In this document: in pieces, positions 1 through 64,000 of the stretch
Position numbering within the stretch: position 1 is the first letter of the stretch
Layout of the letters: every line of letters begins with the position of its first letter
Assembly: GCA_003223135.1 (NCBI GenBank)
Contig: QHXX01000018.1
Location: 1-64,000, forward strand
Source: Acidobacteriota bacterium
GTDB lineage: Bacteria > Acidobacteriota > Polarisedimenticolia > Gp22-AA2
Direction: 5' to 3'
Length of the DNA stretch: 64,000 bases
Notes under the pieces: generated by a model
Seen by the model: the letters and a program-made list of their open reading frames with translations, nothing else
Database searches by the model: none
Told to the model about the DNA's origin: nothing
Made by a program: the position numbers and the translations under genes

Positions 1-601
1 CCAAGCGCGCCACCAGGACGAGCGCGTCGTCGGTTCCCCTGCAGTGACGCGCCATGATCTGATCGGCCAGGGACTGCGTCGGGCCCCCGGCATCCAGTCC
101 CTGGTCGAAGCCGCTCGTGATGCCATCGGTCGCGAAGACCAGGAGTCCCGAACCGGGAACCCCGATCCTCGACACCCGGAGCGCCGGCAGCCGGACGCCG
201 ACGGCCCCGCCGCGCAGCAGAAGCCGCTCGGGGGCGGGACGAGTCCCGGCGCCTGCCTGGATGAGAAGCCCCTCCACGTTGCCGACTCCGACCCAGGTCA
301 GAGACCTCCTCCTGGCGTCCCAGCGCGACAGGCTCAGCGCCACGCCGCGTGTCCGGACCAGTCTCTGGTGACAGCGCTCCACGATCTCGATCAGGGGCTG
401 GTCGGCGTGGTGCTCCACCGTCCGGACCGCCAGGTCGGCCGCCAGGGCCGCCTCGGCGCCGTGGCCGAGCCCGTCCATCGCCGCCAGGAGCGCGCCGTCC
501 GGCAGCGTTTTGACCACGCACCGATCTCCCGACTCGGTTTCGCCCGCCCGGGCCCGCTCGGCGACGGCCCATTCGACAAGCCCGTCCTTCACCGCTTCCA
601 T
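1..601 (-). CDS. SpoIIE/RsbX-like PP2C-family serine phosphatase (partial, 3' end outside window)
   Basis: The minus-strand frame starting with ATG at 601 stays open to the window edge (about 200 residues). It contains MDGLGHG near residue 40 and FATDGITSG near residue 155, the two metal-binding aspartate motifs of SpoIIE/RsbX phosphatases, and ends in TDDALVLVAR, typical of the last strand of that fold. The start overlaps the end of the rsbT-like gene by 13 bases, so the two are probably translationally coupled. In known stressosome operons RsbX removes phosphate from RsbS/RsbR and resets the complex; that role is inferred here from neighbours. No sensor domain is seen in the visible part. 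The stop codon lies outside the window. Confidence 0.82.
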   Translation of the reverse strand, partial: MEAVKDGLVEWAVAERARAGETESGDRCVVKTLPDGALLAAMDGLGHGAEAALAADLAVRTVEHHADQPLIEIVERCHQRLVRTRGVALSLSRWDARRRSLTWVGVGNVEGLLIQAGAGTRPAPERLLLRGGAVGVRLPALRVSRIGVPGSGLLVFATDGITSGFDQGLDAGGPTQSLADQIMARHCRGTDDALVLVARL

Positions 602-990
602 TTCCTCGCCGTCACCGTCGTTCCCCGGCCCACCGCGGAGACGATCTCGAATTCGTCCATGAGCCGCTTCACCCCGGGCAGGCCGAGTCCCAGGCTGCCG
701 GAGGTCGAATAGCCGACCTCCAGGGCGCGGGCGATGTCGGGAATGCCCGGCCCCTGGTCGCGCGCCACCAGGACGAGGCCTTCTCTTCCACCATCGTTGG
801 CGATGCCCAGCGTCAGCTCGCCCTTCTTCGCATACAGCAGGATGTTGCGCGCCAGCTCGGAGATCGCCGTGGCGATGAGGGTGAGGTGACTATTCGAGAA
901 GCCCATCTGCTGGGCGAGCGCGCGCCCACGCTGGCGGGCCGTCACGATGTCGACGTCCGAGTCGATCGGAACACGCGTCTCTTCCTTCAA
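589..990 (-). CDS. rsbT: RsbT-like anti-sigma regulatory factor / switch serine kinase
   Basis: This 133-residue single-domain GHKL (HATPase_c) protein matches the usual RsbT length. Visible ATP-site motifs are the N box SELARNILLYA, the G1 box DQGPGIPD and the G2 box GLGLPGVKRLMD. In the stressosome RsbT phosphorylates RsbS and RsbR, then leaves the complex to activate a downstream partner. It lies between rsbS (64-base gap) and the RsbX-like phosphatase (overlap), the classical R-S-T-X order. The downstream target (an RsbU-type phosphatase or another output) is not in the window. Confidence 0.9.
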   Translation of the reverse strand: MKEETRVPIDSDVDIVTARQRGRALAQQMGFSNSHLTLIATAISELARNILLYAKKGELTLGIANDGGREGLVLVARDQGPGIPDIARALEVGYSTSGSLGLGLPGVKRLMDEFEIVSAVGRGTTVTARKWKR

Positions 991-1054
991 TGAGCCTACC
1001 CTCGCACGGAGAGCCGGTCCGCCGCGGCCGCGGATCCATGCGTCCCCCCGTTCA

Positions 1055-1441
1055 TCAGCCTGAGGCGCCCAGATCCGTTCTGATCTTCTTCTTCGCTCCC
1101 CGATCCAGGAACGCCAGGCCCTCTTCCAGGTCGAGCGCCGTGGCCACTCCCTCGAGCGTCAGACCGAGCTGGACCATCGTGAAGGCGACCTCGGGCTGGA
1201 CCCCGACGATCACGGTCTCCGCTCCGCGCAGCCGGATCATGTGGGCGATGTCGCGCAGGGTCCGCGAGGCGAACGAGTCCATCACGTCCATCGCCGTGAC
1301 GTCCACGATGACCCCGCGCGATCGGAACCTGCCGACTTTCTCGACGAGCTCGTTCCGCAGCTCCAAAAGGTCTGCGTCGGACAGCGCTGATTGCACGCTG
1401 GCGATGAGATAGGCACCTTGCTTGAGAATCGGGACGGCCAC
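1055..1441 (-). CDS. rsbS: RsbS-like STAS-domain stressosome scaffold protein
   Basis: This 128-residue stand-alone STAS domain begins MAVPILKQG. The motif DVMDSFASR carries Ser56, aligned with the serine of Bacillus RsbS (Ser59) that RsbT phosphorylates. The stretch VGVQPEVAFTMVQLGL is the typical RsbS second half. The protein should form the core of the stressosome with RsbR and hold RsbT until stress. It is 13 bases downstream of rsbR, so the two are surely cotranscribed. Confidence 0.9.
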   Translation of the reverse strand: MAVPILKQGAYLIASVQSALSDADLLELRNELVEKVGRFRSRGVIVDVTAMDVMDSFASRTLRDIAHMIRLRGAETVIVGVQPEVAFTMVQLGLTLEGVATALDLEEGLAFLDRGAKKKIRTDLGASG

Positions 1442-1454
1442 GGGGCGCCCCCTT

Positions 1455-2351
1455 TCAGTTGGTTTGTTCCTGCTTCTCGACCGGCTCGACCTTGTAGCCC
1501 AGGAGCCGCTCGGCCTCCTCGATGCCGCCCTGCAGGTCGCCGACGGTGTTCATCTTGGTCAGATCCACGCCGATGTTCACCAGCGTCTGCGCGATCTCGG
1601 GGGACAGTCCCGTGACGATGACCGTCGCGCCGAGAAGCCGCGAGGCCTCCACCGTGAGGACGAGGTGGTTCGCCACGTTCGAGTCCATCGCCGCGACGCC
1701 GGTGATGTCGATGACCACCACCCGGGCCCGGTTGGTGCGGATGCCGCGTAAAAGCTGCTCGGTGAGCTGGCGGGCGCGTTGCGGGTCGATCACGCCGATG
1801 ATCGGCAGGATCAGGAGCCGCTCGCGCACCTGCAGGACCGGGGTGGACAGCTCGCGAATCGCCTCCTGCTGCTCGCGGATGGTGCGCTCGCGCTCTTGCA
1901 CGAACCCGACGGCCACGGTGATGGCGATGCGGTTGGCGGCCGGCTCGTACGCGTCCAAAATGCGGTTGAGCTTGTCGAAGTCGGCGTGGTACCGGGCAAA
2001 CAGCGACCGCGCCAGAACGTCGCGCAGCAGCAGCACGATCCCCACGACTTCGTCGGTCTGGACACCTCGCGGGATGATGCGCTCGGAGAGGTTGCGGGCG
2101 TAAGCCTGCAGGGCCTCGAAGGTGCCGGTTTCGAGGGCCTCGACGTAGTTATCGTAGACCGAGGTCGCCTCGGCGAATATCTCCTCCTTGGTCATCGCCG
2201 TCAGCAGCCGGGCCTCGGTGATGCGTTGCGCCCACTCCTCGCGGAGCTGGGTCCGCTGCTGCCGCAGGTGCGTCACGAGCTCGCGTAAGAGCATCGCGGT
2301 CGATTCGGACGGCACCTGCTTCAAATCCACCTGACTGCGTTCCCCCTTCAT
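1455..2351 (-). CDS. rsbR: RsbR-like stressosome sensor (N-terminal globin-like domain plus STAS)
   Basis: This 298-residue protein has a helical N-terminal sensor part (about residues 20-165, resembling the non-heme globin domain of RsbR), a linker helix rich in Glu/Arg, and a C-terminal STAS domain (about 175-285). The STAS part holds ITGVAAMDSNVANHL, where Ser occupies the position of the second phosphorylated Thr of Bacillus RsbRA. A strong ribosome binding site, GGGAGGAGG, precedes the ATG. It is the first gene of the rsbR-rsbS-rsbT-phosphatase operon. The signal it senses cannot be told from sequence. Confidence 0.88.
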   Translation of the reverse strand: MKGERSQVDLKQVPSESTAMLLRELVTHLRQQRTQLREEWAQRITEARLLTAMTKEEIFAEATSVYDNYVEALETGTFEALQAYARNLSERIIPRGVQTDEVVGIVLLLRDVLARSLFARYHADFDKLNRILDAYEPAANRIAITVAVGFVQERERTIREQQEAIRELSTPVLQVRERLLILPIIGVIDPQRARQLTEQLLRGIRTNRARVVVIDITGVAAMDSNVANHLVLTVEASRLLGATVIVTGLSPEIAQTLVNIGVDLTKMNTVGDLQGGIEEAERLLGYKVEPVEKQEQTN

Positions 2352-2824
2352 CGCACGACCTCCTCCCGCCAGGCACGCACGTGCCCGGGGCCTTGGGACA
2401 TCAAGACTCGCAGTGAATAGGGGCCTTCATCTTACCATTTCTGCTCCGGCGCTTGTCGATCGGCGATTCAGGCCGCCTTCTCCCGCCAAGTGGCCCCTTC
2501 GGAAGCCCTTTCGGGCGGGCACGTTTCGTGGTTTTCACCGCAATGAAATACCCCGAGTATCAGACACCAGCCATCAGGTATTCACCTGAATGGTTGGAAG
2601 GAAGAACCCTGTCCCATCGATATGACGATTCGGGACAGATCGTCAAGATTCTGTGTCCGGTCTTTGTCCCACATGGCCTCCGGAATCTCCCTGAAGAGAG
2701 TCCGGAAGATCCTCTAAGCTCCGTGGCCCGGTCGAGTTCCCCTGTTTTTCCCGGCGTGGCCGACGCCCTGGTATCCCTCTTGCAATCCGAAGCGACTGCA
2801 AGATTCTGGAGCGGAGACCCTTTT
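2352..2824. other. Divergent intergenic region between rsbR and the riboswitch
   Basis: About 470 bases with no convincing gene. An open frame on the plus strand (2453-2887) runs into the riboswitch aptamer and has no family resemblance, so it is not called. The stretch is less GC-rich than its surroundings around 2540-2660 and has a short imperfect palindrome (CAGGTATTCACCTG, 2575-2588). It must contain the promoters of rsbR (minus) and of the riboswitch-led gene (plus), but neither could be assigned a good -35/-10 pair. Confidence 0.4.
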
Positions 2825-2903
2825 CCCGATAAGGGCAAACCCGTCGCGAGGCGGGGACGCAAAGCCACGGGTCAGGAATGGTTCTGACAGCCGGGCCGCC
2901 GAA
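2825..2903 (+). promoter_or_regulatory. Cyclic-di-GMP-I (GEMM) riboswitch aptamer
   Basis: The plus strand carries the conserved GEMM-I core in order: AGGGCAAACC at 2832, a tetraloop-capped stem with GCGA at about 2845, GGGACGCAAAGCC at 2853-2865, a receptor helix, and CAGCCGGGCCGCC at 2888-2900. The GGGCAAACC, GGACGCAAAGCC and GCCGGG blocks are the invariant parts of this class; they form the c-di-GMP pocket and the tetraloop-receptor contact. It lies about 60 bases ahead of the secreted LamG protein gene on the same strand, so it should control that gene in response to c-di-GMP. The call rests on recognising the motif; no covariance search was run. Confidence 0.88.
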
Positions 2904-2930
2904 GAAAAGGATACATCCAAGGATTACCCC

Positions 2931-2964
2931 GGGCATGGGGGTCCTCCGCGTGAGGTGGATGCCC
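2931..2964 (+). promoter_or_regulatory. Hairpin covering the Shine-Dalgarno site (putative riboswitch expression platform)
   Basis: GGGCAT (2931-2936) pairs with ATGCCC (2959-2964), and inside it CCTC (2943-2946) pairs with GAGG (2952-2955), which is part of the ribosome binding site GAGGTGG of the GTG start at 2966. There is no U-tract, so translational control fits better than transcription termination. This is inference from base pairing by eye. Confidence 0.5.
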
Positions 2965-2965
2965 C

Positions 2966-5900
2966 GTGTACACGGGTCTTGGATCGTCCGTTCTCCGTAC
3001 CCGGCTCGTCGTTCTGACCGTCGCCGGTCTGCTGCTCGTCCTCGGGCGGGCATCGGCCCAATCGACCCCGGCCAGCGACCCGCTGGTCTTCCCGGGGGGT
3101 TTCCTCGAGACCGCGACGACCGGCGTGGTGCGGCCGCGGCTGGCGCAGTCGGTGCTGCAGGCGCTTTTGCCCTCGCGCGGCCTGTTCACCTTTCCCGCAC
3201 CTTACAACACCAGCGCCATCCGCCTCACCAACCCCACCGACTGCGGCGGCTCCGACTGCGTGTACTCCGTCGGTTACTCCTACTACCGCAACATCAACAA
3301 CCACGTCGGCAGCGACGAGATGCTCATCTTCCTGGGGCTCGACCGCTCCCGGGGCGGCGGCGGCCCGACCCTGTTCCGCTACAACAAGCTCACCGACCAG
3401 GTCACCAACGCCGGCCCTCTGTTCGACCCCGCCAGCCCTCTGAGCTTTCACAGCGGCGAGGGCTGGTACTTCAGCGGCACCCAGCCGACCAAGATTTACC
3501 TCAACAGCGACTCGCGCATGCTGCGCTACGACGTCCTCACGCACCAGCTCGAGACGGTCTTCGACGTCGCCCCGCAGTACGGATCCGACAAGTACATCTG
3601 GCAGATGCACTCGAGCGACGACGACCGGGTCCACTCCGCCACGCTCAGGACCAATCCGACCTATGAGATGCTCGGGTGCGTCGTCTACAAGGAAGACACC
3701 CGGCAGTTCTCCTACTTCCCGAAGCTGGGAGATTTCGACGAGTGCCACGTCGACAAGAGCGGCCGCTGGCTGGTGATCCTGGACAACGTGGACCGGCTGT
3801 ATGACGTGGAGATGCGCATCATCGATCTGACCACCAACACCGAGCGGATGGTCTGGGATCAGGATGGAGCGGCTGCCCACCTGGACACGGGGTACGGCTA
3901 CCTCGTCGGGGCCGACAACTGGAACCCTCTGCCCAATGCCGAGCTGCTCTGGGACTTCACCAAGGACCCGCTCTCGGGCCGCATGGTCTGGCACACCCTG
4001 GACTGGTCGGCCGCCGCGCCCAACCACATCGCGCACGGCAATGCCCGGCCGGGCGTCCCCGCCGCCCAGCAGTATGCCTGCGGCAGCGGCGCTTCGCGCG
4101 TCGACGCCCCCTGGGCCAACGAGATCATCTGCTTTCCGCTCGACGGATCCCTGCGGGTCCTGGTAGTCGCTCCCGTCATGACCGACCTGAACGCCCCGGG
4201 CGGCGGCGACGACTACACCAAGTTCCCCAAGGGCAACCTCGACGTCACCGGACAGTACTTCATCTGGGCCAGCAACATGGGCGGCAGCCGCCTCGACGCC
4301 TTCATCGTCAAGGTGCCCTCGCAGGTGCTCATGGGCGGGGCCTCCGACACGACGGCACCGTCGATTTCGATCACCGCCCCGACCACCGGTTCGACCGTCG
4401 GCGGATCGATCACGGTCTCGGCGAGCGCGTCTGACAACGTCGGCGTGGCCGGTGTCCAGTTTCGCCTGGACGGGGTGACCCTCGGCGCCGAGGACACCGC
4501 GTCGCCCTACGCCGTCTCCTGGACCACGACGGGCGCCGCCAACGGCTCCCACACCCTGACCGCCGTGGCCCGCGACGCCGCGGGCAACTCGACGACAGCG
4601 GTTGCGACCCCCGTCACCGTCGCGAACGGCGACGTCACCCCTCCGCTGATCTCCGCCGCCCAGGCGTCCGCCGTCTCCTCCACCGGAGCCACCGTCACCT
4701 GGACGACCAACGAGTCCTCCGACTCGCAGGTCGAGTATGGCCAGACCACCGGCTACGGGACCAGTACGCCCCTGGGCACGGCGATGACCACGTCGCACGG
4801 CCTGAGCCTGGCGGGCCTCTCGCCGGCCACTCTCTGCCACTATCGCGTGAAGTCCAGAGACGCCGCCGGCAACCTGGCGACCTCCGGTGACTTCACCTTC
4901 ACTACACTGCAGCCGACGCCGCCCCCGCCCGCCACGGGCCCCATCGCCTATTGGAAGCTCGACGACGGGAGCGGCACCCTGGCCGCCGACTCTTCCGGCA
5001 ACGGCTTCAACGGCACCCTCGTCAACGGTCCCGCCTGGGTCGCCGGCAGGATCGGCCAGGGCCTCTCCTTCGACGGCGTCGATGACTACGTCGACGTCCC
5101 GAGCGCTCCGGCTCTCGACACCTTCCCGCTCACGCTCGCGGCCTGGGTCAAAACCACTGACACCGGCCTGCACGGTGTCGTCAACAAGTACCTCCCCGCC
5201 TCCCTCAACGGCTACCAGGTCTTCATCAACGGCGGCAGCCTCTGTGCGTGGTATTTCAGGGATGCCTCCAACTACGTCTGGGACGGCACCGGCTGCACCC
5301 TGGCCACCCCGGGGTTCACCGATGGCGCGTGGCACCACGTCGCCTTCGTCGTGGACGCCGCGGGCGGCAGATTGTACGTGGATGGCGTGCAGAAGGCCGC
5401 ACGCGCCTGGACCGGCACCGCCGGCGCCACCTCGACGACCGCCGGCCTCAGCCTCGCGCGCTACCCAGGGAGCGCAGCGCCCTACTTCCCGGGCGCTCTT
5501 GACGAGGTGCGTCTGTACAACCGCGCCTTGAGCGCGAGCGAGGTCGCGGGCCTGGCCATCATCGACACCACCGCTCCGATCATCTCGGCGGTCTCGGCCA
5601 CAAATCTTACGTCCTCCGGGGCGACCATCGCCTGGACGACGAGCGAGACCGCTGACACCCAGGTCGAGTTCGGTCCGACGACGGCCTACGGGGTCTCGAC
5701 GCCGCTGAGCGCCACGCTCCTCACAGGGCACTCTCAGCCATTGAGCGGGCTGGCATCCGGCACCGTTCAGCACTACCGGGTGAAGTCACGCGACGCCGCC
5801 GGCAGCCTCGCCGTCTCGGGGGACTTTTCCTTCACGACCCTGGCGGCCAGCCCGGCGCCCCCCGGCAAACGCAAGCACGGTCGTCCCCTCAGCTACTGGA

Positions 5901-6520
5901 AGCTGAACGATGCCTCCGGCACGAGCGCTTCGGACGACTCCGGAAACGGCTTCACCGGCGCACTCGTCAACGGCCCTGCCTGGTCCACCGGTGTCCTCGG
6001 CGGCGGCCTGGAGCTGGACGGCCTCGATGATTACGTCGAGGTCCCGCACGACGCGAGCCTCGATCCTTACCCCCTGTCGATCGTTCTCTGGGTCAGAACC
6101 GGGGCCACCGGCCTGCACGGCCTCGTCAACAAGTACCTCCCAGGCTCCCTGAACGGTTACCAGATCTTCATCAACTCGGGCAACCTTTGCGCCTGGTACT
6201 TCAGGGACGCCTCCGACTACGTCTGGGACGGCACCGGCTGCACCCTCATGACGCCCGGTGTGACGGACGCCCTCTGGCACCACGTGGCTCTCGTCGTGGA
6301 CGACTCGGGCGGCCAGCTGTACGTCGACGGTGAACTGCAGGCAAGCCACGAGTGGATGGGGACGCCCGGCGCCGCGACGACCACGACCAACCTCCGATTC
6401 GGGCTCTACCCGGGCGTGGCCACGCCGTTTCTTCCGGGCACGATCGACGACGTCCGCCTCTACGCCCGCGCCCTCAGCGCCGACGAGGTCGCCGGCCTGT
6501 ACTCCGGGGCGGCGCGCTAG
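2966..6520 (+). CDS. Large secreted protein: beta-propeller-like N-terminal part, Ig-like domain and two FnIII-LamG units
   Basis: This 1184-residue protein has a GTG start placed 7 bases after GAGGTGG. A signal peptide (RTRLVVLTVAGLLLVLG, probable cleavage after ASAQ near residue 32) precedes about 420 residues of beta-rich sequence that may be a propeller. Then come an Ig-like domain (about 464-555), FnIII (555-650), LamG/concanavalin-like lectin domain (658-865), FnIII (866-962) and a second LamG domain (971-1184). The two FnIII-LamG units are close copies of each other (shared GLHGVVNKYLP-type and SNYVWDGTGCTL-type segments). No anchor or sorting signal is seen at the C-terminus. LamG domains bind or enclose glycans, so adhesion or matrix binding is plausible. 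That fits control by the c-di-GMP riboswitch upstream. No catalytic motif was recognised. Confidence 0.8.
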   Translation: MYTGLGSSVLRTRLVVLTVAGLLLVLGRASAQSTPASDPLVFPGGFLETATTGVVRPRLAQSVLQALLPSRGLFTFPAPYNTSAIRLTNPTDCGGSDCVYSVGYSYYRNINNHVGSDEMLIFLGLDRSRGGGGPTLFRYNKLTDQVTNAGPLFDPASPLSFHSGEGWYFSGTQPTKIYLNSDSRMLRYDVLTHQLETVFDVAPQYGSDKYIWQMHSSDDDRVHSATLRTNPTYEMLGCVVYKEDTRQFSYFPKLGDFDECHVDKSGRWLVILDNVDRLYDVEMRIIDLTTNTERMVWDQDGAAAHLDTGYGYLVGADNWNPLPNAELLWDFTKDPLSGRMVWHTLDWSAAAPNHIAHGNARPGVPAAQQYACGSGASRVDAPWANEIICFPLDGSLRVLVVAPVMTDLNAPGGGDDYTKFPKGNLDVTGQYFIWASNMGGSRLDAFIVKVPSQVLMGGASDTTAPSISITAPTTGSTVGGSITVSASASDNVGVAGVQFRLDGVTLGAEDTASPYAVSWTTTGAANGSHTLTAVARDAAGNSTTAVATPVTVANGDVTPPLISAAQASAVSSTGATVTWTTNESSDSQVEYGQTTGYGTSTPLGTAMTTSHGLSLAGLSPATLCHYRVKSRDAAGNLATSGDFTFTTLQPTPPPPATGPIAYWKLDDGSGTLAADSSGNGFNGTLVNGPAWVAGRIGQGLSFDGVDDYVDVPSAPALDTFPLTLAAWVKTTDTGLHGVVNKYLPASLNGYQVFINGGSLCAWYFRDASNYVWDGTGCTLATPGFTDGAWHHVAFVVDAAGGRLYVDGVQKAARAWTGTAGATSTTAGLSLARYPGSAAPYFPGALDEVRLYNRALSASEVAGLAIIDTTAPIISAVSATNLTSSGATIAWTTSETADTQVEFGPTTAYGVSTPLSATLLTGHSQPLSGLASGTVQHYRVKSRDAAGSLAVSGDFSFTTLAASPAPPGKRKHGRPLSYWKLNDASGTSASDDSGNGFTGALVNGPAWSTGVLGGGLELDGLDDYVEVPHDASLDPYPLSIVLWVRTGATGLHGLVNKYLPGSLNGYQIFINSGNLCAWYFRDASDYVWDGTGCTLMTPGVTDALWHHVALVVDDSGGQLYVDGELQASHEWMGTPGAATTTTNLRFGLYPGVATPFLPGTIDDVRLYARALSADEVAGLYSGAAR

Positions 6521-6564
6521 CGCTCCGTCCGGGTTCTACCGGGTCCGCGTCGTCGGCGCGCGGT

Positions 6565-6964
6565 TCAGCGGCCCGCGCGTGTGAAGAGCGCGACGCCCGT
6601 CCTGAATTCATCCTCGATCACTCGAACGGGTGCGTGTCCGGCCGCTGCCAGATGGGCGAACAACCGCTCTCTCGAGTGGCCCAGGTGCGCGGGGACCTCA
6701 TGGTATTCGAGGTTGATCTTCCTGATGCGCCGCAGCACCGGGAGAGGGGTCGCGAGGAGGGTCTCGTGCTCTGATCTCCTCGGTGCTCTCGAAGCGGAAG
6801 CGAACGCCGTCGCGCAGCCTGACGTCGTACGGAAACGACGGCGAGGCCATTCCGAGATAGCGTAGCGACAGATCGAGCCAGTCGCCCGCGTGACGGTACG
6901 CGCCGACGATCTCAGGAAGACGGTGGAGATTTTTCAGCAGCCGAGTGGTCTGGCAACCGTCCAT
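6565..6964 (-). pseudogene. Remnant of an FkbM-family SAM methyltransferase (middle missing)
   Basis: The minus strand from 6964 encodes an FkbM-like N-terminus (DWLDLSLRYLGM, then LRDGVRFRFESTEEI). At about 6771-6776 the frame changes, and the next frame encodes a good FkbM C-terminus (SEHETLLATPLPVLRRIRKI, then INLEYHEVPAHLG) down to the TGA at 6565. The central Rossmann part with the SAM-binding site, probably more than 100 residues, is absent. Either the gene decayed by deletion, or the window has a closed assembly gap here as suspected in other genes. Its start overlaps the tail of the adjacent methyltransferase. Confidence 0.68.
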
Positions 6965-8012
6965 GCCCACCCCGCCGAAAGACCTGGTCCCTGCCCTGCC
7001 CGGCGCGTGGCGAAACCGCCGGAACGGGTCCACCAGGAAGGCTCGAGACCTCGGGAAGCGTGGCGTCCCGCGCCGGGCGGACGCCCCGCACGCGGATCGG
7101 GTCGTCGAATACGGTGATGTCCGTGAAGCCACAGGCTCGAAACCAGCGAACCACTTCCGGATACAGGAATTTCCATTGATGCTTCGGCGTGTACCAGTCG
7201 AACGTGTCGAGCCAGCGCCATCTCCAATTGGGATGCTGAGAGATCGAAAGAAAGACCCGGAGCACCTTGCCCACGATCGGCAGCCGATAGACGTAATGCG
7301 CAGGGACCGAGAGCGAGCTGAGCCAGAACATCAGCGGGAGGGGGAGCCGAGTCGTCACGCCGCGAACGAGCTCGGAGCAGGCGCGGGGCAGGCGCGGCCC
7401 GTATCCCGCATAGAGATAGACCGCCAGGCCTCCTTCCTTCTTGACCACGGCCGCCACCCGGTCGAACGCCGCGCGCGGATCGGGCGTGTGGTGCAGGACG
7501 CCGATCGAGTAAGCGAGATCGAACGCCCCTTCGCGAAAGGGCATGTGAAACAGGTCGGCCTGGACCAGATGGACACGGTCCCTGCGGCCGATATTGACGA
7601 AGGCCGCGTCGATGGCCCGTGAGAGATCGACCCCCACGACCTCGCCACCCTTGTTCGCGACGATCTCCGCGAACCGCCCGGCACCGGCACCGGCATCGAG
7701 CACAAGGCGACCCTGATAATCGGCGTCCTGCCAGCCCGTCGTGTCGCCGAGCGTGTTCTCTGATTCCTTCGTCCCGTTCAAGGAGTCGAGCTGGACCGTC
7801 CGAAACCAGTTCCACTGACGGCCGAAGCTCGAGGCATAGGAGTCATCCGCCACGAAGCGCGGGACGCCGTCCCGAATCGGATACGTGGCCGGACAGGCGA
7901 CGCAGGACAGGCTGCCCTGCATGATTTCGTTCCCCTCCGCACGCTCCACACCGGGCGTGAGGTCGGCCTTGCATTCGGGGCACGCAAGAATCCGGACGAC
8001 TTCACGTTTCAT
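6912..8012 (-). CDS. Class I SAM-dependent methyltransferase with Trm112-like zinc-ribbon N-terminus
   Basis: This 366-residue protein starts MKREVV at 8012. Cys11, Cys14, Cys37 and Cys40 form a Trm112-like zinc ribbon. The methyltransferase fold follows with LDAGAGAGRF (motif I), GVDLS (acidic end of strand 2) and SIGVLHHTPDP (motif IV region). Similar proteins occur in polysaccharide and glycolipid clusters and act on small molecules or sugars; the substrate here is unknown. The last roughly 55 residues after DPIRVRGVRP look like read-through of non-coding sequence and overlap the FkbM remnant, so the natural C-terminus may have been altered. The start codon overlaps the stop of a small upstream ORF (ATGA). 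Confidence 0.8.
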   Translation of the reverse strand: MKREVVRILACPECKADLTPGVERAEGNEIMQGSLSCVACPATYPIRDGVPRFVADDSYASSFGRQWNWFRTVQLDSLNGTKESENTLGDTTGWQDADYQGRLVLDAGAGAGRFAEIVANKGGEVVGVDLSRAIDAAFVNIGRRDRVHLVQADLFHMPFREGAFDLAYSIGVLHHTPDPRAAFDRVAAVVKKEGGLAVYLYAGYGPRLPRACSELVRGVTTRLPLPLMFWLSSLSVPAHYVYRLPIVGKVLRVFLSISQHPNWRWRWLDTFDWYTPKHQWKFLYPEVVRWFRACGFTDITVFDDPIRVRGVRPARDATLPEVSSLPGGPVPAVSPRAGQGRDQVFRRGGHGRLPDHSAAEKSPPSS

Positions 8013-8251
8013 GGACGGGCCTTCCCGGGGGAGCCCTCGCCCCGCCCGGGGTTCGCGATCGGCCCCGGGTCCCGTCCCTGTGCGGCCTGCAGCGCGGCGG
8101 ACAGGGCGTCGACGTCCGCGCCGATGTCGCGCCCGTCGGTGCCCGCGCGATGGAACGGGCCCGATGGCGACAGCCGGTAGTGGGAGAGTGAACGGACCGC
8201 CCGCGGCCGGACGGGCCGCCAGTCCGGTGTCTCCCGATGGTTGCGGATCAT
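8009..8251 (-). CDS. Small hypothetical protein coupled to the methyltransferase
   Basis: This 80-residue frame starts with ATG at 8251 after a GGAGA-like site and ends in an ATGA overlap with the methyltransferase start, which supports translation. The sequence is Arg/Pro/Gly-rich and no family was recognised; there is no signal peptide or membrane segment. It could also be the remains of a longer upstream gene. Low confidence. Confidence 0.35.
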   Translation of the reverse strand: MIRNHRETPDWRPVRPRAVRSLSHYRLSPSGPFHRAGTDGRDIGADVDALSAALQAAQGRDPGPIANPGRGEGSPGKARP

Positions 8252-8454
8252 GTCCACAGGCGTCTCCTGTCGTGTCCCACATATAGGCCAGGAACCCCAT
8301 GAGGGCCATCGGGCGGATCCTTCAAATCGACGGGAGAGAATCCCTGAGAGGCGCATCACGCGGAGGCCGGCACGGATCGGATTCCTGATCGCGAGATCCC
8401 GGCGAAGCGGGCGGATGCAGGACGGCGGTGAGGTGCCGAACGCGATGGGATTGC

Positions 8455-8889
8455 TCAGTGTCCGGGCGAGCGTGGCTCTCTTCTTCCCCGGCGGGATCTC
8501 GGGACGCTCCTGGGCGCGACGGCCAGGTAGTCCCGGTAGGCCAGCACGACTAGAGACGGCAGGCGGACATCCAGGGTGCGGACCGGGAGACAGTAATTCG
8601 CCCCGCTCCGGCGTGCCGCCCGGACATAGGCCTTGGTGTGGCGCACGGTGAGAACGATGAATTGGGTTCGCGGGCGAATCGTCTTGATGCTCCGGACTGT
8701 TTCCAGGCAGCCGGGTCCCCGGAGAGTCGACCCAATCAGCGCCACGGCAGGCCGCCTCTTCCCGGCCAGGCGGATGGCGCCCGTGCCGGTGGACGTCTGG
8801 CCGACCACCCGGATGTCCGGTAGGCGCCGGAGGAGATGCCTCAGCCGCTCTCTCGCGCCAGGATCTCTGTAGGCCAGCAGAATGTTCAT
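8455..8889 (-). CDS. Receiver-like (pseudo-receiver) domain protein
   Basis: This 144-residue protein starts MNILLAYRD. About 115 residues follow a response-regulator receiver fold (IRVVGQTSTGTGAIRL, VALIGSTLRGPG, FIVLTVRHTKAYVRAARRSGAN). Asp9 keeps part of the acidic pocket, but the phosphoacceptor position at the end of strand 3 is Gly (ALIG instead of the usual LxD), and the conserved Lys near strand 5 is replaced (LPV). Phosphorylation is therefore unlikely. The C-terminal 25 residues are Arg/Ser/Pro-rich and no DNA-binding output domain is seen. An alternative upstream start at 8943 would add 18 residues. No partner kinase is nearby. Confidence 0.62.
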   Translation of the reverse strand: MNILLAYRDPGARERLRHLLRRLPDIRVVGQTSTGTGAIRLAGKRRPAVALIGSTLRGPGCLETVRSIKTIRPRTQFIVLTVRHTKAYVRAARRSGANYCLPVRTLDVRLPSLVVLAYRDYLAVAPRSVPRSRRGRREPRSPGH

Positions 8890-9256
8890 GCTGACGGATC
8901 CACTCTTGCACTCAGGGGAATCTCGCGCTGAGGCTTCCGTCACCGGGCCGTTGCCGGCCGGAGCGAGGACCGCCGGGGACGACGGATCAGCGCTTCAAAT
9001 CAAGATGCTTCGCGGGGCCCGCAATGGATGGAGGCCTTTCGCGCGGTCCCGGCCCAAAGACTGTATCACGTCTGCCCGCCCCTTTGGGATCCTGCGGTGG
9101 GTCGGTGCACAGGCAGGCGGTCGCGTCGGCCGAGAGACGTTTTTCGGTCCCGAGGGCGTGAGTCTCTGATGCGCTCGGGAAAGGATGTCGGTGCTTGCCG
9201 CGCCCCTTCAGGAAACCGGCTTTGCCAGCCGGAGGCCGAACCCCTGAGGGCGTGCC
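8890..9256. other. Intergenic region, no gene found
   Basis: The stretch lies between the pseudo-receiver gene and the hxlR-like gene, both on the minus strand. No ORF with family resemblance was seen on either strand. It holds a weak hairpin at 9213-9232 and otherwise nothing recognised. Confidence 0.4.
9213..9232 (-). terminator. Weak terminator-like hairpin after the HxlR gene
   Basis: On the minus strand CCGGCT and AGCCGG (9232-9227 and 9221-9216) form a 6-bp stem with a 5-base loop, followed by only three T residues. Position just downstream of the HxlR gene is right, but the T-tract is poor. Confidence 0.3.
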
Positions 9257-9598
9257 TCACACCGCCATTCCGGACCTCTCCCCCATGGCGGTCATCTGCT
9301 TCGCGCCCCACTTGCACATGGCGTCGACGACCGGCTTGAGGCTCTGGCCCATCGGCATGAGGGAGTACTCGACGCGCGGCGGGACCTCGGCGTAGACGCG
9401 GCGGTTCACGATACCGTCCTTCTCCATCTCGCGCAGCTGCTGGGTGAGCATTTTCTGCGTGATGCCGTCCATGGCGCGGTACAGCTCGGAGAAGCGCCGG
9501 GTGCCCTGAAACAGCTGCCACAGGATCAGCGTCTTCCACCGGCCGCCGACAACACTCAGGGTGATCTCGGCCGGGCATTTCGTCGGGCGCGTCTTCAT
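9257..9598 (-). CDS. HxlR/MarR-type winged-helix transcriptional regulator
   Basis: This 113-residue protein has the full HxlR pattern: an N-terminal Cys (KCPAEITLSVVGGRW, Cys8), GGRWKTLILWQL, RRFSELYRAMDGITQKML, LTQQLREMEKDGIV and a wing RVYAEVPPRVEYSL. The single Cys near the N-terminus is often redox- or electrophile-sensing in this family (YodB, HypR). It is transcribed away from the HtrA-like gene. The spacer holds two similar half-sites, TTGGTTA and TTGGTGA (about 9610-9626), right before its start, a possible autoregulatory operator (inference). Confidence 0.85.
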   Translation of the reverse strand: MKTRPTKCPAEITLSVVGGRWKTLILWQLFQGTRRFSELYRAMDGITQKMLTQQLREMEKDGIVNRRVYAEVPPRVEYSLMPMGQSLKPVVDAMCKWGAKQMTAMGERSGMAV

Positions 9599-9726
9599 CC
9601 GTCCCCCCTTTGGTTACCATTTGGTGAGTAGAGCACTCCGGCGTGCGTACTTCCCGCCGGCCTCTTTACGTGCTATATCGTAACCTGTCACGACATTCTG
9701 CGGAAGGGCGAAGGAGACCGGAAGGA

Positions 9727-10875
9727 ATGCGTCGCAAGATTTCGATGGTATCGGACGAATCGGCCGCGACGGCGCCGCGCGGCGGCACGAAGGACGCCGC
9801 CACCCGGCCGGTGGACGATCTGGCTGCAGAGGCGGCCGACGGCACGTCCTCTCGGCCTTCTCCGCCGTCGTCCCGCCCGGACGACGACGCTCTGCTCGAC
9901 GATTACTCGCGGACGGTCGTCCGGGCGGTCGAGATGGTCAGCCCTTCGGTCGTGAACATCGACGTCTACAAGAGGGTGCGGCCCCGTCGCGCGGCGGCCG
10001 AAGGGACGCCGGCGCGCGGTGCTACCGGGGACGAGCGGGAGGTGCGGGCCGGCACCGGGTCGGGGTTCATCTTCACGCCCGACGGGTTCATCCTGACGAA
10101 CAGCCACGTGGTAAGCGGCGCCGCCCGCGCGGACGTCACGCTCAACGACGGGCGGCGTCTGGCCGCCCAGGTCGTGGGGCTCGACCCGAACACCGACCTG
10201 GCGGTCGTCCGCATTATTGGTGCGGGATTTCAGGCGGCCCGGCTCGGCGAGTCGCGCTCCGTCCGTCCGGGGCAGGTGGTGATCGCCATCGGCAACCCGT
10301 ACGGCTTCCAGTGCACCGTGACCACGGGTGTCGTGAGCGCCCTCGGGCGGTCGCTGCGCGCCGGCTCCGGCCGGCTCATCGACAACGTCATCCAGACCGA
10401 CGCGGCGCTGAACCCGGGCAGCTCCGGCGGGCCGCTCGTCAACTCGGCGGGGGAAGTCATCGGCGTCAACACCGCGGTCATCCTGCCGGCCCAGGGGATC
10501 TGCTTCGCCATCGCCATCGACACGGTAAAGTTCGTCGCCGGCCGGCTGATCAAGGACGGAACGATCAAGAGCGCCTTCATCGGCGTGGCTGGGCAGAACG
10601 TGCCGCTGCACCGGCGCCTGGTGCGCTACCACGGCCTGCCGAACGACAGCGCCATCCTGGTCGCCGCAGTGGAGGACAAGGGTCCCGCGCAGCGCGCCGG
10701 TCTCCTTGAAGGGGACCTGATTGTCGCCTACGACGGGCAGCCGGTCGGAGGCATCGACGATCTGCACCGGATCCTGACCGACGCGCGCGTCGGCGCGCGG
10801 TCCACGCTCACCGTCCTGCGGGGCGCCGCGAAGCTCGATCTTGCGATCATTCCAGGGGAGGCGCCGCGGCCTTAG
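9727..10875 (+). CDS. HtrA/DegP-like trypsin-family serine protease with PDZ domain
   Basis: This 382-residue protein has its ATG 9 bases after AAGGAG. A low-complexity N-terminus (about 1-60) precedes a trypsin-like domain with catalytic His127 (TNSHVV), Asp157 (NTDLAVV) and Ser233 (NPGSSGGPL), followed by one PDZ domain (about 285-380, with GLLEGDLIVAYDGQPVGG). Unlike typical DegP/DegQ there is no clear signal peptide or transmembrane helix from this start. It may therefore work in the cytoplasm, or an export signal upstream was missed. The HxlR gene is divergent. A ferredoxin-MBL gene follows 47 bases downstream. Confidence 0.85.
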   Translation: MRRKISMVSDESAATAPRGGTKDAATRPVDDLAAEAADGTSSRPSPPSSRPDDDALLDDYSRTVVRAVEMVSPSVVNIDVYKRVRPRRAAAEGTPARGATGDEREVRAGTGSGFIFTPDGFILTNSHVVSGAARADVTLNDGRRLAAQVVGLDPNTDLAVVRIIGAGFQAARLGESRSVRPGQVVIAIGNPYGFQCTVTTGVVSALGRSLRAGSGRLIDNVIQTDAALNPGSSGGPLVNSAGEVIGVNTAVILPAQGICFAIAIDTVKFVAGRLIKDGTIKSAFIGVAGQNVPLHRRLVRYHGLPNDSAILVAAVEDKGPAQRAGLLEGDLIVAYDGQPVGGIDDLHRILTDARVGARSTLTVLRGAAKLDLAIIPGEAPRP

Positions 10876-10922
10876 AGACGTCGGCGGCGCGCCTCGCGCC
10901 TTACGGATGGCGAGGTCCCAGG

Positions 10923-11792
10923 ATGGCGAGACTCTCGGAGAGACTGCCGGACAACGCGGAGGGCGACTTCTACGTCGATCGTTCCTGCATCGACTGCGAC
11001 ACCTGCACGCGCATCGCCCCCGGCGTCTTCGCCACCGCGGACGATCACTCCTTCGTCGCCCGCCAGCCCGCGGGCGGGCCCGAGCGGCTGCGCGCCATGA
11101 TGGCGCTGGTCTCCTGCCCGACCGCTTCGATCGGCACCGTGTCGCGGGTCGACGCGGGACCGGCCGTCGCCGCGTTTCCCGAGCCGATCGCCGACGAGGT
11201 CTTCTTCCTGGGCTTCACCTCGGAGGACTCGTTCGGTGCCTGGAGCTACTTCGTCCGCCGGCCCGGAGGGAACGTGATCATCGATTCCCCGCGCGCCATA
11301 GCGCCGCTCATGAAGCGCATCGAGGCGATGGGCGGCGCGCGTTTCATGTTCCTGACGCACCGCGACGATGTCGCGGACCACGAGATCTTCCACCGCCGCC
11401 TCGGCTGCGAGCGGATCCTGCACGCCGACGACGTCGTGGCCGGAACGCGCGGCGTCGAGCGCCGCCTGGAGGGAGGCGACCCGGTGCGGCTGGCCGACGA
11501 CCTGCTGGCGATCCCGGCTCCCGGCCACACACGCGGTCACAGCGTCCTCCTCTTTCGCGACCGGTTCCTGTTCACCGGCGACCACCTGGCCTGGTCGCCG
11601 GAGCGCCGGCGCCTCTACGCCTTCCGCGATGCATGTTGGTACTCCTGGACCGAGCAGACGCGTTCGATGGCGCGTCTCCTCGACTACTCCTTCGAGTGGA
11701 TCCTCCCGGGCCACGGCTGGCGCTGGCACGCCCCGTCGGCCGCGGTGATGCGCAAGGAGCTCGAGCGCTGCATCGACTGGATGCGCGCCTAG
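10923..11792 (+). CDS. 4Fe-4S ferredoxin fused to a metallo-beta-lactamase-fold protein
   Basis: In this 289-residue protein, residues 1-75 are a ferredoxin-like domain with CIDCDTC and a later SCPTASIG, giving four cysteines for one [4Fe-4S] cluster. Residues about 90-285 are an MBL fold with THRDDVADH in the position of HxHxDH (first His replaced by an Arg-bearing loop), PGHTRGHSVLLF, FTGDHLAW and LPGHGWRWH. The metal-site residues mostly remain, so hydrolase or oxidoreductase activity is possible. The fusion suggests an electron-transfer step; the substrate is unknown. It lies between the protease and MerT-like genes on the same strand. Confidence 0.82.
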   Translation: MARLSERLPDNAEGDFYVDRSCIDCDTCTRIAPGVFATADDHSFVARQPAGGPERLRAMMALVSCPTASIGTVSRVDAGPAVAAFPEPIADEVFFLGFTSEDSFGAWSYFVRRPGGNVIIDSPRAIAPLMKRIEAMGGARFMFLTHRDDVADHEIFHRRLGCERILHADDVVAGTRGVERRLEGGDPVRLADDLLAIPAPGHTRGHSVLLFRDRFLFTGDHLAWSPERRRLYAFRDACWYSWTEQTRSMARLLDYSFEWILPGHGWRWHAPSAAVMRKELERCIDWMRA

Positions 11793-11827
11793 ATTCTTGG
11801 CAAGGCGGGATCCTGTATCCTGTCCGC

Positions 11828-12460
11828 ATGAGCGGACCCAAGGCGGGCCTGAGTGCCGTGGGAGCGGTGGTCGCGGCCCTCCTGGCTGCGGCCTGCTGCA
11901 TCGGCCCGGCCGTCCTGGCGATCGCCGGTCTCGGGGGCGCGGCGTCCGCCTTCATCCTGGCCCCTTACCGGTCGTACCTCCTGGGACTCTCCTTCGTCCT
12001 TCTGGGGCTCGGGTTCTACTTCGCGTATCGCAAGCAAGGCACCGCCTGCCGCGCGGACGGGCCGCGCCTGACCACGTCGTCCGGGCGAGTTGGGAAGATG
12101 CTCCTCTGGCTCGCGACCCTGGTCGTCGTCCTCGTGTCCGTTTCGTCCCCCATTTCCGGATTGCGCACCCTGCCGCTCGGGAGCCGGCGCGCCGGGGCGA
12201 CCGCCGGCGGGGCGTCCCGGAGTGCGAGCGCCGCTCTGACCACGACCGTGACGATCAAGGGAATGACCTGCGGCGGCTGCGTGGTGAAGGTCCAGGAGCG
12301 GCTCGACCGGGTCCCGGGTGTCGTGGGATTCACGGTGAGTCTTTCGGGTGGAGAGGCCCGTGTTTTGTACGACCCCGCCGAGATCACGCCCGAAGCGATC
12401 GCGGCGGCGGTCTCCGAGACCGGGTTCGCCGCGACCGTCAGGGACCGACCCGCGCCGTAG
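11828..12460 (+). CDS. merTP: MerT-MerP fusion: mercuric ion transport protein with C-terminal heavy-metal-associated domain
   Basis: This 210-residue protein has three hydrophobic segments (about 8-32, 40-60, 90-112). The first carries the paired cysteines AACCIGPAV used by MerT to take Hg(II) across the membrane. The C-terminal part (about 135-205) is an HMA domain with the metal motif GMTCGGCV, like MerP. Fusions of this type (MerTP) are known. No merR, merA or merB is near, so either detoxification genes are elsewhere or the protein moves another soft metal. ATG at 11828 follows the MBL gene by 35 bases. Confidence 0.8.
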   Translation: MSGPKAGLSAVGAVVAALLAAACCIGPAVLAIAGLGGAASAFILAPYRSYLLGLSFVLLGLGFYFAYRKQGTACRADGPRLTTSSGRVGKMLLWLATLVVVLVSVSSPISGLRTLPLGSRRAGATAGGASRSASAALTTTVTIKGMTCGGCVVKVQERLDRVPGVVGFTVSLSGGEARVLYDPAEITPEAIAAAVSETGFAATVRDRPAP

Positions 12461-12490
12461 CCGTCCCCGGCCCATCCATTCCCGGCGCTA

Positions 12491-15205
12491 CTAGACCGCG
12501 GCCGCCTCGAGCTGCTCGGCGGATTCCGCCTCTCCCGATCGCAGCGAGGGTGCGAGCGCGTGTCGGCGCGCCACGAGCATGTAGATCGACGGGACGACGA
12601 ACAGGGTGAAGCCTGTGCCGATGATCATGCCGGTGACGAGCATGATGCCGATGCTGTTGCGCGCCCCGGCGCCGGGACCTGTGGCGAACACCAGGGTCAG
12701 GTGGCCGACGACGGTGGCCGCGGTCGTCATCAGGACCGGGCGCAGGCGCGTGCCGGCCGCCTCGGTGATGGCGTTCAGGGGGAGCTTCCCCTGCTCCTGC
12801 AGCTTGTTGGCGAACTCGACAATCAGGATGCCGTTCTTCGAGACGAGTCCGACCAGGGTGATGAGGCCGACCTGGCTGTAGATGTTCAGCGTCGTCAGGC
12901 CGAGGAACGAGAAGAGCAGCCTTCTCGAGGAAACGGAGCGCCTGATCGAGCGACACGTTAGGCGGTATGGCGCCCTGGATGCGCACAGCATTGAGCTGCT
13001 GGAACCGCTTGAGCTCACGGGGCTCGGTGCTCGTCCGGAGCGTCGCGAAGGTCGACAGCGGGACCGGCCGGCCCTCGGGACCCGTGACGTAGATGTCCTT
13101 GAGCTGATCGGCCGTGAGACGTTCCGAGCGCTTCACCTGAGGGATGACCTTGTAGCTGCGCCCCTGGATGCTGAAGCGATTGACATAGTTGCCGCCGAGG
13201 AGCGTGGACAGGTCCGCCCCGGCCTGGCTCATGTCGACACCCAGCGAACGCACCTTGTCGCGGTCGAAGACGACCTCCGTCTGCGGCTGATCGAACTTGA
13301 CGTCGGTGTCCGCGTACATGAAGAGGCCGCTCGCGTACGCCTTCCCGACCAGCTGGCCGGCCAGCTCGGCGATCTGCGCCGGCTCGCCCGTGGAGCCGAT
13401 GACGAACTCGACCGGAAAGCCCTCGCTGCCCGGCAGCGGCGGAGGCGACAGGGGAATCATGCGCACTCCCGGAAGCTTCGAGAGCGCCGCGGCGGCCTCC
13501 ATCTTAAGCTGCTCGGCGGTCTTTTTCCTCTGGCTCCAGGGCTTGAGAACCATGCCACCGAATCCACCGCCGGGCGATGTGATCTGAAACGTGATGTCGC
13601 TCTCCGGGAACGACCCGAACACTTCGCTCACCTTGGTCGCGAAAAGCATCGTCTGTTCGAGCGTGGCGTTGGGGGCGGACTGGATGATGGCGAACACGAA
13701 TCCCTGGTCCTCGGTGGGCGCCAGCTCATGATTGGAGAAGATATAGAATGGGGCCATCAGCGCCACGACGATCACCCACAGGACCAGGACCACCGAGCGG
13801 AATGCCAGGGTCCGCGACAAGGCCCGCGTGTAGAGGCTGCGTAAGGATCCTGGATGGCCACCGGCGTGTAGACCGTCGCGAGCGTGATGGTCATGGCGAT
13901 GATCGGACCGACGAGCTCGCGGGCGGCGGCCAGAGCGGCCTCGATCGGCCGCTGGCCCAGGCTCAGGTGTCGTTCGACGTTCTCGACCATGACGATCGCG
14001 TCGTCGACCACCAGGCCGACCGACAGCACGATAGCGAGAAGCGTGAGCAGGTTGAGGGAGAAGCCGGCCACGAGCATGAGGAAGACGGCGCCGACGAGGG
14101 AGATTGGGATGGCGACCACCGGAATCATCACGGCGCGCACCGATCCGAGGAAGAGATAGATGACTACGATGACGATGAGCAGGGTCTCGCCCAGGGTCTT
14201 GAGCACCTCCTCGATGGCGTTCTCGATGTAGACCGTGGAATCGTAGGCGACCGCGGCCCTGATCCCCGCGGGCATCTGCGCCTGGATGTCGGGCAGCGCC
14301 TCGCGCACACGCCTTACGATCTCGAGTGAATTCGCGGTCGGGAGGACCCAGAGCCCCATGAAGGTGGCCGTCTGGCCGCTGAAGCGCACGTCCGTGTCGT
14401 AGTTCTCCGCCCCGAGCACCACGTCGGCGATCTCGCCGAGCCTCACGATGACCCCGTTCTCCTCCTTGACCACGATCTGACGGAACTCCTCGGCGGATTT
14501 CAAGTCTGTATTGGCGATCAGGTTGACCGACACCATGGAGCCCTTGGTCCGGCCGAGGGCGGACAGGTAGTTGTTGCGCGCCAGGACGTCGCGAACATCG
14601 GAGGCGGAGATCCGGAGCGCGGCCATCTTCTCGGGCTTGAGCCAGACCCGCATGGCGAAGGTGCGGTCGCCGAGGATGTCGGCTCGCTGCACGCCGCTGA
14701 TGGCGCTGAGCTTCGGCTGCACGACCCGCGTGAGGTAGTCGGTGATCTGGTTCTGATCGAGGACGTCGGACGCGAAGCCGATGTACATGGCGGCGAACTG
14801 GGCGTCCGCAGTTTGAAGATCAATGATCGGGGCCTCGGCCTCGGGGGGCAGCGTGTTGCGGACCTGCGCGACCTTGGACTGGATCTGCGTCAGGGCGGCG
14901 TTCGTGTCGTAGTTCAACTTCAAATGTACGGTGATTGTGCTGACGCCCTGGGCGCTTGTGGATTCAAGAAAGTCGATGCCGTCGGCGCTCGCGATTACCC
15001 GCTCGAGAGGTGTTGTGATGAACCCGCGCACGAGATTGGCGCTGGCGCCCACGTAGGCGGTCGTGACGTTGATCACCGCGATGTCGCTGCGCGGATACTG
15101 CCGCACGGCGAGCGTGCGGATCGATTGCAGGCCCGCGATCAGGATGACCAGGTTGACCACGACCGCGAGGACGGGCCGCTTGATGAAGAGATCCGTAAGC
15201 TTCAT
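12491..15205 (-). pseudogene. RND efflux permease (HAE1/AcrB type) broken by two internal losses
   Basis: Three frames together give one AcrB-type permease. The first (15205 to about 13850) runs MKLTDLFIKRPVLAVVV through TM4 and the NPL-type segment to VYTPVAIQ. The second (about 13840 to 12921) resumes at SLYTRALSRTLAFR and runs to LDQALRFLEK. The third (about 12920 to 12491) resumes at LLFSFLGLTTLNIYSQVG and ends after VPSIYMLVARRHAL. About 60 and 68 residues of conserved sequence are missing at the two joins (estimated from memory of the family). The ATG shares its A with the stop of the adaptor gene (TGATG), so the two form an operon. As read, no functional pump is made. Closed assembly gaps are as likely as real decay. 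Confidence 0.82.
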
Positions 15206-16329
15206 CAGTTGTCCTCGGGCGAGGGATGCGGATTGTTGCCCGGCTGGGTATCGTTGTTCACAGCGACGGCCGCGCCGTTGCGCAGCTTGAAAACACCCGA
15301 GGTCACGACCTCGGCGCCGGGTGCTATCCCGGACAGGACCGCGACCTGATCCCCGCGCGCGCCGCCGATCTTGACGAACTGCTGGCGCACGCCGCGGTAA
15401 CTCCCGCCGTCCGGTCCCTTCACGTCTTCGACGATGAAGACCGAGTCGCCGTACGGCGCGTAGCTGATCGCCGAGGCGGGAAGGGCGACCACGGAGTCCT
15501 TGGCCTCGAGCAGGGCGCGCGCCGTGACGAACATGCCGGGCCTCAATCTACCTTTGGGATTATCGAACGTGGCCTGGATCCGGACGTTGCGAGTGGATTC
15601 GTCGACCACCGAGTCGATCGCCGTGATCCGTCCCGTGAGCTCGATCGACGGGGGCCCCTCGGCCGTCACGCTCACAGTACCGCCCACCCGCACCCGCACC
15701 AGCTCCTGCTGGGGGACGTCGAAGTTCACGTAGATCGGATCGTGCGACTGGAGCTGCACGATCGGATCGCCGCTTTTCAGGTATTGCCCGAGGTTGACCT
15801 GGCGGATCCCGAGAATCCCCGAGAACGGTGCTCTGATCGTCTTGCGCTCGATGGTGGCGCGAACCTCGCCGACCACTCCCTCCGCCTGTTTCTGTTCCGC
15901 CACGGCGGTGTCGAACTCGGTCTGGGAGTTGATCCCCTGCTCCCTCAGGCCGCGGATCCGGTCGAGGTTCATGTGCGTCAACTCGAGCTTCGCCTCCGCG
16001 GCCGCCAGCTGCGCCTGCTCCTGGCGTGTGTCGAGCTGCACGAGCAGCGCGCCGGCCTCGACGCGATCCCCCGAGCCGAAGGCGACCTTCTGCACGACGC
16101 CCGGCAGATCGGCGCTGACCATGACGCCGTTCACGGCCGCCACATTGCCGATGGCGCCGAGGGTCCCCTGCCATTGCTCCTGCTTCACGATCACCGTGGT
16201 GACCGCCTCGGGCGGAGGGCGGTATCCCCCCTGCCCCATCGAAGCCTTGATGCCCCGGTACTTCACGAAGCCCACGATCCCGATGAACCCGGCCACCGCG
16301 AGCAACATGATGACCATCCGCTTCGCCAT
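15205..16329 (-). CDS. RND efflux membrane fusion protein (AcrA/HlyD family periplasmic adaptor)
   Basis: This 374-residue protein has an N-terminal membrane anchor (MVIMLLAVAGFIGIVGFV), then a biotinyl-lipoyl-like hairpin (VMVSADLPGVVQKVAFGSGD), an alpha-helical hairpin (about 100-165), GILGIRQVNLGQYLKSGD, and the beta-barrel domain with RLRPGMFVTARALL. It links the inner-membrane permease to an outer-membrane channel, which is not in the window. It sits directly upstream of the broken permease. Substrates are not predictable. Confidence 0.87.
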   Translation of the reverse strand: MAKRMVIMLLAVAGFIGIVGFVKYRGIKASMGQGGYRPPPEAVTTVIVKQEQWQGTLGAIGNVAAVNGVMVSADLPGVVQKVAFGSGDRVEAGALLVQLDTRQEQAQLAAAEAKLELTHMNLDRIRGLREQGINSQTEFDTAVAEQKQAEGVVGEVRATIERKTIRAPFSGILGIRQVNLGQYLKSGDPIVQLQSHDPIYVNFDVPQQELVRVRVGGTVSVTAEGPPSIELTGRITAIDSVVDESTRNVRIQATFDNPKGRLRPGMFVTARALLEAKDSVVALPASAISYAPYGDSVFIVEDVKGPDGGSYRGVRQQFVKIGGARGDQVAVLSGIAPGAEVVTSGVFKLRNGAAVAVNNDTQPGNNPHPSPEDN

Positions 16330-16474
16330 CGAAACAAGCCTCCATCCACTTCGACCGGGCGCCCCTCGATGGGCGACCCGGTCTTATCGTCAATCCGGCA
16401 AGGTGGTTGCGACCGACATTGTACTACCTCGCCACCTTCCCGGAGGCCGACACCCTACGGGGACGGAGACGATC

Positions 16475-16508
16475 CAATAAAAAGGGCGGGACTCACGTCC
16501 CGCCCGCT
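16475..16508 (-). terminator. Rho-independent terminator after rpoD
   Basis: Reading the minus strand, GGGCGGGA and TCCCGCCC form a perfect 8-bp stem with a loop of about 6 bases, directly followed by TTTTTATT. It lies 24 bases past the rpoD stop and closes the rpsU-dnaG-rpoD operon. Confidence 0.9.
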
Positions 16509-16531
16509 GAATCCAGCCTCGACGGCCGCCC

Positions 16532-18220
<1,689 letters not shown>

Positions 18221-18237
18221 GGTCGTTCTCCTTCTAT

Positions 18238-20010
18238 CTATGACAGCTGCGAGGCCTTGGGGAGCGCCTCGATGCGTCTCTTGAGTTCGATTTTCAGGCG
18301 CAGGAGATCGTCCGTCTCCTCCGCCTTTCCCACGGACTCCAGCCGTTTCTGGATGTCTCCCATCTGCCGCTGGAGCCGCGCGGCGCGCAGGGCCATGAGA
18401 CACGCGCGCCCCTCCTCCAGGGTCGCGGGTGGATGAGGCAACGCCGCGACCCGGGTGATGATGTCCCGGGCGTCGTCGCCGATCATTGACGCCACCCGAG
18501 GATAAGTCACCTCTTCTCCTTTGACCACCAGATCCCGGACGACCCTCAGGACGTCCGCGATCCGGCACGCCTCCAGATCTCCGTCTTCCATCTCGTCCAG
18601 GACGGCCCGGCGGACGTCCTCCGAGTCCATCATGGAACGCAACAAGCGCGATTCCGCCTCGCTCACGACGGAGGCGCCGCGCGCCGCGGACAGGGTCGCC
18701 GGCTTGAGGCCCTTGCGCCTGTCGTGCACCGCGTCTTTCAGCTCCTGGAGGACCAGCCGATCCTCGATCCCGAGGATCGTGGCGATCATCTCCACGTACC
18801 CGGCCCGGCGCACCGGGTTGTCCAGCCGCGCCAGGAACGGCAGGATCTCATTCAGGGCGGCGACCTTGCCGCGGGTGCCCGACAGGTCATGCCGCCCCGC
18901 CGTGTCCCGCGTCAGGAACTCGATGTACGGCAGGCCAGACTGCAGTCGCCGCCGGTACGTCTCCGCCCCTTCCTCCCGGACGAACAGGTCCGGGTCCTTC
19001 CCCGCCGGGAGCGCCACGACGTTCACCTCGAAGCCGTTCTCCAGAAGGACCTCGAGAGACCTGCGCGTCGCCGCCCGGCCGGCCGCATCCGGATCGAAGT
19101 TCACAACCACCCGGTCCGTGAATCTCTTCAGAAGGCGGACGTGCCCGGTCGTGAAGCCGGTGCCGAGCGTCGCCACGGCGTGCGCCACACCCGCCTGATG
19201 GAGGGCGATCACGTCCATGTAACCCTCGACCAGGACCGCGTACCCCTCTTTCCGAATGGCCTCCCGGGCGAACCCGATCCCGTAGAGGTTCTCGCCCTTG
19301 CTGAACGCCGGCGTCTCCGGGGAGTTCAGGTACTTCGGCTCCCCGCTTCCGATCACCCGGCCGCCGAAGCCGATCGGCTCGTCGGTCAGGTTCACGATCG
19401 GGAAGATGACCCGGTCGCGAAAGCGGTCGTACGTCCGGCCCGTTTCTTCTTTCCGGGCCAAAAGTCCGGCCAGGACCGCCTGGTCCTCGGCCACGCCCGC
19501 GGAGGCCAGGCTTTCCTTGAGACCGCTCCATCCGTCCAGCGCGCAGCCGATCTGGAACCGGGAGATCGTTTCCCTCGTGATTCCCCGGCCCTCCAGGTAC
19601 CGGAGCGCCCTGTCGCCCGCCGGGCGCTGGAGCTGATCACGAAAGTACGAAAGGGCCCGCCGGTTGACCGACAGCACTCGATGACGCTCGCCGGACTCGG
19701 GGGCGCTCCGCTCCGGCATCGGGATGCCGTAGCGCGTGGCGAGCGATTTCAGCGCTTCGGGGAACTCCAATTTTTCATAGAGCATCAGGAACTTGAAAAC
19801 GTCCCCGCCCGTACCGCAGCCGAAGCAATAGAACAACTGCTTGTCCGCGTCCACGTAGAAGGACGGGGTCTTTTCCGCGTGGAACGGACACAGCGCCCGG
19901 TACTTCGAGCCGCTGCTCTTCTTGAGGGGGAGGTAGTCGGATACGATCGCCCGGAGGTCGGCCTGCGACCTCACGACCTCGACGACATCCGTCCTCTCTC
20001 TTCCTCCCAC
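18238..20010 (-). CDS. dnaG: DNA primase DnaG
   Basis: The protein is 590 residues long from a GTG at 20010 preceded by GGAGGTGG, the best start. The N-terminal zinc-binding domain has [11 protein letters not shown] and CFGCGTGGD (about 38-65). The TOPRIM catalytic core contains [10 protein letters not shown] and [10 protein letters not shown]. The C-terminal part (about 430-590) is the helicase-binding region and is divergent. The enzyme makes RNA primers at the replication fork. It is the middle gene of the macromolecular synthesis operon. Confidence 0.96.
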
Positions 20011-20069
20011 TGTGTGCCACCTCCGGCCGCCGCTCCGCCGCGTGCACGCGGCCGCGATCCGAGCAGCGG

Positions 20070-20276
20070 TCAGTCGCTGAAGCGCCGCTCCTGGGCGAGC
20101 CTCTTCAGCGCCTTCTTCCTCGCCGCCAGAGCCTTGATCTTCCGCTTCTGGCTCGGCTTCAGGTAATGCTGGCGTTTCTTGAGCTCCGACAGCACACCGG
20201 ATTTCTCGCACTTCCTCTTGAAGCGCCGGAGGGCGTTCTCCAAGGACTCGTCCTCGCGCACCCTCACGAGGGGCAT
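20070..20276 (-). CDS. rpsU: 30S ribosomal protein S21
   Basis: This 68-residue basic protein begins [20 protein letters not shown] and has the typical [16 protein letters not shown] and lysine/arginine-rich tail. The start is preceded by AAGGAGGGAG. S21 sits near the anti-Shine-Dalgarno end of 16S rRNA. It heads the rpsU-dnaG-rpoD operon, with the promoter at 20471-20500. Confidence 0.96.
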
Positions 20277-20589
20277 TCAGTCACTCCCTCCTTTCAAAGA
20301 ATCGTAGGGACAGTCTTTTAGACGACTCGCGCCGGACGCCGGATACACCCACTCCGGCGCCCGCTGCGGGCTGCTTCGCCCGCCGAGTAACCCCTGTGCT
20401 TAAAGCGTCGGACCGTGGAAGTGCTTGGCCCGACAAAGGATTACCAAAGCCCACAGACCAACGCATGCTTAATATACGGACCATACCCGGGAGTTGTCAA
20501 GAAAGGGGATAGAGAAACGCGAAAAATTCGTGAATGGTCTTATCGGGTAGACTCAAAATCAGAAGGAGCGACTGAGGGTCCAACCGAAT
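20277..20589. other. rpsU operon leader plus AT-rich spacer to larB
   Basis: From the mapped promoter to rpsU the leader is about 190 nt, GC-rich at its rpsU end and able to fold, but no known leader motif was recognised. From about 20500 to 20640 the sequence turns clearly AT-rich compared with the rest of the window and holds no convincing gene; a 68-residue plus-strand frame there has no family resemblance. Confidence 0.5.
20471..20500 (-). promoter_or_regulatory. Sigma-70 promoter of the rpsU-dnaG-rpoD operon
   Basis: On the minus strand, TTGACA (20500-20495) and TATATT (20476-20471) are separated by 18 bases. Both are close to consensus, and no other candidate of this quality lies upstream of rpsU. 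Confidence 0.75.
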
Positions 20590-21354
20590 TTATTTCGATT
20601 GATTATAAATATTATAATTAATTGTTGAAGCGGCATATCCTGCCCCGAACCCATTATCAATGTTGACCACCAGTAGGCCTGCAGCGCAAGAGTTCAGCAT
20701 ACCCATCAGAGCAGCCACTCCCTTGATCCCGGTACCATAGCCGACACTGGTTGGCACCCCTATGACCGGAACGTCGACCAGACTGGCGACGATACTCGGC
20801 AGGGCCCCCTCCATCCCCGCAATGACGATGATCACCCTGGCGCGAAAGAGCTCGTCCTTGTGATCGAGAAGGCGGTGGAGGCCGGCGATGCCGACGTCGT
20901 ACAACCGAACCACCTCGTTGCCAAGAACCTCGGCAGTCACCGCCGCCTCTTCGGCCACCTGCAGGTCGGAGGTGCCCGCGGCAATGACCAGGACCCCCGC
21001 TCGCCCCTTCGGGCTGCCGGGCGCCTCCAGTGTGATGGCGCGGGCCTGCGGATGGTAGCGCGCGCGCCCGTGGCGTCTTTTGACCTTCCGGAACACTTCG
21101 GAGGTGACCCGCGTCACCAGGACGGGCTGGCGCTTGGAGGCCACTCGCCCCATGATGGCGACGATCTGGGGGACGCTTTTCCCTTCGCCGAAGATCACTT
21201 CGGGGAAGCCGCGGCGGAGCTGCCGGTGGTTGTCGATCTTGGCGAAGCCGAGGTCCTCGTAGGGAAGAGTCTTCAGCCGCCGCAGCGCCTCGTCGGCGGT
21301 CACCTTCCCGGCGCGGACGCGCTCGAGAATCTTCTTCAGCTCGCTGGTGTTCAC
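20590..21354 (-). CDS. larB: LarB-like nickel-pincer cofactor biosynthesis protein (AIR carboxylase fold)
   Basis: The protein is 254 residues long from a GTG at 21354 with GGGAG about 7 bases upstream. The N-terminal helical part (LKKILERVRAGKVTADEAL) is followed by LPYEDLGFAKIDNHRQLRRG and a PurE-like core (VLVIAAGTSDLQVAEEA, IAGMEGALPSIVASLVDVP, GVPTSVGYG, NSCAAGLLVVNIDNGFGAGY). LarB carboxylates and hydrolyses nicotinic acid adenine dinucleotide in pincer-cofactor synthesis for lactate racemase-like enzymes. larC and larE are not nearby. The last eight residues (Asn/Tyr-rich) come from AT-rich DNA and differ from the usual Ala-rich tail. Confidence 0.87.
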   Translation of the reverse strand: MNTSELKKILERVRAGKVTADEALRRLKTLPYEDLGFAKIDNHRQLRRGFPEVIFGEGKSVPQIVAIMGRVASKRQPVLVTRVTSEVFRKVKRRHGRARYHPQARAITLEAPGSPKGRAGVLVIAAGTSDLQVAEEAAVTAEVLGNEVVRLYDVGIAGLHRLLDHKDELFRARVIIVIAGMEGALPSIVASLVDVPVIGVPTSVGYGTGIKGVAALMGMLNSCAAGLLVVNIDNGFGAGYAASTINYNIYNQSK

Positions 21355-21461
21355 GATCGTCTCCCGGGCAGGGATTATAGTCGTGGATGAGACGCGACAT
21401 GTCACCGGCCGGCCTTCACAAGCGTTTGATGACAAGGGGGAGTCGGGAGTATCGTACTGAC

Positions 21462-22643
21462 ATGAAACGTCGCGCGGCCTGGATCGCGGGCATCGTCGTT
21501 CTGGCCGGTGTCGTCGCCGCCCTGACCCTGGGAGGCGCGCGGCGCTCCACGGGCCAGGCCAAGTATGAGACCGTCAAGGTCGAGCGCGGTCGAATCATCG
21601 CGCGCGTCACCGCCTCAGGCACACTGTCCGCTCTCGTGACGGTGCAGGTCGGCACCCAGGTCTCGGGTCGGATCCAGGACCTCTACGTCGACTTCAACAG
21701 CCCGGTGCGCCGAGGCCAGATCCTGGCGAAGATCGACCCGCAGTTCTTCAAGGCGGCAGTCGAGCAGGCGAAGGCGAACCTGGCGGCCGCCGAGGGGAAC
21801 CTCGCCAAGGCCAGGGCCCAGGCCGTCGACGCCCACCGGCAGTACCAGCGGGCGAAGACCCTGGCCGAGCAGGGACAACTCGTCGCACAGTCCGACCTGG
21901 ACACCGCCGACGCCAACGCGCAGTCGGCGGATGCACAGATCCAGGCGATGCAGGGGGAGGTTGCCCAGGCGCGGGCCTCCCTGTACCAGGCGGATGTCAA
22001 TCTGGGGTACACCACCATCACGTCGTCCATCGACGGCACCGTGATCTCGCGCAACGTGGACGTGGGCCAGACGGTGGCCGCTTCTCTGCAGGCGCCGACG
22101 CTCTTCACCATCGCCCAGGACTTGAAGAAGATGCAGGTCGACACCAACGTCTCCGAGGCGGACGTCGGCAAGCTGAGCGCGGGCATGCCGACCAGCTTTA
22201 ATGTGGACGCCTTCCCGGGTGAGACCTTCAAGGGGGTGATTCGCCAGATTCGCAACGCGCCCCAGTCGGTGCAGAACGTGGTGACCTACGACGCCGTCAT
22301 CGACGTGGACAATTCCGACATGCGTCTGCGCCCCGGAATGACCGCCAACGTCACCTTCACGTACGCCCAGAAGGACGACGCGCTCAGGTTTCCGAACGCC
22401 GCCCTGCGCTTCCGGCCGCCGGCCGAGATCGCCGCCGCGGCACCGCGCCCCGAGCGTGACCGCCGCATCGTCTGGGTTCTGCGCGACGGGAAGCCGAAGC
22501 CGGTCATCATCCGGACGGGTCTCTCCGACGGCAGCGTGACCGAGGCGGCAGAAGGGGACCTGCGCGAAGGCGACGCGCTCGTCACCGAGGCCGTGGGAAT
22601 TCCCGGAAGCAACGTCCCGCCCGCGTTCCGGCGGCCGCTGTAG
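21462..22643 (+). CDS. macA: MacA-like periplasmic adaptor subunit of an ABC exporter
   Basis: The protein is 393 residues long. An N-terminal membrane anchor (AAWIAGIVVLAGVVAAL) is followed by a lipoyl-like half (VQVGTQVSGRIQDLYVDFNS), a long helical hairpin (about 95-190, heptad-like Ala/Gln/Lys), GTVISRNVDVGQTVAASLQ and the barrel domain. It stands 10 bases ahead of a MacB-type ATPase and then a FtsX-type permease, so the three form a MacAB-type tripartite exporter (macrolides, peptides or lipids). The start is the first ATG giving a clean anchor; the ribosome site is weak. It is divergent from larB. Confidence 0.87.
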   Translation: MKRRAAWIAGIVVLAGVVAALTLGGARRSTGQAKYETVKVERGRIIARVTASGTLSALVTVQVGTQVSGRIQDLYVDFNSPVRRGQILAKIDPQFFKAAVEQAKANLAAAEGNLAKARAQAVDAHRQYQRAKTLAEQGQLVAQSDLDTADANAQSADAQIQAMQGEVAQARASLYQADVNLGYTTITSSIDGTVISRNVDVGQTVAASLQAPTLFTIAQDLKKMQVDTNVSEADVGKLSAGMPTSFNVDAFPGETFKGVIRQIRNAPQSVQNVVTYDAVIDVDNSDMRLRPGMTANVTFTYAQKDDALRFPNAALRFRPPAEIAAAAPRPERDRRIVWVLRDGKPKPVIIRTGLSDGSVTEAAEGDLREGDALVTEAVGIPGSNVPPAFRRPL

Positions 22644-22653
22644 CGGGCCTGCC

Positions 22654-23393
22654 ATGCCGAGCGCACCGCTCATCCGGTTCGAGAACGTCACCAAGGTCTA
22701 TCACGCGGGCGAAGTCGAGGTCAGAGCGCTCGCCGGGATCTCACTGGTCGTCGAGGCCGGAGAGTTCGTCGCCGTCATGGGGGCGTCCGGATCCGGCAAG
22801 TCGACCCTGATGCATCTGATCGGCTGCCTCGACCGCCCGACCTCGGGGCGTTATCTGCTCGAGGGACGGGAGGTCTCGGGCCTGAACCGCAACGCCCTGG
22901 CCGAAGTGCGCAACCGCACCATGGGGTTCGTCTTCCAGAGCTTCAACCTCCTGGCGCGGACCAGCGCCGCGGAAAACGTCGAGCTGCCTCTGATCTACGC
23001 CGGCGTGCCGGCCGCGGAGCGCCGGCGCCGGGCGGCGGAGGCGCTTCGCCAGGTCGGGCTGGGCGACCGGCTCGAGCACCACCCGAGCCAGATGTCGGGC
23101 GGGCAGCAGCAGCGAGTGGCGATCGCGCGCGCCCTGGTCGGGGCGCCCCGGCTCCTCCTGGCGGACGAGCCGACCGGCAACCTCGACTCACGCACCAGCG
23201 GCGAAGTCATGGCCCTGCTCCGGGGACTGAGCGAGGAGGGTCTCACGATCGTGCTCGTGACGCACGCCCCGGACATCGCCGCCTGGACCTCCCGCGTCCT
23301 TCTGCTCAAGGACGGTCTCATCGTTTCCGATGAGAGACGGGCCCGGGTCTCGTCGGGTGAGCCTGCGCCTGCGCGCCCGGTCGAGGTGGCTCC

Positions 23394-23397
<4 letters not shown>
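22654..23397 (+). CDS. macB: MacB/LolD-type ABC transporter ATP-binding protein
   Basis: This 247-residue ATPase has Walker A GASGSGKST, Q-loop FQSFNLLARTSAAENVELP, signature MSGGQQQRVAIARAL, Walker B LLLADEPTGNLD and the switch His in LVTHAPD. All motifs are intact. It powers the permease encoded next, whose ATG overlaps this stop by four bases (ATGA). In Escherichia coli MacB these two parts are fused; here they are separate. Confidence 0.92.
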
Positions 23398-24623
<1,226 letters not shown>

Positions 24624-24645
24624 TCCTCGAGGCCTCGCGTCCGCT

Positions 24646-27240
24646 TCATTCGGACGCGCCGAAGGCCGCCGGTCTGTCCATGCGGATGCCCAGATCCGGC
24701 CAGACGACGATCGCGGCGGTCCGCGTCTTTCCTGTGCTGTCCCTGGCGTAGTACCGGACGGTCACGCGTTCGGCATTGCCCGTGCGGCTGCTGAAGACGG
24801 GACTGTCCCAGACCAGCGAGGTGCTGAGCCTGCACGAAGGGTCTGCGCACAGACCGTCGGCTTCACGGGGAACGCGCAGCGGATGCGCGTCGAAGGTTTC
24901 CGACACCCTCTGCGGCCCACCTCTTGGCCCGCTCGAAGCCACTCTCCCGGAAGGAAATTCAATGGCCGTGAGCGCTGGCGGCAGGCCAAGCGAAAACCAG
25001 GTCACATCGATCCGGGAAATCTCAAGGTCGGCTCCCGTCGTATTGACGAGGTCCCAGGAGAGTTTCCTGTCCCCCAGCTCGGCAGTGGCCGAGGGTGTGG
25101 TCGTTTCCAGGCCTCCTCCCGGTCTCTGCTTGACGGTGACGGCCGTCGTCTCGTAGGTGCTGCAGCCCTCCGCGCTCACGAGCTCCCAATGGATGCGGTA
25201 CTCTCCCGGTCCCGTGACGCCGGTGTCCCACGCCGGAAACAGGAAGGGTCTCCGGGTGCTTTCGTGATCGTAAACGACCGAATCACGGTCGGACGCGCGG
25301 CTGATTTGCACCCTACCCATGGTGCAAGGGTGATCGATTTCCGGCCTCACGATGATCGGCACGATCCCGGAACGTGAATCTCCATCGGCAGGGCTCAGGA
25401 CGAGGGAAGCGTGCTCGCTGCAGGAGGTGGTGACCGGAACGGACCTTCGACTCTCGTTTCCGCAACGGTCGGCGGCAGAGACGGCGTAGTAGAAGTGCCA
25501 GCCTCGCAACTGATCGCTCTGATCGCCCCAGTCGAGGAGGTCGTCGTATGCGCTGGAGACGCGCTCCAGGAAGGCGCGGAGCGAAAAGGTGTCGACGTCC
25601 AGATCGGAGGGTCTTTGGTCGACGAAGGTCTTGTACCAATAGACCTTGTACTGGTCGACGAAGATCGGCCTTCCGTTCACGTCCGTGCGCACCGGATCCC
25701 AGGTCAGTGCGTTCTGGTCCCTCGAGAAGCGCCTGGCGTTCAGGCCGGAGGGAGCCGAGGGCGGGACACTCGTCTCCGCCCGCCCTTCGGCCATGGGACC
25801 GGGCACGCTTGCCACTCCGCATCTGTCCGTCGCGACAATCTTGTAGTAATAGCTCCTGCAACTGGCCACGTCACGATCCGAGTAGAGCCCCATTCCGGCG
25901 GGGACGGTGGCCAGGAGGTTCGTCGTGTCATCCGGAACAAAGTTAGTCCGATGACTCCGGTAGATCTTGTACGCCGCCAGATCTCGAATGACCGTCGCGC
26001 CGCGCACCGAGTCGGGGTCGCCCTCGATCAATCCGGTGTTCGTCGTGACCGGGGCCCACTCGAGTCGGACCTCTCCCTCCTGGGCGGATCCAGGCCGCCC
26101 GCCCGTCGCCTCGAGCTCGCGCGGCGCGGCGGGTGTCGAGGCCTCGCTCACCTGGGCGCAGGACGTCGATGAGTCAGGAGACCACGGGCTTCCCGGCCCG
26201 GTCGCGCGCAAGGTGTGCGCCTGGAAGCAGTAGGTCACCCCTTCAGCGAGACCATCCACGAAGGCACGACCCCGGCCGTTGAAGACACTGCCGACAAGAG
26301 CGGAGTAGGGGAACCTGCGCGTGGACGCGGTGGACGATGATCCCTTCGGCCAGTATCGCACGAGAAAGCCAGTGACAGCGTCTCGAGGCTCGGGGACCTT
26401 CCATGTGAGGAGCAACCCGCCGCAATGGCCCGCGACGGGCCGGAGATCGCGAGGCGCTGGCGGAGCCAGATTGTCCGGGTCCGTCATGCCGGCCCTCCCC
26501 ATGTTTTCGAGTCTGAGGAGCGACGACACCGCCAGCGGCCGGCGATCATCTCCCGCGCCGTTCTTCGCGCCCGAAATGCGGCGACCGGCGAGGTCAGGCA
26601 GCATCCCGGTGAGGCTGATCCTGACGCTGCGGATTCGGGCCCTGGTCAGCAGTTCGGAATCATCGCCTCCGATGTCGTCGGACGAGGTGCCCGGTGTCCC
26701 CGGGCCCAACGGTCGGCCCTGGTGATCGAAGTACTGAAAGTCGAGGCTCCGAATGTTCTCCGCAACCGGTTCGTAGGTGAAGGTCGCAGCCGTCTGAGGC
26801 GGGTGTGGAAACGATCCGAGGACGTCGGACAGGGTGATGCGATACAGAACATAGGGAGGGTCGTCCTGGACCAGCGCGAGGTTCGGAATGCTGATGGTCT
26901 TCGGCACCCCGGACCGGGGGTGGTCCGCATCGAGGCGGAACACGAGAACGCCCGGACCACTGGGGCCCGGTTTCGCGAGCGCGTACGTGACGATCTCGTC
27001 ATTCCCAGTGGAAACGACTCTGTAACTCGGCGGGGCCAGAGACAGCTCCGGGACTGTCTCTTTGACCGGGTCACCGAAATCGAGGTCGGCGCGGAAAGTA
27101 ACGGCCGTGTCCCAGGCCCCTTCGATCTGCTCGTCGGTCCGGTTCGGGTCCCCGTCCGGATTCGTGTTGAGCCCGGCGAGGCGGATTTCGGAGGTCATTC
27201 GGTCGAAGGCCGTACGCGCCCGGGAGGTCCGCCGGCTCAC
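24646..27240 (-). CDS. PilW-like pseudopilin fused to fibronectin type III domains, N-terminus missing
   Basis: This 864-residue frame begins at a GTG inside what looks like a PilW/GspJ-type minor pilin: RARTAFDRMTSEIRLAGLNT is the usual segment that follows the prepilin helix. Residues to about 270 keep that fold. After that come FnIII-like domains (about 270-370, 380-490, 495-610) and further beta-rich Ig-like parts to the end. The prepilin leader and hydrophobic helix (GFTLxE type) are absent, and a stop lies 12 codons upstream in frame. Either the gene is truncated at its 5' end or sequence is missing there. Its probable role is a tip or adhesin-like minor pilin of a type IV pilus. The macB permease is convergent. 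Confidence 0.66.
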   Translation of the reverse strand: MSRRTSRARTAFDRMTSEIRLAGLNTNPDGDPNRTDEQIEGAWDTAVTFRADLDFGDPVKETVPELSLAPPSYRVVSTGNDEIVTYALAKPGPSGPGVLVFRLDADHPRSGVPKTISIPNLALVQDDPPYVLYRITLSDVLGSFPHPPQTAATFTYEPVAENIRSLDFQYFDHQGRPLGPGTPGTSSDDIGGDDSELLTRARIRSVRISLTGMLPDLAGRRISGAKNGAGDDRRPLAVSSLLRLENMGRAGMTDPDNLAPPAPRDLRPVAGHCGGLLLTWKVPEPRDAVTGFLVRYWPKGSSSTASTRRFPYSALVGSVFNGRGRAFVDGLAEGVTYCFQAHTLRATGPGSPWSPDSSTSCAQVSEASTPAAPRELEATGGRPGSAQEGEVRLEWAPVTTNTGLIEGDPDSVRGATVIRDLAAYKIYRSHRTNFVPDDTTNLLATVPAGMGLYSDRDVASCRSYYYKIVATDRCGVASVPGPMAEGRAETSVPPSAPSGLNARRFSRDQNALTWDPVRTDVNGRPIFVDQYKVYWYKTFVDQRPSDLDVDTFSLRAFLERVSSAYDDLLDWGDQSDQLRGWHFYYAVSAADRCGNESRRSVPVTTSCSEHASLVLSPADGDSRSGIVPIIVRPEIDHPCTMGRVQISRASDRDSVVYDHESTRRPFLFPAWDTGVTGPGEYRIHWELVSAEGCSTYETTAVTVKQRPGGGLETTTPSATAELGDRKLSWDLVNTTGADLEISRIDVTWFSLGLPPALTAIEFPSGRVASSGPRGGPQRVSETFDAHPLRVPREADGLCADPSCRLSTSLVWDSPVFSSRTGNAERVTVRYYARDSTGKTRTAAIVVWPDLGIRMDRPAAFGASE

Positions 27241-27544
27241 GGGAACCCTGTTCTCTGAAATGACCGGAACGGCTCATTGGCTCTCGGCGACAAATCTAGG
27301 TCAGAGCGCGCCTTCGGCAAGGGGGAGGGCGGCCGTGGAGCCCTCGCCGAAGCACCTCTCCGCGTGAGGCACCGCATCGCCAGGGTCAGCCCCCTCTCCG
27401 TCCCGCTCTCCGTCCTTGACATCGCCAGGCGGGGTTTCATAACATGGGCGCTGCAACGTCACGAGACACGCGCCTTTCGGCCGACCGCATCCCTGAGCCA
27501 GAGGCGGGACACGCTCATCGAGAGACCAACGCAAACGTGAGCGC
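27241..27544. other. Intergenic region upstream of the PilW-like gene and PilZ gene
   Basis: About 300 bases between divergent genes. No hydrophobic prepilin start was found in any minus-strand frame. One frame contains ERGLTL at about 27390, which resembles the residues around a prepilin cleavage site, but it lacks the following Glu and hydrophobic run. Nothing else was recognised. Confidence 0.35.
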
Positions 27545-27928
27545 ATGAGTCAATCAAAGGACGCGCGACGCCACCCACGCGTCGCCCAACGCATCCGGGT
27601 GCGGTCATCCTCGCGGGAGGCCGTGGAGCTGGAGACCATCGACCTCAGCGCCGGCGGTCTGAGCTGCACGGCCCCCGCCTTCCTTCCTCTCATGACCAAG
27701 ATGGCGATCTCCCTCGTGCTGCCGGACCCGCGGCCGTCCACCCCGGATGACAGAGACGGCCACGAAACGGTGAACGGCGAGGCGGTCGTCGTCCGCACCG
27801 AGCCGGACGCCCCCGTGGAAGGAAAGACGACGTACCGGGTGGCCCTGTTCTTTTCCCGGATGGACGACGCGGACCGAAGGCGGCTCCTCGATTTCCTGGC
27901 ACGACACACCGGCAAGGCCGCGCACTGA
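27545..27928 (+). CDS. PilZ domain protein (c-di-GMP binding)
   Basis: This 127-residue single-domain protein has both c-di-GMP motifs: RRHPR (residues 8-12, RxxxR) and DLSAGG (33-38, D/NxSxxG). The remainder is a beta-barrel pattern ending with FFSRMDDADRRRLLDFL. It should change partner binding on c-di-GMP binding. It is divergent from the PilW-like gene, which hints at pilus or surface control (inference). The flavin prenyltransferase gene follows 21 bases later. Confidence 0.87.
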   Translation: MSQSKDARRHPRVAQRIRVRSSSREAVELETIDLSAGGLSCTAPAFLPLMTKMAISLVLPDPRPSTPDDRDGHETVNGEAVVVRTEPDAPVEGKTTYRVALFFSRMDDADRRRLLDFLARHTGKAAH

Positions 27929-27949
27929 GCCCGGCCTGAGGATCGGACC

Positions 27950-28549
27950 GTGAGGCGATACGTCGTCGGCATCACCGGCGCCAGCGGCTCTTTGTGCGCG
28001 CGCTCGGTCCTGCGCCATCTGTCGCGCCACCCCGAGGTGGAGCGGGTGCACGCCGTGCTGAGCGCCTTCTCCCTGCAGACCCTGAGCGCCGAGCTGGGGC
28101 GGAAGGCGGTGGACGAGGCCGAAGGGCTGCGCGTGCTCCTGGACGGCGAGCTGAGCGACCGGATCGTCCTGCACCGATCGGGCGACCTGGCCGCCTCCAT
28201 CAGCAGCGGGTCGTACCCGACGGACGGTATGGTGGTCGTGCCGTGCAGCGGCGGGACGCTGGCGGCGATCGCCAATGGAACCTCCGCGAACCTGCTGCAC
28301 CGCGCGGCCGAGGTGACGCTGAAAGAGCGCCGGCCCCTCATTCTGGCGTTCCGCGAAACGCCCATCAGCCTGGTGCACATCGAGAACATGCGGCGCGCCG
28401 CGCTCGCCGGCGCCGTCATCTACCCTCTGACCCCCGCCTTCTACAACCGGCCGCAGAGCCTGGAGGAAATCGTCGAGCACTTCACGGCGCGGCTCTTCGA
28501 CCTGCTCCGTCTACCGCACACCCTGGGGAAGCGATGGGGGACGTCCTGA
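27950..28549 (+). CDS. UbiX-family flavin prenyltransferase
   Basis: This 199-residue protein uses a GTG start. It has the FMN-binding GITGASGS near the N-terminus, and the typical VVVPCSGGTLAAIANGTSANLLHRAAEVTLKE, LILAFRETPISLVHIENM and PAFYNRPQSLEEIVEHF segments. UbiX makes prenylated FMN for UbiD-type decarboxylases. It overlaps the UbiA gene by 16 bases, so both likely serve quinone synthesis, either ubiquinone-type or the futalosine route for menaquinone (MqnM/MqnP roles). No UbiD is in the window. Confidence 0.88.
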   Translation: MRRYVVGITGASGSLCARSVLRHLSRHPEVERVHAVLSAFSLQTLSAELGRKAVDEAEGLRVLLDGELSDRIVLHRSGDLAASISSGSYPTDGMVVVPCSGGTLAAIANGTSANLLHRAAEVTLKERRPLILAFRETPISLVHIENMRRAALAGAVIYPLTPAFYNRPQSLEEIVEHFTARLFDLLRLPHTLGKRWGTS

Positions 28550-29469
28550 ACTCGCCCGGGACCGCGTCCGCGGGGAGCCTGGCCGGTGCCGGACGGGCGG
28601 CTCGGGCCCGCGGCTGGCGAGCCGCCGCGGCGACCCTGTCGATGATCAAGTTCCAGCACACGCTGTTCGCCCTGCCATTCGCCTTCGTGGGGGCCATCCT
28701 GGCGGCCGGCGGGATGCCGACCTGGCGACAGGTCGGGTGGATTCTCGGAGCCATGGTCGGGGCGCGGAGCGCCGCGATGATCTTCAACCGGATCGCCGAT
28801 CTGGGCTACGACCGCAAAAACCCGCGCACGGCGGCGCGGCCGCTCGTCACGGGAGAACTGGGGCTGGGGTTCGCGTGGACGGCTCTCGCCGGAAGCTCTG
28901 GTCTCTTCTTCCTAAGCGCCTCCATGCTGAACCGGCTGACCCTCGTCCTGGCCGCACCGGCGCTTCTTCTCATCCTGTCGTACTCCTACGCCAAGCGACT
29001 GTCCTGGCTGACCCATGTTCACCTGGGATCGTCCCTCGGCCTCGCCCCTCTGGGAAGCTGGATCGCGGTGCGCGGTACTGTCGACCCGGCGCCGATCGTG
29101 CTGGCGGCGGCGGTCACGCTGTGGGTCGCCGGGTTCGATGTCATCTACTCCTGCCAGGACGTCCGTTTCGACGCGCGCGAGGGGTTGCACTCGGCGCCGC
29201 GGCGCTTCGGCGTGCCGCGCGCCCTCGCCCTCTCTTCCGCGATGCACGCGGTCACCGTCCTGCTGCTCCTCGCATTGCCGCTCCTCCTCCCCCTGGGCTG
29301 GCCCTACCTCGCGGGCCTGGGAGGGACCGCCGCGCTCCTCCTGTACGAGCACAGGCTGGTGAAGCCCGACGACCTCAGCCGGGTGAACCAGGCCTTCTTC
29401 GCCGTCAATGGCTGCGTTTCGTTTCTGATCCTGGCGGCGACGGCCGCCGACCTGGCGCTGCGCGGCTGA
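28534..29469 (+). CDS. UbiA-family prenyltransferase (4-hydroxybenzoate or MqnP type)
   Basis: The 311-residue membrane protein has about eight helices after a short polar N-terminus. The catalytic Asp-rich motif is NRIADLGYD (about residue 87) with RTAARPL behind it; the second motif is DVIYSCQDVRFD. The stretch MIKFQHTLFALPFAFVGA resembles the futalosine-pathway enzyme MqnP as well as UbiA. It transfers a polyprenyl chain to an aromatic acid in the membrane. Its ATG lies inside the end of the UbiX gene. It converges with glycerate kinase. Confidence 0.9.
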   Translation: MGDVLNSPGTASAGSLAGAGRAARARGWRAAAATLSMIKFQHTLFALPFAFVGAILAAGGMPTWRQVGWILGAMVGARSAAMIFNRIADLGYDRKNPRTAARPLVTGELGLGFAWTALAGSSGLFFLSASMLNRLTLVLAAPALLLILSYSYAKRLSWLTHVHLGSSLGLAPLGSWIAVRGTVDPAPIVLAAAVTLWVAGFDVIYSCQDVRFDAREGLHSAPRRFGVPRALALSSAMHAVTVLLLLALPLLLPLGWPYLAGLGGTAALLLYEHRLVKPDDLSRVNQAFFAVNGCVSFLILAATAADLALRG

Positions 29470-29481
29470 CCGGAGGCCGAT

Positions 29482-30960
29482 CTAGGGAGCCGCCTGGCGG
29501 AGTGGATCGACCCTCCTGCGGGTGGTGATGACCGGGCCGGTCAGCAGAAGATAGAGGTCGCGGACGTTCGTGCCGGTGGGCCCGGTGATGAAAACGTCGT
29601 TCAGGCGCTTGAAGAACTTGTAGGTGGTGGCCTCGCGCAGGGCGCGCGCCGGATCCAGACGCGCCAGACGCGCACGCTCGAGGGTCGTCTGGTCGACGTA
29701 GGCGCCGGCGGCCGGGGAGTTGCCGTCGGTCCCGTCGCTGCCGAGCGCCAGGAAGGCCCACGGGCGCGAACCGAGGCCCGCCATCCTGAGCGCCAGGCGC
29801 AGGGCCAGCTCCTGGGCGCGACCTCCTTCTCCCGGGACTGGCGGGGCGGTCTGGACCTCGCCCCCCAGGACCAAGAGGCGGGTGCCTGGAGGCGCGGTCT
29901 CGATGGCGCGCGCCACCATCTCGACCGCATTCTCCGCCGGGCCGGTGATGTCGTTCGGAATCGCCTCGGCCGGCAGGCCGTGCGTCAGCCCGCAGCGCAC
30001 CGCCGCGTTTCTCAGGTCTCGATTGGACAGGATCGACTCGGAGCGCGAGCGCCTGAACGCCGGGTCGCGCGGCTTGGGCGTCTCGGGGATCCGGCCGGTC
30101 CGCATCGCCTCCAGCACCCTGACAGGCAGCGCCGGTGCGATGCCGTAGCGGTCGATCGCTCGAATCATGTCGTCGAGCGTGGTGCGGTCCGGCAGGGACG
30201 GCCCGGAGGCGACGTCTTCATAGCGCTCCGGATCGACGTCGCAGATCACGAGGGTCGCCTGGGTCGCGGCGCGGCGCGCCGCCTGGGCCAGCCGTCCCCC
30301 TTTCACTGCAGAGAGGTGCTTGCGAACCGTGTTGATGGTGGCGATGGGTGCTCCGCACGTCAGAAGGATCCGGTGCAGGCCCGTCTTGTCGGGCTCCTTC
30401 ATGAGCCCGGAGAGGGGCGACGCCATCAACGCCGAGCCGCCGCCGGAGGCCAGGACGACGAGGTCGTCCCCGGCCCTGGCCCGCGCCGCGAAGCGCAGCG
30501 CCGCCTTTCCCGCTGCGAAGGAATTCTTCAGAGGCACCGGGTGCTCGCCGCGAAACAATTTCACCCGGCAGCGCGACGCCGGCAGGTGAAGCTCGTGGAG
30601 CGCCGCGGCCAGGACGGTCGGCGGGCGCGTGGCGGCCTTCCGGCCCTTTGCGGGGGCTTCGTCCGGCGGGTGGACGACGAGCGCATCGAGCAGGCGCTTG
30701 CCGCCCGCCTCCTGAAATTTTTGGAGAAGGCCTTTTGTCATTGCCGGGGCCGCCTTGCCGAAGGCGATCACCAGCAACCGCCCCTTCTTCGTCATGCTGA
30801 TGGGTCGCCCGCAGAGCGACAGGTGCCCGGGGCGCACGTGCACCGCGCGGCGCACCGCGGCGGCGGGATCGCAGGCGGCCAGCGCCTCCCCTGCCAGCGT
30901 CTGCAGCAATTGGGCCGCAAGGCTTATGCCAGGACGCGCCCCGGAATCCTTGATAATCAT
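29482..30960 (-). CDS. Glycerate 2-kinase (GckA/MOFRL family)
   Basis: This 492-residue protein has an N-terminal DUF4147 domain (LLVIAFGKAAPAMTKG, LFRGEHPVPLKNSFAAG, VLASGGGSALMASPLSGL, NTVRKHLSAVKGGRLA) and a C-terminal MOFRL domain (LVLGGEVQTAPPVPGEGGRAQELAL, LGSDGTDGNSPAAGAYVD, TGTNVRDLYLLL). It phosphorylates D-glycerate to 2-phosphoglycerate with ATP. An Arg-rich insertion near residue 300 (RDPAFRRSRSE) is variable in the family. No glyoxylate or serine-cycle partner genes are adjacent. Confidence 0.9.
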   Translation of the reverse strand: MIIKDSGARPGISLAAQLLQTLAGEALAACDPAAAVRRAVHVRPGHLSLCGRPISMTKKGRLLVIAFGKAAPAMTKGLLQKFQEAGGKRLLDALVVHPPDEAPAKGRKAATRPPTVLAAALHELHLPASRCRVKLFRGEHPVPLKNSFAAGKAALRFAARARAGDDLVVLASGGGSALMASPLSGLMKEPDKTGLHRILLTCGAPIATINTVRKHLSAVKGGRLAQAARRAATQATLVICDVDPERYEDVASGPSLPDRTTLDDMIRAIDRYGIAPALPVRVLEAMRTGRIPETPKPRDPAFRRSRSESILSNRDLRNAAVRCGLTHGLPAEAIPNDITGPAENAVEMVARAIETAPPGTRLLVLGGEVQTAPPVPGEGGRAQELALRLALRMAGLGSRPWAFLALGSDGTDGNSPAAGAYVDQTTLERARLARLDPARALREATTYKFFKRLNDVFITGPTGTNVRDLYLLLTGPVITTRRRVDPLRQAAP

Positions 30961-31041
30961 CGCGTTGATCGTGTCGCTTCAAGTCGCGACGGGACAATCC
31001 TTCGCGGGGATCTCAACCCTGAACGCCGCGTCCCGCAGGTC

Positions 31042-31070
31042 TTGACAAGAATTCGATCGGTCTGGTATAA
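31042..31070 (+). promoter_or_regulatory. Sigma-70 promoter of the HU gene
   Basis: TTGACA (31042-31047) is separated by 17 bases from GTATAA (31065-31070). It lies about 70 bases ahead of the HU start in an otherwise empty spacer. Confidence 0.75.
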
Positions 31071-31139
31071 GGCCGGCACGGCGCGGAGATCAGTCAGAGG
31101 CCGTTTCACCAACACGTATTCATCTCGAGGAGGTGTCGC

Positions 31140-31412
31140 ATGAACAAGGCGGATCTGATCGACAAGATCGCCAAGGACGCGAAGATCAGCAAGACTGCCT
31201 CCGGCAAGGCGCTGGATTCGCTGGTCGACGGCGTCACCAAGGCGCTGAAGAAAGGGGACCGCGTCGCCCTTGTCGGATTCGGCACGTTCACGGTGTCCAA
31301 GCGCAAGGCTCGCGTCGGCCGCAACCCGCAGACGGGCGAGCAGATCGAGATCAAGGCGCGCAAGGTGGCGCGCTTCCGTCCGGGTAAGGAACTCGCGGCG
31401 GCCATCCGGTAA
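31140..31412 (+). CDS. hup: HU-family DNA-binding protein
   Basis: This 90-residue protein begins [19 protein letters not shown] and has the HU core [20 protein letters not shown], the DNA-binding arm [21 protein letters not shown] and the end RPGKEL. Full length for HU. GAGGAGGTG precedes the start, the best ribosome site in the area, which fits an abundant protein. It is monocistronic with its own promoter and terminator. Confidence 0.96.
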
Positions 31413-31444
31413 GATCTCCCATCGTCGCGGCATCCGGTACAGAT

Positions 31445-31486
31445 CGAAGGGCGGCGTTCACGCATGGTGGCGCCGCCCTTCTTGCG
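31445..31486. terminator. Terminator hairpin between HU and the convergent carboxylase operon
   Basis: AAGGGCGGCG (31447-31456) and CGCCGCCCTT (31471-31480) form a perfect 10-bp stem with a 14-base loop, followed on the plus strand by CTTG. The T-tract is poor. It lies between two convergent genes and could serve both. Confidence 0.6.
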
Positions 31487-31505
31487 TCCGGGGCCCCCGC
31501 CCTTC

Positions 31506-32048
31506 CTACTCGACGGTGAACAGAGCGGCTCCCGCCTCCACCGTATCGCCCGGCCGAACCCGGATGCGCGTGATGCGCCCGTCCTTCGGAGCCGCGAGCT
31601 CGTTCTCCATCTTCATGGCTTCGACCACGATCACGCCCTGGCCCGACCGCACCGCCTGGCCCTCCCCCATCAGGAGGGCGGCGATCTTCCCGGGCATGAT
31701 GGCGCGCACCTCGATGGGACCCTCCACGGCGGGCCGGGCCGCCGCGCCTTGACACCTCAGTGGGTCGAGAAGTCGCACCTCGTACGGCCGGCCAGCGACC
31801 GTGACGCAGTACACCGCCTCGCGCTGCGCCGCGGGGCGGCCGTTGCCGGCACCGCCCGGCCCGCCTGTGTCGCGCACCACGGTGACCTCGCGCGCTCCTC
31901 CGTCGATCGACAGGAGGTGGAGAACGCCGTCCCCGCGCCTCTCGATCTCGCGTGTCTTTCCGTCCAGGCTTATGGTGAAGCGGCCACCCCCACGCGGCGC
32001 CACCTCGATCCGGAACTCCCGCTCGCCGACGCGGGCGACGTAACGCAT
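31506..32048 (-). CDS. Biotin carboxyl carrier protein/domain of an acyl-CoA carboxylase
   Basis: In this 180-residue protein the C-terminal 70 residues are a biotinyl domain with the target lysine in VVEAMKMENEL and the paired hairpin APKDGRITRIRVRPGDTVEAGA. The N-terminal part (REFRIEVAPRGGGRFTISLDG) resembles the region found between the carboxylase and carrier parts of propionyl-CoA carboxylase alpha chains. It stands 32 bases after accC and belongs to the same operon, so it carries CO2 between the two catalytic subunits. Confidence 0.9.
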   Translation of the reverse strand: MRYVARVGEREFRIEVAPRGGGRFTISLDGKTREIERRGDGVLHLLSIDGGAREVTVVRDTGGPGGAGNGRPAAQREAVYCVTVAGRPYEVRLLDPLRCQGAAARPAVEGPIEVRAIMPGKIAALLMGEGQAVRSGQGVIVVEAMKMENELAAPKDGRITRIRVRPGDTVEAGAALFTVE

Positions 32049-32080
32049 CGCTCAGATTCCTCCCGGCATCCGGCCGTTAT

Positions 32081-33675
32081 TCACGCCTGCGTCCGCCTGA
32101 GGGCACGCGTCTCCATCTGCGCGCGCCGACCGGCGGTCACCCAGGGGCTGAGACCGACGCCGTTTTCCTGCGGCACCGGGCGGAGAATCTCTTCGGTCGC
32201 GCGGACGGCGGCCGCGATCGCCGCGACCTCGGCCTCCGGTCCGACCTCCCGGAAGGCGGCCGAGAGTCGCGGCAAGGCGCGATCGAGGAAGCCGATGTCC
32301 AGGCGGCCGGCCACGAAGTCGGTGTCGGCCATAAGCGCCCGGTCGAACGGAAGCGTGGTGCGGATCCCGGCGATCAGGAACTCGTCCAGAGCGCGGCGCA
32401 TGCGCGCTATTGCTTGCATCCGGTCGGGCCCCCAGGCGATCAACTTGGCGATGAGCGCGTCGTAGTGCAGCGAAATCTCGTCCCCCGGCTGCAGGGCGGT
32501 GTCCACCCGGATCCCGGGGCCGGCGGGAAGCCGCAGAGCCGCCACGCGCCCGGGGGAGGGACGGAAGCCGTTGGCGGAATCCTCGGCCAGGACGCGGCAT
32601 TCGATCGCCCAGCCGCGCGACTGGAGCCGATCCTGTCGCGGTCCCAGCTCATCACCGCGGGCGATCTCGATCTGCGCCCGCACCAGGTCGACCCCGGTGA
32701 CCATCTCCGTGACCGGGTGCTCCACCTGGATGCGGGCGTTGACCTCCATGAAGTACGGCCGGCCCTGCGCGTCCAGCAGAAACTCGATGGTCCCGGCGTT
32801 GCGGTAGCCGCAGGCCCTCACCACTTCGAGGGCCATCTCCCCGATCCGCTCGCGGTCGGCCGGCCGCAACGCGACGGAAGGGGCCTCCTCGACGAGCTTC
32901 TGGTGCCGCCGCTGCACCGAGCATTCGCGCTCTCCCAGGTGCACGGCGTGGCCGTACGCGTCGGCCAGGATCTGGACCTCGACGTGCCGGACGTTGTCCA
33001 TGAACTTCTCGGCGTAGATTCCGTCGTCGCCGAAGGAGGCCTTCGCCTCCGAGCGGGCCGCGCGCAAGGCCGCCTCGAGGTCGGCCTCCGCGCGCACCAC
33101 GCGCATTCCCTTTCCACCGCCCCCGGCCGCCGCCTTCAGGATGATCGGATAGCCGTTCGTCCTGCCGAAGGCCGCTATCGCCGCAACGTCCGAGGCCCTT
33201 TCCAGGAGACCCGGGATGACCGGAACGCCGCGACGCTCCATCAGCCGTCTCGCCTCCACCTTGTCCCCGGCGAGGCGCATGGCGCCGGGAGGCGGCCCGA
33301 TGAAGGTGAGCGAGGCGTCCTCGCAGGCCTGGGCGAACCCCGGATTTTCCGACAGGAAGCCGTAGCCTGGGTGGACGGCGTCGGCGCGAGCCTCGTGCGC
33401 CGCCCTCAGGATGGCGTCGACGTCGAGATACGAGGACCGGACCGGCGCCGGGCCGATGCAGAGGGCGGCGTCCGCCAGGCGCACCGGCAGGGAATCACGG
33501 TCGGCCTCCGAGTAGACGACCACCGGCGAGATTCCCATCTCACGGCAGGCCCGCAGCACGCGCAACGCGATCTCACCGCGGTTCGCGATCAGGACGCGGC
33601 TTATCGGCCTCACCCGCGCGCGGGGAGCGGACCGCTTCGCGCCGTTCGGCTTCCGGGTGGGCCGGGGTCTTGTCT

Positions 33676-33679
<4 letters not shown>
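32081..33679 (-). CDS. accC: Biotin carboxylase subunit of acetyl-/propionyl-CoA carboxylase
   Basis: This 532-residue protein uses a GTG start that overlaps the previous stop (GTGA), so it is translationally coupled. After a basic N-terminal extension of about 25 residues come [35 protein letters not shown], the ATP-grasp loop [34 protein letters not shown], the active-site [17 protein letters not shown] and the C-terminal domain. It carboxylates biotin on the carrier encoded next. All catalytic motifs are present. Confidence 0.93.
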
Positions 33680-35223
<1,544 letters not shown>

Positions 35224-35224
35224 T

Positions 35225-35714
35225 TCAGCCTTTCCGCATCTGCTGCGGCAGCTTCTCCCAGTCCTTGAGGAACTTCTGCAGGCCGACGTCGGTGAGAGGA
35301 TGCTTGATCAGCGCCTCCAGCACGGAAAACGGCATCGTGGCGATATCGGCCCCGATGCTCGCGGCCTCCACGACGTGCAGGGGGTGCCGGATGCTGGCGG
35401 CCAGGATCTCGCACTTGAAGTCGTAGTTGTCGAAGATGGTCCGGATCTCGCGGACGATGTCCATCCCGACGTGGCTGACGTCGTCCAGGCGGCCGATGAA
35501 CGGGCTGACGAACGCCGCTCCGGCCTTCGCGGCCAAAAGCGCCTGGGGCGCCGAGAAGATGAGTGTCGTGTTGACTCGGATCCCCTCCGTCGACAGCGTG
35601 CGGATCGCCCGCAGACCCTCCCGGATCATCGGGATCTTGATGACCACGTTCGGAGCGCCACGAGTGGGCCTCCCGGATTTCCTTGATATTCGCCGTATCG
35701 AGAAAGATCTTCAT
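35225..35714 (-). pseudogene. Transaldolase (TalC/Fsa type) with an internal loss and frameshift
   Basis: The start [19 protein letters not shown] (35714) is a perfect small-transaldolase N-terminus. At about 35654-35668 the frame changes, and the other frame continues [18 protein letters not shown] and runs to the natural C-terminus ([15 protein letters not shown]). About 58 residues between them are missing, including the strand-2 region around TTNPSL. The Schiff-base Lys should lie in the part that is present (VIKIP). The ATG overlaps the gyrA stop (ATGA), so the locus is part of the gyrase-carboxylase operon. A closed assembly gap is suspected rather than decay. Confidence 0.82.
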
Positions 35715-38272
35715 GCGCTCTCCTCCCCATCCGGTTCCGTGCCGTTCCCGCCCGACCGCCCCGGCTGCACGGCACCCGGCACGGCGGCCGCTCCCGCGTG
35801 GCCCGAGGGGTCGCCGCCATCCGCCGGGTCGGCGTCGCCCTCGGCCACCTGGGCCACCGCCACCACGGTGTCCCCCTCCTCGAGGTGGATGAGGCGCACG
35901 CCCTGCGTCGGCCGCCCGAGGATCGAGATGTCGCGGACGTTGGTGCGGATGATCTTGCCGAAGGCGGTGATCACCATCACCTGGTCGTCCTCGGCGACCT
36001 CCATCACCTGGACCACAGGGCCGGTCTTGTCGGTGACCTTGAGATTGATGATGCCCGATCCGCCGCGCCCCTGCAGGCGGTAATCTTCCACGGCGGTGCG
36101 CTTGGCGTACCCCTTCTCGGTAACCGTCAGGATTGTACCCTCTTTCGAGCGCAGCACATCCATCTCGACGACCGTGTCGTCCCCCTGAAGACGCATGCCG
36201 ATCACGCCGTGCGCGCCGCGCCCCATCGGGCGCGCGTCCGCCTCGGGGAAGCGGATCGCCTGTCCCTGCGCCGTGGCCATGAAGATCTCCTGCTTCCCGT
36301 CGGTCAGCTTCACCGACAAGAGCTCATCCCCGTCGTCGACGCCGACGGCGATGATGCCGCCCGCCCGCGGGTTGCCGTAGGCCGAAAGCGCCGTCTTCTT
36401 GATGATCCCCTTGCGGGTGGCGAAGACGACGTAGCGGTCCTCCGCGAAGTCCTTGGTGGCGACCAGGGCGGCGATCTTCTCCTCGGGAGTCAGCTCCACG
36501 AAATTGACGATGTTCTTGCCCTTGCCGGCCGCGCCGATCTGCGGGATCTCGTGCACCTTCAGCCAGTGGACGCGACCCCTGGTCGTGAAAATCAGGATGG
36601 AGGCGTGCGTCGAGGCGACGAACAGGTGCTCGACGAAGTCCTCCTCGCGCGTTGTCATGCCGGTGCGGCCCTTCCCACCCCTCCGCTGGCTGCGGTAGAT
36701 GGAGAGCGGGTTGCGCTTCATGTAGCCGGCGTGGGAGACGGTGATGACCATCTCCTCCTCGGCAATCATGTCCTCGACCGAGATCTCGCCCGGCTGCGCG
36801 ATGATCTCGGTGCGGCGCGCGTCGCCGTAGTTCTTCTTGATCTCCTTGAGCTCATCCACTAGCATCCCGTACACGAGCCGCTCGTTGGCCAGGATCTCCC
36901 GAAGCCGCGCGATCTGCTTCAGGGTCTCGGCGTACTCGTCGACGATCTTCTGGCGCTCCAGGCCGGTCAGGCGCTGCAGCTTCATGTCCAGGATCGCCTG
37001 CGCCTGGACGTCCGAGAGCTTGAAGCGCAGGCGCATCGCCTGTCGCGCCTCGTCCGGCGTCTTGGCGGCGCGGATCAGGGCCACCATCTCGTCCAGGTTG
37101 TCGAGTGCTATCTTCAGCCCCTCCAGGATGTGGGCGCGGTCCTCCGCCCGTGCCAGCTCGAAGGCGGTCCGGCGCGTGATCACCTCGCGCCGGTGGTCGA
37201 TGAAGTGCGCGAGCATCGCCTTGAGATTGAGGACCTGGGGCCGGTTGTCGACGATCGCCAGGAAGATCGAACCGAACGTCTCCTGCATCTGGGTGTGTTT
37301 GTACAGGTTGTTCAGGATGACTTTGGGAACGGCGTCGCGCCGCAAGTCGAGGACGACGCGGATACCGTCGCGATCGGACTCATCCCGGATATCGGTGATG
37401 CCATCGATCTTCTTTTCGTTCACCAGGTGCGCGATCTGCTCGATCAGCCGCGCCTTGTTCACCTGGTACGGGATTTCGGTGATGACGATGCGGTCCTTGC
37501 CGCGCTTGCCGCCCTCCTCGACGGTCGCCCGTGCGCGCATCAGGATGATGCCGCGTCCCGTCCGGTAGGCCTGGACGATCCCCTCCCGGCCGAGGATGTA
37601 CCCGGACGTCGGGAAGTCCGGGCCCTTGATGTGCTGCATCAGCCCGTCGACCGTGATCTCCGGGTCCCCGATCTGGGCGATGATGGCGTCCACCACCTCC
37701 GACATGTTGTGCGGCGGGATGTTGGTGGCCATTCCGACCGCGATACCCGACGAGCCGTTCACCAGCAGGTTCGGGAAGCGGCTGGGGAGGACCAGCGGCT
37801 CCTGCTGCTGACCGTCGTAATTCGGCCCGAAGTCGACCGTGTCCTTGTCGATGTCGGCCAGCATCTCGTACGCCAGCTTCGACATCCGGACTTCGGTGTA
37901 GCGCATGGCCGCCGGGGCGTCGCCGTCGATCGACCCGAAATTCCCCTGCCCGTCGACCAGCGGGTAGCGCATGGAGAAGTCCTGCGCCAGGCGGACGATG
38001 GTGTCGTAGATCGCCGTGTCGCCGTGCGGGTGGTATTTCCCCATCACGTCCCCGACGATGCGGGCCGCCTTCTTGTAGGGCTTGTCGTGATGGTTTCCCG
38101 CCTCATGCATCGCGTACAGCACGCGGCGGTGCACCGGCTTGAAGCCGTCGCGTGCGTCCGGCAGGGCCCTGCCGATGATCACGCTCATCGCGTAATCGAG
38201 GTACGACCTCCGCATCTCGGTCTCGATGGAGACGCGCGAGTGATCGGGGATTGTTTGCGGGGTGTCGTCCAT
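35711..38272 (-). CDS. gyrA: DNA gyrase subunit A
   Basis: The protein is 853 residues long. The winged-helix breakage-reunion domain includes [16 protein letters not shown], the quinolone region [13 protein letters not shown] and the catalytic Tyr in [11 protein letters not shown] coiled-coil gate and a C-terminal beta-pinwheel follow, with the GyrA box QRRGGKG that distinguishes gyrase from topoisomerase IV. Thr replaces the usual Ser at the position equal to E. coli Ser83, with Asp at the position of 87. The Gly/Ala/Pro-rich acidic tail is typical. gyrB lies 5 bases upstream; the transaldolase gene overlaps its stop. Confidence 0.97.
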
Positions 38273-38277
38273 CGGCC

Positions 38278-40487
<2,210 letters not shown>

Positions 40488-40683
40488 CGCCTTGTCTCCC
40501 TTGCCGGCAGCCATCACCCGGTTCCCATTCTTCCGCAGTCTGAGGACGGCATCGCGAGGGGCAACGAACACTCTCGATCCACGAAGATCGCTCGATTCGG
40601 GGGGACGGTTCGGACGGGCCGATCGCTTTCACCAGAAAACCCGTCCGCTGAATTCTCCGGTCACGAGGCCTCGAACGGGCGTA

Positions 40684-40713
40684 ATTTTAGCACACCGGCG
40701 GAGGCTGCAGCAA
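40684..40713 (-). promoter_or_regulatory. Putative gyrB operon promoter
   Basis: On the minus strand TTGCTG (40713-40708) and TAAAAT (40689-40684) are 18 bases apart, about 200 bases ahead of gyrB. Confidence 0.5.
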
Positions 40714-40782
40714 CGACTGAGGGGCGGGATTTACGCGCGGAGCATGGACTATATAGATGATACGCTGGCCGGGGGGTCAGCC

Positions 40783-40807
40783 ATTGAATAACTTGTTATT
40801 ATTCAAT
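40783..40807. repeat. Perfect AT-rich inverted repeat
   Basis: ATTGAATAA (40783-40791) and TTATTCAAT (40799-40807) are perfect reverse complements around a 7-base loop. There is no T-tract on the dnaN side, so it is not a standard terminator. It lies 24 bases past the dnaN stop. Confidence 0.6.
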
Positions 40808-40830
40808 GTATTATGAAATAACCACGGGTC

Positions 40831-41937
40831 CTAAATCCGCATCGGCATGACGACGTAGCGGTAATCCCTGCCTTCCTGGCCGACCGGCCGCAGGAGCCCC
40901 TGCGTGGCCTCGTCCTTCAGTGCCAGAATGAACGCCCCGGGACCCATCGCCTGCAGGAAATCTAGGATGTATTTCGCATTGAATCCGACCTCGAGCGGAC
41001 CACCAGAGTATTCGACGTCGACGCTCTCCACGGCCTCGCCGACCTCGGGATTATTGGAGGAGATTTCGACGCTTCCCTTCTGAAGTGCTACCTTGACCGC
41101 CCGCGACCTCTCGCTCGACAGGAGGGCGACGCGGCGGACCACCTCGGCGAAGGCCACGCTGTCCATCTTGAGCAGCTTGTCATTTCCCTCCGGAATGACT
41201 TTCTCGAAATCGGGGAACTTCCCGGGCACGATCGTCGAGCTCATGATGGTCCTACCTACCCTGAAGAACACGTGATTGTCCTTCTGTCCGAACAGGACCT
41301 CCGCCTCACCCTCGCCCATCCGCGACAGCTCCTGGAACGCCTTCCGTGGAATGATCACTTCGATCTTTTCCTCCGACGCCTCCTTCTCGAGCCTGCTCCC
41401 GACGTAGGCCAGCCGGTGGCCGTCGGTGGCCACCATCGTCAGGTTCCGCTTGTGGAGGATCATCAGCGTGCCGTTGATCTGGTAGCGCGTCTCGTCGGTC
41501 GTGATCGCGAACAGCACCTTCGAGATCATGTCGAGAAGCAGAGAGCGCTCGAGCGCGATCCCCTTCGCGAAGTCGAACTCCGGCATCGCCGGGAAGTCGT
41601 CGCGCGACAATCCCACGATCCGGAAGCGGGCCTTCTGGCAGGTGATCTGCGTCCAGCTCCCCTCCTCCGACCTGAGGCGCACTTCGGCGTCCGGAAGGTA
41701 ACGCACGATGTCGAAGAGGCGCCTGGCCGACAGGGCCACCGACCCCGGCTTCGCAACCTTCGCCTCGCAAGTGGTACGGATGCCGACCTCGAGGTCGGTC
41801 GCGAGGAGCTCGAGCCGGTCCTTCTGCGCATCGATGACGATGTTCGAGAGGATCGGTATGGTGCTCTTCTTCTCCACGATCCCCTGCATCACCTCCAGCT
41901 CCCTGAGAAGGCTTTCCTTCGTCGTCACGAAGTCCAT
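40831..41937 (-). CDS. dnaN: DNA polymerase III beta subunit (sliding clamp)
   Basis: This 368-residue protein is the standard clamp length. Three repeated clamp domains are visible; characteristic pieces are KKSTIPILSNIVIDA, LATDLEVGIRT, TDGHRLAYV, IPRKAFQEL, GKFPDFEKVIP and the C-terminal MPMRI used in the partner-binding pocket. GGAGG precedes the ATG. It is downstream of dnaA on the same strand, separated by a repeat-rich spacer. Confidence 0.97.
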   Translation of the reverse strand: MDFVTTKESLLRELEVMQGIVEKKSTIPILSNIVIDAQKDRLELLATDLEVGIRTTCEAKVAKPGSVALSARRLFDIVRYLPDAEVRLRSEEGSWTQITCQKARFRIVGLSRDDFPAMPEFDFAKGIALERSLLLDMISKVLFAITTDETRYQINGTLMILHKRNLTMVATDGHRLAYVGSRLEKEASEEKIEVIIPRKAFQELSRMGEGEAEVLFGQKDNHVFFRVGRTIMSSTIVPGKFPDFEKVIPEGNDKLLKMDSVAFAEVVRRVALLSSERSRAVKVALQKGSVEISSNNPEVGEAVESVDVEYSGGPLEVGFNAKYILDFLQAMGPGAFILALKDEATQGLLRPVGQEGRDYRYVVMPMRI

Positions 41938-42004
41938 AGATCCTCCAACTACTGAGATCGGCCCTTCTTTCTTAAGGGGAAAGAGATTGTAGCACTAGCA
42001 GGGC

Positions 42005-42171
42005 CTGTGGACGGCTCGGAAAACCCGGCCACCGCACGTCGGCGGCGCTGTTGCGCGCTCGTGACACGGTGGGCCGTCCTGTGGGCGGAGGGTTGTTCGC
42101 CTGTGGACGGTTTCCGGCCGGCGCGGGATCCACAGGCCGTCATGTATCGTTCCACAGGATCCTGTGGACGG
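42005..42171. repeat. Cluster of CTGTGGACGG / CCACAGG repeats between dnaA and dnaN (candidate DnaA-binding cluster)
   Basis: CTGTGGACGG occurs exactly at 42005, 42101 and 42162, with a one-base variant (CTGTGGGCGG) at 42079 and inverted CCACAGG cores near 42130 and 42152. The last pair makes a perfect 18-base palindrome TCCACAGGATCCTGTGGA (42151-42168). The TGTGGA core equals that of DnaA boxes (TGTGGATAA), but the outer bases differ. The position directly after dnaA is where several bacteria keep an oriC sub-region. Confidence 0.6.
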
Positions 42172-42172
42172 C

Positions 42173-43615
42173 TCACTCGAACGACTCCAGGAAGCCGTTG
42201 AGAACGCGGGCAAACTCCTTGTCCCGCTCGCGCATGACCTCGATCTTGCGGATGGCGTGGATGACCGTCGTGTGGTGCTTCCCGCCGAAGGCGCCGCCGA
42301 TGGCCGGCAGCGATTTGTCGGTGAGCCGCTTGCACAGGTACATGGCCACCTGCCGCGGGAACGAGATGTGCTTGGAGTTGTTCCGTGACTTCAGTTCGAT
42401 CGTCTTGATGTGGAAGTGGCTGGCCACAACCTTCTGGATGGCCTCCATGGTGACCGTGCGCGCGCGGTCGTCCATCAGGTCCTTGAGCGTGTCCTGGGCC
42501 ATCGCCAGGTCGATCGGCCGCCCGGTCAGGGAGGCGTAGGCAAGCAACCGGATGAGCGATCCTTCGAGCTCGCGGATGTTCGAGCGGACACGCCCGGCGA
42601 TGAAGTGGGCCACGTCCTCGGGGAGCTGGAGGTCCTCGGCCTCGGCCTTTTTCTTGAGGATCGCCACCTTGGTCTCGAGATCGGGCGGCTGGATGTCGGC
42701 GATGAGGCCCCACTCGAAGCGTGAACGAAGCCGTTCCTCGAGCGTCGGGATGTCTCGCGGCGGGCAGTCGCTGGTGATCACGATCTGCTTCTGGGACTCG
42801 TACAAGGCGTTGAAAGTGTGGAAGAACTCCTCCTGGGTGCGCTCCTTGCCCGCCAGGAACTGGATATCGTCGATGAGCAGCAGATCGACGTTGCGGTAGC
42901 GCCCCTTGAAGTCGATGGTTTTTTCGAAGCGTATCGAGTTGATGAGTTCGTTCATGAAGGTCTCGGTGCTGATGTACAGGTGCTTGACCCCTGACTTGTT
43001 TCTGAACAGGCGGTTCCCGATGGCCTGCATCAGGTGTGTCTTTCCCAGGCCGACCCCTCCGTAGATGTACAGAGGGTTGTAGGCACCGGACGGTTGATCG
43101 GCGACGGCCACCGCCGCGGCGTGCGCGAACTGGTTGCAGGAGCTCACCACGAAGGAGTCGAAGCTGTAGCGCGGATTGAGGCCTGTGCCGAGCGGGGCCA
43201 GCGTCTGCGGCCCAGGAGCGATGCCGGGTCGCGGGGAGGCGGCCCGTGCCGCCGGCTCGAGGTCCGCATCCGAGACGGACGGGATGCGGTGTTCCTCGGA
43301 AGGGACCTGTCCTTCGGGGAGCACTCCTCCTCCGGCCGATGATGCGGGCGGTCCCGACGGCTGCCGGGCCGGCATCCCCGGGTGCCGGGTGGTAAAGTGC
43401 AGGTGAAGGTCACTGCCCTCGATATCCCGCGCGCTCTCCTGGATGAGCGGCAGGTAGTTGCGGTTGATCCAGTCGGCGAACAGCAGGCTGGGGACCTCGA
43501 CGTGCAGGGTCCCGTCCGCGAAGGCCAGCTGCTGCGTCGGCTTAAGCCAGGTGTTGAAGCTTTGTCGATTGATTTTCTGCTGCAGGCTGGAGAGGATTCT
43601 GTCCCAAGTGTTCAT
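42173..43615 (-). CDS. dnaA: Chromosomal replication initiator DnaA
   Basis: The protein is 480 residues long. Domain I is at the N-terminus (MNTWDRILSSLQQKINRQSF), then a Pro-rich linker (about 90-145). The AAA+ domain III has YGGVGLGKTHLMQAIGN (Walker A), LLIDDIQFLAGKERTQEEFF (Walker B) and SDCPPRDIPTLEERLRSRFE. Domain IV has the DNA-binding signature FGGKHHTTVIHAIRKIE. It opens oriC, which lies on both sides of this gene. It is transcribed away from rpmH. Confidence 0.97.
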   Translation of the reverse strand: MNTWDRILSSLQQKINRQSFNTWLKPTQQLAFADGTLHVEVPSLLFADWINRNYLPLIQESARDIEGSDLHLHFTTRHPGMPARQPSGPPASSAGGGVLPEGQVPSEEHRIPSVSDADLEPAARAASPRPGIAPGPQTLAPLGTGLNPRYSFDSFVVSSCNQFAHAAAVAVADQPSGAYNPLYIYGGVGLGKTHLMQAIGNRLFRNKSGVKHLYISTETFMNELINSIRFEKTIDFKGRYRNVDLLLIDDIQFLAGKERTQEEFFHTFNALYESQKQIVITSDCPPRDIPTLEERLRSRFEWGLIADIQPPDLETKVAILKKKAEAEDLQLPEDVAHFIAGRVRSNIRELEGSLIRLLAYASLTGRPIDLAMAQDTLKDLMDDRARTVTMEAIQKVVASHFHIKTIELKSRNNSKHISFPRQVAMYLCKRLTDKSLPAIGGAFGGKHHTTVIHAIRKIEVMRERDKEFARVLNGFLESFE

Positions 43616-43701
43616 TGCGTTCGGCTTCGTGGGCTGCGTTCGCCCGATGGCACTGCTCGAAGGCCTTGCAGGCGGCCCGTCGCCTCGAATCGCCGCTCAC
43701 C

Positions 43702-43732
43702 TTATCAACAGCTTTTCCACAGATGTGGAAAA
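43702..43732. promoter_or_regulatory. DnaA-box cluster
   Basis: TTATCAACA (43702-43710), TTTTCCACA (43713-43721) and TGTGGAAAA (43724-43732) each match the DnaA box with one or two changes. The last two are arms of a perfect inverted repeat CTTTTCCACA/TGTGGAAAAG around two bases. They lie about 90 bases upstream of dnaA, so they may also autoregulate dnaA. Confidence 0.7.
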
Positions 43733-44139
43733 GTTTTGGAACCTCAAGATACTGATGCGAAGCGACTTCGACTGTCGACGCTTGAATCGGGGCGCGGTGT
43801 TATGTCAACCGATCCTCCTCCCCACCAGATATGGGCCCGGCACGACCGGCGCCGGAACATCTTGGGCGGACGCGAAGAGCCGCGCCGCGAATCCCGTTTC
43901 GAGGGACACCTTGACTGTCGCCGGGATGACTCCCGGAAAATGCAAGCGCTTCATCTGAGGCATTCGTTCCGAAGCGTTGTCGTCGCGCTGAGTTTTCTTT
44001 TCTGTGGACGGCGCGCACTATAGCACCGCGTCACACGACGATGTCAACACCCTTCTTGCCTCTCACGGCAACTTTTTTTTCGGCGCGGCAACGAGCGGCC
44101 CCGCCCGTCGATGCGATCCGCGAAGCGCGCGCGTCGTTC

Positions 44140-44169
44140 TTGACAGTCCGCGCGCCGACGGTCCATAAT
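44140..44169 (+). promoter_or_regulatory. rpmH-rnpA promoter
   Basis: TTGACA (44140-44145) and CATAAT (44164-44169) are 18 bases apart, 28 bases ahead of the rpmH start. Confidence 0.72.
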
Positions 44170-44197
44170 CCGCGCTCCCTGCAACGGAGACGAGGCC

Positions 44198-44332
44198 ATG
44201 AAACGCACCTATCAGCCGAACAACCGCCGCCGCCGGAAGACGCACGGCTTCCGGGCGAGGATGAGCACCAAGAACGGGCGCCTCGTTCTGAAACGCAGGC
44301 GGGCCAAGGGTCGCAAAAGATTGACGGTGTGA
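44198..44332 (+). CDS. rpmH: 50S ribosomal protein L34
   Basis: This 44-residue protein, [20 protein letters not shown] onward, ends GRKRLTV; exact family length and sequence. ATG at 44198 is preceded by GGAGACGAG. It is too short for most ORF thresholds. Its stop overlaps the GTG of rnpA. Confidence 0.97.
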
Positions 44333-44682
44333 AGGGCGACGCCCGGTTCCGTCCCCAGGACCGCATCCGCAAGCGCAGCGAGTACCAGGTCATCTACGAC
44401 AGGGGGCAGAGGATTCCTTCCGGATCCTTCGTGCTGTTCGTGCTGCGGAACGCTTCGGGCCGGCCGCGGCTGGGGATCACGGCGACGCGGCGGATCGGAG
44501 GGGCGGTGCGACGGAACAGGGCGAAGCGACTCGTCCGCGAGATCTTCCGCAGGCACCGAGGGGAGCTCGAGGACGTGGACATCGTGGTGAACGCCCGGGC
44601 GGCACTGCCCGGGGCCGAGTACAGGCGCCTGGAAGCGGAGCTCATGTCGCGCCTGCGCCCGTTCGTCCGGAAGGTGCGGTGA
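44329..44682 (+). CDS. rnpA: Ribonuclease P protein component
   Basis: The protein is 117 residues long from a GTG at 44329, overlapping the rpmH stop as in many bacteria. It has [17 protein letters not shown], the RNA-binding motif [18 protein letters not shown] and the family end. It helps RNase P RNA process tRNA precursors. Longer open sequence upstream in this frame runs through rpmH and is not coding. Confidence 0.94.
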
Positions 44683-44903
44683 TCGCCACCGCCGCCAGGA
44701 CGGCGGCCCTCGCCGTCATCGGGGCGTACCGGCGCCTTGTCTCGCCGCTCCTGCCGCCTGCGTGCCGGTTCTTCCCCAGCTGCTCGGAATACGGTGCGAT
44801 GGCGATCGAGCGCCACGGCCTCCTGCGCGGTCTCCGGCTCGCAGCTTCGCGGCTGTTGCGGTGCAATCCGCTGTTCCGCGGCGGCTACGATCCCGTGCGC
44901 TGA
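44679..44903 (+). CDS. yidD: Membrane protein insertion efficiency factor YidD
   Basis: This 74-residue protein has a GTG start overlapping the rnpA stop (GTGA). It shows [32 protein letters not shown] and [11 protein letters not shown], all invariant pieces of YidD. It is found almost always between rnpA and yidC and assists insertion of membrane proteins. Confidence 0.94.
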
Positions 44904-46672
44904 TGGACCGGCGGACGATTCTGTTCATCGTTCTGTCCGTCGGGTTCCTGATCGTCTGGTGGACGGTCTTCCCGCCGCAGCCGGCCCGCAGGACACCCGC
45001 CGTTCCGACCGACGCATCCGGACCCGCGGCCCAGGCCACTCCGGGGCCGGGCGCCGCCGAGACGCCGGGCCTGCCGGGCCCTGTCGGCAGCACTCCCAGC
45101 CTCGCCGGCGTCGGAGGCGCCGCGGCCGGCACTCCGGCCACGCGTCCCGATGTCCCCGCCGGCACGCGCGTCGAGGCCCCCTCCGAAGAAGAGGTCGCGA
45201 TCGAAACGCCGCTGGTCGGAATCCGCCTGACCAACCGCGGCGCGCGCGTGACGTCCTGGCGGCTCAAGAAATATCCGGACGACGCCGGTCATCCTCTCGA
45301 GCTGGTTTCGCACGCCGGGCGATCGCTCGATCACCTGCCGCTGCAGTTCCTGCTGGAAGATCCGGACGCTACGAAGCGCCTGAAGGAAGCGCTCTACCGC
45401 GTCACCCGACGCGAGGGAACGGAGGGCGGCACGGCCTTCACGGAAGTCTCGTTCGCATGGAGTGACGGCCGGGGCCTGGCGGCGACGAAGACGCTCCATC
45501 TGCCGCACGCTTCGTACCTCGCCGACGTGCGGTTCGCGGCCGAGGACGGCGGCCGCGCGCTCACGCCGACGCTGGTGTGGGGCGGCGGGTTCGGCGCGCA
45601 CAACGGTCAGGAGAAGGGGCAGTATGCCGACACCTGCTTCGGAGTGCTCAATGCGGAGGGGCGCGCGATCGAGAAGCGGCCGCAGGGCAGCCTCAAGCCC
45701 GACGCGCCATGGCTGCAGGATGGGATGGTCCACTGGGCCGGCGTCGAGGACAAGTACTTCGCCGCGGTATTCGTGCCCGCGCGGCCGACCGCCGGCCGCG
45801 CACGCTTCGAGCTCCTGCGGCTGGTCGAGGACGGGAAGGAAGAGTTCCACCTGTCCCTGGCGCTCGGCCTGCCGGGCCTCTCCGAGGTGAAGCTGTTCGT
45901 CGGCCCGAAAGACTACGACATCCTGAAGGGGATGGGGATAGGGCTGGAGAGGCTTCTGGATTTCGGGTTCTTCGGGGTCATCGCGCTTCCCCTGTTCTAC
46001 GCGATGAAGTTCCTGCAGCGCTACACCGGCAATTACGGGTGGACGATCGTCATCCTGACGGTGGTGATCCGCGTCCTGTTCTTCCCGCTGCTGTACAGCG
46101 GCCAGATCAAGATGCGCGTCATGCAGGAGAAGATGAAGCGAGTGCAGCCGAAGGTGAAGGCGATGCGCGAGCGCTACCACCGGCTCGAAAAGAAGGAGGC
46201 GGAGAAAGGGAACGCCGGCGCGCGGCACAAGCTGCGCCAGGAGATGAACGAGGAGCTGATGAAGCTCTACCGCGACGAGGACATCAACCCGCTCGGATCG
46301 ATGTCGGGCTGCCTGCCCATCCTGCTGCAAATCCCCATTCTGTACGCCTTCTACACCATCCTGTCGATCTCGATCGAGCTGCGACGCGCGCCATTCATGC
46401 TGTGGATCCGCGATCTGTCGCAGAAGGATCCGTACTACGTCACGCCGATCATCATGGGCGCCACGCAGCTCGTCCAGCAGGTGATGACGTCGTCCTCCAT
46501 CCCGGACCCGGCGCAGCGCCGCATGATGTACCTCATGCCCATCATGTTCACCTGGATCTTCCTCAACTTCCCCTCCGGGCTGGTGCTATACTGGCTCGTC
46601 AACAATCTCCTCGGGATCGGGCAACAGTATCTGATCAACAAGCGGGCCGCGAACGACAAGACCGCCGCATGA
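44903..46672 (+). CDS. yidC: Membrane protein insertase YidC
   Basis: This 589-residue protein begins [20 protein letters not shown], its first transmembrane helix. A Pro/Ala/Gly-rich linker (about 28-85) leads to the periplasmic beta-sandwich (about 90-330). The conserved Oxa1 core has five helices with MKFLQRYTGNYGWTIVILTV, the charged cytoplasmic hairpin rich in Lys/Arg, and MSGCLPILLQIPILYAFY. The ATG overlaps the yidD stop. It inserts proteins such as the ATP synthase subunits. Confidence 0.96.
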   Translation: MDRRTILFIVLSVGFLIVWWTVFPPQPARRTPAVPTDASGPAAQATPGPGAAETPGLPGPVGSTPSLAGVGGAAAGTPATRPDVPAGTRVEAPSEEEVAIETPLVGIRLTNRGARVTSWRLKKYPDDAGHPLELVSHAGRSLDHLPLQFLLEDPDATKRLKEALYRVTRREGTEGGTAFTEVSFAWSDGRGLAATKTLHLPHASYLADVRFAAEDGGRALTPTLVWGGGFGAHNGQEKGQYADTCFGVLNAEGRAIEKRPQGSLKPDAPWLQDGMVHWAGVEDKYFAAVFVPARPTAGRARFELLRLVEDGKEEFHLSLALGLPGLSEVKLFVGPKDYDILKGMGIGLERLLDFGFFGVIALPLFYAMKFLQRYTGNYGWTIVILTVVIRVLFFPLLYSGQIKMRVMQEKMKRVQPKVKAMRERYHRLEKKEAEKGNAGARHKLRQEMNEELMKLYRDEDINPLGSMSGCLPILLQIPILYAFYTILSISIELRRAPFMLWIRDLSQKDPYYVTPIIMGATQLVQQVMTSSSIPDPAQRRMMYLMPIMFTWIFLNFPSGLVLYWLVNNLLGIGQQYLINKRAANDKTAA

Positions 46673-46727
46673 GCCGTTGCGGCGTCGGACGTTCGAGCGC
46701 ACCCCCCGACCCATCGAGGGCTGGAGC

Positions 46728-47264
46728 ATGCTCGACGATCGAGGCGGCGAACCTTCCGAAGGTGGCGAGGGTCAGGCGCCGCCGACCGAGGTGGCCGACG
46801 TGGAGCGCCTGGCCGGGCGCATCCTGGGGGGTCTGGGTCTCGACGTGCGGGCCACGGCGACCGACACCGAGGCGGCGATTCGGGTCGACGTCACCGGCAA
46901 CGACCGCGACTACCTTCTCAGTCACAGGGGTCAGGGGCTGGGCGCCCTGCAGTACCTCCTCAACCGCATCATTTATCGCGGGCACAGGGGGAAGAAGATT
47001 CAGGTCGACTGCGACGGATTCCGCAAGCTGCGCGAAGACGAGATCGTAGAGGTCGCCCTGCGCTCGGCCGAGAAGGCTAGGGCGCGCGGCGAGGAGTGCC
47101 TCCTGAGCCCGCTGAACCCGTACGAACGGCGCCTGGTGCACCTTGCGCTCGCCGAGCTCGGAGGGGTCGAGACCCGAAGCGTCGGCGACGGGTTCCTCAA
47201 GAGGATCGCCATCGTGCCGCTCGCGAAGCCCGGGGCGGGCCGCGAGCCGGACGACCACTCGTAG
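46728..47264 (+). CDS. khpB: KhpB/Jag RNA-binding protein (KH and R3H domains)
   Basis: The protein is 178 residues long from ATG 46728; a longer frame from 46677 is possible but its N-terminus looks non-coding. The KH domain holds LLSHRGQGLGALQYLLNRII, the R3H domain ANP-like SPLNPYERRLVHLALAEL. An acidic N-terminal stretch (about 1-30) replaces the Jag-N domain. It follows yidC, its usual place, and acts as an RNA chaperone tied to envelope growth in other bacteria. Confidence 0.88.
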   Translation: MLDDRGGEPSEGGEGQAPPTEVADVERLAGRILGGLGLDVRATATDTEAAIRVDVTGNDRDYLLSHRGQGLGALQYLLNRIIYRGHRGKKIQVDCDGFRKLREDEIVEVALRSAEKARARGEECLLSPLNPYERRLVHLALAELGGVETRSVGDGFLKRIAIVPLAKPGAGREPDDHS

Positions 47265-47296
47265 GGACCCGTTCGGGCCCGGGACGGCCGTCGGCC

Positions 47297-48736
47297 ATGA
47301 TCGATTTCCAATCTCTTCCTCCTCCCGCAGATGACCCGCGGCCGTTGCCCGCCCCCGACACCGAAACGATCGTCGCGATTTCGACACCGCCGGGCCGGGG
47401 TGGTGTCGGCGTCGTGCGACTGTCAGGCCCGTGCGCTTTCGCCATTGCCAGGGAGTTGTTCCGTCCGGCGGGAGCGAGGATCGGGGGGGAGGTGCAGGGG
47501 CAGGCGACGTTCGGCCGATTCGTGGATGCCGGTGGTGAGACGATCGATCACGGCTACCTCGTCCTGTTCCGCGCTCCCGCGACATTCACCGGCGAGGAGA
47601 CGGCCGAGCTGTGGGCGCACGGCAGCCCGGCGGCGCTGCGGCTGCTTGTGGTGGCCGCCGTGAAGCATGGGGCCCTGCCGGCGACTCCGGGTGAGTTCAC
47701 CCTGCGCGCCTTCCTGAACGGCCGGATCGACGCCACACAGGCGGAGGCGATCCGCGACCTGATCGACGCGCGCACGGCCTTTCAGGCGAAGGTGGCCCAC
47801 GACCAGGTGCGGGGGCGGATTTCGGCCGAGGTCGATCGCCTGAAGGACCGTCTGGCCGGGATCATCGCCCGCCTGGAGGCGTCGATCGAGTTCGGCGAGG
47901 AGGCCGAAGCCGTCCGGTTCATGCCCGAGGGGGGCCCCCGTCCCGAAGCGCGCGCTTTGAAGGCGGCCATCGAGACGCTCGCCGGCACCTACGAGCGCGG
48001 GCGTCGAGTGCGCGAAGGCGCGAGCGTCGCTCTCGTCGGGGCTCCCAACGTCGGCAAGTCGAGCCTGTTCAACCGGCTCCTGGAAGAGGAGCGCGCCATC
48101 GTCACAGCGATCGCCGGTACGACGCGCGATGTCCTCGAGGAGACGATCGATCTGGGCGGCATCGCCGCGAGCCTTCGCGACACCGCCGGCCTCTGCGAGC
48201 CGCGCGACGAAGCCGATGCCGAAGCGGTGCGCCGGGCGCGGGGCGCGTTGCTCTCCGCCGACCTCCTGCTCGTGGTCCTCGACTGGGGCCGCCCGCTACG
48301 CGACGACGAGCGGGACCTGCTCGGCGAAATCGACGATACGCGATCGGTCATCGTCCTGAACAAGGTGGACCTGGCGTGCCGACTGGGCCTGGACGAGGCG
48401 ATGCGCCTGCGGCGCAGGTACGGTGCACTCGAGGTGTCGGCCAAGAGCGGGCAGGGGATCGAGACGCTGCGGCTCCGACTCGTGCAGGCGGTCGGATCCG
48501 GGGCGGTCGCCGAGCGCGAGGGAATTTTCATTACCAACGTCCGCCACCGCGATCTCCTGCTGCGGGCGGCCGCGGCACTGGCCCGCGCCGAGGAGGGGGC
48601 GCTGCGCGGTGTCGTGGACGAATGCCTCCTCTTGGATTACCGCGAGGCGCTGGACAGGCTCGGCGAGATCACCGGGGACGTCGGCATCGACGGGATCTAT
48701 GAACGCATTTTCAAGAACTTCTGCATCGGCAAATGA
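47297..48736 (+). CDS. mnmE: tRNA modification GTPase MnmE
   Basis: The protein is 479 residues long. N-terminal tetrahydrofolate domain (ETIVAISTPPGRGGVGVVRL), helical domain, and an inserted G domain with GAPNVGKSSLFNRLL (G1), TTRD (G2), DTAG (G3) and NKVD (G4). It ends in FCIGK with the catalytic Cys. With MnmG it makes the 5-carboxymethylaminomethyl group on wobble uridine 34. The mnmG ATG overlaps its stop (ATGA). Confidence 0.96.
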   Translation: MIDFQSLPPPADDPRPLPAPDTETIVAISTPPGRGGVGVVRLSGPCAFAIARELFRPAGARIGGEVQGQATFGRFVDAGGETIDHGYLVLFRAPATFTGEETAELWAHGSPAALRLLVVAAVKHGALPATPGEFTLRAFLNGRIDATQAEAIRDLIDARTAFQAKVAHDQVRGRISAEVDRLKDRLAGIIARLEASIEFGEEAEAVRFMPEGGPRPEARALKAAIETLAGTYERGRRVREGASVALVGAPNVGKSSLFNRLLEEERAIVTAIAGTTRDVLEETIDLGGIAASLRDTAGLCEPRDEADAEAVRRARGALLSADLLLVVLDWGRPLRDDERDLLGEIDDTRSVIVLNKVDLACRLGLDEAMRLRRRYGALEVSAKSGQGIETLRLRLVQAVGSGAVAEREGIFITNVRHRDLLLRAAAALARAEEGALRGVVDECLLLDYREALDRLGEITGDVGIDGIYERIFKNFCIGK

Positions 48737-50730
48737 GCGATCCCTTCCGCGGCCGTTTCGACGTCGTCGTCATCGGGGCCGGTCACGCCGGTTGCGAAGC
48801 GGCCCTGGCTTCGGCGCGCATGGGATGCGAGACGGCCCTGGTGACGCTCGACGCAAGGGCCGTGGCGCGGATGTCGTGCAACCCTGCGATCGGTGGCCTT
48901 GCGAAGGGGCACCTGGTGCGCGAGATCGACGCGCTCGGCGGCGAGATGGGGCGCGCGATCGACGAGACGGGCATTCAGTTCCGCCTGCTCAACGCCAGCC
49001 GAGGACCGGCGGTGCAGGCTCCGCGCGCCCAGGCCGACAAGGAGGCCTACTCGAAGAGAATGCGGCAGGTCGTCGAAGTGACGCCGCGTCTCACGCTGGT
49101 CGAAGGGGAGGCATGCGACCTTCTGGTCGAGGAGGGTGTCCTGAGAGGGGTGGCCCTGGCCTCCGGCCTCATGCTCCCGACGACGTGCGCCGTCGTGACC
49201 ACCGGCACCTTCCTGCGCGGTCTCCTGCACGTGGGCCTGGAAAATCGACCGGGCGGCCGCATCGAGGAAATGGCCGCGGTCGGGCTGTCGGAGGCCCTGG
49301 CGCGGCTCGGCTTTCCGATGAGCCGGCTGAAGACCGGCACGCCGCCGCGCGTGCTGAGGGAGTCGGTCGACTTCGACGCGCTGGAGCGGCAACCGGGCGA
49401 TCCGGAGCCGGTGCCGTTCTCCTTCGAGACCGACGCGATCACAAGGCGTCAGGTTGATTGTCACATCACCTTCACCAATCCGCAGACGCACGCGCTCATC
49501 CGCCACAATCTCGACCTGTCGCCCCTTTACACCGGCCGCATCACCGCGACGGGCCCGCGTTACTGCCCGTCGATCGAGGACAAGGTCGTCCGCTTCGCCG
49601 ATCGTGATCGGCACCAGATCTTCGTCGAGCCGGAGGGCCGCGATCACCCGTGGATCTATCTGAACGGCGTCTCGACCAGCCTGCCGGCCGACGTGCAGGT
49701 CGAGATCGTCCGGTCCATCCGCGGCCTGGAACAGGCCGTGATCGCCCGCGCCGGGTACGCCGTCGAATACGACTTCGTGCAGCCCACCGCCTGCCGGCAC
49801 ACGCTCGAGACGAAACCGGTGCGCGGTCTCTTCCTCGCGGGGCAGATCAATGGGACGACCGGATACGAGGAGGCCGCCGCGCTCGGCCTGGTCGCGGGAA
49901 TCAACGCGGCCCTGGCCGTGAGGGGAGAGGCGCCTCTCGTCCTGTCGCGCGGGGAGGCGTACATCGGCGTGCTGGTGGACGACCTCGTGCTCAAGGGGAC
50001 GGCCGAACCGTACCGGATGTTCACCTCGCGCGCCGAGTACCGGCTGCTCCTGGACATCGACAGCGCCGACCTGCGCCTCACCGAGTACGGCCGCCGCCTG
50101 GGACTGATCGGCGACCAGCGCTACGCCCGTTTCGTGGAAAGGCGCGACGGCGTGCGTTCGTTCGAGCGTCTGCTTGAGACATTGACCCTGGCCCCGCGAG
50201 GCGAGACGCGGAGGAGGGCGCAGGAAGTCCTCGGCGTCCGCATCACCGAACCGACGACTCCCGCCCTCCTGCTCCGCCGCAGTGACGTGACCATCGAGGC
50301 GCTTGAGCGCTTCCTGGGCGACGACCTTCCGACGGGGGTGCGGCCGCGCGACCGCCGTTACGTCACCAGCCGCCTGCGTTATGGCGGATACATCGAGCGG
50401 CAGGAGAGGGATCTGGAGAGGTTGCAGCGGGAGGAACGAAGGCGTATCCCGCCCCACTTCGAGTATGAAGGGATCCCGGGGCTGTCGCGGGAGATCGTCG
50501 AAAAACTGGGGCGCGCCCGCCCGGGAACGCTCGCACAGGCGGGCCGCATCTCGGGGGTCACCCCGGCCGCGCTCAGCCTGATCAATATTTATCTGGAGAA
50601 GGCGCGCCGCGCCGCGTCTACTTGCGGCCCTGGAACAGGTCCTTCACATCCACGCCGAAGAACTGATAGCCGCTGTAGCGCAAAATCGTCTGGCTCTCCC
50701 ACTCCTCCTCCGCCTGCAGATCGAGCGTGA
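48733..50730 (+). CDS. mnmG: tRNA uridine-34 carboxymethylaminomethyl enzyme MnmG (GidA)
   Basis: The 665-residue protein has the FAD-binding VVIGAGHAGCEAALASARMG, NPAIGGLAKGHLVREIDALGG, ETDAITRRQVDCHITFTNP, FLAGQINGTTGYEEAAA and the C-terminal MnmE-binding helices ending near SLINIYLEKARRAA. The last 45 residues or so (Ser/Pro/Arg-rich) do not look like the family and overlap the convergent gene by about 110 bases, so the natural end may be nearer 50620, or the tail is poorly conserved. Confidence 0.95.
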   Translation: MSDPFRGRFDVVVIGAGHAGCEAALASARMGCETALVTLDARAVARMSCNPAIGGLAKGHLVREIDALGGEMGRAIDETGIQFRLLNASRGPAVQAPRAQADKEAYSKRMRQVVEVTPRLTLVEGEACDLLVEEGVLRGVALASGLMLPTTCAVVTTGTFLRGLLHVGLENRPGGRIEEMAAVGLSEALARLGFPMSRLKTGTPPRVLRESVDFDALERQPGDPEPVPFSFETDAITRRQVDCHITFTNPQTHALIRHNLDLSPLYTGRITATGPRYCPSIEDKVVRFADRDRHQIFVEPEGRDHPWIYLNGVSTSLPADVQVEIVRSIRGLEQAVIARAGYAVEYDFVQPTACRHTLETKPVRGLFLAGQINGTTGYEEAAALGLVAGINAALAVRGEAPLVLSRGEAYIGVLVDDLVLKGTAEPYRMFTSRAEYRLLLDIDSADLRLTEYGRRLGLIGDQRYARFVERRDGVRSFERLLETLTLAPRGETRRRAQEVLGVRITEPTTPALLLRRSDVTIEALERFLGDDLPTGVRPRDRRYVTSRLRYGGYIERQERDLERLQREERRRIPPHFEYEGIPGLSREIVEKLGRARPGTLAQAGRISGVTPAALSLINIYLEKARRAASTCGPGTGPSHPRRRTDSRCSAKSSGSPTPPPPADRA

Positions 50731-51523
50731 AGCTCCGGACCTCGACCTCGTCCGGCAGGGACAGGTCCTGTAACTCATTGAGAAAAGTGATGTTATACCT
50801 ATACGCGTGCGGTTTTTTGCCCATCGGATAGATGAGAAACCGGGGCGCCTGGCGATAGGCCCTCAACTCCTCTTTCAGTCTTTCCGCCTGGTTGCCCGGC
50901 TCCGCTTCGACTTTAAGAATGTTGTAGTTCTCGGCGTCGACCCAGACCTTGCCGCTCCATTCGTAGATTGTCCTCCCGGAGGTGAACGGCAGGGGTGCCA
51001 GGAACTCGAGGATGTACGACTGGCGCAACGAGAACCACTCCTGTGCTTTGTATTTGAAATGAAACAGGTGCTGGCGATCCGGCACGAACATCAACGTCCA
51101 GGAGTAAGCGTCCGGGAAGCCGAAGTCGATGTTCGCCTCCGCGATGGTCTTGCCGAGGCGCCCGGTGTGGATCTGTCGGTAGGGCCGGTAGCGCTGCTCT
51201 TCCGCCTGAACGTACATGTAGTCGTAGCGCTTCTCATCGCGCGGGTTGTCGGTCGAGCGGATCGATTCGATGCAGACGAAGCGCAGGGCAATCGCCTCGT
51301 AGGCGCGGGCCCTCTCGCCGAGGTGTCTCAGGAGAACCTCGAGGTCGACGCTCGATGGTGCCGCTTCCGGGGCCGAGAGGGGTGGCGTCCGACCCGGAAT
51401 GGGCGTCGGTGAGCGCGCCGGCGCCGGAGCCCGCCGCCCCTGATCCTCGGCCCGTGGCCAAACAGGCGCAGCCGGAAGCAGAGAGAGAATCAGCACAAGA
51501 CTTCCCAGGCGGTTCGCCTGCAT
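50618..51523 (-). CDS. Secreted protein of unknown function
   Basis: This 301-residue protein has a signal peptide (LGSLVLILSLLPAAPV, cleavage near PRAED), then a Pro-rich linker (about 28-60) and a mostly beta mature part with many Tyr/Phe/Arg residues (KRYDYMYVQAEEQRYRPYRQ, YEWSGKVWVDAENYNILKVE). The segment around SGKVWVDAENYNILKVEAEP resembles the repeating strand pattern of outer-membrane lipoprotein-sorting-like (LolA/MucB-like) folds, but no family was firmly recognised. It is convergent with mnmG and divergent from rsmG. Confidence 0.72.
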   Translation of the reverse strand: MQANRLGSLVLILSLLPAAPVWPRAEDQGRRAPAPARSPTPIPGRTPPLSAPEAAPSSVDLEVLLRHLGERARAYEAIALRFVCIESIRSTDNPRDEKRYDYMYVQAEEQRYRPYRQIHTGRLGKTIAEANIDFGFPDAYSWTLMFVPDRQHLFHFKYKAQEWFSLRQSYILEFLAPLPFTSGRTIYEWSGKVWVDAENYNILKVEAEPGNQAERLKEELRAYRQAPRFLIYPMGKKPHAYRYNITFLNELQDLSLPDEVEVRSFTLDLQAEEEWESQTILRYSGYQFFGVDVKDLFQGRK

Positions 51524-51558
51524 CAGGCCTCCGGGGTTGGTGCTAACCTTCGGCGGCT

Positions 51559-52200
51559 ATGGTAGCCGCTTTTCGGGAAACTCTCCTCGCCAATGCCCGC
51601 TCGACGGGCCGCTCCCTTTCCGAACAGGAGCTCGCCTCCCTCGATGCCCATTACCGGCTCCTGCGAAAATGGGGCATCAGGATGAATTTGACGGGACTCA
51701 AGGATGAAGAGACCATCATAAGACGGCACTTCCTCGAGCCGATCGCCGTCGCGCACCTCCTCCATGACGAAGGGACATTGGTCGACCTGGGATCGGGAAA
51801 CGGGTTTCCGGCGGTGCCCCTCAAGGTCCTGCGCCCGGGCCTGGACCTCGTCCTCGTCGAGGCGTCGGAAAAGAAGTCGGCGTTTCTCTGGGCCGTCCTC
51901 CGGGAGCTCGGCCTGAAGGGGGCGCGTGTCGAGACTCGGCGCGTGCGGAGCCTCGAGGATCTCGCCGATCTGCTCCCTTGCCGGTACCTGACATTGCGGG
52001 CGATCCGGTCCGGAGATCTTTTGAAGGGTCAGGGGATTCCGATCCTGCGGCCGGACGGAAAGGCGCTCTTTTTCGTGACACTCGAGCAAGCGGACAGGCT
52101 CGCGCGGCACCCGATCCCCGGTCTTCGGTTTTCGGGCACCCGTCCGCTCCCTTCCGATCCACGATCCGTCCTGGCGATTTTCGATCCAGACGCCGGTTGA
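51559..52200 (+). CDS. rsmG: 16S rRNA (guanine-527 N7) methyltransferase RsmG
   Basis: This 213-residue protein has RKWGIRMNLTGLKDEETIIRRH, the SAM motif TLVDLGSGNGFPAVPLKV, VEASEKKSAFLWAVLREL and LTLRAI, as in RsmG/GidB. Length is normal. It methylates G527 of 16S rRNA. It stands between mnmG and parA, the usual gidB place near oriC. Confidence 0.94.
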   Translation: MVAAFRETLLANARSTGRSLSEQELASLDAHYRLLRKWGIRMNLTGLKDEETIIRRHFLEPIAVAHLLHDEGTLVDLGSGNGFPAVPLKVLRPGLDLVLVEASEKKSAFLWAVLRELGLKGARVETRRVRSLEDLADLLPCRYLTLRAIRSGDLLKGQGIPILRPDGKALFFVTLEQADRLARHPIPGLRFSGTRPLPSDPRSVLAIFDPDAG

Positions 52201-52244
52201 GCGCGCCGGGCCCCCGCTCCCATCCGGAAAGTTGGATGTCGAGA

Positions 52245-52260
52245 TGTTCCACGTGGAACA
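52245..52260. promoter_or_regulatory. parS centromere site
   Basis: TGTTCCACGTGGAACA is a perfect 16-base palindrome. It differs from the common parS TGTTTCACGTGAAACA by one symmetrical change per arm. It is 57 bases ahead of parA, in the position where ParB-bound parS often regulates parAB. Confidence 0.85.
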
Positions 52261-52317
52261 TTCAAGCGCGATCCACCGGTCCTTAACGCGGCCCGCGTAT
52301 GCTAATCTTCGCCGCAC

Positions 52318-53118
52318 ATGGGACGGATCGTCGCGATCGCCAATCAAAAAGGGGGAGTGGGCAAGACGACGACCGCCGTCAGCCTGGCGGCCGCGCTCGC
52401 CATCGCCGAGCGATCGACCCTTCTGATCGACATGGACCCGCAGGCATCCTCGACAAAGGGCCTGGGACTGAAGCCGAACCCGGGCGGCGAAATGTACGGC
52501 GTGATGTCGGGCGAAGTGCGCGTCGAGCAGATTCTCCTGCCGACCGAGCTGGAGTTCCTCACCGTCGCCCCGGCAAGCCGCGATCTCGTCGGCATCGAGG
52601 TCGAGCTCATCAACGTCAAGGGGAGGGAGTATCGTCTGAAGGAGGCGCTCGCGTCCATTCGTGATCGCTTCCAGTACGTCCTGGTGGATTGCCCTCCTTC
52701 ACTGGGCCTTCTGACCGTCAATGCACTGGCCGCCGCGGACGGAATCCTGATCCCGGTCCAGTGCGAATACCTGGCGCTCGAGGGGGTGTCCGAGCTGGTG
52801 GAAACGCTCTACCGGATTCGCGCCTCGGTCAACGAGGCCCTGGAACTGGACGGCGTTCTCCTGACCATGTACGACGAGCGCACCAACCTGTCCCGTCAAG
52901 TGGTGGCCGACATCCGTTCTTTCTTCAAGGAGCGGGTCTTCCGGACGATTGTTCCGCGTAACGTCAGACTGGGGGAGGCTCCCAGCTTTGGCAAGCCGAT
53001 CATGCTCTACGACATCCGCTCCAAGGGGTCAGAGTCGTACCTGAACCTGGCCCGGGAGGTCATCAGACGCTATGAAAAGACAGGCGCTCGGCAAAGGACT
53101 GAGCAGCCTCATCCCTGA
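52318..53118 (+). CDS. parA: Chromosome partitioning ATPase ParA (Soj)
   Basis: The 266-residue protein begins MGRIVAIANQKGGVGKTTTAVSL with the deviant Walker A, followed by LLIDMDPQASSTKGLG and DYVLVDCPPSLGLLTVNAL-like motifs (YVLVDCPPSLG is present). NVRLGEAPSFGKPIMLYD is typical of chromosomal Soj proteins. It moves ParB-bound origin regions. The parB start lies inside its last 47 bases. Confidence 0.96.
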   Translation: MGRIVAIANQKGGVGKTTTAVSLAAALAIAERSTLLIDMDPQASSTKGLGLKPNPGGEMYGVMSGEVRVEQILLPTELEFLTVAPASRDLVGIEVELINVKGREYRLKEALASIRDRFQYVLVDCPPSLGLLTVNALAAADGILIPVQCEYLALEGVSELVETLYRIRASVNEALELDGVLLTMYDERTNLSRQVVADIRSFFKERVFRTIVPRNVRLGEAPSFGKPIMLYDIRSKGSESYLNLAREVIRRYEKTGARQRTEQPHP

Positions 53119-53938
53119 AGCGTCCCAGCCGGCCGACGCGGGTCTCCTGCTGCTGGACGTCAGGCGAATCCAACCGAACCGCTACCAGCCCCGCGTTGAC
53201 TTCGGCAGACTGGAGGGGCTGGTGGAATCGATCCGGGAGAACGGTATCGTCCAGCCGGTCATCGTGAAACAGGAGGGCGACGGGTACCGCCTCATCGCGG
53301 GAGAGCGCCGCTGGCGCGCCGCCCAAATCGCCGGCATCGAGCGGATCCCGGCCATCGTCAAGAAGGTCTCCGACGACCGCCTCCTCCAGATCGCCTTGAT
53401 CGAGAACATTCAAAGGAAGGATCTCAACCCGATCGAGGAGGCAAGAGCCTACGAGGTCCTCCTGAGCGATCTGAAGTTGTCCCATGCGGAAGTCGCGAAG
53501 CGTGTCGGGCGGGATCGATCTTCAATATCTAACTCATTGAGATTATTGAGGTTATCAGACAGAGTGCAGGGGCTCATCAGGGAGGGAAGCCTGTCGCTGG
53601 GACACGCCAAGGCGATCATGGCAATTCCCGACGCCGCGACACAAATTAAGGTCGCCGAAGAGGTGGCCCGCGACCTGCTCTCGGTCCGCGAGACCGAGGA
53701 ACGCGTGGCCGGTCTTCTGGGGCAAGCCCGCAAGAGAGGACGGAGGGCGCCGCAGACTCGGACCACAGCCGGGGACCCGAACGTCGAGGCCGCGGCCGAC
53801 CGGCTGACGCGTGCTTTGGCCACGAAGGTCCGGATCGTCAAGAGGGAGGAGGGGGGCAGAATCGAGATCGACTTCTACAGCGACGAAGAGTTGCAACGAC
53901 TCTACGAGTTCCTGGTGACCGCGGAGAAGGGCCATTGA
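53072..53938 (+). CDS. parB: Chromosome partitioning protein ParB (Spo0J)
   Basis: This 288-residue protein begins KRQALGKGLSSLIPE, the ParA-stimulating N-terminal peptide. It has the CTP-binding GERRWRAAQIAG box, IALIENIQRKDLNPIEEA, the helix-turn-helix LSHAEVAKRVGRDRSSISNSLRLLRL that reads parS, and a C-terminal dimer domain. A short stretch around 53520-53560 is AT-rich but in frame. It overlaps parA by 47 bases. Confidence 0.96.
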   Translation: MKRQALGKGLSSLIPEASQPADAGLLLLDVRRIQPNRYQPRVDFGRLEGLVESIRENGIVQPVIVKQEGDGYRLIAGERRWRAAQIAGIERIPAIVKKVSDDRLLQIALIENIQRKDLNPIEEARAYEVLLSDLKLSHAEVAKRVGRDRSSISNSLRLLRLSDRVQGLIREGSLSLGHAKAIMAIPDAATQIKVAEEVARDLLSVRETEERVAGLLGQARKRGRRAPQTRTTAGDPNVEAAADRLTRALATKVRIVKREEGGRIEIDFYSDEELQRLYEFLVTAEKGH

Positions 53939-53984
53939 CCGGGCCCGCCGCAGGGGAGCGGAAAAGATGAAGGGAGGATTCGTC

Positions 53985-54431
53985 ATGCCGTTCAGCAAGG
54001 ACGCCTTGCTCAAGGACCACGTGGGCCAGGATGACATCAGCGGCTTTCTGGCGGAGGGCACGGAGATCCACGGAGAGGTGCGTTTTCGTGACGTCCTCCG
54101 CGTCGACGGGAAGATCACCGGCAAGGTGATCTCGGAGAAAGAGCTGGTCATCGGTGAGTCGGGCGACGTCGAGGCCGACGTGGACGTCGGGGTCCTGTCG
54201 GTGAGCGGCAAGGTGACCGGCACCATCCACGTCAAGGAAAAGCTGGAGATTCACCCAACCGGCCGCGTCATCGGCGATCTGACCCTGGAAAAGCCCAACC
54301 TGGTGATCCACGAGGGTGGCGTGTTCGAGGGGAACATCGATATGAACGCCGAGAAGAAGAAAGACGCGCGCGACGCCGCCCACAAGGAGGCGGAGATCGA
54401 ATCGATAAGGCGGCACAGTTCGACGAACTGA
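53985..54431 (+). CDS. Bactofilin-family cytoskeletal protein
   Basis: The protein is 148 residues long from ATG 53985, chosen because GGGAGGA sits 7 bases upstream; an earlier ATG at 53967 would add six residues. The core is the repetitive beta-helix of bactofilins: EGTEIHGEVRFRDVLRVDGK, ISEKELVIGESGDVEADVDV, SGKVTGTIHVKEKLEI, TGRVIGDLTLEKPNLVIHEG. The tail is charged. Bactofilins next to parAB bind or organise the ParABS system in Myxococcus-like bacteria; the same may hold here (inference). Confidence 0.9.
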   Translation: MPFSKDALLKDHVGQDDISGFLAEGTEIHGEVRFRDVLRVDGKITGKVISEKELVIGESGDVEADVDVGVLSVSGKVTGTIHVKEKLEIHPTGRVIGDLTLEKPNLVIHEGGVFEGNIDMNAEKKKDARDAAHKEAEIESIRRHSSTN

Positions 54432-54490
54432 ATTCGCGTGCCGGAAGCAGGAATGCGGAGGAGGACGTTTCCCTCCGCGGGCCCCTCGCT

Positions 54491-55042
54491 TCAGTAGGAC
54501 CCCGGCTCCGGCGGCGGTTCCTGAGCCTTCCCGGTCGAACGGGGGTCCATCCCCACACCTTCGCGCAATTCGTAGTGCACCCGGTAGGCCCGGCCACGTT
54601 TCACCTCGAATTTCACACGCAGTGTCTGGTAACCCCGATAGCCGAGGTCCAGCTCGTGTGTCCCCGCCTTCAACCACAGAGGGTAGGCCCGCGAATTGAA
54701 GTCCCGGGCCTGGCCCACCACAGTGCCGTCGACGATCACGGTGGATTTCCGGGGGCGGACGTGTAACTCCACCGGCGCCGCGTTGCGCGGCGGGATCTGG
54801 GCGTAGCCGTAGCCGGGGGACGGTCCATACGAGTAGGACAGGCCCCACCCGAAACCGGAGTACCAGAAGGGATCCCAGAAGAATGGATCGACGAATGCCG
54901 GCCTGACGACGACCACCTGCTGCCGGACGACCCCGGGGCTCCGGACAGCGCTCCTGCCGCCGGCGGTGGCGCCGGTGGTTGCCAGGAGCAGCAAGGGGGC
55001 GAGCGCCAGCGCCAGCCTTGTGTGCTGTCGCGCGCGTCGCAT
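54491..55042 (-). CDS. Secreted PEGA-domain protein
   Basis: The protein is 183 residues long from ATG 55042 with AAAGGAGGTG upstream. A signal peptide (LALALAPLLLLATTGATAGG) is followed by an aromatic/Gly/Pro-rich spacer (FVDPFFWDPFWYSGFGWGLS) and a PEGA-type domain (VELHVRPRKSTVIVDGTVVG, LKAGTHELDLGYRGYQTL). PEGA domains are found in envelope proteins of many Gram-negatives; the function is unknown. It converges with the bactofilin gene; the 60-base gap holds a GCGGAGG/CCTCCGC hairpin without T-tract. Confidence 0.78.
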   Translation of the reverse strand: MRRARQHTRLALALAPLLLLATTGATAGGRSAVRSPGVVRQQVVVVRPAFVDPFFWDPFWYSGFGWGLSYSYGPSPGYGYAQIPPRNAAPVELHVRPRKSTVIVDGTVVGQARDFNSRAYPLWLKAGTHELDLGYRGYQTLRVKFEVKRGRAYRVHYELREGVGMDPRSTGKAQEPPPEPGSY

Positions 55043-55505
55043 CGCCACACCTCCTTTCGTAGACCGGGCGCTGCGGCGGTTCCGAGCGAGGGGCCGCCGC
55101 GCGACCCGGCGACAATGCCATACACCGGTCTGAATGAGCAACCGTCATGCCAGAAAGCCACGCCGGCCCTTCGCTCGGGAGCTGCGTCTGCATGGGCCGA
55201 ATGAGGGGGAAATCCTCGACTTGGCCGCCTCCACCGTAGAGCGGAGCCTGCGTCGCCTTGATTCTGTCCCCCGCCACGTACGAAGTGACCTCGGATGCAC
55301 GCCGGAATGGCGCGGTATGTGTTCGGGCGGCGTGTCGCTAACCCGCGCCGTCGTTGACACTTCGATGGAGCGTGTGTTACTTTGCGTCGTTCACGAAACG
55401 TTCCCCCGGCGGCTCCACGGGCATCAGGCGGTCGCGGGGTTTTTTGATGCCTCCCGGCGTCCTTCCAGTCCCGGCCGCCGGTCCATCCCTGTCGGGAGCG
55501 CAAGA
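55043..55505. other. Upstream region of the ATP synthase cluster
   Basis: About 460 bases between the divergent PEGA gene and atpH. Open sequence in the atpH frame continues upstream but has no family match, so it is treated as non-coding. It contains a probable promoter at 55354-55382 and nothing else recognised. Confidence 0.45.
55354..55382 (+). promoter_or_regulatory. Putative promoter of the atpHAGDC operon
   Basis: A perfect TTGACA (55354-55359) is followed after 17 bases by TTACTT (55377-55382), a poor -10. It lies about 120 bases ahead of atpH. Confidence 0.42.
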
Positions 55506-56087
55506 GTGCAACCAGTCGCCGTGGCGAGGCGGTACGCGCGGTCCCTCGCGGACCACGTCGAGACAAAGCCAGCCAAGCCTGCCGAGACCGCAAAACGAGA
55601 TCCATCGCGCCTCGAGACGGCGGCCTCGGAGCTGGCGCTCGTCGTTCGCGTCCTGGGCGCCGATCCGAGGATTGGGCGCTTCTTCGCGGACCCGTCGATC
55701 CCGCAAAAGAACAAGCTGGCCGCGATCGAGGCCATGTCGCGCAAGGCCAGGCTGAGCGAGGCGACGCGCAGCTTCCTGCGGGTCCTGGCCATCAATCGGC
55801 GCCTGGGTGCGCTGGTCTCAATCCGGCGGGCCTTCGAGGAGATCAAGGACGAGCGCCTGGGGGTCGTGCAGGCGGAGACCACCACGGCGGTGCCGCTGTC
55901 GGCGGCGGAGCTGACGCGCCTGCGCGATGCGCTCGAGACGCTAACCGGGCGCACTGTGAGGATCAGGCATCAGGTTGATCCGGCCCTTCTGGGCGGCGCG
56001 CGCACGCGAATCGGGTCCAGGGTCTACGACGGGACCCTGAGGCACCAGCTCGAAGCCCTGCGCCAGCGGCTGGTCGGGGCGCACTGA
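55506..56087 (+). CDS. atpH: ATP synthase F1 delta subunit
   Basis: The protein is 193 residues long from a GTG at 55506 with GGGAG upstream. It has [12 protein letters not shown] at the start, [19 protein letters not shown] and [23 protein letters not shown] in the middle, and the C-terminal [39 protein letters not shown]-type end ([19 protein letters not shown] visible). It links F1 to the peripheral stalk. The b, c and a subunit genes that usually precede it are absent. Confidence 0.92.
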
Positions 56088-56112
56088 CCGACGAATCCGA
56101 GGAGAGTGCGGC

Positions 56113-57639
<1,527 letters not shown>

Positions 57640-57667
57640 AGGCGACCCGCCGCCCGGCTGGACTCGC

Positions 57668-58579
57668 ATGGCCAACGTCCGCGACTACCGCACCCGCATC
57701 CGCAGCGTCAAGAGCACGCAGCAGATCACACGCGCCATGAAGCTCGTGTCGGCGTCCAAGCTGCGCCGCGCTCAGGACCTTATCCTGGCCGCAAGACCCT
57801 ACGCCCGTAAGATGCTCGAGGTGCTGTCGTCCCTGGCGGCGCGCGCCCACCCGGACCGGCACCCGCTCTTGCAACGGCGCCCCGAGGAAAAGGTCCTGGT
57901 CGTCGTGGTCACGGCCGACAAGGGGTTGTGCGGCTCGTTCAACACCAACATCGTCAACGGGGCGCGTGCCTTCCTGGACGAATTGCTGGGACGGTCGGGG
58001 TCCACGGCCGGGCCACGGCCAACGCACCAGGTCCAGGTGGACATCGTCGGACGCAAGGCCCGCGACTGGTTCCGTCGCCGCGACTACCCCGTGCGCCGCG
58101 TCCTGGTCGACCTTTTCAGGGATGTGACGCTCGAGGACGCACGGGACATCGCGTCGAACCTCATCGAAGGCTTCTCGGGCGGCGAGTTCGACGGCGTCCA
58201 CCTCGTGTACAACGAGTTCAAGTCGGTCATGCAGCAGCGAGTCGTCAGGGAGACCCTCCTGCCGATCCCGCGGGCCACCTTTGGGCCCGGCGCGTTTACG
58301 GCGAGCGCCGGCGCCCAGCCCGAGGACTACATCTACGAGCCGGACCAGGAGGCGCTGTTCGCGGCGCTCCTGCCCAAGCACGTGATGATCCAGGTGCATC
58401 GCGTGCTCCTGGAGTCGGCGGCTGCCGAGTACGGCGCGCGCATGACCGCCATGGAGAACGCCACGCGCAACGCCGGCGAGATGATCGATTCCCTCACGCT
58501 GCAGATGAACAAGATTCGCCAGGCATCCATCACCAAGGAAATCCTCGAGGTGGTGAGCGGCGCCGAGGCGCTCAAGTAG
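57668..58579 (+). CDS. atpG: ATP synthase F1 gamma subunit
   Basis: The protein is 303 residues long, slightly above the usual 285-290. N-terminal YRTRIRSVKSTQQITRAMKL and C-terminal RMTAMENATRNAGEMIDSLT form the coiled-coil rotor shaft. The central Rossmann-like part has VVVTADKGLCGSFNTNI. An insertion around residues 110-125 (RSGSTAGPRPTHQ) explains the extra length. The next gene on the same strand is not an atp gene but a PH-domain protein. Confidence 0.95.
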   Translation: MANVRDYRTRIRSVKSTQQITRAMKLVSASKLRRAQDLILAARPYARKMLEVLSSLAARAHPDRHPLLQRRPEEKVLVVVVTADKGLCGSFNTNIVNGARAFLDELLGRSGSTAGPRPTHQVQVDIVGRKARDWFRRRDYPVRRVLVDLFRDVTLEDARDIASNLIEGFSGGEFDGVHLVYNEFKSVMQQRVVRETLLPIPRATFGPGAFTASAGAQPEDYIYEPDQEALFAALLPKHVMIQVHRVLLESAAAEYGARMTAMENATRNAGEMIDSLTLQMNKIRQASITKEILEVVSGAEALK

Positions 58580-58603
58580 CGGCCCGAGGGAAGGCGGCTC
58601 GTC

Positions 58604-59308
58604 ATGAGAACGCGCCTGAGGCCGGGGGAAGAGCTGGCGGCGGTGGTGCGCCGGCACGTCATCGTGCTGGGGGGCCCCTTCGCCGTGACGCTGTTCCTGG
58701 CCGGGTGCCTGATCGGCGCATGGTGGGTCAAGAGGCCTTACGTGCTGCCCGCGGTCGGGATGGCCCTGGCCGTTTCGGCGGCGTGGGCGTCCTGGCGCTG
58801 GCTCCACTGGCGGAGCGACCTCTGGGCGGTCACGTCGCAGCGGGTGATCGACGAGTCGGGTGTTTTGTCGGTGCGCGCAGAGGACAGCCCGCTCGACAAG
58901 ATCAACAACATCATCTGTACTCAGTCGCTCTGGGGAAGGATGCTCGGTTACGGGGCCTTGAGCATCCAGACCGCCGCGGAGGTCGGGTCGACCACCCTCG
59001 AGACGGTCGCCCGTCCGATGGACCTGAAGGAGACGATCCTGGAGCAGCAGGAGAAGGCCAGGCACCACATCGCGGCCCGCTACGCTGCGCCCTCCTTGGC
59101 GGCCGCGGGCCAGGGTCTCATCGTCCCGCCCGGCGGATCCATGGGGGTGATCGCGGGGACGGCGAGTGTGAACCCGGCTGGCGTCACACACGCGGGCCGG
59201 ACGACGTCGGACGCGGCGCGGGACGATACGAAGGAGTGCCCGTATTGCGCGGAAACGATCAAGTCGCGGGCGAAGGTGTGCCGCTTCTGCGGCCGGATCC
59301 TCCGATGA
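58604..59308 (+). CDS. Membrane protein with bacterial PH domain (bPH2/YdbS-like) and C-terminal zinc ribbon
   Basis: The 234-residue protein has two hydrophobic helices (about 22-42 and 45-64), then a bPH2 domain (about 68-145: WAVTSQRVIDESGVLSVRAE, SPLDKINNIICTQSLWGRML, GYGALSIQTAAEVGSTTL). A Gly/Ala linker leads to a C-terminal zinc ribbon CPYCAETIKSRAKVCRFCGR with two CxxC pairs. Function is unknown. It stands between atpG (24-base gap) and atpD (76-base gap) on the same strand, so it is cotranscribed with ATP synthase genes, an unusual place for this family. Confidence 0.83.
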   Translation: MRTRLRPGEELAAVVRRHVIVLGGPFAVTLFLAGCLIGAWWVKRPYVLPAVGMALAVSAAWASWRWLHWRSDLWAVTSQRVIDESGVLSVRAEDSPLDKINNIICTQSLWGRMLGYGALSIQTAAEVGSTTLETVARPMDLKETILEQQEKARHHIAARYAAPSLAAAGQGLIVPPGGSMGVIAGTASVNPAGVTHAGRTTSDAARDDTKECPYCAETIKSRAKVCRFCGRILR

Positions 59309-59357
59309 CCCGAATCCCGGGCCGTGGATTCGACTCCGAACGCATGGTGTCCCATGA

Positions 59358-60800
<1,443 letters not shown>

Positions 60801-60809
60801 GGACGAACC

Positions 60810-61238
60810 ATGCCGCTTCCCGAATCGATCCATCTGGAGGTCGTGACGCCCGAAAGGCGCCTGGTCAGCGAGGTCGTCGACGAGGTGATCCTGCCCGGCA
60901 GCGAAGGCTCGCTCGGCGTCCTCCCCGGCCACACCCCGCTTCTGACGACGCTGGGCATCGGAGAGCTGGTGTACCGGAGGGGCGGCGACAGGCGCTACGT
61001 GGCGATCGCCTGGGGGTTCGCCGAAGTCCTGCCGGAGCGGGTCAGCATCCTGGCTGAGATCGCCGAGCGCGCCGAGGGGATCGACCGGGAGCGTGCCGCG
61101 GCGGCCCGCGACCGCGCCCTCAGGCGCCTGCGCGAGCGCGCCGCGGAGACCGACTTCGTCCGCGCGCAGGCCGCGTTGCAGAAGGCGATCATCCGCTTGC
61201 AAGTGAGCCAGGGGATCGGGCCGAGCGAGCCGTCCTAG
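60810..61238 (+). CDS. atpC: ATP synthase F1 epsilon subunit
   Basis: The protein is 142 residues long. The N-terminal beta-sandwich shows HLEVVTPERRLVSEVVDEVI, LPGSEGSLGVLPGHTPLLTTL and RYVAIAWGFAEVLPERVSIL; the C-terminal helical hairpin carries RAAAARDRALRRLRERA. Normal length. It is the last atp gene, 9 bases after atpD. Confidence 0.94.
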   Translation: MPLPESIHLEVVTPERRLVSEVVDEVILPGSEGSLGVLPGHTPLLTTLGIGELVYRRGGDRRYVAIAWGFAEVLPERVSILAEIAERAEGIDRERAAAARDRALRRLRERAAETDFVRAQAALQKAIIRLQVSQGIGPSEPS

Positions 61239-61317
61239 CTGGTATCGACAGGAGTCGCGGCCCGCCGTGCGCCCGCCGGGCAGCTGGACAGGCCCCGCGG
61301 TGTTGTGAGGATCCATC

Positions 61318-62106
61318 ATGCAGGTGCGACCCCGTCTCTCGATCGTCATACCCGCCTTCAATGAAGCGGCGCGCATTTGTGGAAGCCTCGAGGCGGTCGT
61401 GCGCCACTTCGCCCGGTCGGGTGAAGACGTCGAGGTTGTCGTCGTGGATGATGGCTGCACCGACGCCACGGTCGAGACGGTTGCGCGCTTCGCCGCCGAG
61501 CGGCCACCGCAGGGCCGCGTCACGATCGGTGTGCTGCGCAACGGCCGGAACCGCGGCAAGGGATACAGCGTCAAGCACGGTGTCCTGATGGCGCGTGGCG
61601 ACCTGGTCCTGATCTCGGATGCCGACTTCTCCACTCCGATCGACGATCTGCCGCTTCTCCTCCAGGCGGTGGAGAAGGAGGGATACGGCATCGCCATCGG
61701 CTCGCGTGCGCTGGAAGATTCGCGCGTGGAGATCCGACAGGCCGCGTGGCGGGAGATGATGGGGCGTGGCTTCAACCGGCTGGTGCGGCTGCTGACCGGT
61801 CTGCATTTCAGGGACACCCAGTGCGGATTCAAGCTGGTGTTGAGGCAGGAGGTGCTGCCGCTGTTTCGCGCCGCCCGCGTCGAGCGCTTCGCCTACGATG
61901 TGGAGATCCTGTATCTGGCGCGCAAGGCGGGTGTGCGGGTGCGTGAAGTGCCGGTGCGCTGGCGCAACGCGGAGGGGACGAAGGTGAGGGCATGGGCCGA
62001 TTCGTTCGACATGCTGAAGGACACCGTGCGGATCGTCCTGCGGGACCGGCTGGGCCGCTATGGCCGACTGGGCGGGGAACCGGCCCGGGCCGACCGGAAG
62101 GCATGA
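61318..62106 (+). CDS. Family 2 glycosyltransferase (dolichyl/polyprenyl-phosphate sugar synthase type)
   Basis: The protein is 262 residues long. GT-A fold with LSIVIPAFNEAARICGSL, VVVVDDGCTDATVETV, NRGKGYSVKHGVLMARGDLVLISDADFSTP (DAD metal motif), GSRALEDSRVEIRQ and DTQCGFKLVLR. This pattern is that of Alg5/dolichyl-phosphate glucosyltransferase-like enzymes, which load a polyprenyl phosphate with a sugar at the membrane. No transmembrane helix is present. GAGGATC precedes the ATG. The next gene overlaps by four bases. Confidence 0.88.
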   Translation: MQVRPRLSIVIPAFNEAARICGSLEAVVRHFARSGEDVEVVVVDDGCTDATVETVARFAAERPPQGRVTIGVLRNGRNRGKGYSVKHGVLMARGDLVLISDADFSTPIDDLPLLLQAVEKEGYGIAIGSRALEDSRVEIRQAAWREMMGRGFNRLVRLLTGLHFRDTQCGFKLVLRQEVLPLFRAARVERFAYDVEILYLARKAGVRVREVPVRWRNAEGTKVRAWADSFDMLKDTVRIVLRDRLGRYGRLGGEPARADRKA

Positions 62107-62645
62107 GCATGCCCACCCGGGGGTCGCGTCGGGAGAGTCCGGCGGTGGACCGGCCGGCGATACGACGCGGGACGAAGATCGTGTCGGCGCCGCGGGCCGC
62201 CGCCCTGGTGCGCCGCCTGCAGGCTCACGGGCGCGCGGTGGTGTTCACCAACGGCTGCTTCGATCTGCTTCACGCCGGGCACGTCGCTCTTCTCGAAGCG
62301 GCGCGCAACCTGGGAGACTTCCTGGTCGTCGGTGTGAACACGGACCGGTCGGTGCGCCGCCTGAAAGGTGCGGGCCGGCCGATCGTTCCCCTCGGTGAGA
62401 GAATGGAGGTCCTGGCGGCCTTGCGGCCGGTCGACTCTGTCGTGCCGTTCGGCGAGCCGACGCCGGCCCGGCTCATCGCCCGGCTGCGCCCGGACGTGCT
62501 CGTGAAGGGGTCCGACTACCGCACGAAGCGGATCGTCGGCCGCGACACCGTGGAGGCCCGGGGAGGCCGCGTGGTGACGGTGCCTTTGCGGCGCGGCCTC
62601 TCCACCACCGACCTGATCCGCCGGGCGCTGCGGTCCGCCGGCTGA
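62103..62645 (+). CDS. rfaE2: RfaE2-type D-glycero-beta-D-manno-heptose 1-phosphate adenylyltransferase
   Basis: The protein is 180 residues long from the ATGA overlap with the glycosyltransferase (a second ATG is two codons later). It has VVFTNGCFDLLHAGHVALLE (nucleotidyltransferase HxGH), GVNTDRSVRRLKGAGRPIVP, RPDVLVKGSDY and GGRVVTVPLRRGLSTTDLI. This is the stand-alone C-terminal half of HldE. It activates heptose for LPS core, which implies an outer membrane. The N-terminal extension of about 35 residues is poorly conserved. Confidence 0.9.
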   Translation: MSMPTRGSRRESPAVDRPAIRRGTKIVSAPRAAALVRRLQAHGRAVVFTNGCFDLLHAGHVALLEAARNLGDFLVVGVNTDRSVRRLKGAGRPIVPLGERMEVLAALRPVDSVVPFGEPTPARLIARLRPDVLVKGSDYRTKRIVGRDTVEARGGRVVTVPLRRGLSTTDLIRRALRSAG

Positions 62646-62685
62646 TCGGAAACCCGGGCGGATCCAGGCCGCCACTGGTGAATCC

Positions 62686-64000
62686 TTGAGCGCCATCCTT
62701 CGTTCGCTCTTCGACCTCACGGCGCGTGACCGCGAGTTGCGCCCGGCCGTCGAGGAGGCCGCGCGGGAGGGGGGCCGCCGCATCGCACTCGCCGGGCTGA
62801 ATCCGGCCGCCGCCGCGGTGCTCGTCGCCGGTCTCGTCGGGAAATCGCCGGGTGGCAAGGTCATCCTTCTCGTCCCGGGCGAGAAGGAGGCGGAGCAGTT
62901 CCGCTCCGACCTCTCCTTCTCGGCGGCCGCACGTCATGACACGGCGCCCCGGGTTCTCCTGTTCCCTTCGCTCGAGGCCGACCCTTACCAGGAGCTGGCA
63001 CCGCACTTGAGGGTGGCGTGCGAGCGCGTGCTGGCGCTGCGGGCCCTGCGCGACCCCGGCGCGGCCGTCGTCGTGGTCCCGACGCGGGCGCTGATCTACC
63101 CCCTCGCCCCCCCAGCCGCTTTCGACGCGCACGCTCTCCGACTGAGAGAGCGCCAGCAACTCAGGCCCGACGATCTGTCGGGGTTCCTGCTGGAAGCCGG
63201 CTACGTGAGGGTCGACCTGGTCTCCGCCATGGGAGAATTCTCCCGCCGCGGCGGCATCATCGACTTCCATCCTCCGGACGGGGCCGCACCCATGCGCGTC
63301 GAGTTCTGGGGCGAGGAGGTCGAGTCGCTCCGCACCTTCGATCCCGCGACGCAGCGCTCCACCGCCCGGTTGCCGGGTGCGGAGGTCCCACCCGTGCGCG
63401 AGTACCCCTGGTCGCCGGCGGCGCTCGAGAAGCTCCGTCGGATTCTCGAGTCGCGCCGTGCCGGCCGCCGATCGAAGGCTTCCACGCACATGTCGCCGGA
63501 CGATCTTTCAGCGCGCATCGAGGCGCTTGCCGCCGGGACAACCTTTGCGGGCTTCGAGGCCTGCGTCCGTCTGGTAGACCCGGGCCACGCGTCGTTGTTC
63601 GACTACGCTCCGGGCGCGATTCTGATCTCATGGGAGGAAAGCCAGGTTCTCTCGGATCTCGAAGCGGCGTACGTCGAGATGCCCGCCTCCTTCGACCTGT
63701 CCGAGGACTTCGGCATGCCCCCACCCGAGGACCTGCTCCTTCCGCGCGACACGCTGGAGCCGAAGACCCGGCAGGCGCGCCTACGGCTCTCCGAGCTGGC
63801 GCTCGACGAGGGCCGGGGCAGCCTCGTCCATGTCCCGTGCTCCCCGGCCAGATCCTACAAGGGACGCATCCAGGATCTCGCCTTCGATCTGAAGCAGGCG
63901 CCCCACGGAACGACAACGCTGTTCCTGATGGAAAGTGCCGGCCGGGTCGAGAGGCTCCGCGAGGTGCTGCGGGACTATGACCTGACCGCGGCGGTCATCA
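62686..64000 (+). CDS. mfd: Transcription-repair coupling factor Mfd (partial, 3' end outside window)
   Basis: The visible 438 residues are open to the window edge. The best start is the TTG at 62686; a nearby GTG is followed by a stop. The N-terminal UvrB-like module is clear: GKVILLVPGEKEAEQFRSDL, LLFPSLEADPYQELAPHL, VVVPTRALIYPL, MGEFSRRGGIIDFHPPDG and MRVEFWGEEVESLRTFDPAT. The RNA polymerase-interaction, helicase and C-terminal modules would follow outside. It removes stalled RNA polymerase and recruits UvrA. Confidence 0.92.
   Translation, partial: MSAILRSLFDLTARDRELRPAVEEAAREGGRRIALAGLNPAAAAVLVAGLVGKSPGGKVILLVPGEKEAEQFRSDLSFSAAARHDTAPRVLLFPSLEADPYQELAPHLRVACERVLALRALRDPGAAVVVVPTRALIYPLAPPAAFDAHALRLRERQQLRPDDLSGFLLEAGYVRVDLVSAMGEFSRRGGIIDFHPPDGAAPMRVEFWGEEVESLRTFDPATQRSTARLPGAEVPPVREYPWSPAALEKLRRILESRRAGRRSKASTHMSPDDLSARIEALAAGTTFAGFEACVRLVDPGHASLFDYAPGAILISWEESQVLSDLEAAYVEMPASFDLSEDFGMPPPEDLLLPRDTLEPKTRQARLRLSELALDEGRGSLVHVPCSPARSYKGRIQDLAFDLKQAPHGTTTLFLMESAGRVERLREVLRDYDLTAAVI

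Follow-up and report, generated by a model that had tools for sequence, protein, structure and literature searches.

We propose that the leader of a gene for a large secreted protein is a translational c-di-GMP-I riboswitch, in which pairing of an upstream strand (U) with an anti-Shine-Dalgarno strand (A) competes with pairing of A with the Shine-Dalgarno (SD) region, and that c-di-GMP probably turns the gene on. This reading as a whole is favoured, with fair rather than high confidence. The riboswitch class is known; its three-strand expression platform seems, by comparison of leaders, to be a new variant. The analysed stretch of DNA (the window, 64,000 nucleotides) is contig C108:1-64000 of an uncultured soil Acidobacterium whose genome comprises 3.7 Mb in 158 contigs. 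The elements of the locus are as follows.

2768–2784 (+): sigma-54-like -24/-12 promoter element, CTGGTATCCCTCTTGCA, score 13 of 16
2811–2819 (+): strand U, GCGGAGACC, duplex with strand A of -18.3 kcal/mol
2820–2826 (+): P1 extension, 5' strand
2825–2904 (+): c-di-GMP-I (GEMM-I) aptamer
2846–2849 (+): GNRA loop GCGA in P2, from the aptamer alignment
2904–2910 (+): P1 extension, 3' strand
2934–2949 (+): strand A, the anti-SD 5' arm of the hairpin, CATGGGGGTCCTCCGC
2950–2968 (+): 3' arm of the hairpin, with the SD GAGGTGG (2952–2958) and the GTG start (2966–2968)
2966–6520 (+): target gene, 1184 aa, GTG start, with GAGGTG 8 nt before the GTG

When the whole window was searched on both strands with cmscan, the segment 2825–2904 (+) was the single match above any Rfam cut-off. 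It matched RF03167 (c-di-GMP-I-GGC) over the full length of the model with 76 bits (cut-off 59, E 3e-16). The GEMM-I covariance-model run suggested by the first-pass annotation gave 72.4 bits at the same place for RF01051 (c-di-GMP-I, cut-off 35). These scores rule out a chance or marginal aptamer. In the Vc2 aptamer, c-di-GMP is contacted by G20, A47 and C92 (PMC4744006). All three contacts are canonical in the window (G20 = 2834, A47 = 2861 and C92 = 2899, residue numbers being read from the printed alignment), and the GEMM-I blocks claimed by the first-pass annotation are thus confirmed in both class and pocket letters. GEMM-I switches for cGAMP carry A20, and this variant is ruled out by G2834. 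Position 47 is G in the RF03167 consensus but A in the window and in every readable relative; hence we treat the window aptamer as one of the canonical c-di-GMP type that resembles the -GGC model overall. The "-GGC" of the name may denote the letters at 20, 47 and 92. Together, the scores and pocket letters make a convincing case for a GEMM-I aptamer, which would be expected to bind c-di-GMP.

The flanks of the aptamer were compared in a collection of 142 aptamers, 88 of which have a hairpin of at least seven pairs over the SD region, ahead of the start codon. Figures for P1, for A:SD pairing and for the two states come from 64 leaders preselected for U:A pairing at -8 kcal/mol or stronger. 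In these leaders the P1 extension (2820–2826 with 2904–2910 in the window) covaries: own strands pair better than mismatched ones with z = -7.1. RNAalifold on the leader alignment A3 agrees, with compensatory changes in columns 14–20.

Folding of 2930–2968 gave a hairpin of -20.1 kcal/mol, in which SD letters 2954–2955 and 2957–2958 are paired and the GTG start (2966–2968) pairs with CAU 2934–2936. Folding energy alone is weak evidence for this hairpin, since z was only -1.8 against shuffles. It is nevertheless more than chance because of its relatives, namely the 88 leaders that share it and the covariation of the A and SD arms, whose own pairs are far better than mismatched ones (z = -13.8 over the 64 leaders). 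In four leaders of the same genus and family (L007, L012, L013 and L014) the hairpin is built from different letters, e.g. GGTGGTCCTCCGCGTCCTGGGAGGGCCACC-ATG, stands directly 5' of the start codon and precedes the same protein family. A conserved hairpin over the SD or start codon is the mark of a translational, SD-masking platform. A terminator-type platform at this locus is ruled out by the absence of a U-run after the hairpin. The first-pass annotation had placed an SD-masking hairpin here, formed by pairing CCTC with GAGG. Masking of the SD holds, by a hairpin larger than described, but the CCTC:GAGG register (2943–2946 with 2952–2955) is a less stable alternative (-78.8 versus -84.1 kcal/mol when the leader is folded with the aptamer as a constraint).

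Strand U adjoins the aptamer on its 5' side and complements the anti-SD arm (2940–2949): 2811–2816 pair with 2949–2944 and 2817–2819 with 2942–2940, C2943 being bulged. A can thus form either of two mutually exclusive helices, U:A or A:SD. Most of the 88 leaders carry U directly 5' of the aptamer, many Rokubacteria as GGGAAGACC, and matched variants of U and A occur (GAAGACC/GGUCUUC, GGAGACC/GGUCUCC, GAGGACC/GGUCCUC and GCGGAGC/GCUCCGC). U was tested against the hairpin's own 5' arm, in place of a long-segment duplex test that was dropped because unrelated pairings diluted it. Over the 88 leaders, the mean duplex energy was -10.6 kcal/mol for own pairs and -8.9 kcal/mol for mismatched ones (z = -6.3, p <= 5e-5, a p-value that is optimistic because the permutations take no account of the tree). 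Against the same arm, shuffled U gave -7.8 and a segment further upstream -6.9 kcal/mol. Restricting the set to a single leader from each of 42 genomes gave a median z of -4.35. Column-based pair counting on the MAFFT alignment (A3) was unsuitable for U:A and was dropped, because leaders differ in the position of U by one letter or more; with RNAalifold, the alignment supported only the aptamer, the P1 extension and the base of the hairpin.

In the proposed mechanism, the transcript would begin with strand U and then the aptamer with its extended P1; after a linker of ~30 nt, strand A, the SD strand and the GTG start would follow in that order. In the OFF state, A would pair with the SD strand and hide both the SD and the start codon. 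In the ON state, A would pair with U, so that a helix closes around the whole aptamer and the SD is free. Binding of c-di-GMP would most likely hold the ends of the aptamer together and favour U:A. High c-di-GMP would then switch on the secreted protein, a likely attachment or matrix factor.

The energies of the two states were computed for the window leader up to just past the start codon: -67.1 kcal/mol for OFF and -64.4 kcal/mol for ON, a gap of 2.7 kcal/mol. The probability of U:A was 0.94 before the SD strand is made and 0.17 in the full leader. The median OFF-ON gap over the 64 leaders was 4.5 kcal/mol. With a longer coding stretch the gap in the window grew to about 11 to 16 kcal/mol in favour of OFF, which means that the chosen 3' end of the transcript shifts the balance. 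When P1 was held closed, the nearest-neighbour energy model gave U:A no advantage (median cost 8.2 versus 6.5 kcal/mol), and for this reason we only infer the coupling of ligand to U:A. The ON direction is suggested by the default state, by the geometry and by what kind of protein the leaders control; an off-by-default switch released by its ligand would fit, as in Vc1-gbpA.

Three other readings were weighed against this one. The sign could be the opposite, c-di-GMP favouring the A:SD hairpin and shutting the gene off while U:A is the ligand-free ON state. This we regard as rather unlikely. Class I switches of either sign do exist (Cd1 is OFF with c-di-GMP, the cGAMP switch pilM is ON; PMC9262584), U:A can form first, ahead of transcription of the SD strand, and it became slightly costlier in the energy model when P1 was forced closed. 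Yet without ligand the window and most leaders are computed to be OFF already in their ground state, which leaves little for an OFF ligand to do, and most targets are secreted or surface proteins, like the one under the ON switch Vc1-gbpA. It is unlikely, too, that U lies outside the switch and is conserved for some other reason, for example as the first letters transcribed after a sigma-54 start or as a ribosome standby site, only the aptamer and the A:SD hairpin being regulatory. That own U:A pairs beat mismatched ones, also with one leader per genome, and that shuffled U and the upstream control are clearly weaker than own U speak for a part in switching. On the other side, a degree of complementarity is to be expected, because A is CUCC-like and is matched by U as well as by the SD strand; U and A are shared by descent among leaders, so the z-score overstates the independent evidence; and little U:A is present in the full leader.

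The aptamer itself might sense another dinucleotide or be decayed, the hairpin alone setting a low rate of translation. The best Rfam model being the -GGC variant is the point in favour of this reading, which we consider very improbable: all three pocket letters are canonical whereas cGAMP switches have A20, A47 is present in every readable relative, and 76 bits is far from decay. A switch turned on by c-di-GMP is therefore the reading retained here. It is also weakened by the finding that some relatives of the target protein have no riboswitch. The translational c-di-GMP control proposed by the first-pass annotation gains support from the aptamer-hairpin-gene unit, which is kept in relatives from three phyla. 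That annotation missed strand U, the extended P1, the sigma-54-like promoter and the occurrence of many such leaders per genome in relatives.

The leader is probably transcribed from the sigma-54-like element at 2768–2784, in which GG (2770–2771) and GC (2782–2783) have the GG-N10-GC spacing and the TGG and TTGC context; from the usual spacing, transcription would start near 2795. Taken singly, such a motif often arises by chance: the window contains 10, with 5.2 expected. Stricter thresholds are reported for the leaders, because a loose scan gave too many chance matches (27 expected). At the strict score, the element precedes 86 of the 96 Rokubacteria and NC10 leaders (2.8 expected from shuffles) and is found in 1/90 of a coding control. 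It stands before 10/25 leaders of the window's own class (0.8 expected) and before a single one of 20 leaders in other Acidobacteriota. The window's own genome has one RpoN match and 19 GGDEF matches; with so many GGDEF domains encoded, the host probably makes c-di-GMP.

The target protein has a signal-peptide-like N-terminus (by eye), and its domains are arranged as follows.

Residues about 45–455: predicted beta-propeller
Residues 465–533: Big_7
Residues 569–647: FnIII-like
Residues 703–861: LamG
Near the C-terminus: second LamG

Pfam recognised Big_7, the FnIII-like match and two stretches of Laminin_G_3 (177.8 bits, curated cut-off 27.6), which bears out the earlier description of a secreted multi-domain protein of 1184 residues with a GTG start. 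A Pfam match was absent from the N-terminal stretch of 427 residues. The AF2 model of this stretch is a beta-propeller with a mean pLDDT of 90, so that what had been called a propeller-like part is now a predicted propeller. The model is closest to oligogalacturonate lyase (3pe7/3c5m, TM-score 0.62/0.69, 13% identity). The LamG domains and the lyase-like fold are only suggestive of glycan binding. The target, large and secreted, is probably a surface-binding, adhesin-like protein. Paralogs without the riboswitch (L033, L035 and L036) end in dockerin-like repeats (DINRDCRIDGADLNLLARAWN..., by eye) and not in LamG.

Among named records, the closest that encode relatives of the target come from Acidobacteria MAGs, of which three bear the label gp22. 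This leader is followed by the target's protein family in an NC10 MAG (L051), a Rokubacteria MAG (L082) and Acidobacteriota. RF03167 is present in 54/396 Acidobacteriota genomes; in one Rokubacteria order 38 of the 60 genomes have it, and a single genome there can hold as many as nine copies. The first proteins downstream of the other leaders form 23 sequence groups, and most of these proteins start like secreted ones (by eye). Those sampled include proteins with FnIII and InlB-repeat domains, a subtilase, an M11 peptidase, a di-haem oxidoreductase and a type IV pilin, as well as a glycosyltransferase and a response regulator that carries a sigma-54 interaction domain. The last stands behind such a leader in L181 (G447), where a feed-forward loop is possible. 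A sigma-54 promoter, a c-di-GMP-I aptamer and a 5' strand that frees the SD by taking up the anti-SD arm may form a module common to Rokubacteria, NC10 and some Acidobacteriota, present up to nine times per genome and with mainly secreted proteins, but also a type IV pilin and a sigma-54 activator, as outputs; our judgement on this is evenly balanced.

Several variants of the leader were seen. Seven Rokubacteria-type leaders (L115, L120, L124, L155, L183, L190 and L197) have an extra small hairpin of the GGGGUG...CACCCC type after the aptamer (by eye). It overlaps the 3' strand of the P1 extension, with which it could compete, and is absent from the window (by eye). In G004, a decayed aptamer (L031 877–957 (-), 31.8 bits, below the cut-off) with its own U strand and hairpin lies upstream of an intact copy; the reading frame behind it has only about 54 codons. 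In the G010 ortholog (L034, about 1265–1440), a U-like GGAGACC and an A-like GGTCTCC are kept, and the aptamer region between them has no Rfam match at E 0.1, which may reflect decay or a new sensor.

The window's own genome holds two further aptamers. A second GEMM-I aptamer (L002 1501–1576, C108:97417–97492) lies behind a sigma-54-like element and before a subtilase (S8); in it and its relatives the pocket-side pair 21–46 is swapped (C21 and G46 for G21 and C46). The third (L003 1501–1590 (-), C115:3795–3884) is followed by a GC-rich hairpin and a T run (GGCCCGCTG...CAGCGGGCCTTTTT) and so, in contrast to the window locus, resembles a transcriptional switch. Divergent from the window leader is an RsbR/RsbS/RsbT-like module (589–2351 (-); STAS with RsbRD_N, STAS and HATPase_c_2). 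The RsbR-like gene adjoins the riboswitch locus in G001, G002 and G004 with 94–96% identity, which suggests a kept neighbourhood.

Much work has been done on c-di-GMP-I aptamers, yet few translational expression platforms of the class have been delineated by covariation. The window leader provides a three-strand model that can be tested and for which nature supplies many compensatory variants, and it brings c-di-GMP sensing and sigma-54 transcription together in a single leader; the family suggests c-di-GMP targets in uncultured soil phyla (Rokubacteria, NC10 and Acidobacteriota). In a literature search with most subscription journals outside its scope, we found neither a description of the three-strand platform and its pairing with a sigma-54 promoter in these phyla nor a paper joining c-di-GMP, riboswitch and Rokubacteria.

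Among known systems, RF03167 is the best-scoring family model for the aptamer, and U, the P1 extension and the SD hairpin fall outside it. For the protein, the predicted fold of the first 427 mature residues resembles oligogalacturonate lyase 3pe7/3c5m, but at such low identity and with no sequence-family match we do not claim lyase activity. In glycine riboswitches, P0 is a helix between the leader segments on either side of the aptamer. The pairing of the two aptamer flanks is alike here, the aptamer is unrelated, and the glycine P0 is part of the aptamer fold and, to our knowledge, not an anti-SD competitor. As in Cd1 (c-di-GMP, OFF) and pilM (cGAMP, ON), a homologous aptamer is combined with competing strands that decide the outcome and a 5' strand is involved, but those switches act through terminators, whereas here the hairpin covers the SD and start codon without a U-run, and the additional strand is on the 5' side of P1 (PMC9262584). 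A precedent is Vc1 of Vibrio cholerae, a GEMM-I switch through which c-di-GMP raises a translational fusion of the secreted adhesin GbpA (PMC4744006). Unlike the window leader, Vc1 is not described with a U strand or a sigma-54 promoter in the text searched, and its target is a chitin-binding protein rather than a propeller-Ig-FnIII-LamG protein (PMC4744006). In both, a class I aptamer stands in the leader of a secreted surface-binding protein (PMC4744006), and the window switch would, by its probable sign, act in the same direction.

Follow-up and report, generated by a model that had tools for sequence, protein, structure and literature searches.

A membrane PH-domain protein gene with a zinc-ribbon motif, held between atpG and atpD in one family of Acidobacteriota

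The locus described here raises the question of why a membrane protein gene lies inside the F1 cluster of an ATP synthase, and whether its product serves that enzyme. In the window (the whole 64-kb stretch of DNA that was analysed), the F1 genes run on the + strand in the order atpH-atpA-atpG-[PH/zinc-ribbon gene]-atpD-atpC, that is, delta-alpha-gamma-[gene]-beta-epsilon. Pfam identified the neighbours as F1 delta (atpH, delta/OSCP, 55521..56087, with the start inferred from the Pfam match), gamma (atpG, 57668..58579), beta (atpD, 59385..60800) and epsilon (atpC, 60810..61238) subunits, and atpA (alpha, 56113..57639) was assigned from its sequence and its relatives. The open reading frame at 58604..59308 (+) begins with ATG, encodes 234 amino acids, starts 24 nt 3' of the atpG stop, and is followed 76 nt after its own stop by the ATG of atpD, which is where the first-pass annotation had placed it. 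That annotation had also considered atpG and atpD to be nearly always adjacent, a rule that has to be tempered, as a published survey lists five lineages in which the genes are split at the gamma/beta junction (PMC4154653). None of the open-licence PMC papers searched described a PH gene placed in the atpG-atpD spacer.

Upstream of the F1 cluster lie ParA, ParB and bactofilin genes (52318-54431), which are conserved neighbours in several genomes of this family and its sister family, and a PEGA-domain gene (54491-55141, -) is located between bactofilin and atpH, a place that it occupies only in G002 among the compared relatives. Downstream, a glycosyltransferase gene and an RfaE2-like gene (61318-62645, both named by eye) are likewise conserved neighbours in several genomes of both families.

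The predicted protein has the two membrane helices and the bPH2 domain that had been attributed to it. Residues 69-134 (58808..59005, +) matched bPH_2 (PF03703) with an E-value of 1.3e-11 and 45 bits against a cut-off of 22, and the hydropathy profiles of 6/6 family members each had two hydrophobic peaks, around residues 28 and 54. We obtained an AlphaFold2 model from 20 homologous sequences, having set aside a first, poor model from 6 sequences (pLDDT 55.5), and its pLDDT exceeded 90 across most of residues 1-160. In this model, PH strand 1 (residues 11-17) is followed by a hairpin of two helices, the predicted first (residues 19-39; 58658..58720, +) and second (residues 47-71; 58742..58816, +) membrane helices, and then by strand 2, the remaining PH strands and a long C-terminal helix, so that the modelled fold extends the Pfam core by strand 1 and by a helix that starts at residue 138. 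The best Foldseek matches were the bacterial PH domains 3dcx and 3hsa (E from 1.7e-4, for 3dcx_B, to 2.4e-3). VIA-align gave Z scores of 8.5-8.8 against these structures, tied with several eukaryotic PH domains, and the superposition on 3hsa_B had a Z of 8.8 and an rmsd of 2.5 over 96 aligned residues, suggesting that the bPH_2 region, as modelled, adopts the PH fold. A search of solved structures by sequence returned nothing meaningful (best E 0.13), and NCBIfam had no match for the 234-residue protein.

Beyond the PH domain, a variable linker (residues 151-208; 59054..59227, +) with a mean pairwise identity of 32% leads to the motif CPYC...CRFC (residues 209-231; 59228..59296, +). The zinc ribbon assigned here at first pass is present as a C-terminal CxxC...CxxC motif, although the ribbon models UPF0547 and Zn_ribbon_3 matched residues 209-230 at 22-23 bits, under their cut-offs of 29 and 27. 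The UPF0547 score was 22.6 bits, and Cys 212, 215, 226 and 229 were nonetheless invariant in 6/6 full-length family members. Linker and ribbon were modelled at low confidence (block-mean pLDDT 38-58 from residue 171 on), and we treat the putative ribbon as a motif call only. Taken as a whole, the protein belongs to a known family, in which the C-terminal ribbon is the less usual part.

We then considered whether the arrangement is peculiar to this genome, using an order sampled by 12 genomes: the window's own family, f1 (G000-G007), made up of uncultured Acidobacteriota, and a sister family, f2 (G008-G011). The gene was found in seven f1 genomes (G000-G006) belonging to three genera, and all 7/7 f1 genomes with a family-type atpG carry it directly 3' of atpG; atpD follows directly in six of these, and the contig ends in the seventh. 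In the eighth f1 genome (G007, 63% complete), neither the gene nor atpG nor atpD was found. The first-pass annotation had named occurrence in this genome only, or absence from close relatives with a normal operon, as evidence against a lineage-specific role, and within f1 neither was found (7/7 testable genomes). One level up, all 4/4 sister-family genomes lack the gene, contain no bPH_2 protein and have a normal atpG-atpD gap of 34 nt, so the description of the gene as lineage-specific was right. Because it is present in 7/7 testable f1 genomes and absent from 4/4 f2 genomes with the 34-nt gap, we conclude that the gene is a lineage-specific insertion, kept under purifying selection as described below. 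The copy linked to the atp genes is the sole bPH_2 match (E<=0.001) in each of six f1 genomes, including the window's own genome (92% complete), which has a single match; G003, in which the gene is cut early in the domain, and G007 gave no bPH_2 match.

The spacing of the two flanking genes reflects this insertion. In the six f1 genomes where one contig carries both, atpG and atpD are 680-808 nt apart, while in the 60-genome set all 41/41 adjacent pairs outside f1 are separated by 25-139 nt (median 37). This survey covered 46 atpD matches outside f1, of which 41 had an adjacent atpG and five did not (second copies in G039 and G025, plus G050, G049 and G012, where atpD is at the contig start and the end of atpG is visible just before it), and it leaves out nine of the 60 genomes, including G007, whose atpD failed the threshold of E 1e-150. 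The gaps around the gene are 6-31 nt after atpG (seven f1 genomes) and 13-76 nt before atpD (six genomes), spacers into which a separate promoter or terminator would hardly fit; the gene is thus probably co-transcribed, and its product made, with F1. A consensus scan of the + strand found no promoter or terminator of the gene's own, which is weak evidence in a GC-rich genome.

An assembly or annotation artefact has to be weighed at this point, as the named sources are metagenome-assembled genomes and, in one relative (G003), a second F1 contig of chimeric appearance lacks the gene. On this contig (C248, stretch L045), an f1 atpG-atpD pair is separated by 36 nt with no insert; its atpA and gamma are 67% and 41% identical to those of the window and atpD diverges in its first part, whereas its remainder, atpC and the downstream genes are family-like. 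On another contig of the same genome (C143), the cluster is of the family type and includes the gene, of which the first 84 codons precede the contig end. We read C248 as a chimeric contig joined inside atpD; it could conceivably be a real recombined or second operon, and would then be the sole counter-case in f1. However, seven assemblies agree on the insertion, and for four of them there are named public records that stem from different projects, so that an artefact is highly improbable. In a further genome of the family, G004, atpD (otherwise 93% identical) was matched in two frames (L046, about 2122-2126), probably through an assembly error.

The evolutionary rates of the gene were compared with those of its neighbours. 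Pairwise dN/dS (NG86) among the six full-length copies was 0.26-0.59, higher than for atpD (0.09-0.18) and atpG (0.19-0.40) and in the same range as for atpH (0.28-0.74); as dS was high (0.59-1.0), these values are rough. A chance open reading frame was ruled out by the conservation in seven genomes together with these ratios. The median dN/dS of the parts (15 pairs) was 0.15 for the zinc ribbon, 0.35 for the PH domain, 0.47 for the N-terminus and helices and 0.74 for the linker. By these part-wise ratios, purifying selection is strongest on the ribbon and the PH domain, and both are retained. A recent foreign origin was rejected, GC3 (0.90-0.95) resembling that of the neighbouring genes; the gene may still be an old transfer.

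Persistence in one place could also reflect a chance insertion whose position brings no benefit, with a useful gene carried along in a region that is seldom rearranged. The downstream flank (atpC, the glycosyltransferase and the RfaE2-like gene) is indeed syntenic between the window and 5/5 insert-bearing relatives whose stretch extends that far, and the gamma/beta joint is the known break point noted in the survey cited above. However, the upstream flank changes, both in the PEGA gene and in the G001 stretch, where ParB and bactofilin were not found upstream, and the slot stays constant. This constant slot with its short gaps, set against a changing upstream flank, hints at more than hitch-hiking, and we consider a purely passive association improbable.

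Homologues outside the family bear more directly on function. A profile of six f1 proteins matched 75/396 Acidobacteriota genomes at E<=1e-6, many through just one of the two parts, ribbon or PH. The nearest homologues outside f1 are in four genomes of family f66: those of G303 and G338 have both bPH_2 and ribbon (the G338 gene runs off its contig), and those of G172 and G324 have bPH_2 without a ribbon. In a tree of 19 rows, midpoint-rooted for drawing only, f1 and f66 formed a clade with support of 98/99, and the f1 sequences grouped together with 92/90. The f66 homologues adjoin non-atp genes, and atpG and atpD are about 45-60 nt apart in 4/4 of these genomes. That the nearest homologues lie away from atpG-atpD argues against an obligate ATP-synthase role. 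More broadly, membrane proteins that combine bPH_2 with a SHOCT tail or an N-terminal zinc ribbon occur repeatedly across Acidobacteriota (for example in stretches L053, L069 and L078). No atp genes were matched near other bPH_2 proteins in stretches L053, L054 and L080-L086; in stretch L055, atpD-atpC lies about 4 kb from a bPH_2 gene. A PH/zinc-ribbon open reading frame near a contig edge in G025 was rejected as a parallel case, its neighbour resembling a beta-lactamase/transpeptidase (by eye) with no meaningful atp match. Two other features were seen in these comparisons: an Anaerolineales protein (L038, 3314-5077) in which an N-terminus resembling a cyclic-nucleotide-binding domain precedes two hairpin-PH units (by eye), and a second beta subunit gene in G303 (L102, G303:C8), 51-52% identical, for which an N-type ATPase is a guess.

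The remainder of the ATP synthase was surveyed as well. The F0 genes lie apart from the F1 cluster on another contig, where AtpZ comes first and is followed by a short membrane open reading frame, atpB, atpE, atpF and an aroB-like gene (named by eye); by gene content the f1 enzyme looks complete. The protein was rejected as a stand-in for a missing F0 subunit, atpB and atpF being found in 7/7 f1 genomes (G000-G006) and atpE also being visible by eye in G000, G002, G005 and G006. It was likewise rejected as a replacement for AtpZ, PF09527 being matched in G000 and in the sister-family genome G008 (the other F0 stretches were judged by eye only). In the window's own genome, atpB (L087, G000:C129, about 4790-5401) lacks about 60 internal residues and has a frame change, and the aroB-like frame after atpF (same contig, about 6185-7465) repeats a stretch of about 45 residues; both are probably assembly errors.

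These data allow a dedicated role to be weighed, in which the protein would be a membrane docking or assembly factor that binds nascent F1 and brings it to F0. The gene lies inside the ATP synthase cluster and is conserved in its lineage, as would be expected of an accessory gene. The slot between gamma and beta is invariant in testable genomes, with beta translated next; the intergenic gaps are tight and the protein is the only bPH_2 protein per genome; and, with the F0 genes on another contig, the F1 cluster encodes no other membrane protein. A precedent for such a mechanism exists in plant CGL160, whose soluble part is reported to bind the CF1 beta subunit and whose membrane part helps F0 formation (PMC9806626). 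In alignments, the f1 gamma subunits also have two longer loops than those of f2. However, these loops vary in both length and sequence within f1, unlike a conserved binding site, and a co-evolving docking site in gamma or epsilon was rejected on the same alignments, which show only variable-length loops. Furthermore, the f2 ATP synthase, with a beta subunit 75-80% identical, works without the gene, same-architecture homologues in f66 lie away from any atp genes, both families possess AtpZ, the usual accessory gene, and no known ATP-synthase factor profile (Pfam, NCBIfam) matched the protein. On balance a dedicated role is possible but unlikely. Its most specific form, in which the PH membrane protein would act as an F1 receptor that captures beta or gamma during translation and docks F1 onto F0 made from a distant locus, resembling CGL160 but built from unrelated parts, is more doubtful again.

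We favour instead, with a probability of roughly 0.58, that a YdbS-type membrane adaptor has been captured by the operon and is co-expressed with it, having a general role rather than being a dedicated part of the ATP synthase. The general adaptor ranks above the dedicated role, which comes next, because the homologues are unlinked and the sister enzyme lacks the gene; the constant slot and tight gaps count for the dedicated role. A YdbS-type gene would have been inserted once at the gamma/beta joint in the f1 ancestor, and would now be a fixed member of the F1 cluster. Its product most likely resides in the inner membrane, with the PH domain and the ribbon on its flexible linker predicted to be cytoplasmic; the hairpin would hold the PH domain close to the bilayer, and the linker would carry the small zinc ribbon. 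Because a membrane hairpin, a PH domain and a linker-borne ribbon form the layout of an adaptor for protein partners, we infer that the protein may bind other proteins in a general envelope or membrane-protein role. What counts against an adaptor-only reading is the unchanged slot in three genera while the upstream PEGA gene varies.

Many bacteria have membrane bPH_2 proteins, yet a function has been assigned to few of them, and a bPH_2 gene that is fixed within so well understood an operon points to a specific candidate partner. If the link to F1 is true, the protein would count as a factor of ATP-synthase biogenesis confined to this lineage; if it is false, the locus would be a clear case of an unrelated gene captured by a highly conserved operon.

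Among known systems, AtpI/AtpZ and CGL160 are likewise membrane proteins tied to ATP synthase, and AtpZ too is encoded with its genes. The window protein, however, has no PF09527 match (Pfam, E<=1), and AtpZ stands separately, beside the F0 genes, in both families. The PF08000 bacterial PH domains (3dcx, 3hsa) share the PH fold, but the window protein has no PF08000 match; PF08000 proteins form rings, and Xu et al. propose that oligomers of membrane PHb proteins may serve as transporters or pores and are sceptical that PF08000 domains bind membranes directly (PMC2817789). With the Acidobacteriota bPH_2 proteins of the L053/L069/L078 type, the protein has the hairpin-plus-PH core in common, whereas their accessory domain is a different one (SHOCT) or their ribbon is at the other end. 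In the YdbS/YdbT pair, a multi-bPH_2 YdbT-like protein is the neighbour, whereas here the neighbours are atpG and atpD and there is no second bPH_2 match at E<=0.001. A leaderless bacteriocin (enterocin) is no longer exported when either DdE or DdF, PH-domain membrane proteins that the authors liken to YdbS and YdbT, is deleted (PMC8657885). To the YdbS-type proteins themselves (B. subtilis YdbS and E. faecalis DdE, from the same source), the window protein is related by two membrane helices and one bPH_2 domain, and it differs from them by its putative C-terminal zinc ribbon and its place in the F1 cluster.
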